Of a stretch of DNA of 37,154 nucleotides, positions 1 through 37,154 are shown one piece after another. How positions within the stretch are numbered: position 1 is the first letter of the stretch; each line of letters opens with the position of its first letter. Source of the stretch: a virus; IMG/VR virus record IMGVR_UViG_3300036785_001384, positions 1 through 37,154 of that record; one strand, given 5' to 3'. The notes beneath the pieces were generated by a model that saw only the letters and a program-made list of their open reading frames with translations, had not been told where the DNA came from and searched no databases. The position numbers were made by a program, and so were the translations under genes.

Positions 1-255
1 CGAGTATTGGAATGGGCCGCAGTTGTGAGAATTGCGCCGACCATAAACAGCTTGCCTGCGAAGTTCTCCGATAACTTCCAGCAGCGCCGCATTCTCCACA
101 GCCAGCGCATCGCGCTCAGCCTTCACCAACTCCAGCTCAGAAAACAAAGTTGCATAGTCGCCGTGTGCCACGTAGCCGCCCTCCGGGGTTTCACGCATGT
201 AAGCGAGTTCATGAGAAATGCTCAGTGAAAAGTCAGGGTTAAAGCGCTTGATCAT
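1..255 (-). CDS. Ead/Ea22-like protein, 3' end cut by window edge
   Basis: The gene reads off the left edge, so only its first 85 codons are present. The start is the ATG at 255, with a strong AGGAGG ribosome site 7 bases upstream. It overlaps the end of the ParB-like gene by 17 bases, as expected for coupled translation. The visible protein has a GGYVAHGDYA segment followed by a coiled-coil heptad region (SELELVKAERDALAVENAAL), then a charged stretch. That layout is typical of Ead/Ea22-like proteins found at the far end of enterobacterial phage P_L operons. Their function is unknown. The family name is inferred from composition and position; the reading frame itself is well supported. Confidence 0.65.
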   Translation of the reverse strand, partial: MIKRFNPDFSLSISHELAYMRETPEGGYVAHGDYATLFSELELVKAERDALAVENAALLEVIGELRRQAVYGRRNSHNCGPFQYS

Positions 256-1081
256 CGCTGGCCTCCTGGGCGGGATTCTGTTGCCGGTACTCGTTGAGGA
301 TTTTGTTTATTTCCTCTCTGGTTCCCGGCGAGAGCAGTAACACGTCACCTTCTTCCCTGAGCATTGGCGCAGCGTCGTAAAGCAGTTCGCATAATCTGCG
401 TGCGCGGGTGGCGCTGAATTGCGGAGCGATAAAAGACTTGGTGACCTTCTTTTTGCCTGCCTTTTTTGCCTTTTCGACGTCACCGGCAAGCACTTTCCCC
501 GCCGCTTCGCCGTGCTCTTTCACACGGTCTACAGCAGCATCAACGGCCACAGAGCCTTCTCTGACAAGCGTCTGAACGTCGTGATTTGCCTGGCTGAATG
601 CCAGTAGCTTATCGACCGTAGCGCGGCTCTTTCCCACCAAGGAGGCGATTTCATCAGGGGAAAGGTTGAACCCAGCCAGCTCTTTCACAACGAGCGATTG
701 CTCATAGGGAGATAGCGGCAACTGGGTATTGCTGTTCATGATGCGTGCGATGCGCTCAACATCATTCCCAGTGAATTGAATTATCTGTATGCGTTCTATC
801 GGCTTGCCAGCGTCACGGCAGCGGCTATAAGCACGGCGACGGCGGTGGCCTTCAACAACCCATACACCGCCTTCATCGCGAACCCTTACTTCAAGCGGCG
901 GCACTGGCTTGCCGCTCATCAGGTGCTGAAAGAGTTTTTCATCTTCAGCCTGAGTGTGTTCATTCTCCACACGCTTGTTAAAGCCTTCCTGAACGTGGAT
1001 GTCGTCCAGGTTCATAGTCATGCGACCATCAGGACGCTTTATCGTGCCGTCCTTTGCCATCTGCTTAAATGAGTTAGCCAT
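239..1081 (-). CDS. ParB/Srx-fold protein
   Basis: A 280-residue protein with an N-terminal ParB-like domain (about residues 20-110). It shows the PLEVRV and VVEGHRRRRAY segments that mark the ParB/sulfiredoxin nucleotide-binding pocket. A helix-turn-helix follows (SPDEIASLVGKSRATVDKLL, about 145-165). The C-terminal part is Lys-rich and probably binds DNA. The ATG at 1081 is preferred over an in-frame TTG at 1105 because GCAGGAAAAC lies just upstream. No ParA partner is present, so active partition is unlikely. Such lone ParB-like proteins occur in phage early regions as DNA-binding or nuclease proteins of unproven role. It lies downstream of the recombination genes in the P_L operon. Confidence 0.8.
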   Translation of the reverse strand: MANSFKQMAKDGTIKRPDGRMTMNLDDIHVQEGFNKRVENEHTQAEDEKLFQHLMSGKPVPPLEVRVRDEGGVWVVEGHRRRRAYSRCRDAGKPIERIQIIQFTGNDVERIARIMNSNTQLPLSPYEQSLVVKELAGFNLSPDEIASLVGKSRATVDKLLAFSQANHDVQTLVREGSVAVDAAVDRVKEHGEAAGKVLAGDVEKAKKAGKKKVTKSFIAPQFSATRARRLCELLYDAAPMLREEGDVLLLSPGTREEINKILNEYRQQNPAQEASDDQAL

Positions 1082-1135
1082 TAGTTTTCCTGCCGATTTA
1101 ATCAAGGTTGTGAAATTTAGGCGTAGAGAAGCCTT

Positions 1136-1154
1136 AGCCCTGAATGGCAGGGCT
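1136..1154 (-). other. Intergenic hairpin between SSB-like and ParB-like genes
   Basis: A perfect 7-bp inverted repeat (AGCCCTG / CAGGGCT) with a 5-base loop sits in the 92-base gap between the two genes. No T tract follows on the transcribed strand, so it is not a classical terminator. It may stabilise or process the mRNA and so separate expression of the recombination genes from the ParB-like gene. Confidence 0.35.
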
Positions 1155-1173
1155 ATGTTTTATAGAGGCCAGC

Positions 1174-1860
1174 TCAGAAGGGGATGTCGTCGTCGAAGTC
1201 TGGAACGCTTTGAGTATTCTGGTTCTGTCTGTTGGCTGATGCTTGCTGAAGGCGGGATTGGGCTGGCTGATTAGCGTTATTTCCCAGCATGCTTCTTTGT
1301 TGTTGGGGGCCTGATTGTTGAGGTGCATCATTAGCGAGCCGCTCATCTTTGTCCTTAAGAACGGCCAGCAGTTTGGCAACAGCTTCTGCAGGTGAGTTGT
1401 CGATTGCCTCTTTATAGGTTTTCCGAGTGTTAGCCCCAAAAACCTGCTTAACATCGAACTTATAACCGTCACCGCCATCATTCTTGGTATAGAGGATTTT
1501 TTGCAGTACGAAACCGATCGGCTTTCCTTCCAACTCTTTGCAGTGCAATTCAATTTCGCCTTCACCGTTTGTCAGCTCGACGGCATTTAATTGCTTCACT
1601 TTGGTGAGCCCCATAATCGCATTTATCAGGGCTGCACCATGCTTTAAAGGTTGGCCCTCGCGACCTTTGTAATTAATGCGAAGGTAATTAATTTTCCCCA
1701 CATCGGAATCGATAGAGAATTCCATAGCTTCTGACTGGGAGTCTCTGCCGGTGGTGAAGATAGCTGCGCTAATATTGCCTGCATAAGCACCAGTTTCTGA
1801 TGCTCCGCCTGCGCCAGCGGTACGCGCTGATTCGTCATCAAAAGTGAACATCGGTTGCAT
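1174..1860 (-). CDS. SSB-like single-stranded DNA-binding protein
   Basis: A 228-residue protein ending in DFDDDIPF, the acidic tip by which SSB proteins recruit partners. It is preceded by a long Gln/Asn/Ser-rich linker (about 175-220), also typical of SSBs. The N-terminal 150 residues are a beta-rich, OB-fold-compatible domain, but I cannot align it to E. coli SSB from memory. Its ATG overlaps the stop of the upstream ATPase gene (TAATG), indicating coupled translation. Position next to a Sak4-like ATPase and an exonuclease supports a role coating single strands during phage recombination or replication. An in-frame ATG three codons later is an alternative start. Confidence 0.7.
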   Translation of the reverse strand: MQPMFTFDDESARTAGAGGASETGAYAGNISAAIFTTGRDSQSEAMEFSIDSDVGKINYLRINYKGREGQPLKHGAALINAIMGLTKVKQLNAVELTNGEGEIELHCKELEGKPIGFVLQKILYTKNDGGDGYKFDVKQVFGANTRKTYKEAIDNSPAEAVAKLLAVLKDKDERLANDAPQQSGPQQQRSMLGNNANQPAQSRLQQASANRQNQNTQSVPDFDDDIPF

Positions 1861-2525
1861 TATTCGGTTACTCCGTCGTTAAGTTCATAATATTCACGGA
1901 TCGCCGCGTCAACGGCGTTCAGGTCATTGTTGATTTGAAATGAGTCGAAAAGTCCGATCGGTGATTTAACCGGGTCAGTTCCATCGGATTGCGTGGTGAA
2001 GTAATAACGGCCGTCGGCAACACCGGTTCTGAGCGCAATGGTGAACATGCCTTCTACGGTGATTTTCTCATCAAGCATTTTGCCGATGGTTTTCATTTTC
2101 ACGCGGCCACCGGGTGTTTCTTCGGTGTGCGCCAGGAAGTAGACAATAAGGCTATCGTCTGCTGATTGTGCGGCCCGTATGGCGTCCCAGGCCCCACCAC
2201 CAATCTCAGTAAACTTCTCGAATGATTTTTCACTGCGTCGGCGCATAAACTGATTGGCCATGACGTACTGAAAATCATCTACGACGACAAAGCGTTTACC
2301 TGCGCGCCTGGCGTGTTGAATAATCAGCACGATGTCGCTGGCTAAATCGGTGAAAAATACATTACCGGTTTTTTTATCGAAGTTGCGGGGTGTCCAGCCG
2401 GACGATTTAAAGGGAAGGCGCTTATTTTCAGGGTTAATGAGAAACCCCTCATCGGGGTTTAATTTCATCATACTGGCAGACTTACCAGAGCCGGAGTCGC
2501 CAAGAATTAGCACGGGTATGCCCAT
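1860..2525 (-). CDS. AAA/RecA-like phage ATPase, probable Sak4-type recombinase
   Basis: A 221-residue P-loop ATPase with Walker A GDSGSGKS at residues 9-16 and a Walker B-like strand (RFVVVDDFQYV, about 78-88). A probable sensor segment is VYFLAHTEE, and DEKITVEGMF lies near residue 157. The pattern matches the AAA_24 family of phage nucleotide-binding proteins, which includes Sak4 annealing proteins. HK620 Sak4 is known to anneal single strands with help from its cognate SSB, and here an SSB-like gene follows directly with a TAATG overlap. The start overlaps the upstream exonuclease stop (TGATG). Assignment to Sak4 rather than another AAA_24 branch is inference. Confidence 0.75.
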   Translation of the reverse strand: MGIPVLILGDSGSGKSASMMKLNPDEGFLINPENKRLPFKSSGWTPRNFDKKTGNVFFTDLASDIVLIIQHARRAGKRFVVVDDFQYVMANQFMRRRSEKSFEKFTEIGGGAWDAIRAAQSADDSLIVYFLAHTEETPGGRVKMKTIGKMLDEKITVEGMFTIALRTGVADGRYYFTTQSDGTDPVKSPIGLFDSFQINNDLNAVDAAIREYYELNDGVTE

Positions 2526-3196
2526 CAGAACATTGCTCCCATGGCCTGTTTAATGGTGTATTCCTGATCTTCGTTCAAATCCATGTTTGCTAAAGCCCAG
2601 CGGAAGTAACCGGGATCCTCAGCAGCGATATCAACGAAGGTTTTGCCCTTGTGTTTACCGAACGGCATAGCGTGTAACAGGGAAGGGCTGGTGGTAATGT
2701 CGCGCATCTGCGCAATGCTCCAGCGTGCAATGCTGTTCATGTAAAGCAGATTAGTAGCTGTGACATAGCAGTCATAAAGCGCACGGTGCGCATACAGTCC
2801 TTCCGGAACATCTGGTTTAAGTCCGAAGCGGTAGCGCAGATATTGGTTGCCATGCCGCTCTTCAGGCCACAGCTTGCGTGCCAGCTTCAGCGTGCAAATC
2901 CATGGGGCCGTAATTTGCGGAAGCTTCTCACGGTCAAAAGCGGAGTTATGTGCAACGTAGAGATCGGCACCAAGGTAGCGCTCTATCACCTCGTCAATCA
3001 GAGGGGCGTCAGCGACCATTTCCTCAGTGATGTGATGGATAGCCATAGCCTCAAAGCCGATAGGCTCAGGAGGGCGCACAAGGTCGCTCATAGGGTTGCA
3101 GATTTCGCCGTTTATGATGTCAACGCTGGCTATCTCCACCACGCCGCCCTCAAAGCTGGTGGTTTCTGTATCAATTACACGAAAGGTAGTGCTCAT
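2525..3196 (-). CDS. exoX-like: ExoX-like DEDDh 3'-5' exonuclease
   Basis: A 223-residue protein resembling E. coli exodeoxyribonuclease X (about 220 residues) along its whole length. The DEDDh motifs are visible: Asp9 and Glu11 in VIDTET, Asp in VAHNSAFD, and His/Asp in HRALYDC. The shared C-terminal segment (MPFGKHKGKTF, then DPGYFRWAL) is also present. It should degrade DNA from 3' ends in the cytoplasm. The ATG at 3196 is chosen because it reproduces the ExoX length; an ATG at 3220 and a TTG at 3226 lack a better ribosome site. It overlaps the small gene upstream by 26 bases and the ATPase downstream, making one translational chain. Confidence 0.88.
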   Translation of the reverse strand: MSTTFRVIDTETTSFEGGVVEIASVDIINGEICNPMSDLVRPPEPIGFEAMAIHHITEEMVADAPLIDEVIERYLGADLYVAHNSAFDREKLPQITAPWICTLKLARKLWPEERHGNQYLRYRFGLKPDVPEGLYAHRALYDCYVTATNLLYMNSIARWSIAQMRDITTSPSLLHAMPFGKHKGKTFVDIAAEDPGYFRWALANMDLNEDQEYTIKQAMGAMF

Positions 3197-3365
3197 GTTG
3201 AGTTCCAACAGTTCGGGCATCGGCAATGTGGTCGATTTGCGACAATCGGTGCGCTAACCGATCGAGGTCGGCAGCGTCCAGTTTATTGGCGATGCAGATA
3301 GACAGGATGAGGTACTCAGCGGCAAGCTGCTGATACGTAGGCGTTTCGACAACGATTAGTTCCAT
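3171..3365 (-). CDS. Small hypothetical protein (64 aa)
   Basis: A short acidic, mainly helical protein (YQQLAAEYLILSICIANKL, then DAADLDRLAHRLSQID). I do not recognise a family. The ATG at 3365 overlaps the stop of the preceding 46-residue gene (ATGGAACTAA), and the 3' end overlaps the exonuclease start. Its place inside a tightly overlapping chain supports a real gene. An in-frame ATG at 3389 is possible but would run well into the neighbour. The ribosome site is weak, consistent with translational coupling. Confidence 0.6.
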   Translation of the reverse strand: MELIVVETPTYQQLAAEYLILSICIANKLDAADLDRLAHRLSQIDHIADARTVGTQHEHYLSCN

Positions 3366-3496
3366 ACCGTGCCAACTGCCAGTAGGCATAGAGTGAAAAT
3401 CAACAGGAAGAAAACGTGCTTGCCCCGCCGCTTAGCAGAGAAATCTCTGCCGCTCAGGTCATACTTATGCTGAATGCGTGAATTCAGGCTTACCAT
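3356..3496 (-). CDS. Small single-span membrane protein (46 aa)
   Basis: A 46-residue protein with a basic N-terminal half ending in SAKRRGKH, followed by a hydrophobic span (VFFLLIFTLCLLAVGTVW) to the C terminus. The positive-inside rule predicts the N terminus in the cytoplasm and a C-tail anchor in the inner membrane. The ATG at 3496 has a strong GGAGG site seven bases upstream and overlaps the stop of the preceding gene (ATGGTAA). Function is unknown; small membrane proteins of phage P_L operons sometimes affect superinfection or host membrane state. Confidence 0.7.
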   Translation of the reverse strand: MVSLNSRIQHKYDLSGRDFSAKRRGKHVFFLLIFTLCLLAVGTVWN

Positions 3497-3711
3497 GCTG
3501 GCCTCCGTTGAGTGCAGCGCAAGCGATGTCGCAGGTTTTTGATGTCGTTGCGGATGGCGTAATAGTTGGCACATCGATCGGCGCACACAAGCATGTCAAC
3601 GGGTTTGAATCTTCCATCGATATAGCGTTGAACCTTCACGTATTTGCAGTCAGTTTTTGGCAGCACTTTACTGCAGTGCTCGCAGGTGGTGGTCATGGGA
3701 ATTGGTATCAT
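3490..3711 (-). CDS. Cys-rich, probable zinc-binding small protein (73 aa)
   Basis: The sequence has CEHC near residue 10, a single Cys at about 22 and CADRC near 46. This pattern suggests one zinc site with a ribbon-like fold, followed by a basic helix (IRNDIKNLRHRLR). The ATG at 3711 has an AGAGGAC ribosome site; a TTG farther upstream lacks one. It is the first gene after the terminator at 3776-3800 and the C4-like RNA, so its expression depends on readthrough or on an unseen promoter. Family and function are unknown to me; nucleic-acid binding is a guess from the metal site and charge. Confidence 0.65.
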   Translation of the reverse strand: MIPIPMTTTCEHCSKVLPKTDCKYVKVQRYIDGRFKPVDMLVCADRCANYYAIRNDIKNLRHRLRCTQRRPAW

Positions 3712-3775
3712 GACTTGTCCTCTCTGTAGAAATTCACATGGGTAAAGGCACTGCAAGCAGCGGCTTTATTGATGT

Positions 3776-3800
3776 AAAAAAGAGCCCCGGCTAGCGGGGC
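3776..3800 (-). terminator. Intrinsic terminator in the P_L transcript
   Basis: A 6-bp GC stem (GCCCCG / CGGGGC) with a 5-base loop is followed on the minus strand by TCTTTTTT. It lies 21 bases downstream of the cloverleaf RNA and 65 bases before the next gene. It would end the short P_L transcript unless readthrough or antitermination occurs. The boxA at 5007-5015 makes antitermination plausible. Confidence 0.75.
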
Positions 3801-3821
3801 AAACTGGAAGTGAGGCGGAGT

Positions 3822-3885
3822 GTTGTGGTGTCAGGAGTTGAACCTGTGGTGGGGAGGAAGCCCACCTATCACGGATACCCACAAC
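3822..3885 (-). ncRNA. Cloverleaf RNA, probable C4-type antisense RNA
   Basis: Sixty-four minus-strand bases fold into a closed cloverleaf. The closing stem is a perfect 7 bp (GTTGTGG / CCACAAC). A first small arm is TATC-CGT-GATA. The middle arm has 6 bp (GGTGGG / CCCACC) around a CTTCCTC loop, and the third arm is CAGG-TTCAACT-CCTG. It resembles a tRNA but is too short and has a 3-base first loop. The C4 antisense RNAs of P1/P7-type phages have this kind of three-armed fold. The middle loop, complementary to a GAGGAAG ribosome site, fits the C4 principle of masking translation starts. It sits in an untranslated part of the P_L transcript just before a terminator. The C4 assignment is from memory of the family's shape and is not a search result. 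Confidence 0.6.
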
Positions 3886-3928
3886 GGGGAAAGCACTGAC
3901 TGAATGCTCTCCACGTTGTGCGCCGGTA

Positions 3929-4015
3929 TTACCCGGCGATGCAAATTCCAATTACTGACCAGCAGGCGACGCAGAAGACAACCACGCCAAGCCAGACGAT
4001 TTGATTAAAGGTCAT
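3929..4015 (-). CDS. Membrane microprotein (28 aa)
   Basis: A 28-codon frame starting at the ATG at 4015 with a GAGG ribosome site eight bases upstream. Apart from a short N-terminal MTFNQ it is one hydrophobic segment containing WLGVVVFCVACWSVIGICI, so it should sit as a single span in the inner membrane. It lies between the 177-residue gene and the cloverleaf RNA, in the same orientation. It is far below usual gene-calling length. Support rests on the ribosome site, the start, and the clean transmembrane pattern. It could also act as a leader peptide controlling the downstream RNA and terminator. Confidence 0.5.
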   Translation of the reverse strand: MTFNQIVWLGVVVFCVACWSVIGICIAG

Positions 4016-4050
4016 GATTGCCTCGGTGCGCCTGCAGGGCGAGGTGGGTA

Positions 4051-4584
4051 TTAGTGGAAGCGCACGCATCCATTCAAAGATGCCATTTCGAAAGCAGCCT
4101 TCCAGTGCTGATAAAGCGTGGCGAATCGCTCACTCAACTCTTTTGAATTACCTTCAAATTTTATGAAGTCTATTGCTAATTTTTTACTCACCTCAGTTCC
4201 AATGACACCCTCGCTATCACTGAAATTGATCAACTCGTAGAAAGGTCCGCTCGCCGCCTGACAGGCACCTCCGAAATTGTTTTTTTCTTTGCGATACCCC
4301 ACGTCAAAATCGGCTACCGGATACCCAGCCATTTTTGCTAACTCATCACGCCACCAGAAGTGGCCGCCATATCCAACATCATGACCTGTGCAATCTTCGT
4401 ATGTGTAAATTGCACCATCTTCGATGTCGTCCGCCCTCCCTGGGAAATCAGGGTTAAGCCAAGTAGAAAACCATCGGCCATCTGCAAGTTCTTTGCCAGT
4501 GGCTGGGTCAATGGCATAGCCATCATCATCAAGCTGCGCCTCTGACTTTTTGATGTTTTTATAAGCCGTGATATCTAATCCCAT
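4051..4584 (-). CDS. Conserved phage hypothetical protein (177 aa)
   Basis: The protein starts MGLDITAYKN and continues with a Trp/Gly/Asp-rich middle (RWFSTWLNPDFPGR, GYGGHFWWRDEL) and a helical C terminus. It looks like a soluble phage protein seen in enterobacterial phages, but no activity is known to me. The ATG at 4584 has a GAGGG site upstream; an in-frame ATG at 4659 has none. It is transcribed from P_L, early in the operon, where phages often keep host-takeover or exclusion genes. Confidence 0.7.
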   Translation of the reverse strand: MGLDITAYKNIKKSEAQLDDDGYAIDPATGKELADGRWFSTWLNPDFPGRADDIEDGAIYTYEDCTGHDVGYGGHFWWRDELAKMAGYPVADFDVGYRKEKNNFGGACQAASGPFYELINFSDSEGVIGTEVSKKLAIDFIKFEGNSKELSERFATLYQHWKAAFEMASLNGCVRFH

Positions 4585-4766
4585 CGTGTAACCCTCTGCT
4601 GTAGTGGTTTTATGCCTACCGCCCCGCGTTGGCAGCGGCAGGGTAAATCCACTCGTCATTTTTAGGCTGATTGATGCGTTAACCGGTCGCCAGCCGGACC
4701 TACGTGATGCTTATCGCCACTTTTCCCTCACTCCGTCGCAGGGGGAACGGTCGTCCCGTTTATTCA

Positions 4767-4982
4767 CTACATGATCCTGCCCTCCAGTAGTTGCCTGTTC
4801 TCATGCTGGGTCAGGCTCCCGTGCTTAAGTCCCACGCACCCGTCATAGCCGAAGCTGATAAATGCGCTGGGTGTAAAAGATATTCCGCCACCCAACTCTG
4901 TCCGCTGCATGCCTGCCGTGCCATGCCCCCGTAAGGGCTGGGGATCCGCAGGGTGCTGAGTTATGCAGATCTCTCTGCTCAA
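4767..4982 (-). CDS. Putative small P_L-proximal protein (up to 71 aa)
   Basis: An open frame in the slot where lambda carries N. It is not N-like: it is not rich in Arg and reads as a beta-type sequence (GISFTPSAFISFGYDG, then LKHGSLTQHE). The longest form begins with a TTG at 4982 that has no clear ribosome site and overlaps the hairpin at 4965-4978. An ATG at 4910 would give a 47-residue product with a weak AGG site. Reasonable codon use and operon position argue for it; the poor starts argue against it. No function can be given. The following 182 bases to 4584 hold no other gene that I can support. Confidence 0.35.
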   Translation of the reverse strand: MSREICITQHPADPQPLRGHGTAGMQRTELGGGISFTPSAFISFGYDGCVGLKHGSLTQHENRQLLEGRIM

Positions 4983-5015
4983 CGCTGGGTGACTAAACCT
5001 GATTGTTAAAGAGCG
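4965..5015 (-). promoter_or_regulatory. nut-like site: boxA plus GNRA hairpin in the P_L leader
   Basis: On the minus strand, CGCTCTTTA at 5015-5007 is an exact boxA consensus, and the bases after it (ACAATCAG) resemble the boxA of rRNA leaders. About 28 bases downstream, at 4978-4965, a perfect 5-bp hairpin closes on a GAGA tetraloop, recalling lambda boxB, whose pentaloop adopts a GNRA-like fold. The spacing is much longer than in lambda nut sites, so the boxB part is doubtful. The element lies about 35-85 bases from the predicted P_L start and could load NusA/NusB/NusE for readthrough of the terminator at 3776-3800. Confidence 0.5.
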
Positions 5016-5049
5016 TCCCGGTGGTTTGGGGTGACGTTGTTGCTGTCGA

Positions 5050-5090
5050 TGGATGTAATTTATGCGTGTGACGCAAATGCGTCAAGCGCA
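5050..5090 (-). promoter_or_regulatory. P_L promoter with two operators (O_L)
   Basis: The minus strand reads TTGACG (5085-5080), a 17-bp spacer, then TAAATT (5062-5057), with the start near 5050. Two 13-bp near-palindromes cover it: TGCGTGTGACGCA at 5063-5075 in the spacer, and TGCGTCAAGCGCA at 5078-5090 over the -35. They match the sites found around the cI-cro boundary. Binding there would block RNA polymerase, so CI and Cro should repress leftward transcription. A weaker half-site (TTGCGCA) lies near 5115. Confidence 0.85.
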
Positions 5091-5182
5091 TTAATGGATA
5101 AATATGTTCAGTTTTGCGCATATTGCTGAATTGTTTGGTTAAATAATTTTGCGTGGTTTTATGTGAGGGGATTTTTAGGCAC

Positions 5183-5206
5183 AAAAAAACCGGCCGTAGC
5201 CGGTTT
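5183..5206 (-). terminator. Intrinsic terminator after cI
   Basis: A perfect 8-bp stem (AAACCGGC / GCCGGTTT) with a CGTA loop is followed by seven T residues on the minus strand. It lies 18 bases beyond the cI stop and ends the repressor message before P_L, isolating immunity transcription from the left operon. Confidence 0.85.
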
Positions 5207-5223
5207 GAATGGAGATGATGGGT

Positions 5224-5964
5224 TTACCAGGTAGAAGAAGACCAGAAAACGCGCCCAAGAACAACAAGCTGCTCTCTTCTTTGTTGATGGGTTAGGTTTT
5301 CGTCTTGAAACTCTTCTCGGTTCATGGATCGAATGATTACGCCGCCATCTGGCTGTTCTATCAGGTATTTAACCCGAAGTAGGTCACCATGCCGTATGCC
5401 ATAGGCCTTGCCATCTCTGATCCTGGTGTCATCAGTATTGATGCCGACCACATCGCCGTCGGATAGGCGTGGCTCCATACTATTACCAATGACGCGAACG
5501 AGCTTCGCTGCGGCAATTGAAACACCAAGTTTATGAAGGTAATAGCGGCGAAAAATAAGAGCAAATTCTTCTTTTTCAATGATTTCAACGCTGCCACTGC
5601 CTGCAGAAAACTGAACGTCTATCAATGGTATTTCCACAAATTCCTCGCCGTCTTGCGAACCATCTTCCCAAACTTTGGCTTTGAGCCTGGTTGGCTGAGC
5701 GTCTGAATCTGCAGATAAATTATCGAAAGGTAGATCAGGCCTAAATAGATCACTAACTGGGCACTCAAAGTAATCAGCAATTTTTCTGATCATCTCATCA
5801 CTGTAACCCTGCTTAGCCCGCTCTAAGCGTGAAATGTTGCCCACGTCGCTATCAACCGCATTCGCGAGGTCAGCAATGTTAAGCCCCTTCTTGACGCGAA
5901 GGTGCCGGATGTTACGACCTACAGTGGGGTCGATTTCTTTAGGTAGCTTCTTTTCGGTTTCCAT
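5224..5964 (-). CDS. cI: CI-type lysogeny repressor (S24 self-cleaving)
   Basis: A 246-residue repressor. An N-terminal XRE-type helix-turn-helix spans about residues 14-72. The C-terminal LexA/S24 peptidase domain has the catalytic Ser162 in GNSMEP and Lys199 in LRVKYL. The cleavage site is probably Ala121-Gly122 in FSAGSGS. RecA-stimulated autocleavage should therefore induce the prophage after DNA damage. The gene diverges from cro and is bounded by its own terminator. The leader has little ribosome-site signal, as in short or leaderless P_RM messages. A second promoter from cII (P_RE) reads into it. It should bind the TGCGT-type operators at O_L and O_R. Confidence 0.95.
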   Translation of the reverse strand: METEKKLPKEIDPTVGRNIRHLRVKKGLNIADLANAVDSDVGNISRLERAKQGYSDEMIRKIADYFECPVSDLFRPDLPFDNLSADSDAQPTRLKAKVWEDGSQDGEEFVEIPLIDVQFSAGSGSVEIIEKEEFALIFRRYYLHKLGVSIAAAKLVRVIGNSMEPRLSDGDVVGINTDDTRIRDGKAYGIRHGDLLRVKYLIEQPDGGVIIRSMNREEFQDENLTHQQRREQLVVLGRVFWSSSTW

Positions 5965-5985
5965 GTCGCGATTTTTTCACTTATG

Positions 5986-6046
5986 TGCGTATCACGCAAA
6001 GCGTCTTGCGCAAATTTGAAATGCGCATTAATATGCGTATAGCGCA
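5986..6046 (+). promoter_or_regulatory. O_R operators with P_R and P_RM
   Basis: The 98 bases between cI and cro hold three operator-like sites: TGCGTATCACGCA (5986-5998), AGCGTCTTGCGCA (6000-6012) and TGCGTATAGCGCA (6034-6046). A palindromic ATGCGCAT / ATGCGTAT block lies at 6021-6040. Rightward P_R could be TTGCGC (6006-6011), 17 bp, TAATAT (6029-6034), or TTGAAA (6016-6021), 16 bp, TATAGC (6038-6043); both would be blocked by bound repressor. No strong leftward P_RM hexamers are visible, as expected of a promoter needing activation by CI. Confidence 0.75.
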
Positions 6047-6062
6047 ATTAAAAGGGGCCGCT

Positions 6063-6311
6063 ATGCAAACACCACTTCGGAATATGCGTGTAAAGAAAGA
6101 GCTCAAGATCACTGATGTAGCCAATGCGGTTAGTTGTGACCCTGGATACCTGAGTCGAGTAGAGAGAGGGGTACATACCGCCTCACCCGAGCTAGCGGAA
6201 AAGTTATCTCGGTTCTACCGCGGCGAAATCACTGAACTGCAAATTCTTTACCCAAAACGCTATGAGCGTGCCGGTGATAACCAGCCGCCAATTGTTCAAC
6301 CATCACTGTAA
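6063..6311 (+). CDS. cro: Cro-type repressor
   Basis: An 82-residue helix-turn-helix protein (RNMRVKKELKITDVANAV, then SCDPGYLSRVERG) read divergently from cI. The N-terminal sequence closely parallels the CI helix-turn-helix (both contain LxxxRVKK and SRxERA/G), implying shared operators. The ATG at 6063 has an AGGGG ribosome site; starts farther upstream lie inside the operators. It is the first gene of the P_R transcript and should repress P_RM and early promoters to favour lytic growth. Confidence 0.88.
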   Translation: MQTPLRNMRVKKELKITDVANAVSCDPGYLSRVERGVHTASPELAEKLSRFYRGEITELQILYPKRYERAGDNQPPIVQPSL

Positions 6312-6321
6312 GACAACGGAA

Positions 6322-6354
6322 ATTGTAAATGGAATCAACTGCAACAGCCCGCAA
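6322..6354 (-). promoter_or_regulatory. P_RE: CII-dependent leftward promoter
   Basis: On the minus strand TTGC, six bases, TTGC (6354-6341) is an exact match to the CII recognition repeat. The six bases between the repeats occupy the -35 position. Seventeen bases downstream is TACAAT (6327-6322), a near-consensus -10. The arrangement, with CII boxes inside the 5' end of cII and transcription running antisense to cro into cI, is the lambda P_RE design. It should establish repressor synthesis after infection. Confidence 0.85.
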
Positions 6355-6622
6355 CGAAGCGCGGGAAATCCAAAGCGACATCATGTGCCGAATTGCTGCC
6401 ATTGGTGTTACGCAGCTTGCTGGTGCGATTGGAGTAGATAAATCGCAGGTTAGTCGCTGGCAGAGCAAAGGGGGGCTGGTGGAAAAGGCGAGCCTTCTGT
6501 TGGCTGCAACTGGGTTCAAGCGTTCGGAAACCATGCTGACTTTTCGCGGAGAGGAAACCGCTGAACTTGCACGTGGACTCATGGCGATGCTTGAGCACAT
6601 CCGGGAACCAAAAACGGAATAG
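6329..6622 (+). CDS. cII: CII-type transcription activator
   Basis: A 97-residue homologue of lambda CII. The N-terminal segment NEAREIQSDIMCRIAAIG and the recognition region VDKSQVSRWQSKGG align with lambda CII (RNEALRIESALLNKIAMLG, VDKSQISRWK). It activates establishment of lysogeny by binding TTGC-N6-TTGC, a copy of which lies in its own first codons. A modest ACGGAAAT ribosome site precedes the ATG. It follows cro by 17 bases in the P_R operon. In lambda the protein is proteolytically unstable; no cIII-like gene is recognised here. Confidence 0.92.
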   Translation: MESTATARNEAREIQSDIMCRIAAIGVTQLAGAIGVDKSQVSRWQSKGGLVEKASLLLAATGFKRSETMLTFRGEETAELARGLMAMLEHIREPKTE

Positions 6623-6632
6623 GGGGGGCTTT

Positions 6633-6905
6633 ATGGCCTGGGACACTTTTGTTTACGACAACATCAAACGCCAACTGGTGGCCGAGGGATTCAGCGAAGC
6701 ATTGGCTCAGGGGGGGGCAAATCATGGTGCTGATCACTATCGCCGTATGTCGCAGGCGAGTCGCAAGGGGATGGCGTTCGACGACTGTCTCACCCGTGCA
6801 AGGCAGTTTTCGCTTGCGAGCTGCACGAAGGAAGAAAAGCCAGAGAAGGCGGGTAAGAAAGCAAAAAGCCGAACAGCTGTAACTGGTCGGCCTTCACTAA
6901 TCTGA
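6633..6905 (+). CDS. Conserved phage hypothetical protein (90 aa)
   Basis: Starts at the ATG at 6633, directly after a G7 run that serves as ribosome site. The first 60 residues are helical (NIKRQLVAEGFSEALAQGG, then HYRRMSQASRKGMAFDDCL) and the tail is Lys-rich (KEEKPEKAGKKAKSR), suggesting nucleic-acid contact. No family is recognised with confidence. The coding sequence contains a run of eight G residues at 6710-6717, a possible slippage point. It sits between cII and the KilA-N gene in the P_R operon. Confidence 0.6.
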   Translation: MAWDTFVYDNIKRQLVAEGFSEALAQGGANHGADHYRRMSQASRKGMAFDDCLTRARQFSLASCTKEEKPEKAGKKAKSRTAVTGRPSLI

Positions 6906-6919
6906 TTTGGAGTTCTGCT

Positions 6920-7657
6920 ATGAACAACCTGATTGTGATCGAAAACACCGCTATTCGTCAAGATGCTGTGGGACGCTACTGCCTGAACGATTTGCATCGT
7001 GCTGCTGGTGGCGAGGAACGGCACAAGCCGAAATACTGGTCTGCGACCCAGCAGACGCAGGAACTTGTACAGCTTTTGACCGAGGGGGGAATTCCCCCCT
7101 CGCAAGAAAATCAACCAATTAACGTTATTCGTGGTGGTTTGGAGCAGGGGAGCTATGCCTGCAAAGAACTGGTGTATTCATATGCCATGTGGATCAGCGC
7201 AGCCTTCAACCTGAAGGTAATACGCACATTCGACGCTACCCAGACCCCATCAGCGCTTTCTGAACTCGAAATGATTGCCCGCATGGCGACAAGTGCCGCA
7301 ATTCAGCAGCGCCAAGTCAATGCTCTGCAGCTGCAAGTAAACGGTGTAACCCAGCAGATTGAAGAGATATCAACCGGTGCTATTCCTCCCGGATGGCAAA
7401 CAGTTAGAAATTTGGTAGCAGCTTCTGGCTTGTCGGATAACAAGGTGCGAGCGCTGATCAGCACTTTCCACGTTCCAAGCAAGAAGATCCCATTCAATGC
7501 CCCTGGCGGCATCCTGAGCAATGCGACTGTAGCCAAAGAGGACGATTTCCTGTCAGCCCTGGGTGAAGTTCGCAGAACGGCTACACGGGCCTGCAGAAGC
7601 AAATATTGGTATCACCCGCGCCTTGGTCGATTCGAAATGAAAGAACTCCATGACTAG
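6920..7657 (+). CDS. KilA-N domain protein, possible antirepressor or DNA-binding regulator
   Basis: A 245-residue protein with an N-terminal KilA-N domain (about residues 5-105). It shows GRYCLNDLHRAAGG, the PKYWSA segment, the INVIRGG turn and the characteristic KELVYSYAMWISAAFNLKVI block. A Gln-rich helical linker follows (about 120-150) and then a basic C-terminal domain (ATRACRSKYWYHPRLGRF). KilA-N domains bind DNA and occur in phage antirepressors and replication-region regulators. A GGAG site lies eight bases before the ATG. It contains a perfect 22-bp palindrome. The antirepressor role is only a family-level possibility. Confidence 0.8.
   Translation: MNNLIVIENTAIRQDAVGRYCLNDLHRAAGGEERHKPKYWSATQQTQELVQLLTEGGIPPSQENQPINVIRGGLEQGSYACKELVYSYAMWISAAFNLKVIRTFDATQTPSALSELEMIARMATSAAIQQRQVNALQLQVNGVTQQIEEISTGAIPPGWQTVRNLVAASGLSDNKVRALISTFHVPSKKIPFNAPGGILSNATVAKEDDFLSALGEVRRTATRACRSKYWYHPRLGRFEMKELHD
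7081..7102. repeat. Perfect 22-bp palindrome inside the KilA-N gene
   Basis: Two arms of CGAGGGGGG and its complement meet at AATT. They encode the conserved Glu-Gly-Gly-Ile-Pro-Pro turn of the domain, so part of the symmetry may come from the protein. The perfect match over 22 bp could still form a strong hairpin in RNA or a protein-binding site in DNA. Confidence 0.6.
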
Positions 7658-7832
7658 CAGCCAATCCGTCCCATTAAACCGGATTTATCTCGATGCGCGC
7701 GGTAACCGCGTGACTGTCGTTCGGTGGGATCGGGCTGTTCAGCAGGTGATTTTTATGCGAGAGGGCTACCCGTATGAATGTATGCAGCCACTTGAGCGAT
7801 TTAAAGAAAAATTTAAGCGAGTCGAAGTATGA
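7650..7832 (+). CDS. DUF4222 protein
   Basis: A 60-residue protein with the DUF4222 pattern: a basic strand-rich core (ARGNRVTVVRWD, then QVIFMREGYPYECMQPL) and a C-terminal Phe/Lys helix. The family is common in enterobacterial phage replication regions and has no established function. The ATG overlaps the KilA-N stop by eight bases, and the stop overlaps the O-like gene start, so all three are probably translated together. Confidence 0.75.
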   Translation: MTSSQSVPLNRIYLDARGNRVTVVRWDRAVQQVIFMREGYPYECMQPLERFKEKFKRVEV

Positions 7833-8854
7833 GCATGAATCTGATGGCGCAGGCTATGAGCATAAAAGTGGGCAACCCACTGCGCAAGCTGGTGCTGATC
7901 AAGATAGCCGACAACGCTAACGACAAGGGCGAGTGCTGGCCTTCCTATCAGCATGTTGCTGACCACTGCGAGTGCAGTAAAAGCGCTGTGCGGGCGCACA
8001 TTGAGGCATTGATTAAGATGGGATTAATCACAAAAGAGAACCGCTTGGGCGTGAATAACGGCAAGGGGAATACATCGAACCTTTATTACCTGACGCTGGA
8101 CACCCCTGTGTCGCCAGAAAGCATAGCCCCCTGTGCCGCCAAAAAGCATAGCCCTATGCCTCCAAAAAACACAGGGGTATGCCAGCAGGTGACACCCCCT
8201 ATGCCACCAGAAAGCACACCCCCTGTGCCAGCTGCTGGCACCAGAACCAGTCACTCTTCTGAACCTGTCATTGAACCAAAAGAAAAACCCCCTATAGCCC
8301 CCCAGGGTGAACAATCTGCGGTGGACACATCGGGCATGGCAGGGGAAGTGCTGGATTTTTTGAATCTGAAAATCAACGGCAAAACACCAAAGCGCGTCAG
8401 CACGCTGTTGGAAATTACCGAACGCCTGACGGAAGGGAACACCGTGGAAGAACTGAAGCTGGTGGCAGAACACCGCGCAAGCCTGCTGCTGAGCAATCCA
8501 GCAATGGGGCACATGCTCAGTGCCAAGATGATTTTTGACCCGGTACGTTTCAGCGGCTACCTGGCTGCGGCCAACACCTGGAACAGCCAGCGTACTCGCA
8601 AAGCTGCAATGGCCGATGCTGTCGAGCAACAACGCCAGGATCCGCCTGCTGGTGATATTCCAAAAATTGATTTTGAAGAGTCCTTTGACCGCTTAATCCG
8701 TGATGCGGCGATGCCTGCCAACGCTGCCGAAAAACGCGCTCAGCAGCAGGTACGCAAGAACGGTTTTGGAAATGTTGACGAAGGGAAAGCCCGTCAAATG
8801 TGGCGACCAATTTTAACCCGTGCCTATGCGATGACCGGGGGGCAGGCTGTATGA
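7829..8854 (+). CDS. O-like replication initiator (winged helix plus phage C-terminal domain)
   Basis: A 341-residue protein. Residues about 10-95 form a winged helix like those of phage O proteins (CWPSYQHVADHCECSKSAVR, then MGLITKENR). A low-complexity Pro/Ser/Thr linker (about 90-160) is encoded by iteron DNA. Residues about 175-245 match the conserved phage C-terminal domain Phg_2220_C (VLDFLNLKINGK, then PVRFSGYL). It should bind the iterons in its own gene and recruit host replication machinery. No separate helicase loader (P- or DnaC-like) follows, so this protein may do that job. The GTG/ATG-rich start overlaps the DUF4222 stop. Confidence 0.8.
   Translation: MSMNLMAQAMSIKVGNPLRKLVLIKIADNANDKGECWPSYQHVADHCECSKSAVRAHIEALIKMGLITKENRLGVNNGKGNTSNLYYLTLDTPVSPESIAPCAAKKHSPMPPKNTGVCQQVTPPMPPESTPPVPAAGTRTSHSSEPVIEPKEKPPIAPQGEQSAVDTSGMAGEVLDFLNLKINGKTPKRVSTLLEITERLTEGNTVEELKLVAEHRASLLLSNPAMGHMLSAKMIFDPVRFSGYLAAANTWNSQRTRKAAMADAVEQQRQDPPAGDIPKIDFEESFDRLIRDAAMPANAAEKRAQQQVRKNGFGNVDEGKARQMWRPILTRAYAMTGGQAV
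8101..8230 (+). repeat. Iteron array, probable phage replication origin
   Basis: Six related units carry a CCCC[T]RTGCC core. Their TG[T/A]G or TATG cores begin near 8106, 8131, 8154, 8177, 8199 and 8223, so the period is about 22-25 bp. Several units share the longer stretch CCAGAAAGCA[TC]A. Because the spacing (25, 23, 23, 22, 24) breaks the codon phase while DNA similarity is kept, selection appears to act on DNA rather than protein. Lambda and P22 also place origin iterons inside the initiator gene. Confidence 0.7.
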
Positions 8855-9078
8855 AACGAGTTTTCGGTGTTGCTGTTTTACCATTGCTGATCGCTTTGAA
8901 CCATGTTTGGTGCTGGTGGATGTTGCGTGAGGCACGTAAATACTGGGCAGACAGAGGCATAAAGCGTCGAGAGGCATTGCAGGAAGGGTATATCACAGAG
9001 TGGCAGAAACGGTTCTTCGCGTTTGATTATTACGGTATTCGCGGGATTGTTCGTAAAGCGGCAGGGGAAATTCTATGA
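8851..9078 (+). CDS. Small membrane-associated protein (75 aa)
   Basis: The ATG at 8851 overlaps the stop of the O-like gene (ATGA), giving 75 residues. An N-terminal hydrophobic segment (VFGVAVLPLLIALNHVWCWWML, about residues 4-25) is followed by a basic helical tail (REARKYWADRGIKRREAL). It looks like a single-span inner-membrane protein with a cytoplasmic tail. No family is recognised. Its position between replication initiator and nuclease genes is typical of the poorly known nin-like region. Confidence 0.65.
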   Translation: MKRVFGVAVLPLLIALNHVWCWWMLREARKYWADRGIKRREALQEGYITEWQKRFFAFDYYGIRGIVRKAAGEIL

Positions 9079-10049
9079 GAGCCATAGTGAAGTCCAATGT
9101 ACAGCGTGATCTGGGTATCGCGATGATCAAGGCGGGTGGTGAGCTGCTGCCATATCTGACGGGCCGAGTGCTGGTATCAACACTGCCGGACGAAATGAAA
9201 GACCTCCCAGACGGGATTTTGCCAAAGGTAGAGCATGAGATAGCGAACGATCCGCGCCTCCAGTCATTCTTCCAACATGAGCGCGTTATCGGTGCTGCTG
9301 GTGGTATTAACGCAATGGAAGCTTGGGCAACACGCTTCACGGGATGCCAGTACTGCGAAGACGATAAACCACGCCAACTGCTAACGCGTCGTTATGGGCA
9401 TACCGCAATGCGTATCTGCTGGGGCTGTGACAACAAGACCGACGGGCACATTTCGCCAAAGCTTGATGAACTGGCGAATACGAACGCGGCACGTTGGGTT
9501 GTTGAAACAGCGAAATGGCGGCTCAAGTCACCAGGGCAGTTGACGGTTCCGGAGCTCGTGCTGTGGGCGACCATTTCCGGAGTGGTTGATCTGATCCCCA
9601 ATGAGATATCGGCCGAACTTTTAGCGTTACCAAATCCGGTAAGGGTATCTGGGGCGAGAAAGGAATCTGAAATGGTTGTTGGGCCAGCGCCTACTGAAAT
9701 TCTGACAAAGACTGCAATGAAAGTTTTTAAGGTGGACTCAGAAGTCCCAGGGGCATTCGTGCTGCTTCCAAAAAGAACCAGAGCAGAAGACAGCAAATAC
9801 ACCCGGTGGGTTAAGACTCGCCCATGCTGCGGCTGTGGTGGCCGTTCTGATGATCCCCACCACATTATCGGACACAGCCAAGGTGGAATGGCAACAAAAG
9901 CCCACGACTTTTTCACTATCCCGCTGTGTAGGAAATGCCACGACGCTCTGCATGAGGATGTGGCGGGTTGGGAGGCTGAGCATGGCAGCCAAGTAGAGTT
10001 GCTGTTTGATTTCCTGGATTTCTCATTTGGCATTGGGGCGATTGCATGA
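9075..10049 (+). CDS. DUF968 protein, predicted HNH-type nuclease
   Basis: A 324-residue protein. The N-terminal part has an unusual Cys set (CQYCEDD, then CWGCDN, about residues 91-120), likely one zinc site. The C-terminal DUF968 part (about 245-320) has PCCGCGG, DDPHHIIGHSQGG and PLCRKCHDALH, a zinc-bound HNH-like motif. E. coli YbcO belongs to the same DUF968 group. It probably cuts or processes branched or damaged DNA during phage recombination, next to the RusA resolvase whose start overlaps its stop. The catalytic role is inferred from the motif only. Confidence 0.8.
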   Translation: MRAIVKSNVQRDLGIAMIKAGGELLPYLTGRVLVSTLPDEMKDLPDGILPKVEHEIANDPRLQSFFQHERVIGAAGGINAMEAWATRFTGCQYCEDDKPRQLLTRRYGHTAMRICWGCDNKTDGHISPKLDELANTNAARWVVETAKWRLKSPGQLTVPELVLWATISGVVDLIPNEISAELLALPNPVRVSGARKESEMVVGPAPTEILTKTAMKVFKVDSEVPGAFVLLPKRTRAEDSKYTRWVKTRPCCGCGGRSDDPHHIIGHSQGGMATKAHDFFTIPLCRKCHDALHEDVAGWEAEHGSQVELLFDFLDFSFGIGAIA

Positions 10050-10402
10050 AGACCTACCTCATTACACCCATTCCAAAGCCTCGCCAAACGCAAAGAGACA
10101 GGTGGGCCCAGCGCCCGCCAGTTTTACGCTACCGGGCATTTTGCGACGAAGTGAGGCTGCACCGGATATCGCTGCCTGAGAGCGGATATCACGTGATTTT
10201 CGTCATGCCGATGCCAGATAGCTGGAGCAAGAAGAAACGCGCTGAGATGGCTGGAAAACCGCATCAACAGAAGCCTGATAAAGACAATCTGGAAAAGGCG
10301 TTATTGGATGCCATTTTTGAGGACGACTGCCGGATCTGGGACGGTCGCGTAACAAAGGTTTGGGGCGAAGTAGGCCAAATAATTATCGGAGAAATAGCAT
10401 GA
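10046..10402 (+). CDS. rusA: RusA-type Holliday junction resolvase
   Basis: A 118-residue protein of normal RusA length. It has the signature KPDKDNLEKALLDAIFEDD (residues 76-94), which carries the metal-binding Asp residues (Asp78, Asp80 and a later acidic pair), and WDGRV after it. RusA dimers cleave four-way junctions symmetrically. In phages this resolves replication or recombination intermediates before packaging. The gene overlaps DUF968 by four bases and Q by four bases. Confidence 0.92.
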   Translation: MKTYLITPIPKPRQTQRDRWAQRPPVLRYRAFCDEVRLHRISLPESGYHVIFVMPMPDSWSKKKRAEMAGKPHQQKPDKDNLEKALLDAIFEDDCRIWDGRVTKVWGEVGQIIIGEIA

Positions 10403-11235
10403 GATTAGAGTCGATTCAAAAATATTTTGCACCTAAGTCGCCAACATTCAGCGATTCTCCACGCGCCACGGCATCGGACGCTCTAACAGGCACTGATTTG
10501 ATGGCAGCAGTAGGTATGTGCCAGGCTCAGGCAGAGCTCGGCATGTCAGCGTTCTTGGGTAAGATGGGGGTTAGTGATGCTGACAAGGTAAAAGCTGTGT
10601 TGCTGCTGGCAGAGCAGGGCATGGCTGAATCTGTGCGAGTAGCTCCCTTGAGAAAGTTGCAAGACGGCATTAGAGCAAAGGTAATTCTGGTTATGTCTGT
10701 TTTCGCTTTCCTGGACTACTCACGCAGTGCGGCAAGTGTGGCGGCATGTGATGCCTGCTGTGATGGATTTGTAGAGGAAAGAAAGTTCGTCATGAATAAA
10801 TTGGCTCACGCCCATGACACCGTAGCCAGCTTTGTGCGCGGGGATCTGCCAGCAAGTATCAAGCCGGTAGAGGGGCGTGAAATGTTTGTGAAACACACCT
10901 ATTACGACATTACGAAAAAGGTCTGCAAAAAGTGTAATGGGAAAAAAGTGATTTCTACCGCCTGTAGAGACTGCTTAGGGCGCTGTGAGGCTGTCGATAG
11001 AGAAGAGACAGAACGGCAGGGTGTACCAGTAAAAAAGGCGTGTAAGCGCTGTGGCGGACGTGGTTACGAGAGAATACCAGCATCGCGTGCTTTCGATGCT
11101 GTTCAGCAGGTGACGGATGCTATTTCCTTGGCGACATGGGAGAAGACCGTTAAGCCATTTTATGACGGATTAATCCGCACTTTGGAAAGTGAAGAGAACC
11201 ACGCAGAGCAGGCATTACAGCGAGTGACTGCATAG
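10399..11235 (+). CDS. Q: Late antiterminator Q (phage 82-like, zinc-finger type)
   Basis: A 278-residue protein that starts MRLESIQKYFAPKSP and contains SPRATASDALTGTDLM, the signature of the phage 82-type Q family. The C-terminal half has DnaJ-like cysteine pairs (CKKCNGKK, CRDCLGRC, CKRCGGRG; about residues 180-225). The ATG at 10399 overlaps the rusA stop. The protein should modify RNA polymerase at the late promoter just downstream, allowing it to pass the terminator at 11356-11380 and express lysis and virion genes. It is the last P_R gene. Confidence 0.92.
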   Translation: MRLESIQKYFAPKSPTFSDSPRATASDALTGTDLMAAVGMCQAQAELGMSAFLGKMGVSDADKVKAVLLLAEQGMAESVRVAPLRKLQDGIRAKVILVMSVFAFLDYSRSAASVAACDACCDGFVEERKFVMNKLAHAHDTVASFVRGDLPASIKPVEGREMFVKHTYYDITKKVCKKCNGKKVISTACRDCLGRCEAVDREETERQGVPVKKACKRCGGRGYERIPASRAFDAVQQVTDAISLATWEKTVKPFYDGLIRTLESEENHAEQALQRVTA

Positions 11236-11272
11236 CGAGTTAAAAAATAGTGCAATATTTTATCGTGAGCTA

Positions 11273-11300
11273 TTTACTTTTTCCGGAAACTGGGTAATTA
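11273..11300 (+). promoter_or_regulatory. Candidate late promoter P_R'
   Basis: TTTACT (11273-11278), 16 bp, TAATTA (11295-11300) is the best promoter-like pair in the 256-base gap after Q. A terminator follows 55 bases later, the usual Q-controlled arrangement. The hexamers are only fair matches, so the exact start is uncertain. Confidence 0.4.
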
Positions 11301-11355
11301 TCTTCCTAACACTAGAAATCCGTCTGATTGTTAAGGTGGATTCAAAGAAATTTCA

Positions 11356-11380
11356 AAGGCTGCCCTCGGGTGGCCTTTTT
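11356..11380 (+). terminator. Late-leader terminator (t_R' position)
   Basis: A GC-rich stem (AAGGCTGCC paired with GGGTGGCCTT through two G-T pairs) is followed by five T residues. It lies between the candidate late promoter and the holin, where Q antitermination is needed. The stem and T tract are directly visible; the Q dependence is inferred from position. Confidence 0.75.
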
Positions 11381-11491
11381 GCATTTCAGCCCCAGCCAAA
11401 ATTCGACACACACCGCATAGCCGATTCGTTTACGGCTGGTGGCTGATCCCTTCCTTCACACAGCACAGCCCGATAACCGGGAGGTGGAGTC

Positions 11492-11788
11492 ATGAAAATG
11501 CACCCAGACAATCCAAACCTGCCGTACTGGTGGTCGGCACTGCTCGGCTTCTTTTCGTTGCTGTCGCTGCAGGATTACATATTCATCATTGGCGCACTGA
11601 TATCGGCCTTCTTCACGATCAAGACGTACTACGCCAAGCGGAAAGAAGAGCGTGAGCGATTGGCTGAGGAGCGTCGGCGCACTCAAATTATGCAGGACTA
11701 TCTTCACGGCGTATCGATCAAGCCAGAGGGTGAGCGTCCAGCGGCTGTGGAAGTAGTGGCGGAAGCAATGCGCAGAGCTGAGGGATGA
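11492..11788 (+). CDS. Holin
   Basis: A 98-residue membrane protein with two hydrophobic segments ([15 protein letters not shown], about 12-28, and [18 protein letters not shown], about 30-50). A highly charged helix follows ([16 protein letters not shown]). It is the first gene of the lysis cassette and has a strong GGAGGTGGAG ribosome site. Position, size and the basic tail fit a class II-type holin, or pinholin, that partners SAR endolysins. Whether it makes large holes or pinholes cannot be read from sequence. Confidence 0.85.
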
Positions 11789-11789
11789 T

Positions 11790-12275
11790 ATGGCGATATC
11801 TTCGACGTTAAAGAAAAGGCTTGTAGGCGCTTTTGCTGGTGGAGCCATGGCGATTGCAGCGGTACTTATTCCATCACTTGAGGGGGTAGAGTACAAACCG
11901 TATCGTGATGTAGTAGGCGTGCTGACAGTCTGCTATGGGCATACCGGTGCTGACATCATACCCACCAAGACCTACACCCCCGCTGAATGCAAAGCCATGC
12001 TGGATAAAGACCTGGTGCCTTTTGCCCGTTCTATAGAGCGGTCTGTGAAAGTGCCAGCGAGTGAATACCAGAAAGCGGCGCTGATCAGCTTCAGCTACAA
12101 CGTTGGCGTCAAGGCTTTCGAGTCCTCTACGCTGCTGAAAAAACTCAATGCCGGAGACAGTTCAGGGGCTTGTGATGAAATGCGGCGCTGGAATAAAGCC
12201 GGCGGCAAGGTCTGGAAAGGTCTAATTAACCGGCGTGAGGTTGAGCGCGAAATCTGTAACTGGGGCCAGAAATGA
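11790..12275 (+). CDS. SAR endolysin (GH24 muramidase)
   Basis: A 161-residue T4-lysozyme-family muramidase. The catalytic triad fits E-x8-D-x5-T exactly at Glu31, Asp40 and Thr46. The N-terminal Gly/Ala-rich weakly hydrophobic segment ([15 protein letters not shown], about 13-27) is a signal-arrest-release domain of the P21 R type. The enzyme is thus exported by Sec, held inactive in the membrane and released when the holin depolarises the cell. It overlaps Rz by four bases. Confidence 0.93.
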
Positions 12276-12727
12276 ACCGCTACTGGGTATTGGTGAGCAT
12301 ATTTGTTGTCTGTCTTGCGGGTGGCCTTATTTGGAGCGCTAATCACTACAACAGCAAGTATCAAGAGGCTCGGCAGAAGGTTGAAGAGCTGCAAACCACT
12401 AACGGCCAGCTAACGGGGCAGCTCGACTGGCAGAATAGCACCCAGCGCGCGGTGTCCACTATCGACGAGAATCGCACTCAGGAACTAAACGATGCCAAAA
12501 ATCAGATTGATGATTTGCAGCGCCTTGTTGCCTCTGGCGCTCGTAAGCTGCAGCTCGCCGCCACGTGCCCGACCTCCGGCACCACCGGCATGGATGATGC
12601 AACCGGCCCCCGACTTACTGACGCCGCTGAGCGGGATTATTTCCGTCTCAGGGAGCGAATCGAAACAGCCCGCAGCCAAATAGCTGGCCTGCAGGATTAC
12701 ATTCGTGATGTATGCCTAACGGAGTAA
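12272..12727 (+). CDS. Rz: Inner-membrane spanin Rz
   Basis: A 151-residue protein with an N-terminal membrane anchor ([16 protein letters not shown], about 6-21) and a long coiled-coil periplasmic region rich in Gln/Asn/Glu. It ends in an Arg/Glu helix. It joins Rz1 across the periplasm to fuse inner and outer membranes in the last step of lysis. The start overlaps the endolysin stop, and Rz1 is encoded inside it in another frame. Confidence 0.9.
12492..12683 (+). CDS. Rz1: Outer-membrane spanin lipoprotein Rz1, nested in Rz
   Basis: A 63-residue frame entirely within Rz in the +1 register. A signal peptide ends in the lipobox LVSC with the lipidated Cys20, followed by a Pro-rich mature part ([14 protein letters not shown]), both hallmarks of Rz1. 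The mature lipoprotein would sit on the inner face of the outer membrane. The fully embedded layout is the lambda type. Confidence 0.88.
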   Translation: MPKIRLMICSALLPLALVSCSSPPRARPPAPPAWMMQPAPDLLTPLSGIISVSGSESKQPAAK

Positions 12728-12747
12728 AACACCACTAAGGAGTCGAA

Positions 12748-13356
12748 ATGACGCTGACAGAAGAACAGAAGGCGCTTTTCGATGCCCTGACAAGGTTGCA
12801 AAAGAAATTCGTTACCTGCCTATTGAATGGCGATCGCCAGGCTGAGGCATACCGCAATGCGGGAGGAAAGGCGAAAGGGGAAGGCGTTCATTCTAAAGCT
12901 GCGGTGATGGTAAGAAATGGTAACGTCCAAGCCTTCCTAAAGTCCGTACAGTACGAAGCCATCAACGAAGCCATCATGACACGCACCGAAGCGCTGGAGC
13001 GTTTATCAAAAATGGGGCGTACATCGCTGACCGACATTGCAGAGTTTCGCAACAGCATGATCGGCGAGGATGAGGAAGGCCAGCCAGTCTTCCAGGCGTC
13101 GTGGTCATTTCGTGATTCAGCCTTGCAAGACCCCGAGGCGATGGCTGCTGTTGCTGAGCTGACGACTGGCAAGGACGGCATCAAGCTGAAGATGCACGAC
13201 CCGAAAATTGCGATTAAGCAGCTCGGCGAAATGCAGGGCTGGGAGGCACCGAAGAAAACAGAGGTGTCTGGTCCAGGTGGTGGTGCGATTAAGACCGAGA
13301 GCGTCAGCATGACGCCAGAAGAAGCAGCCGAAGCATATCGCAAGCTGATGGGGTAA
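12748..13356 (+). CDS. Terminase small subunit
   Basis: A 202-residue Terminase_2-type protein. The N-terminal DNA-binding part has LTRLQKKFVTCLLNG and the phage-typical QAEAYRNAGGKAKGEG. The middle is helical (EALERLSKMGRTSLTDI). The C-terminal tail ends SMTPEEAAEAYRKLMG, which probably contacts the large subunit. An AAGGAG ribosome site precedes the ATG. It selects phage DNA for packaging. Unusually, about 740 bases separate it from the large subunit. Confidence 0.88.
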   Translation: MTLTEEQKALFDALTRLQKKFVTCLLNGDRQAEAYRNAGGKAKGEGVHSKAAVMVRNGNVQAFLKSVQYEAINEAIMTRTEALERLSKMGRTSLTDIAEFRNSMIGEDEEGQPVFQASWSFRDSALQDPEAMAAVAELTTGKDGIKLKMHDPKIAIKQLGEMQGWEAPKKTEVSGPGGGAIKTESVSMTPEEAAEAYRKLMG

Positions 13357-13363
13357 ACTGATA

Positions 13364-13487
13364 GCGTGGTGAATGCGCAGGCTGATGCGCCATGACTTAC
13401 GGGCCGCCCCATCATCCTTAACGGACGAGATGGAATACGCGCAACTTGGTAAGTAAAGCCGGAATATCGCAGCACCGGCCACCACGC
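13364..13487 (+). ncRNA. Structured RNA candidate A, between terS and a small orphan gene
   Basis: The 154-base gap after terS folds into a closed multi-branch structure. The closing stem GCGTGGTG / CACCACGC (13364-13371, 13480-13487) encloses three elements. The first is a hairpin around ATGCGC / GCGCCAT. The second is an ACTTAC / GTAAGT stem (13395-13400, 13449-13454) carrying a nested CCATC / GATGG hairpin (13409-13433) with a TCC / GGA extension. The third is GCCGG / CCGGC (13458-13462, 13475-13479) stacked on the closing stem. No coding frame fits. I do not recognise a family. It could be a late-operon regulatory RNA, an mRNA-processing element or a packaging signal. Confidence 0.5.
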
Positions 13488-13510
13488 CTACCTAACTAGA
13501 TGAGGTTGTT

Positions 13511-13738
13511 ATGAAGATATTGATTTTTTCTGGTGAAGGTAGCCATGTGGTTAACGCGCCGGACGGAACGTTGAGGTGGCACATGATGGATTCCGATGGT
13601 AAAGAATCTGTTAGGGATGTGCAGATGTACGAATATCAAGAGCTTTCGACCCATAAATTCGCATATGTAGCGTTATTCCGTGAGGCACACAAAGGCGAAA
13701 TAACGGAAGCAATACTTAAGCATGGATATGACGTTTAA
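13511..13738 (+). CDS. Orphan hypothetical protein between terminase genes (75 aa)
   Basis: A 75-residue acidic protein beginning MKILIFSGEGSHVVNAPDG, with two histidines near the middle and a helical C terminus (HKGEITEAILKHGYD). A GAGG ribosome site precedes the ATG. No family is recognised. It is flanked on both sides by strongly structured noncoding DNA, which is unusual for a terminase region where genes normally abut. The composition is somewhat richer in A and T than its neighbours, which could mean recent insertion. Confidence 0.6.
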   Translation: MKILIFSGEGSHVVNAPDGTLRWHMMDSDGKESVRDVQMYEYQELSTHKFAYVALFREAHKGEITEAILKHGYDV

Positions 13739-13768
13739 TTAAAACAGCCCGAAGTACGGGGAGTAACA

Positions 13769-13857
13769 GGTAAGGGTATTCGGCTGGGCCATTGGTCAAG
13801 CGCCACCCGCAAGGGGAAAGGGAGACGATAAGCCGTCTCAGGTCGAATGCTCTTACC
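13769..13857 (+). ncRNA. Structured RNA candidate B, upstream of terL
   Basis: A 14-bp stem (GGTAAGGGTATTCG with CGAATGCTCTTACC, two G-T pairs) closes an 89-base domain. It holds three small hairpins: GGCC-ATT-GGTC (13787-13797), CCC-GCAA-GGG with a GNRA loop (about 13805-13814), and GAGACG-ATAAGC-CGTCTC (13822-13839). A separate CCCG-AAGTA-CGGG hairpin precedes it (13748-13760). G-T pairs and GNRA loops favour a function as RNA on the plus strand. It is not a tRNA: no D- or T-arm geometry fits. I know no family with this shape. Confidence 0.5.
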
Positions 13858-14095
13858 GTTTCACCGCATCAGCAAAACCCAACAAATAACCGTCTCCGCC
13901 ATAAAATTTGCTATGCAAAATACGCCCTATTTTATGCATCGTTTATGCAGTCCGTTTTCAGCTATTCAGCAGACAAAACCCAGACAAATCATCCACTGAG
14001 CGCAATCAGCGGGTGAGTGCTGTTACGCCGGTGCGGGTAACGGTGTTTATGTTAAAAAGTCCCTTTTTTCTCTCATTTTTCCAGAGTAGCCAGCT
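13858..14095 (+). other. Noncoding stretch before terL with short repeats
   Basis: No supportable gene is seen here. It contains a direct repeat TTTATGCA (13931-13938 and 13942-13949) inside an AT-rich patch with partial inverted symmetry (TGCAAAATA near 13913 against TATTTTATGCA near 13929). There is also a GTTAC / GTAAC hairpin near 14024-14043 and a T6 tract just before the terL start. Position between the terminase genes makes a packaging-site or terL-regulation role possible, but nothing in the sequence decides this. Confidence 0.35.
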
Positions 14096-15718
14096 ATGCC
14101 TATTCCGTTCCCGTTCGACTTCAAAAACCCGGATTACACCCAGGTGTTCGAATGGCGGATGGAGCGCCTGCAGCGCATCAGGGCTAACCCGGAATCTTTG
14201 CCGGCTATTCGCGAGTTCTACCGCACCAACCCGGCGCAGTTCATTATCGACTGGGGGATGACGACCGACCCCCGCAATATTGACTACGGGCTGCCGGTGA
14301 CCATCCCGTTTTTGCTGTTCCCGAAACAGGAAGAGTGGATCCACTGGATAATGGACCGCCGGGAAAAACTGGAAAACGGCATCACCGAAAAGAGTCGTGA
14401 GATGGGACTGAGCTGGACGGCGATCGGCCTGGCCTGTTCATTGTGCCTGTTCAACAAAGAAATGGTGATTGGCTTTGGCTCCCGTAAAGAGGAGTACGTG
14501 GACAGCACGGGTGACCCGAAGGCACTGTTCTGGAAGGCGCGTAAATTCGTTGAAACGCTGCCGGTGGAATTTCGCGGCAGTTGGAATGAAAAAAAACACG
14601 CTCCCTACATGCGCGTTGAGTTCCCAGACACAGGCGCAGTAATCAAAGGTGAGGCAGGTGACAATATCGGCCGCGGTGACCGTACCACGCTTTACCTGGT
14701 GGATGAGTCGGCGTTCCTGCAGCGTCCACTGCTGATTGATGCGGCGTTATCACAAACCACGCGTTGCCGTATCGATTTGAGTTCGGTCAACGGTATGGCT
14801 AACCCCTTTGCGCAGAAACGCCACGGAGGGAAAATCCCGGTATTCACGTTTCACTGGCGCAGCGATCCGCGCAAGGACGATGAGTGGTACCGCAAAGAAT
14901 GCGAGAAAATTGATAACCCGGTTGTAGTGGCGCAGGAACTCGACCTCAACTACAGCGCTTCGGCCGAAGGTGTCCTGATCCCCTCTGACTGGGTGCAGGC
15001 TGCTGTCGATGCGCATATCAAACTTGGAATTCAGCCAACCGGTAAACGCCTGGGAGCGATGGACGTCGCCGATGAGGGGAGAGATAAAAATGCACTCTCC
15101 ACTCGTCACGGTTTCCTGTTGGAAAACGTTCGGGAATGGTCGGGCGTCGGCAGCGACATTTACCAATCCGTCGAGAAGGTTTTCGGCTTCTGCGAAGCGG
15201 ACAACGTTGAAGAATACCGCTTTGATGAGGATGGGCTGGGCGCTGGTGTTCGTGGGGATGCACGGGCCATCAATGAGCTGCGTAAAGCCGCCCGCCGGCC
15301 TTCAATCCTCGCGACTCCATTCCGGGGAAGCGGTGCTGTGTTCGATCCCGATGATGAAGCCGTACGCGGTGACAACGGGCAGGCTGCACGCCTGAACAAA
15401 GATTTCTTTGCCAATGCCAAAGCGCAGAGCTGGTGGCACTTACGCAAACTGTTCCAGAATACCTACCGCGCTGTCGTCGAAGGCATGGCCTACAACCCAG
15501 ACGAAATTATCTCCATCAGCGGCAACATGGAGAGCAAAGACAAACTCATCATCGAACTTTCACAGCCGACCTACTCCATTAACGGGGTGGGGAAAATCGT
15601 CGTGGATAAACAGCCTGACGGCACCAAGTCACCGAACCTGGCTGACTCGGTGATGATCAGTTACGCGCCAATGAATTCAGCCCTGAATATCTGGGAGCTG
15701 CTAGGGAGACAGGCCTGA
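14096..15718 (+). CDS. Terminase large subunit
   Basis: A 540-residue packaging motor. The ATPase part has a deviant Walker A-like loop ([11 protein letters not shown], about residues 98-108) and a clear Walker B with catalytic acid ([10 protein letters not shown]). The C-terminal nuclease part shows acidic residues typical of the RNase H-like fold: [21 protein letters not shown] and NLADSVM. It packages DNA into proheads through the portal encoded next. The ribosome site before 14096 is weak (GAGTAGCC). It overlaps the portal start by one base. Confidence 0.92.
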
Positions 15719-17184
15719 TGGCACGAAATAAAACAACCACGAAGCGGACAGCGCAGGCGACTGCCGACGGCTACGAGAACTTTGTGGCCCGCGTGGGCAT
15801 GCAGACGTCGAACCAGCACTCCGCATCAGCCTACAGACCGAACTTCACCAGCCGCAACCGTATGATGGTTGAATGGTCATATCGCTCGTCATGGGTGATT
15901 GGTGAAGCGGTAGACGCCATCCCTGACGATATGACACGCAAAGGTATTCGCATCACATCGGAAATCGATGCAAAAGACAGGGGCATTATTGAATCGCAAC
16001 TGGATGAGATGCAGATCTGGGATGCGATTAATGACACGCTGAAATGGTCCCGTCTGTACGGTGGCGCTGTCGGCTTCATCATGATAGAAGGGCAGGCACC
16101 TTTCACGCCCTTGCGGCTGGAGACGATTGGGGAGGGCAAGTTTAAGGGCATTCTCCCACTTGACCGCTGGATGATTAACCCGGTACTAACCCGTCGCATC
16201 AAAGAGATGGGGCCGGATCTCGGCAAGCCTGAATTTTACGATGTGGTGACAACGGGATCGGGTATCCCCGCCTGGCGTATCCATCACAGCCGCCTGATCC
16301 GCTTTGACGGGGTGACGCTCCCTTACCAGCAGAAAATCACCGAGAACGAATGGGGGATGTCGGTTGTAGAGCGCATCTGGGACAGGCTGACCGCTTTCGA
16401 TAGTGCAACAGTCGGCGCTGCTCAACTGGTCTACAAAGCACACCTGCGTACCTACAAGGTGAAAAAACTTCGTGAGCTGATTGCCCTTGGCGGCCCTGCG
16501 TATGACGCGCTGCTGAAAAACCTCGATTTAATTCGCCAGTTCCAGACCAACGAAGGTATGACGCTCATGGACGATGAGGACACTTTCGAAACTCACCAGT
16601 ACACCTTTAGTGGATTGGACGATGTGATCTCGCAGTTTGCTGAGCAGATAAGCGGCGCAGTCGGCATCCCGCTGGTGCGTCTGTTTGGGCAGTCACCGAA
16701 AGGTTTCTCAACGGGTGATGCTGACCTGGCCAACTACTACGACAGGGTGAGCTCACTACAGGAGCGCAGGCTGCGTCTGCCAATGAGGCGGATTCTGGAC
16801 ATCATGCACCGTTCGGAGCTTGGCAAGCCACTACCGGAAGATTTCACGTTCGAGTTCAAGCCGCTGTGGCAAATGTCCGACGTTGACCGCTCAACAGTGG
16901 CAGTGAACACAGTCACCGCGATCAGTACCGCATTGGCTGACGGCCTGATGACGCCAAAGGCAGCGATGACCGATCTGCGAGAAAACTCGGATGTCACCGG
17001 CATTGGCGCATCAATCACCGATGAGGATATTGATAATGCGGCGTCGCAGCATGAGGAGTCTGAACTTGAAACCGGCCCTCCACCGGCGTTCAGAGATCCA
17101 GTATCAGAAAAGCCTACTGGGGATAGTCAGTCAAATAAATCAGATCGTAACTGGCTCCTACGATGGTTCCCAAGCAAGCGCTAA
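15718..17184 (+). CDS. Portal protein (DUF1073 family)
   Basis: A 488-residue protein of the DUF1073 family (now grouped with the N-terminal region of Acb1-like entries in domain databases). Family features are the MVEWSYRSSWVIGEAVDAIPDDMTR-type opening (here residues about 50-75), the SRLYGGAVGFIMIEG segment, and SGAVGIPLVRLFGQSPKGFSTG near residue 320. It should form the dodecameric DNA channel at one capsid vertex. The acidic, Ser-rich C terminus overlaps the head-morphogenesis gene by 149 bases in another frame. Confidence 0.9.
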   Translation: MARNKTTTKRTAQATADGYENFVARVGMQTSNQHSASAYRPNFTSRNRMMVEWSYRSSWVIGEAVDAIPDDMTRKGIRITSEIDAKDRGIIESQLDEMQIWDAINDTLKWSRLYGGAVGFIMIEGQAPFTPLRLETIGEGKFKGILPLDRWMINPVLTRRIKEMGPDLGKPEFYDVVTTGSGIPAWRIHHSRLIRFDGVTLPYQQKITENEWGMSVVERIWDRLTAFDSATVGAAQLVYKAHLRTYKVKKLRELIALGGPAYDALLKNLDLIRQFQTNEGMTLMDDEDTFETHQYTFSGLDDVISQFAEQISGAVGIPLVRLFGQSPKGFSTGDADLANYYDRVSSLQERRLRLPMRRILDIMHRSELGKPLPEDFTFEFKPLWQMSDVDRSTVAVNTVTAISTALADGLMTPKAAMTDLRENSDVTGIGASITDEDIDNAASQHEESELETGPPPAFRDPVSEKPTGDSQSNKSDRNWLLRWFPSKR

Positions 17185-17788
17185 CACAGTTTCCGAACAC
17201 CTGATCGACTACTCGCATGTGTTGAACGACTGGGCCACCTTAGTCGGTCAGAAGATGTTCCTGCAGGTGGAGCGTGAGGAATGGAACCAGTGGAAATCGG
17301 TGTCGCAACAGATATCTGAGGGCTTACGTGATGTCGTAGGCAACACACCAATCGGGCAGGTTACCCAGGATATCGTTTATCGCCAGATTCAGTTGATGAA
17401 ATCCCTGCCTCTGGAAGCCGCTGACCGTGTCCGCGAGATACAGCAGCGAGCTATCGAGGCTACCATCAACGGCGAGCGTCCCGACACGCTGTACGAGATG
17501 ATTATGCAGTCCGGCGACGTGGCTGCCGGCAGAGCAAAGATGATTGCCCGTACTGAGATAGGACGTGCCACTGGCGCTCTGACACAAGCCCGCGCTTTGT
17601 CTGTTGGTTCAGAGGGATATTGGTGGCGCATCGAGGGGGCTGGCACGCGACCATCGCATAAAAAAATGCGGGATAAATTCGTGTACTGGCACAACCCGCC
17701 GACACTGGACGGCATGACTGGCCACGCTGGATGCCTGCCAAACTGCAAATGCTGGTCTGAGGTGCATATCCCCAGCCCGAGAAAATAA
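17036..17788 (+). CDS. Head morphogenesis protein (SPP1 gp7 / Mu F-like)
   Basis: A 250-residue minor head protein. The C-terminal domain has AKMIARTEIGRATGALTQAR and ends with a Cys/His block (HAGCLPNCKCW), the hallmark of the Mu gpF/SPP1 gp7 family. These proteins sit at the portal and act in assembly or DNA delivery. The ATG at 17036 is chosen for its GAGG site nine bases upstream; other in-frame ATGs at 17021 and 17051 lack one. A long overlap with the portal gene is common in this gene order. Confidence 0.82.
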   Translation: MRRRSMRSLNLKPALHRRSEIQYQKSLLGIVSQINQIVTGSYDGSQASANTVSEHLIDYSHVLNDWATLVGQKMFLQVEREEWNQWKSVSQQISEGLRDVVGNTPIGQVTQDIVYRQIQLMKSLPLEAADRVREIQQRAIEATINGERPDTLYEMIMQSGDVAAGRAKMIARTEIGRATGALTQARALSVGSEGYWWRIEGAGTRPSHKKMRDKFVYWHNPPTLDGMTGHAGCLPNCKCWSEVHIPSPRK

Positions 17789-17791
17789 CAG

Positions 17792-17813
17792 ACCGCCGCT
17801 GAGCGGTTTTTTT
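17792..17813 (+). terminator. Intrinsic terminator-like hairpin inside the head operon
   Basis: A 5-bp stem (ACCGC / GCGGT) with a 6-base loop is followed by seven T residues, in the 50-base gap after the head-morphogenesis gene. In a Q-antiterminated operon it would be read through. Otherwise it would attenuate downstream capsid genes. Confidence 0.65.
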
Positions 17814-17838
17814 ATATCCGCCATTCAGCAGGTAACCC

Positions 17839-19071
17839 ATGAAATATTTCTTCAATACCCAGGTGGGCGAAACACGTTATCGCCTGGCTGATGGCTCATT
17901 GCTGTGCAAAGACGTACCTATTGCGCGAACCGGCACACAGGTATATGCCGCAGCAGATTTGCCGAAGCTAACGCCGAATGCCACTGGCGAAATCCTCGTA
18001 ACGCGATCACCTGAGCAGGTATTCCACCCGGCGACCCTGGCATCGTTCGAGGGGATGAGCATTACGGTGCTGCATCCAGAAGACGAGGATGGGGACATTC
18101 GCCTGGTCAATACGCAGAACTGGAAGGATTTGGCACACGGCCACCTGCAGAACGTCCGGCGCGGTACCGGTGAACAATCCGATCTGATGCTGGCTGACCT
18201 CATCGTTAAAGACGAGTACGCCATCCAACTGATTGAAGACGGGTTGCGACAGGTGTCGTGTGGCTATGACGCAGAGTACGAACAAACGGCCCCTGGCAAA
18301 GCTGACCAGGTAGACATCACAGGAAACCATGTGGCTCTTGTCCCAAAAGGCAGAGCCGGAAATCGTTGTGCAATTGGAGACAGAGACACAATGGCAACTA
18401 AAAAGAAAGGCTGGTTAGATCGCCTTCGTTTCGCCCACAAGACTGGCGACGCGGACACGATGAATGAATTGCTGGAATCAGCGCCGGCAGCCGTAACGGG
18501 GGATGAAGGGGATTTGCCGAACGGCGTAAACCTCAATATCAACCTTTCACCACAGCAGCCTTTGCCGGATAAAGATCCGGAGATGGGCGGCAAGCCAACC
18601 GGTGACGGTGAGGATGATATCAAAACCTTGCTGAAAGCTCTGTTGGCGAAACTGGAAGGGACGACTACCGCAGACAATACTGATGACCCAAAAGACAAAG
18701 ACAAAAAGGACCCGACCGGCGACGGCGAGGATGATGAAGAGGAAACCACCATCACTGGTGACTCGGCATACCGCGCAGAGGTTATCGTTCCGGGTATTGA
18801 TCTCAGCCGCAAGATGAAGCCAACCGCATTTAAACGCGACGTGCTGACTACTGCCGACAAAACTCTTGTCCGCCAGGTGGTGGGGGATGCAGACATCAGC
18901 AAACTACCGAAACAGTCAGTAAACATGGCCTTCAATGCAGTCTCTGAAATTGCAAAAGGTCGCAATACCCGTATCACAACTGGCGATGCTCAGCGGCTAA
19001 ATATCGGCACTCCGAAAATTTCCGACTTGAACAAGCAAAACGCCGACTTCTGGTCTAACCGAAAAGGATAA
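17839..19071 (+). CDS. DUF2213 prohead protease with C-terminal scaffold
   Basis: A 410-residue protein. The N-terminal DUF2213 domain (1-180) has likely protease residues His79 (SITVLHP) and Ser140 (RQVSCGYD), and ends NHVALVPKGRAG. After a possible internal start at Met185 comes a charged, helical, low-complexity region (DDPKDKDKKDPTGDGEDD) and a compact C-terminal part. This resembles fused protease-scaffold proteins of tailed phages. It would shape the prohead and cleave scaffold during maturation. Catalytic residue choice is inferred from pattern, not alignment. Confidence 0.8.
   Translation: MKYFFNTQVGETRYRLADGSLLCKDVPIARTGTQVYAAADLPKLTPNATGEILVTRSPEQVFHPATLASFEGMSITVLHPEDEDGDIRLVNTQNWKDLAHGHLQNVRRGTGEQSDLMLADLIVKDEYAIQLIEDGLRQVSCGYDAEYEQTAPGKADQVDITGNHVALVPKGRAGNRCAIGDRDTMATKKKGWLDRLRFAHKTGDADTMNELLESAPAAVTGDEGDLPNGVNLNINLSPQQPLPDKDPEMGGKPTGDGEDDIKTLLKALLAKLEGTTTADNTDDPKDKDKKDPTGDGEDDEEETTITGDSAYRAEVIVPGIDLSRKMKPTAFKRDVLTTADKTLVRQVVGDADISKLPKQSVNMAFNAVSEIAKGRNTRITTGDAQRLNIGTPKISDLNKQNADFWSNRKG
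18391..19071 (+). CDS. Possible nested scaffold protein (internal start in DUF2213 gene)
   Basis: The ATG at 18391, codon 185 of the larger gene, follows TTGGAGACAGAGACACA, which contains a GGAG at slightly long spacing. The product (MATKKKGWLDRLRFAHKT...) would be 226 residues, basic at the start and acidic and helical after, as in free scaffold proteins. Lambda C/Nu3 uses the same in-frame nesting. The internal translation is a hypothesis. Confidence 0.4.
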   Translation: MATKKKGWLDRLRFAHKTGDADTMNELLESAPAAVTGDEGDLPNGVNLNINLSPQQPLPDKDPEMGGKPTGDGEDDIKTLLKALLAKLEGTTTADNTDDPKDKDKKDPTGDGEDDEEETTITGDSAYRAEVIVPGIDLSRKMKPTAFKRDVLTTADKTLVRQVVGDADISKLPKQSVNMAFNAVSEIAKGRNTRITTGDAQRLNIGTPKISDLNKQNADFWSNRKG

Positions 19072-19075
19072 AACA

Positions 19076-19573
19076 ATGACTGCATACCTGTACCGGATGC
19101 CTGTGGGCATTGCCGGGGCTATCTCACGCCCGCAGGATTTAACTGTTGAGCCGGTGATCCTCAAATCTGCTAATGCCTTCCCGGCCTATGGCCTGGCGGG
19201 CAAGCTCGACACTGATGGCTTTTTCGTGCCACTGGCTGATGGTGACACCGCAGATAAAGTGAAGGGCATCTATGTGCGGCCTTACCCGACCACGTCACAG
19301 CCTGACATGGTGCGCCAGGTGGGAACCGGGAAGAACTTCCCCGGCGATGCGATGAAACGTGGCTACATGACAGTCAACGTTGGTTCCGATGCCAGCACCA
19401 TCAAAAAGGGTGCTCCGGTCTACGTTGTCGTTTCACCTGATGCCTCTATCGACGTGCCACTGGGTGGTTTCATGGCAACGCTGGTGGCCGACAAAACGGT
19501 TGTGCTGCCTAACGCAGAATTCACTGGTGCCGGCGATGCTGACGGCAACACAGAAATCTCCTGGAAGATTTAA
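19076..19573 (+). CDS. Capsid cement/decoration-like structural protein
   Basis: A 165-residue beta-rich protein (MPVGIAGAISRP opening, GYMTVNVGSDASTIKKGAPV, then VVLPNAEFTGAG). It lies directly before the major capsid gene, as small cement proteins (DUF2190-like, structural cement Gp24) do in this head type. It should decorate or stabilise the capsid shell. A good AAGGA ribosome site lies before the ATG. The family link is by composition and position. Confidence 0.72.
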   Translation: MTAYLYRMPVGIAGAISRPQDLTVEPVILKSANAFPAYGLAGKLDTDGFFVPLADGDTADKVKGIYVRPYPTTSQPDMVRQVGTGKNFPGDAMKRGYMTVNVGSDASTIKKGAPVYVVVSPDASIDVPLGGFMATLVADKTVVLPNAEFTGAGDADGNTEISWKI

Positions 19574-19584
19574 GGAAAAAACGA

Positions 19585-20526
19585 ATGATTACTTTTGATC
19601 AGGCAACCGTTGATGGCTCCGGTGCGTTTCTCATCGGTGAGCTGGAGCGCCTCGACCAAACGCTGAACTTGCCGCTGGTGGGGTACACCTGGAGCCGCGA
19701 TATTCAGATGCGCGAAGATGTCTCTATTGCCGATGATATCTCCAGCTGGACAAATACCAGTTTTGGCGCTGCCGGTACCGGTGCTAACCCGAACGGTAAA
19801 AACTGGATCGGCAAAGACTCTACCGCCATCGCCGGTGTGAACGTCGATATCGGCAAAGACGGCAACCCGCTGAACCTGTGGGGCATGGAGTTGGGTTGGA
19901 CTGTTGTCGAACTGGCCGCAGCCATGCAGGTAGGCCGCCCTATTGATACCCAGAAATATGAGGGTATGCAGCTTAAATGGCAGATGGACAATGACGAGCA
20001 GGTTTACATCGGCGACGACTCACTGGGGCTGAAGGGTTTGACTAACCTGGTCGGTGTTACGCTGAACAACGCAACTAAAACCTGGGCGGCATCTACCAAT
20101 GACGAGATTCTGGATAGCGTGAACAGCATTCTGTCGAATGCCTGGGCTGCCTCTGGTTATTCCGTTGTGCCGTCTGATCTGCGCATCCCGCCAGAGCAAT
20201 ATTCCTTGCTGGCGAGCCGTAAGGTCTCCGAAGCGGGTAACCAGTCGTTGCTGACCTACTTAGCCGTAAACACCATCGCATTCCACCAGAACGGTATGCC
20301 GCTGGAAATCAAGGCGGTCAAATGGCTGAAAAAACGCGGCGTGGCCGGAAAGGATCGCATGGTGGCTTACACCAACGACAAGAAATACGTCCGTTATCCT
20401 CTGGTGCCTATGCAGAGCATTCCAATCCAATATCGCGGCATCTATCAGATTGCCACCTATTACGCCAAGCTTGGTGCGGTTGAGCCGGTGTACAAAGAAA
20501 CCCTGTCCTACGTGGATGGCATCTGA
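19585..20526 (+). CDS. Major capsid protein (DUF2184)
   Basis: A 313-residue protein of DUF2184 type. It shows the Thr/Trp/Asp-rich N-terminal arm (TWSRDIQMREDVSIADDIS), a WGMELGWTVVELAAAMQVGRP helix and a C-terminal domain with KYVRYPLVPMQSIPIQYRGIYQIATYYAKLG (written across residues about 265-295). It forms the HK97-fold shell. An AAGGAAA ribosome site precedes the start. Position after protease and cement proteins fits the usual order. Confidence 0.88.
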   Translation: MITFDQATVDGSGAFLIGELERLDQTLNLPLVGYTWSRDIQMREDVSIADDISSWTNTSFGAAGTGANPNGKNWIGKDSTAIAGVNVDIGKDGNPLNLWGMELGWTVVELAAAMQVGRPIDTQKYEGMQLKWQMDNDEQVYIGDDSLGLKGLTNLVGVTLNNATKTWAASTNDEILDSVNSILSNAWAASGYSVVPSDLRIPPEQYSLLASRKVSEAGNQSLLTYLAVNTIAFHQNGMPLEIKAVKWLKKRGVAGKDRMVAYTNDKKYVRYPLVPMQSIPIQYRGIYQIATYYAKLGAVEPVYKETLSYVDGI

Positions 20527-20536
20527 TCACCAGAAC

Positions 20537-20552
20537 GGCCCCGAAAGGGGCC
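20537..20552 (+). other. Stable GAAA-tetraloop hairpin after the capsid gene
   Basis: A perfect 6-bp GC stem (GGCCCC / GGGGCC) closed by GAAA, with no T tract. It sits 11 bases past the capsid stop and ends 15 bases before the next ATG. Likely it protects the capsid mRNA from 3' decay or limits downstream translation; it is not a normal terminator. Confidence 0.6.
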
Positions 20553-20567
20553 AGAAGGATTACTGAA

Positions 20568-20966
20568 ATGACAAAAGATAAACTGGTTTCGATCCACGTT
20601 CACACTCCGTTCAAGTTCACTCACGCGGATAACTCGGTACAGGAGTTCAGCAAGGGGCGGCACAACGTCCCCGAGGTTGTGGCCACTCATTGGTTTGTTG
20701 AGGCTCACACGGAGGCGCTGAGTGACTACACCGCCCCTGATATCGACGAAGCCGGCGCGCAGCGCATCACTGAGCTTGAAGGCAAGGTAACCGAACTGCA
20801 AAGGCTTCTGGAATTGGAACAGGACAAGGTGGCAGAGCAAACTGAGCAGTTGCAAGCGGCCGCTGCCGGACTGGTTGATCGTAATGACCAGATTACCGAG
20901 CTGAACGCTCAGGTGGCAGAGCTGGCCGCAAAACTGGAGAAGGCCAATGGAGCAGCCAAGAAATAA
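20568..20966 (+). CDS. Coiled-coil phage structural protein (STY1053-like)
   Basis: A 132-residue protein. Residues 1-50 are a small globular domain ([20 protein letters not shown], then [11 protein letters not shown]), and the rest is one long coiled coil ([20 protein letters not shown] onward). Similar proteins follow the capsid gene in many enterobacterial phages and are called STY1053-type phage-associated proteins. The role is unknown, probably in head completion. The end overlaps the next gene by 20 bases. Confidence 0.7.
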
Positions 20967-21360
20967 CTCACTGCCCACACCTGCAGACTTTCGCCGAGAC
21001 TTCCCGCAATTCGCTGATACCGTTACCTACCCAGAACCGCAGATTCAGTTTCGGTTGAACCTGGCTGACATCCTACTGAGCGAGAAAATTACTGGTCCCA
21101 AGATTTTCCCGTACCTGGTGGAGCTATTCGTGGCTCATTACATGGCGCTCTATGCACAGGATCAGCGGTCGGCAGCGGCTGGTGGTTCGGGTGGTTCCGC
21201 CAGTGGCGTCCAGACATCAAAATCAGTGGATAAGGTCAGCGTGAGTTACGACACAAGCTCGACCCTTAACCCTGATGCCGGTTTTTGGAACAACACGCGC
21301 TACGGGGCGGAGTTCTACCAGATGATCACGCTATTCGGTGCGGGCGGGCGGCAACTATGA
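20947..21360 (+). CDS. Head-tail adaptor (DUF4054)
   Basis: A 137-residue protein with the DUF4054 pattern: [20 protein letters not shown] near the start, a hydrophobic helix ([17 protein letters not shown]), a Gly/Ser loop, then [18 protein letters not shown]4054 proteins bind the portal as head-completion adaptors. AGAAGG upstream is a good ribosome site. The stop overlaps the next start (ATGA). Confidence 0.83.
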
Positions 21361-21863
21361 AAAGTGGGCTCAAGGTCAGGAAGGATAACGCCGACTCGGT
21401 GCTCTCGGCTTTGCGCTCACTCTCAAAAATGGATGTGCTGGTGGGTATACCAGAGGCCAATGCAACGCGAGAGGACGGGGAAGACCTGAACAACGCGGAG
21501 ATCGGTTATCTGCAATCTACCGGGGCAACGGTACAACTTGGCGGCCAAACCGTCACGTTACCGCCCAGGCCGTTTCTGGATATGGGGATCGAGGACACCA
21601 AGCCGCGAACCACTGAACACCTAAAGGCGGCTGCTGTAGCCGCTCTCAATGGGAAAACGGATACGGCTCAACGAGAACTTGAAAGCGCTGGTCAGATTGC
21701 GCGTGATGGTGCCAAGGCTGTTATTGGTTCTGGTGATCGACTCCATCCTCTTTCTGAGATGACGAAGGCTAACCGCCGCGCTCTGGGCATTCCCGGTGAT
21801 AAGCCGCTTTATGCTCATGGCTACCTGCTGCGCTCAGTCACCTACGTGGTAAGGAGTAAATAA
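21357..21863 (+). CDS. Tail-completion / HK97 gp10-like neck protein
   Basis: A 168-residue protein starting at the ATG at 21357 that overlaps the DUF4054 stop. It contains [32 protein letters not shown]-type sequence (residues about 25-55), then [10 protein letters not shown] and a C-terminal SVTYVVRSK. This pattern (IPxxx...RPFL...) is shared with phage virion morphogenesis and HK97 gp10-like neck proteins. It probably completes the head-tail joint. The longer frame upstream of 21357 overlaps the neighbour and is not used. Confidence 0.72.
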
Positions 21864-22255
21864 TGCCGCTTCTCGACGTGACCGAGGTGCTGCTGGATCC
21901 GGATTTTGCTGACCCATCGCTGATTTGCCGCCGGCAGATACAGACGACGGACGATGACAACTTTCCAGTTAATACCCCTCAGGAATTCCCGTTTTCAGGT
22001 GTGGTGACCGTTGACCGTTCGCTTGAGGCAAGGCGCATGGCCGCCGGGCAAAACATCAATGGGGCAATACTCATTGTGACGCAATTCAGGCTCACCCAGG
22101 GCAGCAAAAGCATTAATGACGGCCCAAACCTTGATGCCGACCTGGTTGTTTATAACGGTGGTTTATACCGGGTGACGTTCGTCGATCCTTACACGCGTTA
22201 TGGTGCCGGATTTGTTCAAGCCCACTGTGAGCTGATGGGGCAGGAAGGGGGTTAA
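21863..22255 (+). CDS. Head-tail joining / neck protein (130 aa)
   Basis: A 130-residue beta-rich protein (PSLICRRQIQTTDDDNF, then VVTVDRSLEARRMAAGQNI and GGLYRVTFVDPYTRYGAGFV). Size and position between a gp10-like protein and the tail terminator match head-tail connectors of this gene order. The start overlaps the previous stop by one base. Family name not certain. Confidence 0.65.
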   Translation: MPLLDVTEVLLDPDFADPSLICRRQIQTTDDDNFPVNTPQEFPFSGVVTVDRSLEARRMAAGQNINGAILIVTQFRLTQGSKSINDGPNLDADLVVYNGGLYRVTFVDPYTRYGAGFVQAHCELMGQEGG

Positions 22256-22798
22256 GTGAGTAACGACAGCACAATACCCGGATACCTCACGCCGACCGGT
22301 ATCGGCCCGGCATACGATGAGGAACTGGAGCGACTGCTGAGCCGCTGGATCCGTGGAGTGACTGGGCTGGATAAAAACGTCGTCTATCCCCGCTGGACTG
22401 ACCCGCAAATCCAGATACCGAAAAACGGAACCACCTGGTGCGCGTTCGGCATTACCAGCCTGCCAGATGATATGTATCCGGCACATGTTCAGGGAGCGGA
22501 AAACGCCGAGCAGTGGTCGCATGAAACTATCGAAACGCTATGTTGCTTCTATGGCCCACGGGGAATGTCTGTCGCGACTCAATTCCGTAATGGGCTGTTT
22601 GTCTCGCAGAACAACGACGAACTGAAAAAAATCGGCCTGACCCTTCTGGATTGCGGCCGCATATTCAACCTCCCTGAACTCATCAATAACCAGTGGGTGC
22701 GCCGGTATGACATTGCCGTCCGCCTGCGCCGCAAAGTGATCCGCGAGTACGGCATCAAATCGCTGGTGGAAGCACCGGTTCAATTCTTCGGAGAATAA
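22256..22798 (+). CDS. Tail terminator / neck protein (gp12-like)
   Basis: A 180-residue protein with GTG start and a GGAAGGGGG ribosome site. Sequence features (GYLTPTGIGPAYDEELERLL, WIRGVTGLDKNVVYPRW, MSVATQFRNGLFVSQNNDEL) match the phage neck-terminator group called LIC_12616/gp12-like. It caps the tail tube at the neck. It lies directly before the sheath gene. Confidence 0.78.
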   Translation: MSNDSTIPGYLTPTGIGPAYDEELERLLSRWIRGVTGLDKNVVYPRWTDPQIQIPKNGTTWCAFGITSLPDDMYPAHVQGAENAEQWSHETIETLCCFYGPRGMSVATQFRNGLFVSQNNDELKKIGLTLLDCGRIFNLPELINNQWVRRYDIAVRLRRKVIREYGIKSLVEAPVQFFGE

Positions 22799-22801
22799 TT
22801 T

Positions 22802-24280
22802 ATGTCACAGGGCTTACCTGTATCTAACATCGTGTCCGTCACGGTGAATATGGCGCTGCGCGCCGCACAGAGCCGTAATTTTGGCGCTCTGTTGGTTGTG
22901 GGCGGCTCCGATGTAATCGACGGCAGCCAGCGCATGCGCAGCTATTCAGGCATCACTGACGTTGCTGCTGATTTCGGTATGGAGGCCCCAGAGTATAAGG
23001 CCGCCAGCCTGTACTTTCAGCAGACCCCGCAACCCCGCACGCTGTTTGTCGGGCGTTGGATTAAAGAGGATCAGGCTGCGTTATTGCGTTGCGCCATCCT
23101 GACGCCGGCACAGATGGCGATCAGCACCTGGGCATCGGTGACGGATGGTGCGATGAAAATCAGCATCGACGGCACTAACAAGACGGTGACCGCGGTCGAT
23201 TTCTCGGCGGAAACCAATCTGAATGGTGTGGCCGCGCGTATCACTGAAAAACTGACCACAGCTATCGTAACCTGGGACGCGGTGAACAGCCGATTCATCA
23301 TCACATCGAAAACCACCGGTGATAAATCAGCAGTTGGTTATGGTGAAGCGCCCGCCACCGGCACCGACATTTCAGCGATGATGGGGGCGGTACAGAGCGC
23401 TGGCGCTCTGGCCATAGCCCGCGCTGCTGCCGAAAACATTCAGTCCTGCATCTACAAACTGGCCGACATGTCTACCGGTTGGTATGGCCTGCAGATCGCC
23501 GACATCTCGCCGAGCGATGACGACGTGATCAGCGTGGCGGCATTTATCCAATCTGACGACGTTTCCCGGATCTTCGGGTACACCACGCAGAACACCGGCG
23601 TGCTGGACTTGGATAACACCAATGACATCGCCAGCAAGCTGAAAAACGCCAAATATGGGCGCACCTTCATTCAGTATTCTGGCGTTAGCCCGTATGCGTC
23701 AGCGTCTATTTTTGGTCGCGCGTTTACCGTGAATTTCCTCGGCAACAACACCACGATCACGCTGAAATTCAAACAAGAGCCAGGCATCACACCTGAAACG
23801 CTCACTCAAACCCAGGCCAAAACGCTGACGGCGAAGAACTGCAACATGTTCGTCAACTACGACAATGACACGGCGATCATTCAGGAAGGCCTGATGTGCA
23901 ACGGCGATTTCTTCGACGAGCGCCACGGCCTGGACTGGTTGCAGAACTACGTTCAGAACAACCTCTATAACGTGCTTTATACCAGCGGCAAAGTGCCACA
24001 AACCGATCCGGGTATAACCCGCCTGCTGACCAGCGTAAACGGTTCGCTCGGGAAGGGGGCGGACAACGGACTGATTGCTCCGGGCGTGTGGAATGGCGAC
24101 CCACTTGGTGGGATTAACACTGGTGACATGCTGACTACGGGGTATTACACCTATGCTCCATCCGTGGCGACGCAATCACAAGCCGATCGTGAAGCGCGTA
24201 AGGCACCAGTGATTCAGTGTTTGATTAAGCTGGCCGGCGCTGTGCATTTCGCTGACGTCATCATCAACGTAAATCGATAA
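22802..24280 (+). CDS. Contractile tail sheath (DUF3383)
   Basis: A 492-residue DUF3383 sheath protein. Signature parts are [25 protein letters not shown] near the N terminus, the [16 protein letters not shown] segment, and the C-terminal [20 protein letters not shown]. It proves a contractile tail: the sheath shortens to drive the tube through the envelope. It is followed at 9 bases by the tube gene. Confidence 0.9.
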
Positions 24281-24289
24281 GGGGCAAGA

Positions 24290-24730
24290 ATGTCTACTTA
24301 CAGTTTTTTGGATTTTTCCGCCTCGATTGTCGGCCCTGGCGGTGCGTTTGATCTGGGTTATGGCTCGGGCAATGCCGAAGAGGGCGTAACCGTAGCGATG
24401 CTGGAGGCAAAGAACACCATGACCATTGGCGCAGATGGCACGCCGATGCACAGTCTGCACGCGGGTAAGGGTGGGACCATTACAGTCACGCTACTGAAGA
24501 CCTCACCAACCAACGCCAAGCTGAGTGCGTTGTATAACGCGCAGTCACTGTCTTCGGCGACATGGGGAAACAACGTTATTGTGATGCGCAACAGTGCCAG
24601 CAATGACGTTTGTTCGGCACGTTCGGTGGCTTTCCAGAAAATTCCCGATTGGCAGAACGCCAAAGACGGCGGGACAGTGGCGTGGGTGTTTGACGCGGGC
24701 TTAGTCGACCAGTTGCTGGGTACATTTTAA
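24290..24730 (+). CDS. Tail tube protein (DUF3277)
   Basis: A 146-residue DUF3277 protein (YSFLDFSASIVGPGGAFDLG opening; DGTPMHSLHAGKGGTITVTL; C-terminal VFDAGLVDQLLGTF). Sheath followed by DUF3277 is the sheath-tube pair of this myovirus type. It builds the inner DNA-conducting tube. A GGGG ribosome site precedes the start. Confidence 0.88.
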   Translation: MSTYSFLDFSASIVGPGGAFDLGYGSGNAEEGVTVAMLEAKNTMTIGADGTPMHSLHAGKGGTITVTLLKTSPTNAKLSALYNAQSLSSATWGNNVIVMRNSASNDVCSARSVAFQKIPDWQNAKDGGTVAWVFDAGLVDQLLGTF

Positions 24731-24740
24731 GGGGTAATGC

Positions 24741-25184
24741 ATGGAATTTGAAATCAAGGGCCAGCAATATCGCTCGGCCAAACTAAACGCCTTTGCTCAG
24801 CAGGACGTGGCCATCGCTCTGGCGCCGGTGTTATCCGGACTGATCCCCTTACTCAAGGATGTGATGACCGGTAACGGTAAGTCATTGACGGACGATAAAA
24901 GTCGCCTGTTTGACGAAATTATCCCGCTGGTGGTGAAAGCCATCACTCAACTGAGCAAAGAAGGCCGCGCGGAAATCAACCATACCTGCTTGTCGGTTGT
25001 CACCCGGCAGCAGGGGCAGTCGTGGTCGAAAATTTACGAGCCCAATCAGCGCGTGATGTTGTTCGATGACCTCAATGGACTGGATTTGGTGAAAATCGTC
25101 GGCAACGTGGTACAGGATTCCCTCGGTGATTTTTTTCCCGCACTCCCCGCGAGCGACAGCAATACGGACCCGCAACCGGCATAA
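24741..25184 (+). CDS. Tail assembly chaperone, short form
   Basis: A 147-residue mainly helical protein (MEFEIKGQQYRSAKLNAFAQ opening) between tube and tape measure, the place of lambda G-type chaperones. Near its 3' end codons 130-132 (GAT TTT TTT) form a T7 slippery run at 25130-25136. Zero-frame translation ends at 25184 with a Pro/Asp-rich tail. A -1 shift would replace the last 15 residues by the downstream frame. AAGGGG lies upstream of the ATG. Confidence 0.82.
   Translation: MEFEIKGQQYRSAKLNAFAQQDVAIALAPVLSGLIPLLKDVMTGNGKSLTDDKSRLFDEIIPLVVKAITQLSKEGRAEINHTCLSVVTRQQGQSWSKIYEPNQRVMLFDDLNGLDLVKIVGNVVQDSLGDFFPALPASDSNTDPQPA
25130..25136 (+). promoter_or_regulatory. Slippery heptamer for -1 ribosomal frameshift
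   Basis: T TTT TTT in the zero-frame phase (GA[T TTT TTT] CCC) is a perfect X XXY YYZ slippery site. After a -1 slip the frame stays open for 79 codons to 25375. The site lies 15 codons before the zero-frame stop, just where lambda-type tail chaperones shift. Confidence 0.75.
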
Positions 25185-25375
25185 CACTTGAGTCCTTGTC
25201 AAAAGGGCGTAGCTACTTGCTGCGCCCGGTGCATGCCCGTATGTGCAGCTTTGAGTCGATAAAAGACGGTACGCTGACGCTGGCCGACATCGCCTTGATG
25301 AATGAGTCGCTCGATGTTGAGGCGGAAAACAATTATCTGATCAAAAAATGGCAGGCTGATAATAATGAACGCTGA
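25136..25375 (+). CDS. Tail assembly chaperone, frameshift extension (GT-like)
   Basis: An open -1 frame with no good start of its own. The shifted product of the previous gene would be 132 + 79 = 211 residues. The extension contains a conserved-looking domain (YLLRPVHARMCSFESIKDG, then LADIALMNESLDVEAENN) like DUF6889-type second chaperone parts. The long form would bind the tape measure and tube subunits during tail assembly, as lambda gpGT does. It ends 11 bases inside the tape-measure start. Independent initiation at a TTG near 25196 cannot be excluded but has no ribosome site. Confidence 0.72.
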   Translation, partial: SRTPRERQQYGPATGITLESLSKGRSYLLRPVHARMCSFESIKDGTLTLADIALMNESLDVEAENNYLIKKWQADNNER

Positions 25376-27377
25376 AACCATCAAGGACTTTCTGATCTCG
25401 CTGGGGTTCGATATTGATGACGCCGGTAGCCGCAAGTTTGAAACGGTGGTTTCAGGCGTCACAATGAACGTGATCAAGATGGGCGCGGCAGTAGAGGCCG
25501 CAGCCCTGACTGTTGTCGGGTTCACCACCAAAATCGCCAGCGGTCTCGACAAGCTTTATTGGCAGTCTCAACGGACCGGCGCCACGGCGAACAATATCAG
25601 GGCCATCGGCTACGCATTCAGCCAGGCCGGGGGTAGCGTTGAGGGATTCAACGGCACCCTGGATAATCTGGCGCGCTTCCTCCGTTCTACGCCGGGTGCC
25701 GAAGGTTTCCTGCGTAATCTGGGGATCCAGACACGTGACGCGAACGGCAAGTTGCGTGACACCGCGCAGTTGGTGACGTTGGTCGGCGATAAGCTGGCGA
25801 AAATGCCGTACTACCGTGCCAACCAATACGCGCAAATCCTCGGTATTGACGAAAACACGTTACTGGCCATGCGACGTGGCGTGCAGGGGTTCACGTCAGA
25901 TTATCAGGGCATGCTGCAGGCTACCGGCTTTGATTCCCAGAAGGCGGCAGAGCAGTCCAACAAATTCATGACCCAGATGCGCGGACTCACAAGCCTGTTC
26001 GGCATCATGCGCGACAAAATCGGCGGTAATCTTGCCGGTGGCCTGGCGGGTAATCTCGAGTCTTTCCGCAAAAATATTCTGCTCAACTTCCCCAAAATCG
26101 AAGGCACGATCACTGCCGTGTTGAAAAAAGTGCTGTCGTTGGCTGACAGTATCATGAGGCTGGTTTACCGGGGCATTCAGGGGGCCGGCGATTTAATGAA
26201 GTGGTGGGACAGACTGGATGACAAGACCAAAGGGCTGATTAAGGTGCTGGGCGGCCTGCTGGTGGCCTGGCGCTTACTGAACAGCGCATTCCTCACCTCA
26301 CCAATAGGGATGATCACTGCACTGATCGCCGCTCTGGTGCTGCTTTATGACGACTACCAGACATGGAAGGAAGGCGGAAATAGCCTGATTGATTGGGCAA
26401 AGTGGCAGCCCGATATAGAAAAAGCCAAGCAGGCCATGCTCTGGATCCGCGACAAAGTGCTGGATTTGAAAGATGCAGTTGGCGGCTGGCAGACCGCGCT
26501 GGAAATCTTTGCCGGCTTCATGGCAGTGACCTGGGCTGCTCGGATGATCAAGGCTATCGGTTCGGTTACCAGCAGTGTCGGCGGGTTATCTGGTGCATTA
26601 AAGGGGCTGGGTAAGGTCGGCACTATTGGCGCGCTGTTGGCCATTGAGGAGCATATCGCCAAGCCGCTTGAAGAGAAATATTCATGGCTGAAAAACAATC
26701 CGGTTGCCAATTTCCTGAATAAATTGCCTGGCTCTGACGCCGTGGACGAATGGGGTAAAAAACTTCTGCCGTGGCGGAGAAATGAACCTGAGCAGCATGC
26801 GCAATCAGCCTCCGCGCCGCGTGGGATCCGCAACAATAACCCCGGCAATCTGAATTACGTCGGTCAGAACGGCGCGACCCTCGAAAACCATGCAACCCCA
26901 CGTTTTGCCCGTTTCAATTCCGCTTTTGAGGGATTCGCGGCGCTGGGTAAGCAGATCAAGGCGTACTACAACGGGACGTCAAAGGCCGCAGGTTATCAGA
27001 AGCTGCAATCTGTCGAGGACATCATCAGCCGCTTTGCGCCGGCCAGCGAGAACAACACCCAGGCCTATATCAACAAGCTGAGCAAAATGCTCGGCGTTGG
27101 CCGTGGTGACTCGCTGAATATTCACGATCCACAGGTGCTGGCCACACTGATGAACGGCATCACACAGATTGAGAACGGCAAAAATCCCTATGCACCTGAA
27201 ATGGTGCTCAAGGCGGCACAGTCAACGGTGGGGGCTTCTGGTGGAACAAGTAACCCGGTGTTCAATATCAACGTGCAGGGCGGCGGGGATCCCCGAGAAA
27301 CAGCGCGACTCACAGGTAACGCAGTCGAGGGCGTTTATCGTCGTCAAACGCGCAACCTACAAACACAGGTGGGCTGA
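25365..27377 (+). CDS. Tape measure protein with C-terminal muralytic domain
   Basis: A 670-residue protein. The N terminus (IKDFLISLGFDIDDAGSRKF) and helical body match tape measures, and hydrophobic segments lie at about residues 285-330 (VLGGLLVAWRLL, IGMITALIAALVLLY). Residues about 485-640 form a peptidoglycan-hydrolase-like module starting RGIRNNNPGNLNY, with PRFARFNSAFEGFAALGKQI and later DIISRFAPASENNTQAYI. It sets tail length and probably opens the cell wall during DNA entry. The start overlaps the chaperone extension and has little ribosome site of its own, so translation is coupled. Confidence 0.9.
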   Translation: MNAETIKDFLISLGFDIDDAGSRKFETVVSGVTMNVIKMGAAVEAAALTVVGFTTKIASGLDKLYWQSQRTGATANNIRAIGYAFSQAGGSVEGFNGTLDNLARFLRSTPGAEGFLRNLGIQTRDANGKLRDTAQLVTLVGDKLAKMPYYRANQYAQILGIDENTLLAMRRGVQGFTSDYQGMLQATGFDSQKAAEQSNKFMTQMRGLTSLFGIMRDKIGGNLAGGLAGNLESFRKNILLNFPKIEGTITAVLKKVLSLADSIMRLVYRGIQGAGDLMKWWDRLDDKTKGLIKVLGGLLVAWRLLNSAFLTSPIGMITALIAALVLLYDDYQTWKEGGNSLIDWAKWQPDIEKAKQAMLWIRDKVLDLKDAVGGWQTALEIFAGFMAVTWAARMIKAIGSVTSSVGGLSGALKGLGKVGTIGALLAIEEHIAKPLEEKYSWLKNNPVANFLNKLPGSDAVDEWGKKLLPWRRNEPEQHAQSASAPRGIRNNNPGNLNYVGQNGATLENHATPRFARFNSAFEGFAALGKQIKAYYNGTSKAAGYQKLQSVEDIISRFAPASENNTQAYINKLSKMLGVGRGDSLNIHDPQVLATLMNGITQIENGKNPYAPEMVLKAAQSTVGASGGTSNPVFNINVQGGGDPRETARLTGNAVEGVYRRQTRNLQTQVG

Positions 27378-27973
27378 TGGATATTTTATCTGTGCTGTTC
27401 TCTCAGCAGCGGCGCCGTATTGGCATTATTGTGCCGAGTGTAACAATCAGCGAAAAGCATATGGATGCAACGGAAATCACCGAGCATCCGGTAGAACTCG
27501 GCGCGCCAACGAGCGATCACGCTTATGACCGGCCGTCTGAGGTCACGATGGAGTTAGGGTTTTCTGGCGGCGGCTCACTGATAGATGGTATCGACACGAC
27601 GGAGGTTTTTAACGTCAGTACCGGTTTATCGTTAGGCACCAGCCCAGAAGACGTCTACCAGCAGTTGTTGGATCTGAAAAAGAGCAAAGTGCCGTTTGCG
27701 GTGACGACCGGCAAGCGCCAGTACAAAAACATGCTGATCCGCGCTATCGAGGTGCTAACTGACAGAACCAGCGAAAACGTGTTAATGACCACGCTTACCT
27801 TGCGCGAGTTGATTATTACCGAAACGCAAAAAGTCAGTACAACACCGGCGGAAAACATGCAGTCACCGCAGGACACAGGCGGGGTGAGCAATACCGGGCT
27901 GAAAAACCCGACCACACCCGACAAGCAGCAGAGCATTTTAAAATCTGCGGGAGGTTTCCTTGGCATTGGTTGA
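27377..27973 (+). CDS. Baseplate protein, Dit-like N-terminal type
   Basis: A 198-residue protein that overlaps the tape-measure stop by one base. The N-terminal part (RRIGIIVPSVTISEKHMD, then HPVELGAPTSDHAYDRP) resembles the Dit-like domain of phage baseplate proteins. The C terminus is low-complexity and Gln/Thr/Pro-rich. Position after the tape measure fits the inner baseplate ring that receives the tail tip. Family assignment is moderate. Confidence 0.7.
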   Translation: MDILSVLFSQQRRRIGIIVPSVTISEKHMDATEITEHPVELGAPTSDHAYDRPSEVTMELGFSGGGSLIDGIDTTEVFNVSTGLSLGTSPEDVYQQLLDLKKSKVPFAVTTGKRQYKNMLIRAIEVLTDRTSENVLMTTLTLRELIITETQKVSTTPAENMQSPQDTGGVSNTGLKNPTTPDKQQSILKSAGGFLGIG

Positions 27974-28265
27974 AATCCCGTTAACGCCTGTCTCGCAGCA
28001 GTTTGCGATACAACTTGCCGGTGTGCAGTATCAGCTTACGCTGATATGGCGCGACGTGGCCGGATGGGTGCTGGACATCGCCAGTAACGACAAGACGCCG
28101 ATTATTCAGGGTATCCCGTTGGTGGCCGGTGCTGACCTGCTGGCGCAGTATCGCTATCTGGGTATCGGTGGTCAGTTGTTCGTGATGTCTGATCCGGCAG
28201 TGCTTGAACCCCCAACATCAACAAATCTGGGTTTTGAATCCCACCTTTATTTTTTGACTGACTGA
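27960..28265 (+). CDS. Baseplate plug protein
   Basis: A 101-residue beta-rich protein (VEIPLTPVSQQFAIQLAGVQ, YQLTLIWRDVAGWVLDI, GGQLFVMSDPAV). It matches the small baseplate plug proteins found between Dit-like and hub genes. The likely start is the TTG at 27960, five bases after GGAGG, inside the end of the preceding gene; no ATG is available near. It probably closes the tube in the extended tail. Confidence 0.72.
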   Translation: MALVEIPLTPVSQQFAIQLAGVQYQLTLIWRDVAGWVLDIASNDKTPIIQGIPLVAGADLLAQYRYLGIGGQLFVMSDPAVLEPPTSTNLGFESHLYFLTD

Positions 28266-28285
28266 CCGCCTCCGGGCGGTTTTTT
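28265..28285 (+). terminator. Intrinsic terminator-like hairpin within the baseplate operon
   Basis: ACCGCC / GGCGGT (6 bp) with loop TCCG is followed by six T residues, starting at the plug stop codon. The hub gene continues 12 bases later, so this must be partly read through, or it lowers hub and spike expression relative to upstream tail genes. Confidence 0.65.
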
Positions 28286-28297
28286 CATGGAGCGGCC

Positions 28298-29242
28298 ATG
28301 ACAATTAACTGGATGCGCAAATGCAGCCTGATCGTCGCCAATGATGCCGGGGAAGGGCTGGAACTGTCGGACTTGAAAATCAACTTCAATATCAGCAGGC
28401 CCGATATCAGTTACCCGGCGACGGGCATGTTTAAAATCTACAATCTGAGCCGGAACACGGCCAGCCGGATCCGCCAAAATGAATTCACGCAGATAAAGTT
28501 TATCGCTGGATATCAGGACAATTTCGGCCTGATTTTTTCCGGGCAAACCCAATACTCCTACGGCGGCCGTGAAAACCCCACCGATACCTATTCGGTTATC
28601 CAGGCGGCCGACAGCGATCAGGCGCATAACTTTGCCGTGATGAATACCACGCTGGCCGCCGGCTACACGCAGCAGGATGTTCACGCGGCACTGATGAAAC
28701 CGATCGGGGTTTACGACATCGTCGCTGGCGCAGTGCCGGAATTCGCCACAACGAAAGCTCCTCGCGGTAAGCCGATGTTCGGCATGCACCGTGATGAAGT
28801 TTCCACCCTGGCGGCGCAGTGCAAGGCGACATGGCGCTATGAGAACGGCCTCCTGCAGATGGTGCCGGAGAATGCTTATCTGGCCGAGGCCATTGTGTTA
28901 AATGCGCAGACGGGCCTGATCGGCATGCCCGAGCAAACCATTGGCGGTGGTATCAACGTGAAATGCCTGATTAACCCAAATATCCAGCTCGACACCCTGA
29001 TCCGCCTTGATAACAAATCTATCAACCTGGTGGGTCTGTCCAACCAAGAGATCGCCACCGGCAGCACTGCGGGCGCATCGCTACAGCAGCCGGCAGTTTT
29101 GGACATGGATGGCGATTACATCGTGAAGAACATCGGCTATTACGGCGATACGCGTGCCAATGCCTACTATCAGGACATGATCTGTATTGCGAAGGGCGGC
29201 GCGGGCCTGTTGAGTCAATCTACCATCCGGGCAGGAGCATAA
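28298..29242 (+). CDS. Baseplate hub protein (gp27/gpD-like)
   Basis: A 314-residue protein (MRKCSLIVANDAGEGLELSD, LKINFNISRPDI, then YVVKNIGYYGDTRANAYYQD-like C terminus). Length and position just before the spike gene match hub proteins that hold the central needle in contractile tails. The start has GGAGCGG upstream. Family recognition is by pattern and order. Confidence 0.75.
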   Translation: MTINWMRKCSLIVANDAGEGLELSDLKINFNISRPDISYPATGMFKIYNLSRNTASRIRQNEFTQIKFIAGYQDNFGLIFSGQTQYSYGGRENPTDTYSVIQAADSDQAHNFAVMNTTLAAGYTQQDVHAALMKPIGVYDIVAGAVPEFATTKAPRGKPMFGMHRDEVSTLAAQCKATWRYENGLLQMVPENAYLAEAIVLNAQTGLIGMPEQTIGGGINVKCLINPNIQLDTLIRLDNKSINLVGLSNQEIATGSTAGASLQQPAVLDMDGDYIVKNIGYYGDTRANAYYQDMICIAKGGAGLLSQSTIRAGA

Positions 29243-29243
29243 C

Positions 29244-29999
29244 GTGATAACGAACAACGAACGTCAGGACTCCCCCGAGCTGGTGCTTAAAGCTCTGGCT
29301 GATTCCGTCAGTACCGACTTGCGTGTTGCCTGCCCGGGTATTATCCAGTCATTTGATGCCGGTGCAGTGACTGCCACTATCCAGCCGTCGGTAAAAGTGC
29401 CAGTACGGCAAGCAGATGGCTCTGTTGTGTCGGTAGCGTTGCCACTGCTGGTGGATGTGCCTGTTTATTTCCCGCGCGGCGGTGGCGTCACGCTGACGTT
29501 TCCAATCAATGAGGGTGACGAGTGCCTGGTGATATTTGCTGACCGCTGTATCGATTATTGGTGGCAGAGCGGCGGGGTGCAGGAGCCTGTCGATCCACGC
29601 CAGCATCACCTTGCTGATTCATTCGCGCTGGTCGGCCCGCAGTCGCAGGCGAATAAAATCAGCGGTATCAGCACCAGCGCCGCGCAGCTGCGCACCGACG
29701 ACGGCGCGGCATTTATTGAGCTCGACCCTGGCAGCCACGCGGTGACCGTCACCACGTCGGGGAAATTGACCGCCAGCGCACAGGGCGGAACGGAGATCAA
29801 CTCCCCGGAAATCGTGCTCAACGGCAACGTGACTATCAACGGCAACCTGTCGCAAGGTATGGGTGACGGAGGCGGCACGGCGACGATGCTGGGGCCGGTG
29901 AACGTGACGAACGATGTCAAAGCCGGCGGAATTAGCCTACAGACGCACAAACACGGCGGCGTAGAAACTGGCGGTGGCCAGACAGGAGGCCCTGAGTGA
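29244..29999 (+). CDS. Baseplate spike (Gp138 N-terminal domain)
   Basis: A 251-residue protein with GTG start and CAGGAG upstream. The N-terminal OB-like part has VPVYFPRGGGVTLTFPINEG and CLVIFADRCIDYWWQSGG, hallmarks of the Gp138 family. The middle repeats short beta strands (INSPEIVLNGNVTINGNLSQ), a beta-helix needle. The C terminus THKHGGV carries an HxH metal site as in spike tips that bind iron. It pierces the outer membrane. Confidence 0.88.
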   Translation: MITNNERQDSPELVLKALADSVSTDLRVACPGIIQSFDAGAVTATIQPSVKVPVRQADGSVVSVALPLLVDVPVYFPRGGGVTLTFPINEGDECLVIFADRCIDYWWQSGGVQEPVDPRQHHLADSFALVGPQSQANKISGISTSAAQLRTDDGAAFIELDPGSHAVTVTTSGKLTASAQGGTEINSPEIVLNGNVTINGNLSQGMGDGGGTATMLGPVNVTNDVKAGGISLQTHKHGGVETGGGQTGGPE

Positions 30000-30349
30000 A
30001 GTACCGAAAAGAGGACGAGAACGGCGATTACACCTTCGGCCAGGGTGACAACACCTTTCTGGAGGACACTCCGGAGGCCGTTGCACAGGCGGTAAAAACG
30101 CGCTTTGCGCTCTGGACAGGGGAATGGTTTCTCGATGTGACCGAGGGCACCCCGTACCGCGAGGCGATTCTCGGCAAGCACAAATCAGCCGCCTACAACA
30201 TGGCGGTGCGTGAGCGGATCCTCGGCACGCAGGGCGTGACCGAAATACTGGAGTTCACCACGGAATATAACCCGGACACACGCCGCGTGACGTTCACCGC
30301 GACCATCAACACGCTGTACGGCGAAACGACTGTAACCAGCGAGGCATAA
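29996..30349 (+). CDS. Baseplate wedge protein (gp25/DUF2634-like)
   Basis: A 117-residue protein with GTG start, overlapping the spike stop by four bases. It has FGQGDNTFLEDTPEAVAQAV, then FALWTGEWFLDVTEGTPY and RERILGTQGVTEI, typical of gp25/W-like or DUF2634-like wedge proteins. It attaches the sheath start to the wedge. It is followed directly by the BppJ gene. Confidence 0.78.
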   Translation: MKYRKEDENGDYTFGQGDNTFLEDTPEAVAQAVKTRFALWTGEWFLDVTEGTPYREAILGKHKSAAYNMAVRERILGTQGVTEILEFTTEYNPDTRRVTFTATINTLYGETTVTSEA

Positions 30350-31539
30350 TGCTCAATCTCGATACGCTAGGGCTTGCGGCCAAGGTGACCGCGAGCGGGA
30401 TCAGCGCGCCCGATTATCAGACGATACTCAACACGCTGACCGGTTATTTCCAACAGATTTACGGCGACGATGTCTATCTGGAGCCAGACAGCAAAGACGG
30501 CCAGATGCTGGCTATTTACGCGCTGGGAATCCATGACGCGAACAACACTGCGATCGCCGTCTATAACTCATTTAGTCCAGCAACTGCTCAGGGGCGTGGC
30601 TTGGCATCGAACGTTAAAATTAATGGTATTGCTGTCACTCCACCTTCGCGTTCAACGGTTGATGTACTGAACGTGGGGCAGGTTGGCACCATGATCACAA
30701 ACGGCTTGGTAAGGGACTCAAACGGGATAGCGTGGTCACTGCCGGCCAGCGTGGTGATCGGTATCGATGGCACTGTGACCGTCACCGCAACATGCCAGAT
30801 TGACGGTGCTGTTGTGGCGCCAGCCGGAACCATCACAGATATAGGCACGCCGACGCGCGGTTGGCAGTCGGTAACCAATCCGGCGGCAGCCACGGCAGGG
30901 CGCAAAGTGGAAACAGATGCGGAATTGCGCCAGCGCCAGGCTAAATCGGTCGCTATCCCGTCCCTGACCGTGCTCGATGGCATTATGGGCGCCGTGGCGA
31001 CGCCGGAAGGCGTGGAGCGCTACCGGGGGTATGAGAACGATACACATCTAACCGATGGTAATGGCTTGCCGCCGCACAGTATTTCGCTGGTGGTCGCTGG
31101 CGGTGACGCGGCGGCGATAGCCAAAACGATTGCCACGAAAAAAACGCCAGGCGGCGGAACATACGGTACGACCACGATCGACGTTACCGACAAATACGGC
31201 ATCGTTCACCCGATCCATTTCTACCGCCCAACGAGCGTTAACATTTTCGCCCGTATCGAAATTAAAGCGCTGCAGGGTTACACCTCCGGCGTGGGTGAGG
31301 AAATCAAAACGGCCGTAGCCTCCTACATCAACGAGATTGAGATTGGCGATCCGGTATACCTGACGCGCCTGTATCTGCCTGCCAATTTAAACGGGATCGC
31401 TGACAGTGCAACTTTTGATATCACGGACCTGCAGATCGGCATTTCAGCTGGCAGTCTGGCACCGGCAAACGTCATTATTGATTTTAACGCTGTGGCCGCC
31501 TGCTCGCCGGCGAACATCGAAGTGGTGGTGATCCCATGA
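30349..31539 (+). CDS. Baseplate J-like wedge protein
   Basis: A 396-residue member of the baseplate J family. It contains LNTLTGYFQQIYGDDVYLEP and DSKDGQMLAIYALGIHDANN near the start. GYENDTHLTDGNGLPPHSIS and VVAGGDAAAIAKTIATKKTP follow, and a C-terminal KTAVASYINEIEIGDPVYLTRL. These are the standard J-like motifs. It forms the outer wedge arm of the baseplate. It overlaps neighbours by one and four bases. Confidence 0.9.
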   Translation: MLNLDTLGLAAKVTASGISAPDYQTILNTLTGYFQQIYGDDVYLEPDSKDGQMLAIYALGIHDANNTAIAVYNSFSPATAQGRGLASNVKINGIAVTPPSRSTVDVLNVGQVGTMITNGLVRDSNGIAWSLPASVVIGIDGTVTVTATCQIDGAVVAPAGTITDIGTPTRGWQSVTNPAAATAGRKVETDAELRQRQAKSVAIPSLTVLDGIMGAVATPEGVERYRGYENDTHLTDGNGLPPHSISLVVAGGDAAAIAKTIATKKTPGGGTYGTTTIDVTDKYGIVHPIHFYRPTSVNIFARIEIKALQGYTSGVGEEIKTAVASYINEIEIGDPVYLTRLYLPANLNGIADSATFDITDLQIGISAGSLAPANVIIDFNAVAACSPANIEVVVIP

Positions 31540-32207
31540 GTGAAACCAAATACCAAAAACTCATCACGTCTTATAACAAGCACAAGCCGAAATTTTACGA
31601 CCATATCTCTCTTATCACCCAACCCCTGATAGACGTGCAGAATGCCACAGCAAAGCTGATCCCCGACTTCGACCTGGATACGGCAGTGGGTGCGCAACTG
31701 GATGCGGTCGGGCTGTGGGTGGGAATAGGGCGGAAGATAGCGACGCCGATCACCGGCGTTTACTTCTCGCTGGATGATGAGGAACTGGGTTTTGATGCTG
31801 GCATATGGCGCGGCCGGTTCGACGCCGGCGGCTTCACTGAGTTGGATGATGATACCTATCGAACCATCATCCGCGCGAAAATCGCCGCCAACCACTGGGA
31901 CGGCACAACCGAGACGCTCAGTGACGTGTATCAGATTATTTTTCCGGATGGAAAAACGAAGATTTTCGCCGTCGATAACTTCGATATGACGATGTCCGTT
32001 TACATCACTGGCGACAAGATAACGCCGGCCATGAAAGCGGTGATCGAGCTGGGTTATCTGGACATCAAACCGTCAACCGTCCGCATCAAAAATTACACCA
32101 TCACCACCGAATCGGGGCCGCTGTTTGGCTTCGACATCGACAACGAATTTATCTCAGGCTTCGATAAGGGCGCCTGGGGAACATTATTGGGAACATCAAA
32201 TGGCTAA
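31536..32207 (+). CDS. DUF2612 baseplate/tail protein
   Basis: A 223-residue DUF2612 protein: KLITSYNKHKPKFYDHISLI, LDAVGLWVGIGRKIATPIT, then EELGFDAGIWRGRFDAGGFT and YRTIIRAKIAANHWDGT. It plays the part of P2 gpI, connecting the J-like wedge to the fibres. It ends eight bases inside the first fibre gene. Confidence 0.88.
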   Translation: MSETKYQKLITSYNKHKPKFYDHISLITQPLIDVQNATAKLIPDFDLDTAVGAQLDAVGLWVGIGRKIATPITGVYFSLDDEELGFDAGIWRGRFDAGGFTELDDDTYRTIIRAKIAANHWDGTTETLSDVYQIIFPDGKTKIFAVDNFDMTMSVYITGDKITPAMKAVIELGYLDIKPSTVRIKNYTITTESGPLFGFDIDNEFISGFDKGAWGTLLGTSNG

Positions 32208-32796
32208 GAACGAATTTTTACCCTTCGGCACAGCAGCAAATGCTAACGTTATACCGAATGCGGATTACCAGGCGCTGCCTGCACGTGTGTCGGGTTTTGG
32301 GTCGGGTGTGGCCAAGTCAGAGGAACTGAACTCGGTCTGGCGGCAGGCATCCACCATCGCCAGCGTTGTAGCGCAATTTATCGTGAACAAATCCGGGATG
32401 GATGCCCTGGATAACGGCGATACAGCGGGGCTGTTGGATAATCTGGAGCTGGCATTTGCTGCCCAAGCTAAAGAAGCATTACCATTTAAGCAATCGTTAG
32501 AAGATATTGGTAGCCAAGAATTACCATCCGGCCTAATCATTAAGTGGGGTAGTGGAATAACAAATTCAGATGGAAATATTCATGTGGTTTTTACTTCGCC
32601 ATTTCCTAATAGATTATTTCAAGTTATACCTTCCCCCACTAACACAAATAATTCAAACCTATTTATAACCGCCAATGTTGACAATACAAATTATAGAGTT
32701 TCAGGATTTGACGCAAGTACTTGTGAGTTCAACCTTGGAACAGGAATAGCAAAGAAAAAAGGGTGTGGATTTACATGGTTTGCAATAGGGGTATAG
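32200..32796 (+). CDS. Short tail fibre, gp53-like C-terminal domain
   Basis: A 198-residue protein starting at the ATG at 32200. The N-terminal part (FLPFGTAANANVIPNADYQA) attaches to the baseplate as in similar short fibres. The C-terminal domain (LPSGLIIKWGSG, then TSPFPNRLFQVI and GCGFTWFAIGV) is the gp53-like tip domain of phage fibres. From about 32475 the base composition becomes markedly A/T-rich, matching the acyltransferase gene downstream. This suggests the tip domain and the moron arrived together. Confidence 0.78.
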   Translation: MAKNEFLPFGTAANANVIPNADYQALPARVSGFGSGVAKSEELNSVWRQASTIASVVAQFIVNKSGMDALDNGDTAGLLDNLELAFAAQAKEALPFKQSLEDIGSQELPSGLIIKWGSGITNSDGNIHVVFTSPFPNRLFQVIPSPTNTNNSNLFITANVDNTNYRVSGFDASTCEFNLGTGIAKKKGCGFTWFAIGV

Positions 32797-32815
32797 CAGG
32801 GTTACCCCTGCTTTA
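32795..32815. terminator. Shared hairpin terminator between fibre and acyltransferase
   Basis: AGCAGGG-TTAC-CCCTGCT is a perfect 7-bp stem containing the stop codons of both convergent genes. On the plus strand it is followed by TTTAAAATT, a weak T tract; on the minus side there is no clear tract. It probably separates the two transcripts. Confidence 0.6.
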
Positions 32816-33908
32816 AAATTGATTGGCTGGCACTTGCATGCATGGCTTTATTTCGAATGTATTTTTGGACTCTAGCTTCGAATTGATAATGGGTTAGTAA
32901 GCTTAGTGGTATTAATACTGCCATGAATAAAACCATTGACTGAGTTGAGTAAAATACATCACGACTATAACCCAAAGCATCTGCGCACAATGCGAATGTT
33001 ATCTGCAAGGGGAAGTGTATAAGATATGAGGAGTAGCTCATATCTCCAATCCAGCGTAGTCTTAGAAATAATTTGTTGCACGACGGGTTAGTACTTAAAG
33101 TGGTAAAAAATGATATTATAGAAGTGAAGCCAAATGCCGTAACTAAAAATATATTATTCACCTCGAAGTATATGAGGGTTGTCCAAGTTGTGATAACAAC
33201 AAAAAGAGTTATAAAGTGCGTTTTTTGACCGGCAACTTTAATTAGGGATTGGGTAAATATGTACGTCGCCGCCCCGCAAAAAAATGAGAAAATCCCAATC
33301 CCTATTTTATAGTTTATTGTAAATATAACATACCCCATAAGGATGAATACAGGGATGAGGGACAATCTAAGTCTGCCGAACAAGCACGATAAGAAGAAAA
33401 TGCCATATAGCATCACTTCTATTGATACTGACCAAACGGGAGCATTAAAAGACCAACCCGTTTCAAATCCCCATGCTGGAATCATTAGTATATTTAGCAT
33501 TGCATGATAAAGGTCATTGTCTTGGTAAACGAAATATAAGTTGTGATAGTTTTTATATACAACCTGCAAAATAAAAACCACAAAAAATGTTAAGATGTAT
33601 AAAGGGTACAGCCTGCTTATGCGATTTAAAGTGAATTTTTTTGCGCTTATTTTTCTTTTGGATATATCGCTAGAGTATAACCAATAAAAGATGAATCCTG
33701 AGATGCAAAAGAATAACTCAACCGCAGCATCGCCATGTTTATATAGAAGGCTGAATAAATAATAAAAGGGTTGTCTTTCAGCCTGGAAATCTTTTGGCGC
33801 ATTGCCGAAGTAAAAGAAGTGCTGCCAGTGCCAAAACACTACAGCAAGAGCTGCCAGCCCTCGCAAGACGTCAAGGGAGTATATTTTTTCTGGTAAAACT
33901 CTACTCAT
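32802..33908 (-). CDS. Acyltransferase 3 (OafA/Oac-like O-acetyltransferase)
   Basis: A 368-residue integral membrane acyltransferase. The family hallmarks are SLDVLRGLAALAVVFWHW (His of the active-site RxxxxxH/HxxW region, residues 11-28), RISRLYPLYIL, and about ten hydrophobic spans. Such proteins acetylate O-antigen or other surface sugars and, when carried by prophages (Sf6 oac is the classic case), change the receptor and block reinfection. It is on the opposite strand to the late genes, has low GC unlike its neighbours, and has its own spacer. This is a typical lysogenic-conversion moron. The acceptor sugar is unknown. Confidence 0.92.
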   Translation of the reverse strand: MSRVLPEKIYSLDVLRGLAALAVVFWHWQHFFYFGNAPKDFQAERQPFYYLFSLLYKHGDAAVELFFCISGFIFYWLYSSDISKRKISAKKFTLNRISRLYPLYILTFFVVFILQVVYKNYHNLYFVYQDNDLYHAMLNILMIPAWGFETGWSFNAPVWSVSIEVMLYGIFFLSCLFGRLRLSLIPVFILMGYVIFTINYKIGIGIFSFFCGAATYIFTQSLIKVAGQKTHFITLFVVITTWTTLIYFEVNNIFLVTAFGFTSIISFFTTLSTNPSCNKLFLRLRWIGDMSYSSYLIHFPLQITFALCADALGYSRDVFYSTQSMVLFMAVLIPLSLLTHYQFEARVQKYIRNKAMHASASQSILKQG

Positions 33909-34025
33909 TTAATTACCTGGATTATTTATACAGACTAACAAAAATCGATGTCTGTTTGTATTAGGAATCATCGCCAATTGTACTATTAAACAGTCAATGA
34001 GCTCCATCTTTTCGGAGAATTATCT
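33909..34025 (-). promoter_or_regulatory. Spacer with likely promoter for the acyltransferase
   Basis: On the minus strand TATAAA (33930-33925) lies 17 bp after AGACAT, a fair -10 with a poor -35. An inverted repeat ACAGAC / GTCTGT (33930-33935, 33950-33955) overlaps it and could be an operator. The acyltransferase ATG follows with AGG spacing of eight. The spacer also holds the CGGAG ribosome site for the spike gene on the other strand. Confidence 0.35.
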
Positions 34026-36245
34026 ATGTCAAGTGAAGGATTGCCAGTCGATGGCGTTGTTAGTGTGGGTGTTGATCTTGGCCCTCGCAGTACGGCACAA
34101 GCCACTGACGTGGCAAAAAGTAGCCTATCAGCCGACAGCGCTGCTGATTCGGCAGATGCTGCATTCAAGTTTAGCCGTCAGGCCAAAGACGCAGTATCGG
34201 GAGCTGATGCCGCTGCTGACCGCGCAGAATCCGCAGCAGATAGCGCTCAGAACATCGCCGACGCGAATACGTATTACATTACCCCAAGCGATCCAGACGG
34301 CACTATCGCTGGTGTTGCTGGCACGCCTGATGGGAAAATGTTCCGCGTTGCAATTAAGGACGACTCTGGTACGCCGATAATTTTTAAATACTATAAAAAC
34401 GCCGGTGGAACCGCTGAGTATATTAATGCAGAGGCAAGTGCGCGTCTGATATCTCAGATGGAGCAAACAGTGGATTATATGAAACTGATTGCGCCACAAG
34501 GACAAGCAAACACACTCAGCGGCTATCAAGTCATGTTTACTGACTTTACTGGAAAGAACGGACTCTTTGGCGTTAACGATAATGGTGGGTTTGAAGTTTT
34601 AGGCGTCGATGGGGATTTGCAGGACTATTTAACTAACTTAGTCTCTGCGTCATTTTCCAGTAAAATATCTGGCTATCAAGTCGTTATTTTTGCTCAAGAT
34701 TTGAAATCTGTTATTTTCGCTATTGATGATGATGGTGGGCTGTGGCTGCCTGGCATGAATGAACCTGTTCAAGATGCCATCGCTGCTAGCGGGCCATCAT
34801 TTGTGCGCCCATACAATGGCGTTCCTGCACTATTTGCGGACAAAACAGCAGAGACGCCTTTGTGGCACCGCGCGGCGGTGGTTACCGCGACACCGATCAC
34901 TCGTGACGGCGTGAGCTTTATGTTTGACGCGTCTGGAACTCTCAAGTCGGGGTTAATGCCAATCCGCTGGCCAGCAAATGAAGTCTTTGCACAACCGCGA
35001 GAGATCCCATCCTCTGGGCGTGAAATGCACCTTTTTGCCGGGCGCGGTCAGTCTCTGCGTGTTGGAGGTGGCTCGAGGGTGTCATCGTTTAACCAGATTT
35101 ATGCAGGGCACCTTTTGACGTTTTCCGGGGCTGGTCAAGATCGTGGCGCTCAGGTTCCTACGGATGGCCCTGTGACTGATGAAACGCTTGCTGGATTTAC
35201 CGACGCTCAGCCGTTACCTTCCCGGCAAAACTGCCAGTCCCCGGCGTTGTATCACATCGCTAGACGCCATACTGAGCGCGGCGTTGCCCCAGCCGACATA
35301 CCGATCATGGTCACACGTATGGATGCAAAATCGGGCACGGGTTACGCCGGGCTGAAAAAAGGGACGCAGCCATACATCGATGGCCTCACATCCTGCCAGG
35401 CGTTTGTGAATCGAGCGAGAGCTATCGGCAAAACCCCTATCGTTAAGTGCGTTGGAATCACACACGGCGAAGATGATGCAGGCAGCGGCACAGTAACTAA
35501 ATTCGGCGACTATAAAGCAATGCTGGAAGAGTGGGTGAACGACACTAACCCTGATCTGAAAGCGATAACCGGCCAGTCGAGCAGTATTCTGTGGGACGTT
35601 GACCAGATGGGTGGCTGGGTTCGCACTGTGTGGGAGCCAACCGGGCGGACGGTGTACGGCGACATCGTGTCGATCGATCAGTGGGAGTTCATGCTTTCCC
35701 GTTCCGACGTGATTATGAGTTGTCCGAAATTCCCGCTCAACCGGATGTTCCCCTCAGACTTCCAGCACCTGACAAATGTCGGCTACGCGGTGCTCGGGGA
35801 GTACCAGGGCCAGGCGGAAGACTACACGATCTATGACCCAGCAGGTTCACGCTGGAAACCTGTACAGCCTGAGACCATTATCAAAGTCAATGAAAACACT
35901 TTCGATATAGGGCTTCACTCATCTCTGGGCGGCGCGCTGCGTTTCAACACTTCGATCGGAACAGCACCTAACCAAGGTATTGATCTGGGCCTGCAATCAA
36001 CCACTATCACAGCAGTTACTCAGCAAGCTGACAGAACGTTCAGAATTGTCACGAACGCGCCGCCGGCCGCGGGAGACTGGTTCCGATTTGGATTTAACGC
36101 AAATGACCCGAAAACGATCAATGGCGTCACTTTCATTCATCCGCTTGTAAATATCAGCGATGACTCTCAAATAGCGAGTGAAAACGTATCCGGCCTGAAA
36201 TTGGTAAACTGGTGCGTGGGTTCTCGAATTTTTATCCCTGCATAA
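34026..36245 (+). CDS. Tailspike with SGNH/SASA-like esterase domain
   Basis: A 739-residue virion spike. Residues 1-80 are an Ala/Ser/Asp-rich coiled N-terminal anchor. Two related segments follow at about 165-200 and 215-251, both starting SGYQV and containing DDGG/DNGG. From about 330 comes an SGNH-hydrolase-like domain. It has a GQSLRVGG block with candidate nucleophile Ser343, THGEDD (480-485, like the GExD block of sialate O-acetylesterases), and DFQH with Asp578 and His581 as in the final DxxH block. The pattern predicts removal of O-acetyl groups from a surface polysaccharide during adsorption. The C-terminal 150 residues are beta-rich. Enzyme activity is inferred. Confidence 0.78.
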   Translation: MSSEGLPVDGVVSVGVDLGPRSTAQATDVAKSSLSADSAADSADAAFKFSRQAKDAVSGADAAADRAESAADSAQNIADANTYYITPSDPDGTIAGVAGTPDGKMFRVAIKDDSGTPIIFKYYKNAGGTAEYINAEASARLISQMEQTVDYMKLIAPQGQANTLSGYQVMFTDFTGKNGLFGVNDNGGFEVLGVDGDLQDYLTNLVSASFSSKISGYQVVIFAQDLKSVIFAIDDDGGLWLPGMNEPVQDAIAASGPSFVRPYNGVPALFADKTAETPLWHRAAVVTATPITRDGVSFMFDASGTLKSGLMPIRWPANEVFAQPREIPSSGREMHLFAGRGQSLRVGGGSRVSSFNQIYAGHLLTFSGAGQDRGAQVPTDGPVTDETLAGFTDAQPLPSRQNCQSPALYHIARRHTERGVAPADIPIMVTRMDAKSGTGYAGLKKGTQPYIDGLTSCQAFVNRARAIGKTPIVKCVGITHGEDDAGSGTVTKFGDYKAMLEEWVNDTNPDLKAITGQSSSILWDVDQMGGWVRTVWEPTGRTVYGDIVSIDQWEFMLSRSDVIMSCPKFPLNRMFPSDFQHLTNVGYAVLGEYQGQAEDYTIYDPAGSRWKPVQPETIIKVNENTFDIGLHSSLGGALRFNTSIGTAPNQGIDLGLQSTTITAVTQQADRTFRIVTNAPPAAGDWFRFGFNANDPKTINGVTFIHPLVNISDDSQIASENVSGLKLVNWCVGSRIFIPA

Positions 36246-36257
36246 GGACGAAAAATA

Positions 36258-37154
36258 ATGCCTGGATTACCATTGAACACAATGAAGCCTTATGCAGGAA
36301 TGCGTAAAGCAATCGACCTTTCAAACGCTTATTTAGACCCCGATAAATTGTTTACCGCACACAAAAATAGAGTGGTTGCCGATGGCGGCACGGTTCTTAA
36401 TGAAGCCTCATGTAAGAACGAGATTGCATTCATTATTAACCTCGGCCTGTGGGATAACATGGCATCTGTTGCTTCTCCCGAGTGGGGGATTAAGCAAGAT
36501 GGCTCAGGAAATATTTTGAAAATGTATGGCCTGGGTAACACCCCAGATTATACAGCAACGCAATTCGGAACAGCATTGCACCCTGTGACGTTAGACACTA
36601 CGCGGGAAATTCCGTTGGCGATTATCAAAATGGATGGTGGCGGAAGTCAGCTTGTGAGCGGCACAGTTGTTCTGCAGGGACATTCGTCATTACCTTACGC
36701 GGTTTCCGTTCGGGGCATAGATTACGATATTACTGATAACCAGGGTATCGCTATGCGATTCAATGGCCCAGCGTGGCCACATTTTTATTACTGGAGCATT
36801 AACAGGCAAGCACAGAAATTTAAATGGTTTTACTCATGCGATCAGTTTAATCCGCCTACGGGTGCCGGCGGAGCCAGCGCAAGTAAAGCATGGGATGGAA
36901 CCATAGGGAAATCTGCGGCGTTGGTTAGCCCTATTGAGGGTAAGTTGCGAGCATACGACATCGGAGTCTTATCATCCGAATCGTCAAGTCTGCCGCCACC
37001 GAATATCGCGGGGATAACAGGGACGATTACTCTCGGCACGCGCTATGCTAATGAGCAGACTATGGCCGGGGCAGCATATGGCGGAATCGGTCGCGTGCGT
37101 GTGTTTTCAGTCTGTAACGATGCTGCTGCTGCTCAAATTTCTGCACGCGCTTAA
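36258..37154 (+). CDS. Hypothetical tail-associated protein (298 aa)
   Basis: A beta-rich, Gly/Ser/Asn-rich protein with good AAGGA ribosome site, directly after the spike gene. It contains FIINLGLWDNMASVASPEWG, then PLAIIKMDGGGSQLVSGTVV and a C-terminal MAGAAYGGIGRVRVFS. The order and composition suggest a second surface adhesin or spike partner, but no enzyme motif or family is recognised. Its stop codon is the last three bases of the window. Confidence 0.7.
   Translation: MPGLPLNTMKPYAGMRKAIDLSNAYLDPDKLFTAHKNRVVADGGTVLNEASCKNEIAFIINLGLWDNMASVASPEWGIKQDGSGNILKMYGLGNTPDYTATQFGTALHPVTLDTTREIPLAIIKMDGGGSQLVSGTVVLQGHSSLPYAVSVRGIDYDITDNQGIAMRFNGPAWPHFYYWSINRQAQKFKWFYSCDQFNPPTGAGGASASKAWDGTIGKSAALVSPIEGKLRAYDIGVLSSESSSLPPPNIAGITGTITLGTRYANEQTMAGAAYGGIGRVRVFSVCNDAAAAQISARA

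Follow-up and report, generated by a model that had tools for sequence, protein, structure and literature searches.

A tailspike with a predicted SGNH/SASA esterase fold behind an exchangeable slot for glycan-modifying genes in a temperate phage

We describe a temperate phage whose tailspike gene, predicted to encode an SGNH/SASA esterase fold, lies behind a slot that relatives fill with a variety of glycan-modifying genes—here with an acyltransferase-3 gene on the opposite strand. Across the relatives compared, the transferase and the spike are exchanged independently of one another. The window (the whole stretch of 37,154 nucleotides that was analysed, IMG/VR record IMGVR_UViG_3300036785_001384) had been read in an earlier note as carrying a paired module, with a lysogen that acetylates its surface sugar and a virion that removes the acetyl groups; the comparisons below argue for a looser relation between the two genes.

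The account that we favour, and hold as a whole to be probable, combines an esterase spike with an exchangeable slot for conversion genes. The virion tailspike, with its SGNH/SASA acetyl-esterase head, would recognise an acetylated surface polysaccharide and probably de-O-acetylate it, accompanied in the virion by a jelly-roll partner protein. The slot for lysogenic-conversion genes lies between the fibre gene upstream and that of the spike, and its present occupant, if expressed in the lysogen as we infer, would acetylate a surface polysaccharide; acetylation would alter the receptor met by other phages and may exclude rivals. The two enzymes would share a chemical currency, the O-acetyl group of surface glycans; they are acquired and exchanged independently, and most likely act on different acetyl groups.

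The phage, its tailspike, and the partner gene

The window is that of a temperate phage, with Pfam and PHROG assignments for a CI/S24 repressor, KilA-N, ParB-like, Sak4, SSB, O-like replication and Q antiterminator proteins, a terminase, and baseplate J genes. Its head genes are about 80% identical to those of Hafnia phage yong1, Salmonella phage SEN34, and Citrobacter phage Omnitron, and its GC content is 52.3%. A search of E. coli genomes gave no match. The features discussed here are collected in Table 1; the upstream fibre ORF is called from a TTG at 32125, with the ATG at 32200 as its likely start.

Table 1. Features around the tailspike gene, in positions of the window
Feature	Position	Strand	Basis
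gp53-like tail-fibre gene, bounds the cargo slot	32200..32796	+	PF21882, E=2e-14; PHROG 11303
Acyltransferase-3 (predicted O-acetyltransferase), lysogenic-conversion gene, 368 aa, integral membrane	32802..33908	-	PF01757, PHROG 3333, motifs, GC
AT-rich divergent intergenic region between acyltransferase and spike	33909..34025	.	32% GC
Tailspike, 739 aa	34026..36245	+	ORF; PHROG 4201 tail fibre
N-terminal virion-side domain, residues about 65-150	34218..34475	+	Fronts many different receptor-binding domains
Predicted SGNH/SASA esterase domain, about residues 341-600 (Ser343, Gly481-Glu482-x-Asp484, His581)	35046..35825	+	Model, Foldseek, conservation
C-terminal beta domain of the spike, after the SGNH/SASA domain, to residue 739			Model
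Partner gene, 298 aa, predicted ConA-like jelly roll	36258..37154	+	Directly after the spike in relatives; model

The spike reading frame is open throughout, and the protein matches PHROG 4201 with E=1.5e-66. Pfam gave no match on the spike, neither to the SASA nor to the GDSL profile, and its membership of the SGNH/SASA group therefore rests on fold and catalytic residues. Searches of the PDB with phmmer and with a spike profile returned nothing meaningful, so a comparison of folds was needed. An AlphaFold2 model of residues 255-739 (the last 485 residues), built on an alignment of 23 homologues, reached a pLDDT of 90.6 and a pTM of 0.91. In Foldseek its best match was the cyanophage Pan3 tailspike (E=2.5e-23), and the sialic acid (sialate) O-acetylesterase SIAE (8f9o, E=4e-10), an acetylxylan esterase (1zmb, E=7e-8), a deacetylase with a "diluted triad" (E=1e-6), and a CE20 acetylesterase (9ega, E=7e-6) were also matched; the entries were 9vyh, 8f9o, 1zmb, 9h4u, and 9ega, and the viral structural neighbours include the Salmonella phage Vi06 fibre.

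The SGNH blocks that the earlier note had recognised in the C-terminal half of the spike are present (GQSL with Ser343, HGEDD, and DFQH), and the model and its neighbours bear out the fold that the note had proposed to check by structure prediction. All 23 homologues, the most distant at 20% identity, share Ser343 (in Gly-Gln-Ser), Gly481-Glu482, Asp484, and His581. The catalytic aspartate of the DxxH motif is not fixed across the aligned family: Asp578, named in the same note, is an aspartate in only 11 of the 23 homologues, and several of the others have an aspartate two residues further away or an insertion. An SGNH/SASA esterase fold for the C-terminal part of the spike is thus well supported by the model, and by analogy with its neighbours the spike is probably an acetyl-esterase acting on a surface glycan.

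A homologue of the gene that follows the spike is found directly after this spike family in every relative with a long enough contig, and the succession of the two genes spans lambda-like, P2-like, Mu-like, and other backbones. Judged by this gene order, spike and partner form a two-gene receptor cassette. The model of the partner is a ConA-like jelly roll (pLDDT 85.7), a generic lectin-type fold; its homologue p28 was detected in virions of Serratia phage BZS1 (PMC7556043).

The acyltransferase and the cargo slot

The acyltransferase frame is likewise open throughout. Its match to PF01757 (E=2.1e-24) covers the whole membrane domain, with residues 9-338 aligned to profile positions 1-319 of 326, and it matches the PHROG 3333 "O-acetyltransferase" group with E=4e-38. 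The protein carries the R-x10-H motif (R16, H27) in its first membrane segment and an R..R..P.Y loop (RISRLYPLY), and among 17 aligned members no fewer than 88% keep R16, H27, R96, and R99; an SGNH domain is not fused to the protein. A sequence search of the PDB gave no match for the acyltransferase, none of the phage transferases with known function matched it closely, and PADLOC gave no match on spike or acyltransferase. From its family and motifs, the enzyme probably acetylates a host surface glycan.

At 36.9%, the GC content of the gene is below the 52.3% of the window. The fibre gene upstream converges on it, leaving 5 bp between the end of that gene and the acyltransferase stop codon; the acyltransferase start is divergent from that of the spike, 117 bp away—the low-GC, minus-strand neighbour of the spike is as the earlier note had described it. 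A promoter for the acyltransferase is expected in the divergent region; a scan of 32500-34300 gave promoter-like matches no more often than in shuffled sequence, and no acyltransferase promoter above chance.

Relatives were sampled in two ways: blind to the spike, with the gene upstream of the slot as anchor in two backbones, and by shared spike N-terminus. The survey rests on viral contigs, since a scan of genome contigs gave only two relatives and few copies turned up in 392 genomes of one family. Cargo identities (acyltransferase-3, hexapeptide transferases, SASA esterase, methyltransferase, and GT25) were verified with Pfam. The slot is the space between the upstream fibre gene and the spike, and its cargo is usually on the minus strand. 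Acetyl-type cargo amounts to 24 distinct genes at 90% identity and 15 families at 40%; 13 of these families belong to acyltransferase-3, so that the slot holds at least 13 acyltransferase-3 families at the latter threshold. Hexapeptide acetyltransferases occupy it at four loci (L012, L020, L111, and L179), and at L092/L188 it contains a SASA esterase whose N-terminus looks like an export signal. A methyltransferase (L187) and a GT25 glycosyltransferase (L195) are rare cargo; they rule out a slot reserved for acetyl chemistry. At L094 the slot contains a secreted-looking protein with no Pfam match. Glycan-modifying cargo was absent from the backbones with the MSNNGLPV N-terminus and from lambda-like backbones in all sampled cases. 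Across the sampled contigs, then, glycan-modifying genes are swapped in and out of the space ahead of the spike, which serves as an exchangeable cargo slot.

Most spikes behind the slot are SGNH proteins from several lineages (GQS/SASA, GDSW, and GDSL types), and a small number are beta-helix or plain fibres (L102, L106, L131, L173, L190/L193, and L194; fold class judged by eye). Four further spikes considered as non-SGNH (L014, L015, L090, and L116) were ruled out as such, Pfam finding GDSL lipase domains in them. Among about 45 close relatives of the spike, only 4 have an acyltransferase next to it; sampling by slot indicates that this low count reflects backbone type, and rarity of the adjacency was rejected. 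The co-occurrence of both genes across phages that the earlier note had raised is indeed seen, since the two enzyme types also adjoin in L006, L003 (BZS1), L032, and many other loci.

Exchange of transferase and spike, and rival readings

Whether the genes match was assessed with a Mantel test over the 22 loci that carry both, with identities scaled by aligned length. Acyltransferase and spike similarity were uncorrelated (rho 0.08, p 0.16). Near-identical spikes stand beside unrelated acyltransferases: spikes 97% identical accompany transferases 17% identical in L093/L096, and the corresponding values are 95% and 22% in L120/L125, 93% and 15% in L176/L180, and 87% and 14% in L086/L015. The reverse is also seen, with acyltransferases 85% identical beside unrelated spikes (L093/L129 and L120/L015). 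The acyltransferase family of the window itself recurs in L006 (65% identical) beside a related spike (head 91%) and in L167 (64% identical) beside an unrelated GDSL spike (head 5%). The same SGNH spikes are found in other backbones without an acyltransferase. As far as sequence comparison can tell, acyltransferase and spike are exchanged independently; because they reassort freely, the comparison gives no support to a write/erase pair dedicated to one acetyl group, and on this point does not bear out the earlier note. Matched chemistry may still occur in this phage despite the reassortment of sequences, because acyltransferases from families without relation to each other could act on one and the same position.

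To gauge whether acetyl cargo is enriched next to SGNH spikes, loci were counted by hand, on related sequences with few non-SGNH spikes. The Mu-like spike-blind set contains 13 SGNH spikes with acetyl cargo and one without, and one beta-helix spike with such cargo and two without (Fisher p 0.063); the ambiguous spike L171 moves this p to 0.02 or 0.11, according to its class. With both backbones pooled the counts are 18, 3, 2, and 3 (p 0.062, again with few non-SGNH spikes). A link of acetyl cargo with SGNH spikes is suggestive at most, and leaves room for a functional link. From the IMG/VR naming, as we read it, the loci L006 and L008 appear to be prophages of a single isolate (2859336585). 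Between the two the spike heads are 95% identical, and an acyltransferase is present in L006 alone; the co-residence therefore suggests that the transferase is no obvious bar to phages with this spike, although the weight of this case depends on which prophage came first.

These results bear on three rival readings. A matched module—the prophage acetylating the host glycan against rivals, the spike removing the same acetyl group, and the phage still adsorbing to acetylated hosts—would fit the many loci at which the two enzyme types adjoin and the absence of an obvious bar in the L006/L008 pair, and it has been put forward as a hypothesis for BZS1 (PMC7556043). We consider it unlikely, given that spike and acyltransferase identities are uncorrelated, that the same spikes occur in backbones without a transferase, and that the support from L006 and L008 depends on the order in which the two prophages arrived. 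Self-inclusive receptor masking, as with Oac of Sf6, would have the acetyl group block the phage's own spike too, sparing released virions from lysogens and keeping rivals out. A transferase selected to block, rather than to feed the spike, would fit the free reassortment, and in the classical Sf6 precedent oac is also opposite in strand to the late genes (PMC7556043); however, two prophages with nearly the same spike head share one isolate (with the same caveat on their order), the spike of Sf6 is itself tolerant of several patterns of O-acetylation (PMC6116271), and this reading seems to us doubtful.

The two genes might also be coincidental neighbours, brought together by a usual moron insertion point near tail-fibre genes and by SGNH being the commonest spike type in these phages, with the transferase acting on a glycan unrelated to the spike receptor. 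Both gene types have high base rates. In Klebsiella prophages, acetyltransferases are reported in 5-30% per K-locus, and SGNH as a most common receptor-binding-protein domain (PMC13123978). Acyltransferases also adjoin spikes or fibres without SGNH (the beta-helix of L102 and the fibre of L190/L193), the examined DNA around relatives of the window transferase at tail-fibre ends contains no SGNH spike (L068-L070), and the association test reaches a p of only about 0.06. Identified slot cargo is, however, almost all glycan-modifying, which argues against a random moron site, and we regard coincidence as somewhat improbable. Independent exchange of an esterase spike and of conversion genes, most likely with unmatched acetyl groups, remains our preferred reading.

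Related systems and meaning

Several known systems share parts of this arrangement. The acetyl-esterase tailspikes of Vi phages and the G7C gp63.1 deacetylase, like the window spike, have an SGNH/SASA-type head for O-acetyl groups of surface polysaccharide; their activity is proven, whereas that of the window spike is predicted, and those phages are lytic. We know of no acyltransferase adjoining the spike in Vi phages or G7C. Pseudomonas phage VW-6B (MF975721) has a spike head 46% identical to that of the window, in which the catalytic residues are kept, and it has the partner gene too; it differs in its siphovirus-type tail and in having no acyltransferase beside the spike. Oac of Sf6 and other serotype-converting acyltransferases resemble the window gene as phage-borne acyltransferase-3 enzymes on the strand opposite to the late genes; the Sf6 spike, unlike that of the window, is a beta-helix endorhamnosidase and not an esterase.

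Serratia phage vB_SspM_BZS1 (MT843275) has, like the window, an opposite-strand acyltransferase-3 (p24) upstream of a SASA-type spike (p27, about 28% identical to the window spike), followed by the partner p28. It differs in its Mu-like backbone, in its acyltransferase, which resembles that of the window only remotely (27% across part of its length), and in two extra small genes, one an XRE regulator, between acyltransferase and spike. The 2020 paper on this phage described the opposite-strand acyltransferase beside a deacetylase-like spike and stated the write/erase hypothesis as speculation, so the pairing idea is not new; it also reported Serratia prophages with non-homologous acyltransferases in related genomes, and identified the spike homologue by HHpred (pfam03629 at 99.9%) and, by mass spectrometry, as a virion protein (PMC7556043). 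Klebsiella prophages too combine SGNH spikes of temperate phages with frequent acetyltransferase genes; such spikes hydrolyse p-nitrophenyl acetate, two of them with proven esterase activity, acetylation and deacetylation are discussed as a layer of competition, and what is reported appears to be prevalence rather than an adjacent exchangeable slot (PMC13123978). The arrangement and the pairing idea are therefore already known, and what appears to be new here is the slot-level survey with a reassortment test, no report of which was found in the open-licence literature.

A bolder reading, which we think improbable, is that temperate enterobacterial phages keep a dedicated recombination slot before an esterase spike, swapping mostly acetyltransferases, and that in some of them, including this phage, the transferase writes the acetyl group that the spike erases. 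If this were true, lysogens would advertise a receptor usable mainly by their own kind. Adjacency alone is no proof of a functional pair. The phage is a clear addition to a growing picture of temperate phages competing via the acetylation state of host surface sugars, and the more than 12 acyltransferase families that swap beside esterase spikes, without being tracked by them, offer a means, open to test, of telling matched chemistry from general receptor masking.

Partner gene of the spike

The gene directly after the spike gene is strictly linked to the window's spike family, across unrelated tail types; its product may be a second adhesin, a lectin, or a spike cap.

Features of the window and of relative loci (L) on other viral contigs
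Feature	Locus	Position	Strand	Remark
Partner gene	window	36258-37154	+	predicted ConA-like jelly roll
ParB-like, SSB, Sak4 annealing protein, and DnaQ-like exonuclease genes	window	239-3226	-	left arm
SASA-family esterase, slot cargo	L092	3947-4732	-	PF03629, E=1e-42
Secreted-looking protein, 410 residues, in slot	L094	3104-4333	+	beta-helix resemblance judged by eye
IS1 transposase fragment	L170	6878-7381	-	adjoins acyltransferase
Exported BNR-repeat protein, sialidase-like	L252	7137-8183	-	after fibre gene

Other cargo between fibre and spike

The exchangeable slot between fibre and spike genes holds a SASA-family esterase in L092 (one contig with L188)—this protein has an apparent N-terminal export signal, adjoins a GDSL-type spike, and is possibly a deacetylase encoded by the lysogen instead of an acetyltransferase. 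A GDSL spike also lies downstream of the slot protein in L094, for which a Pfam search returned no match. In L170 (one contig with L019), the spike following the acyltransferase extends to the contig end. The BNR-repeat protein of L252, which has a different backbone, is a further type of glycan-modifying cargo.

Apparently co-resident prophages

L006 (UViG 2859336585_000003) and L008 (UViG 2859336585_000002) are apparently two prophages of one isolate; their spike heads are 95% identical, and only L006 carries the acyltransferase. The pair provides a natural test case for self-exclusion.
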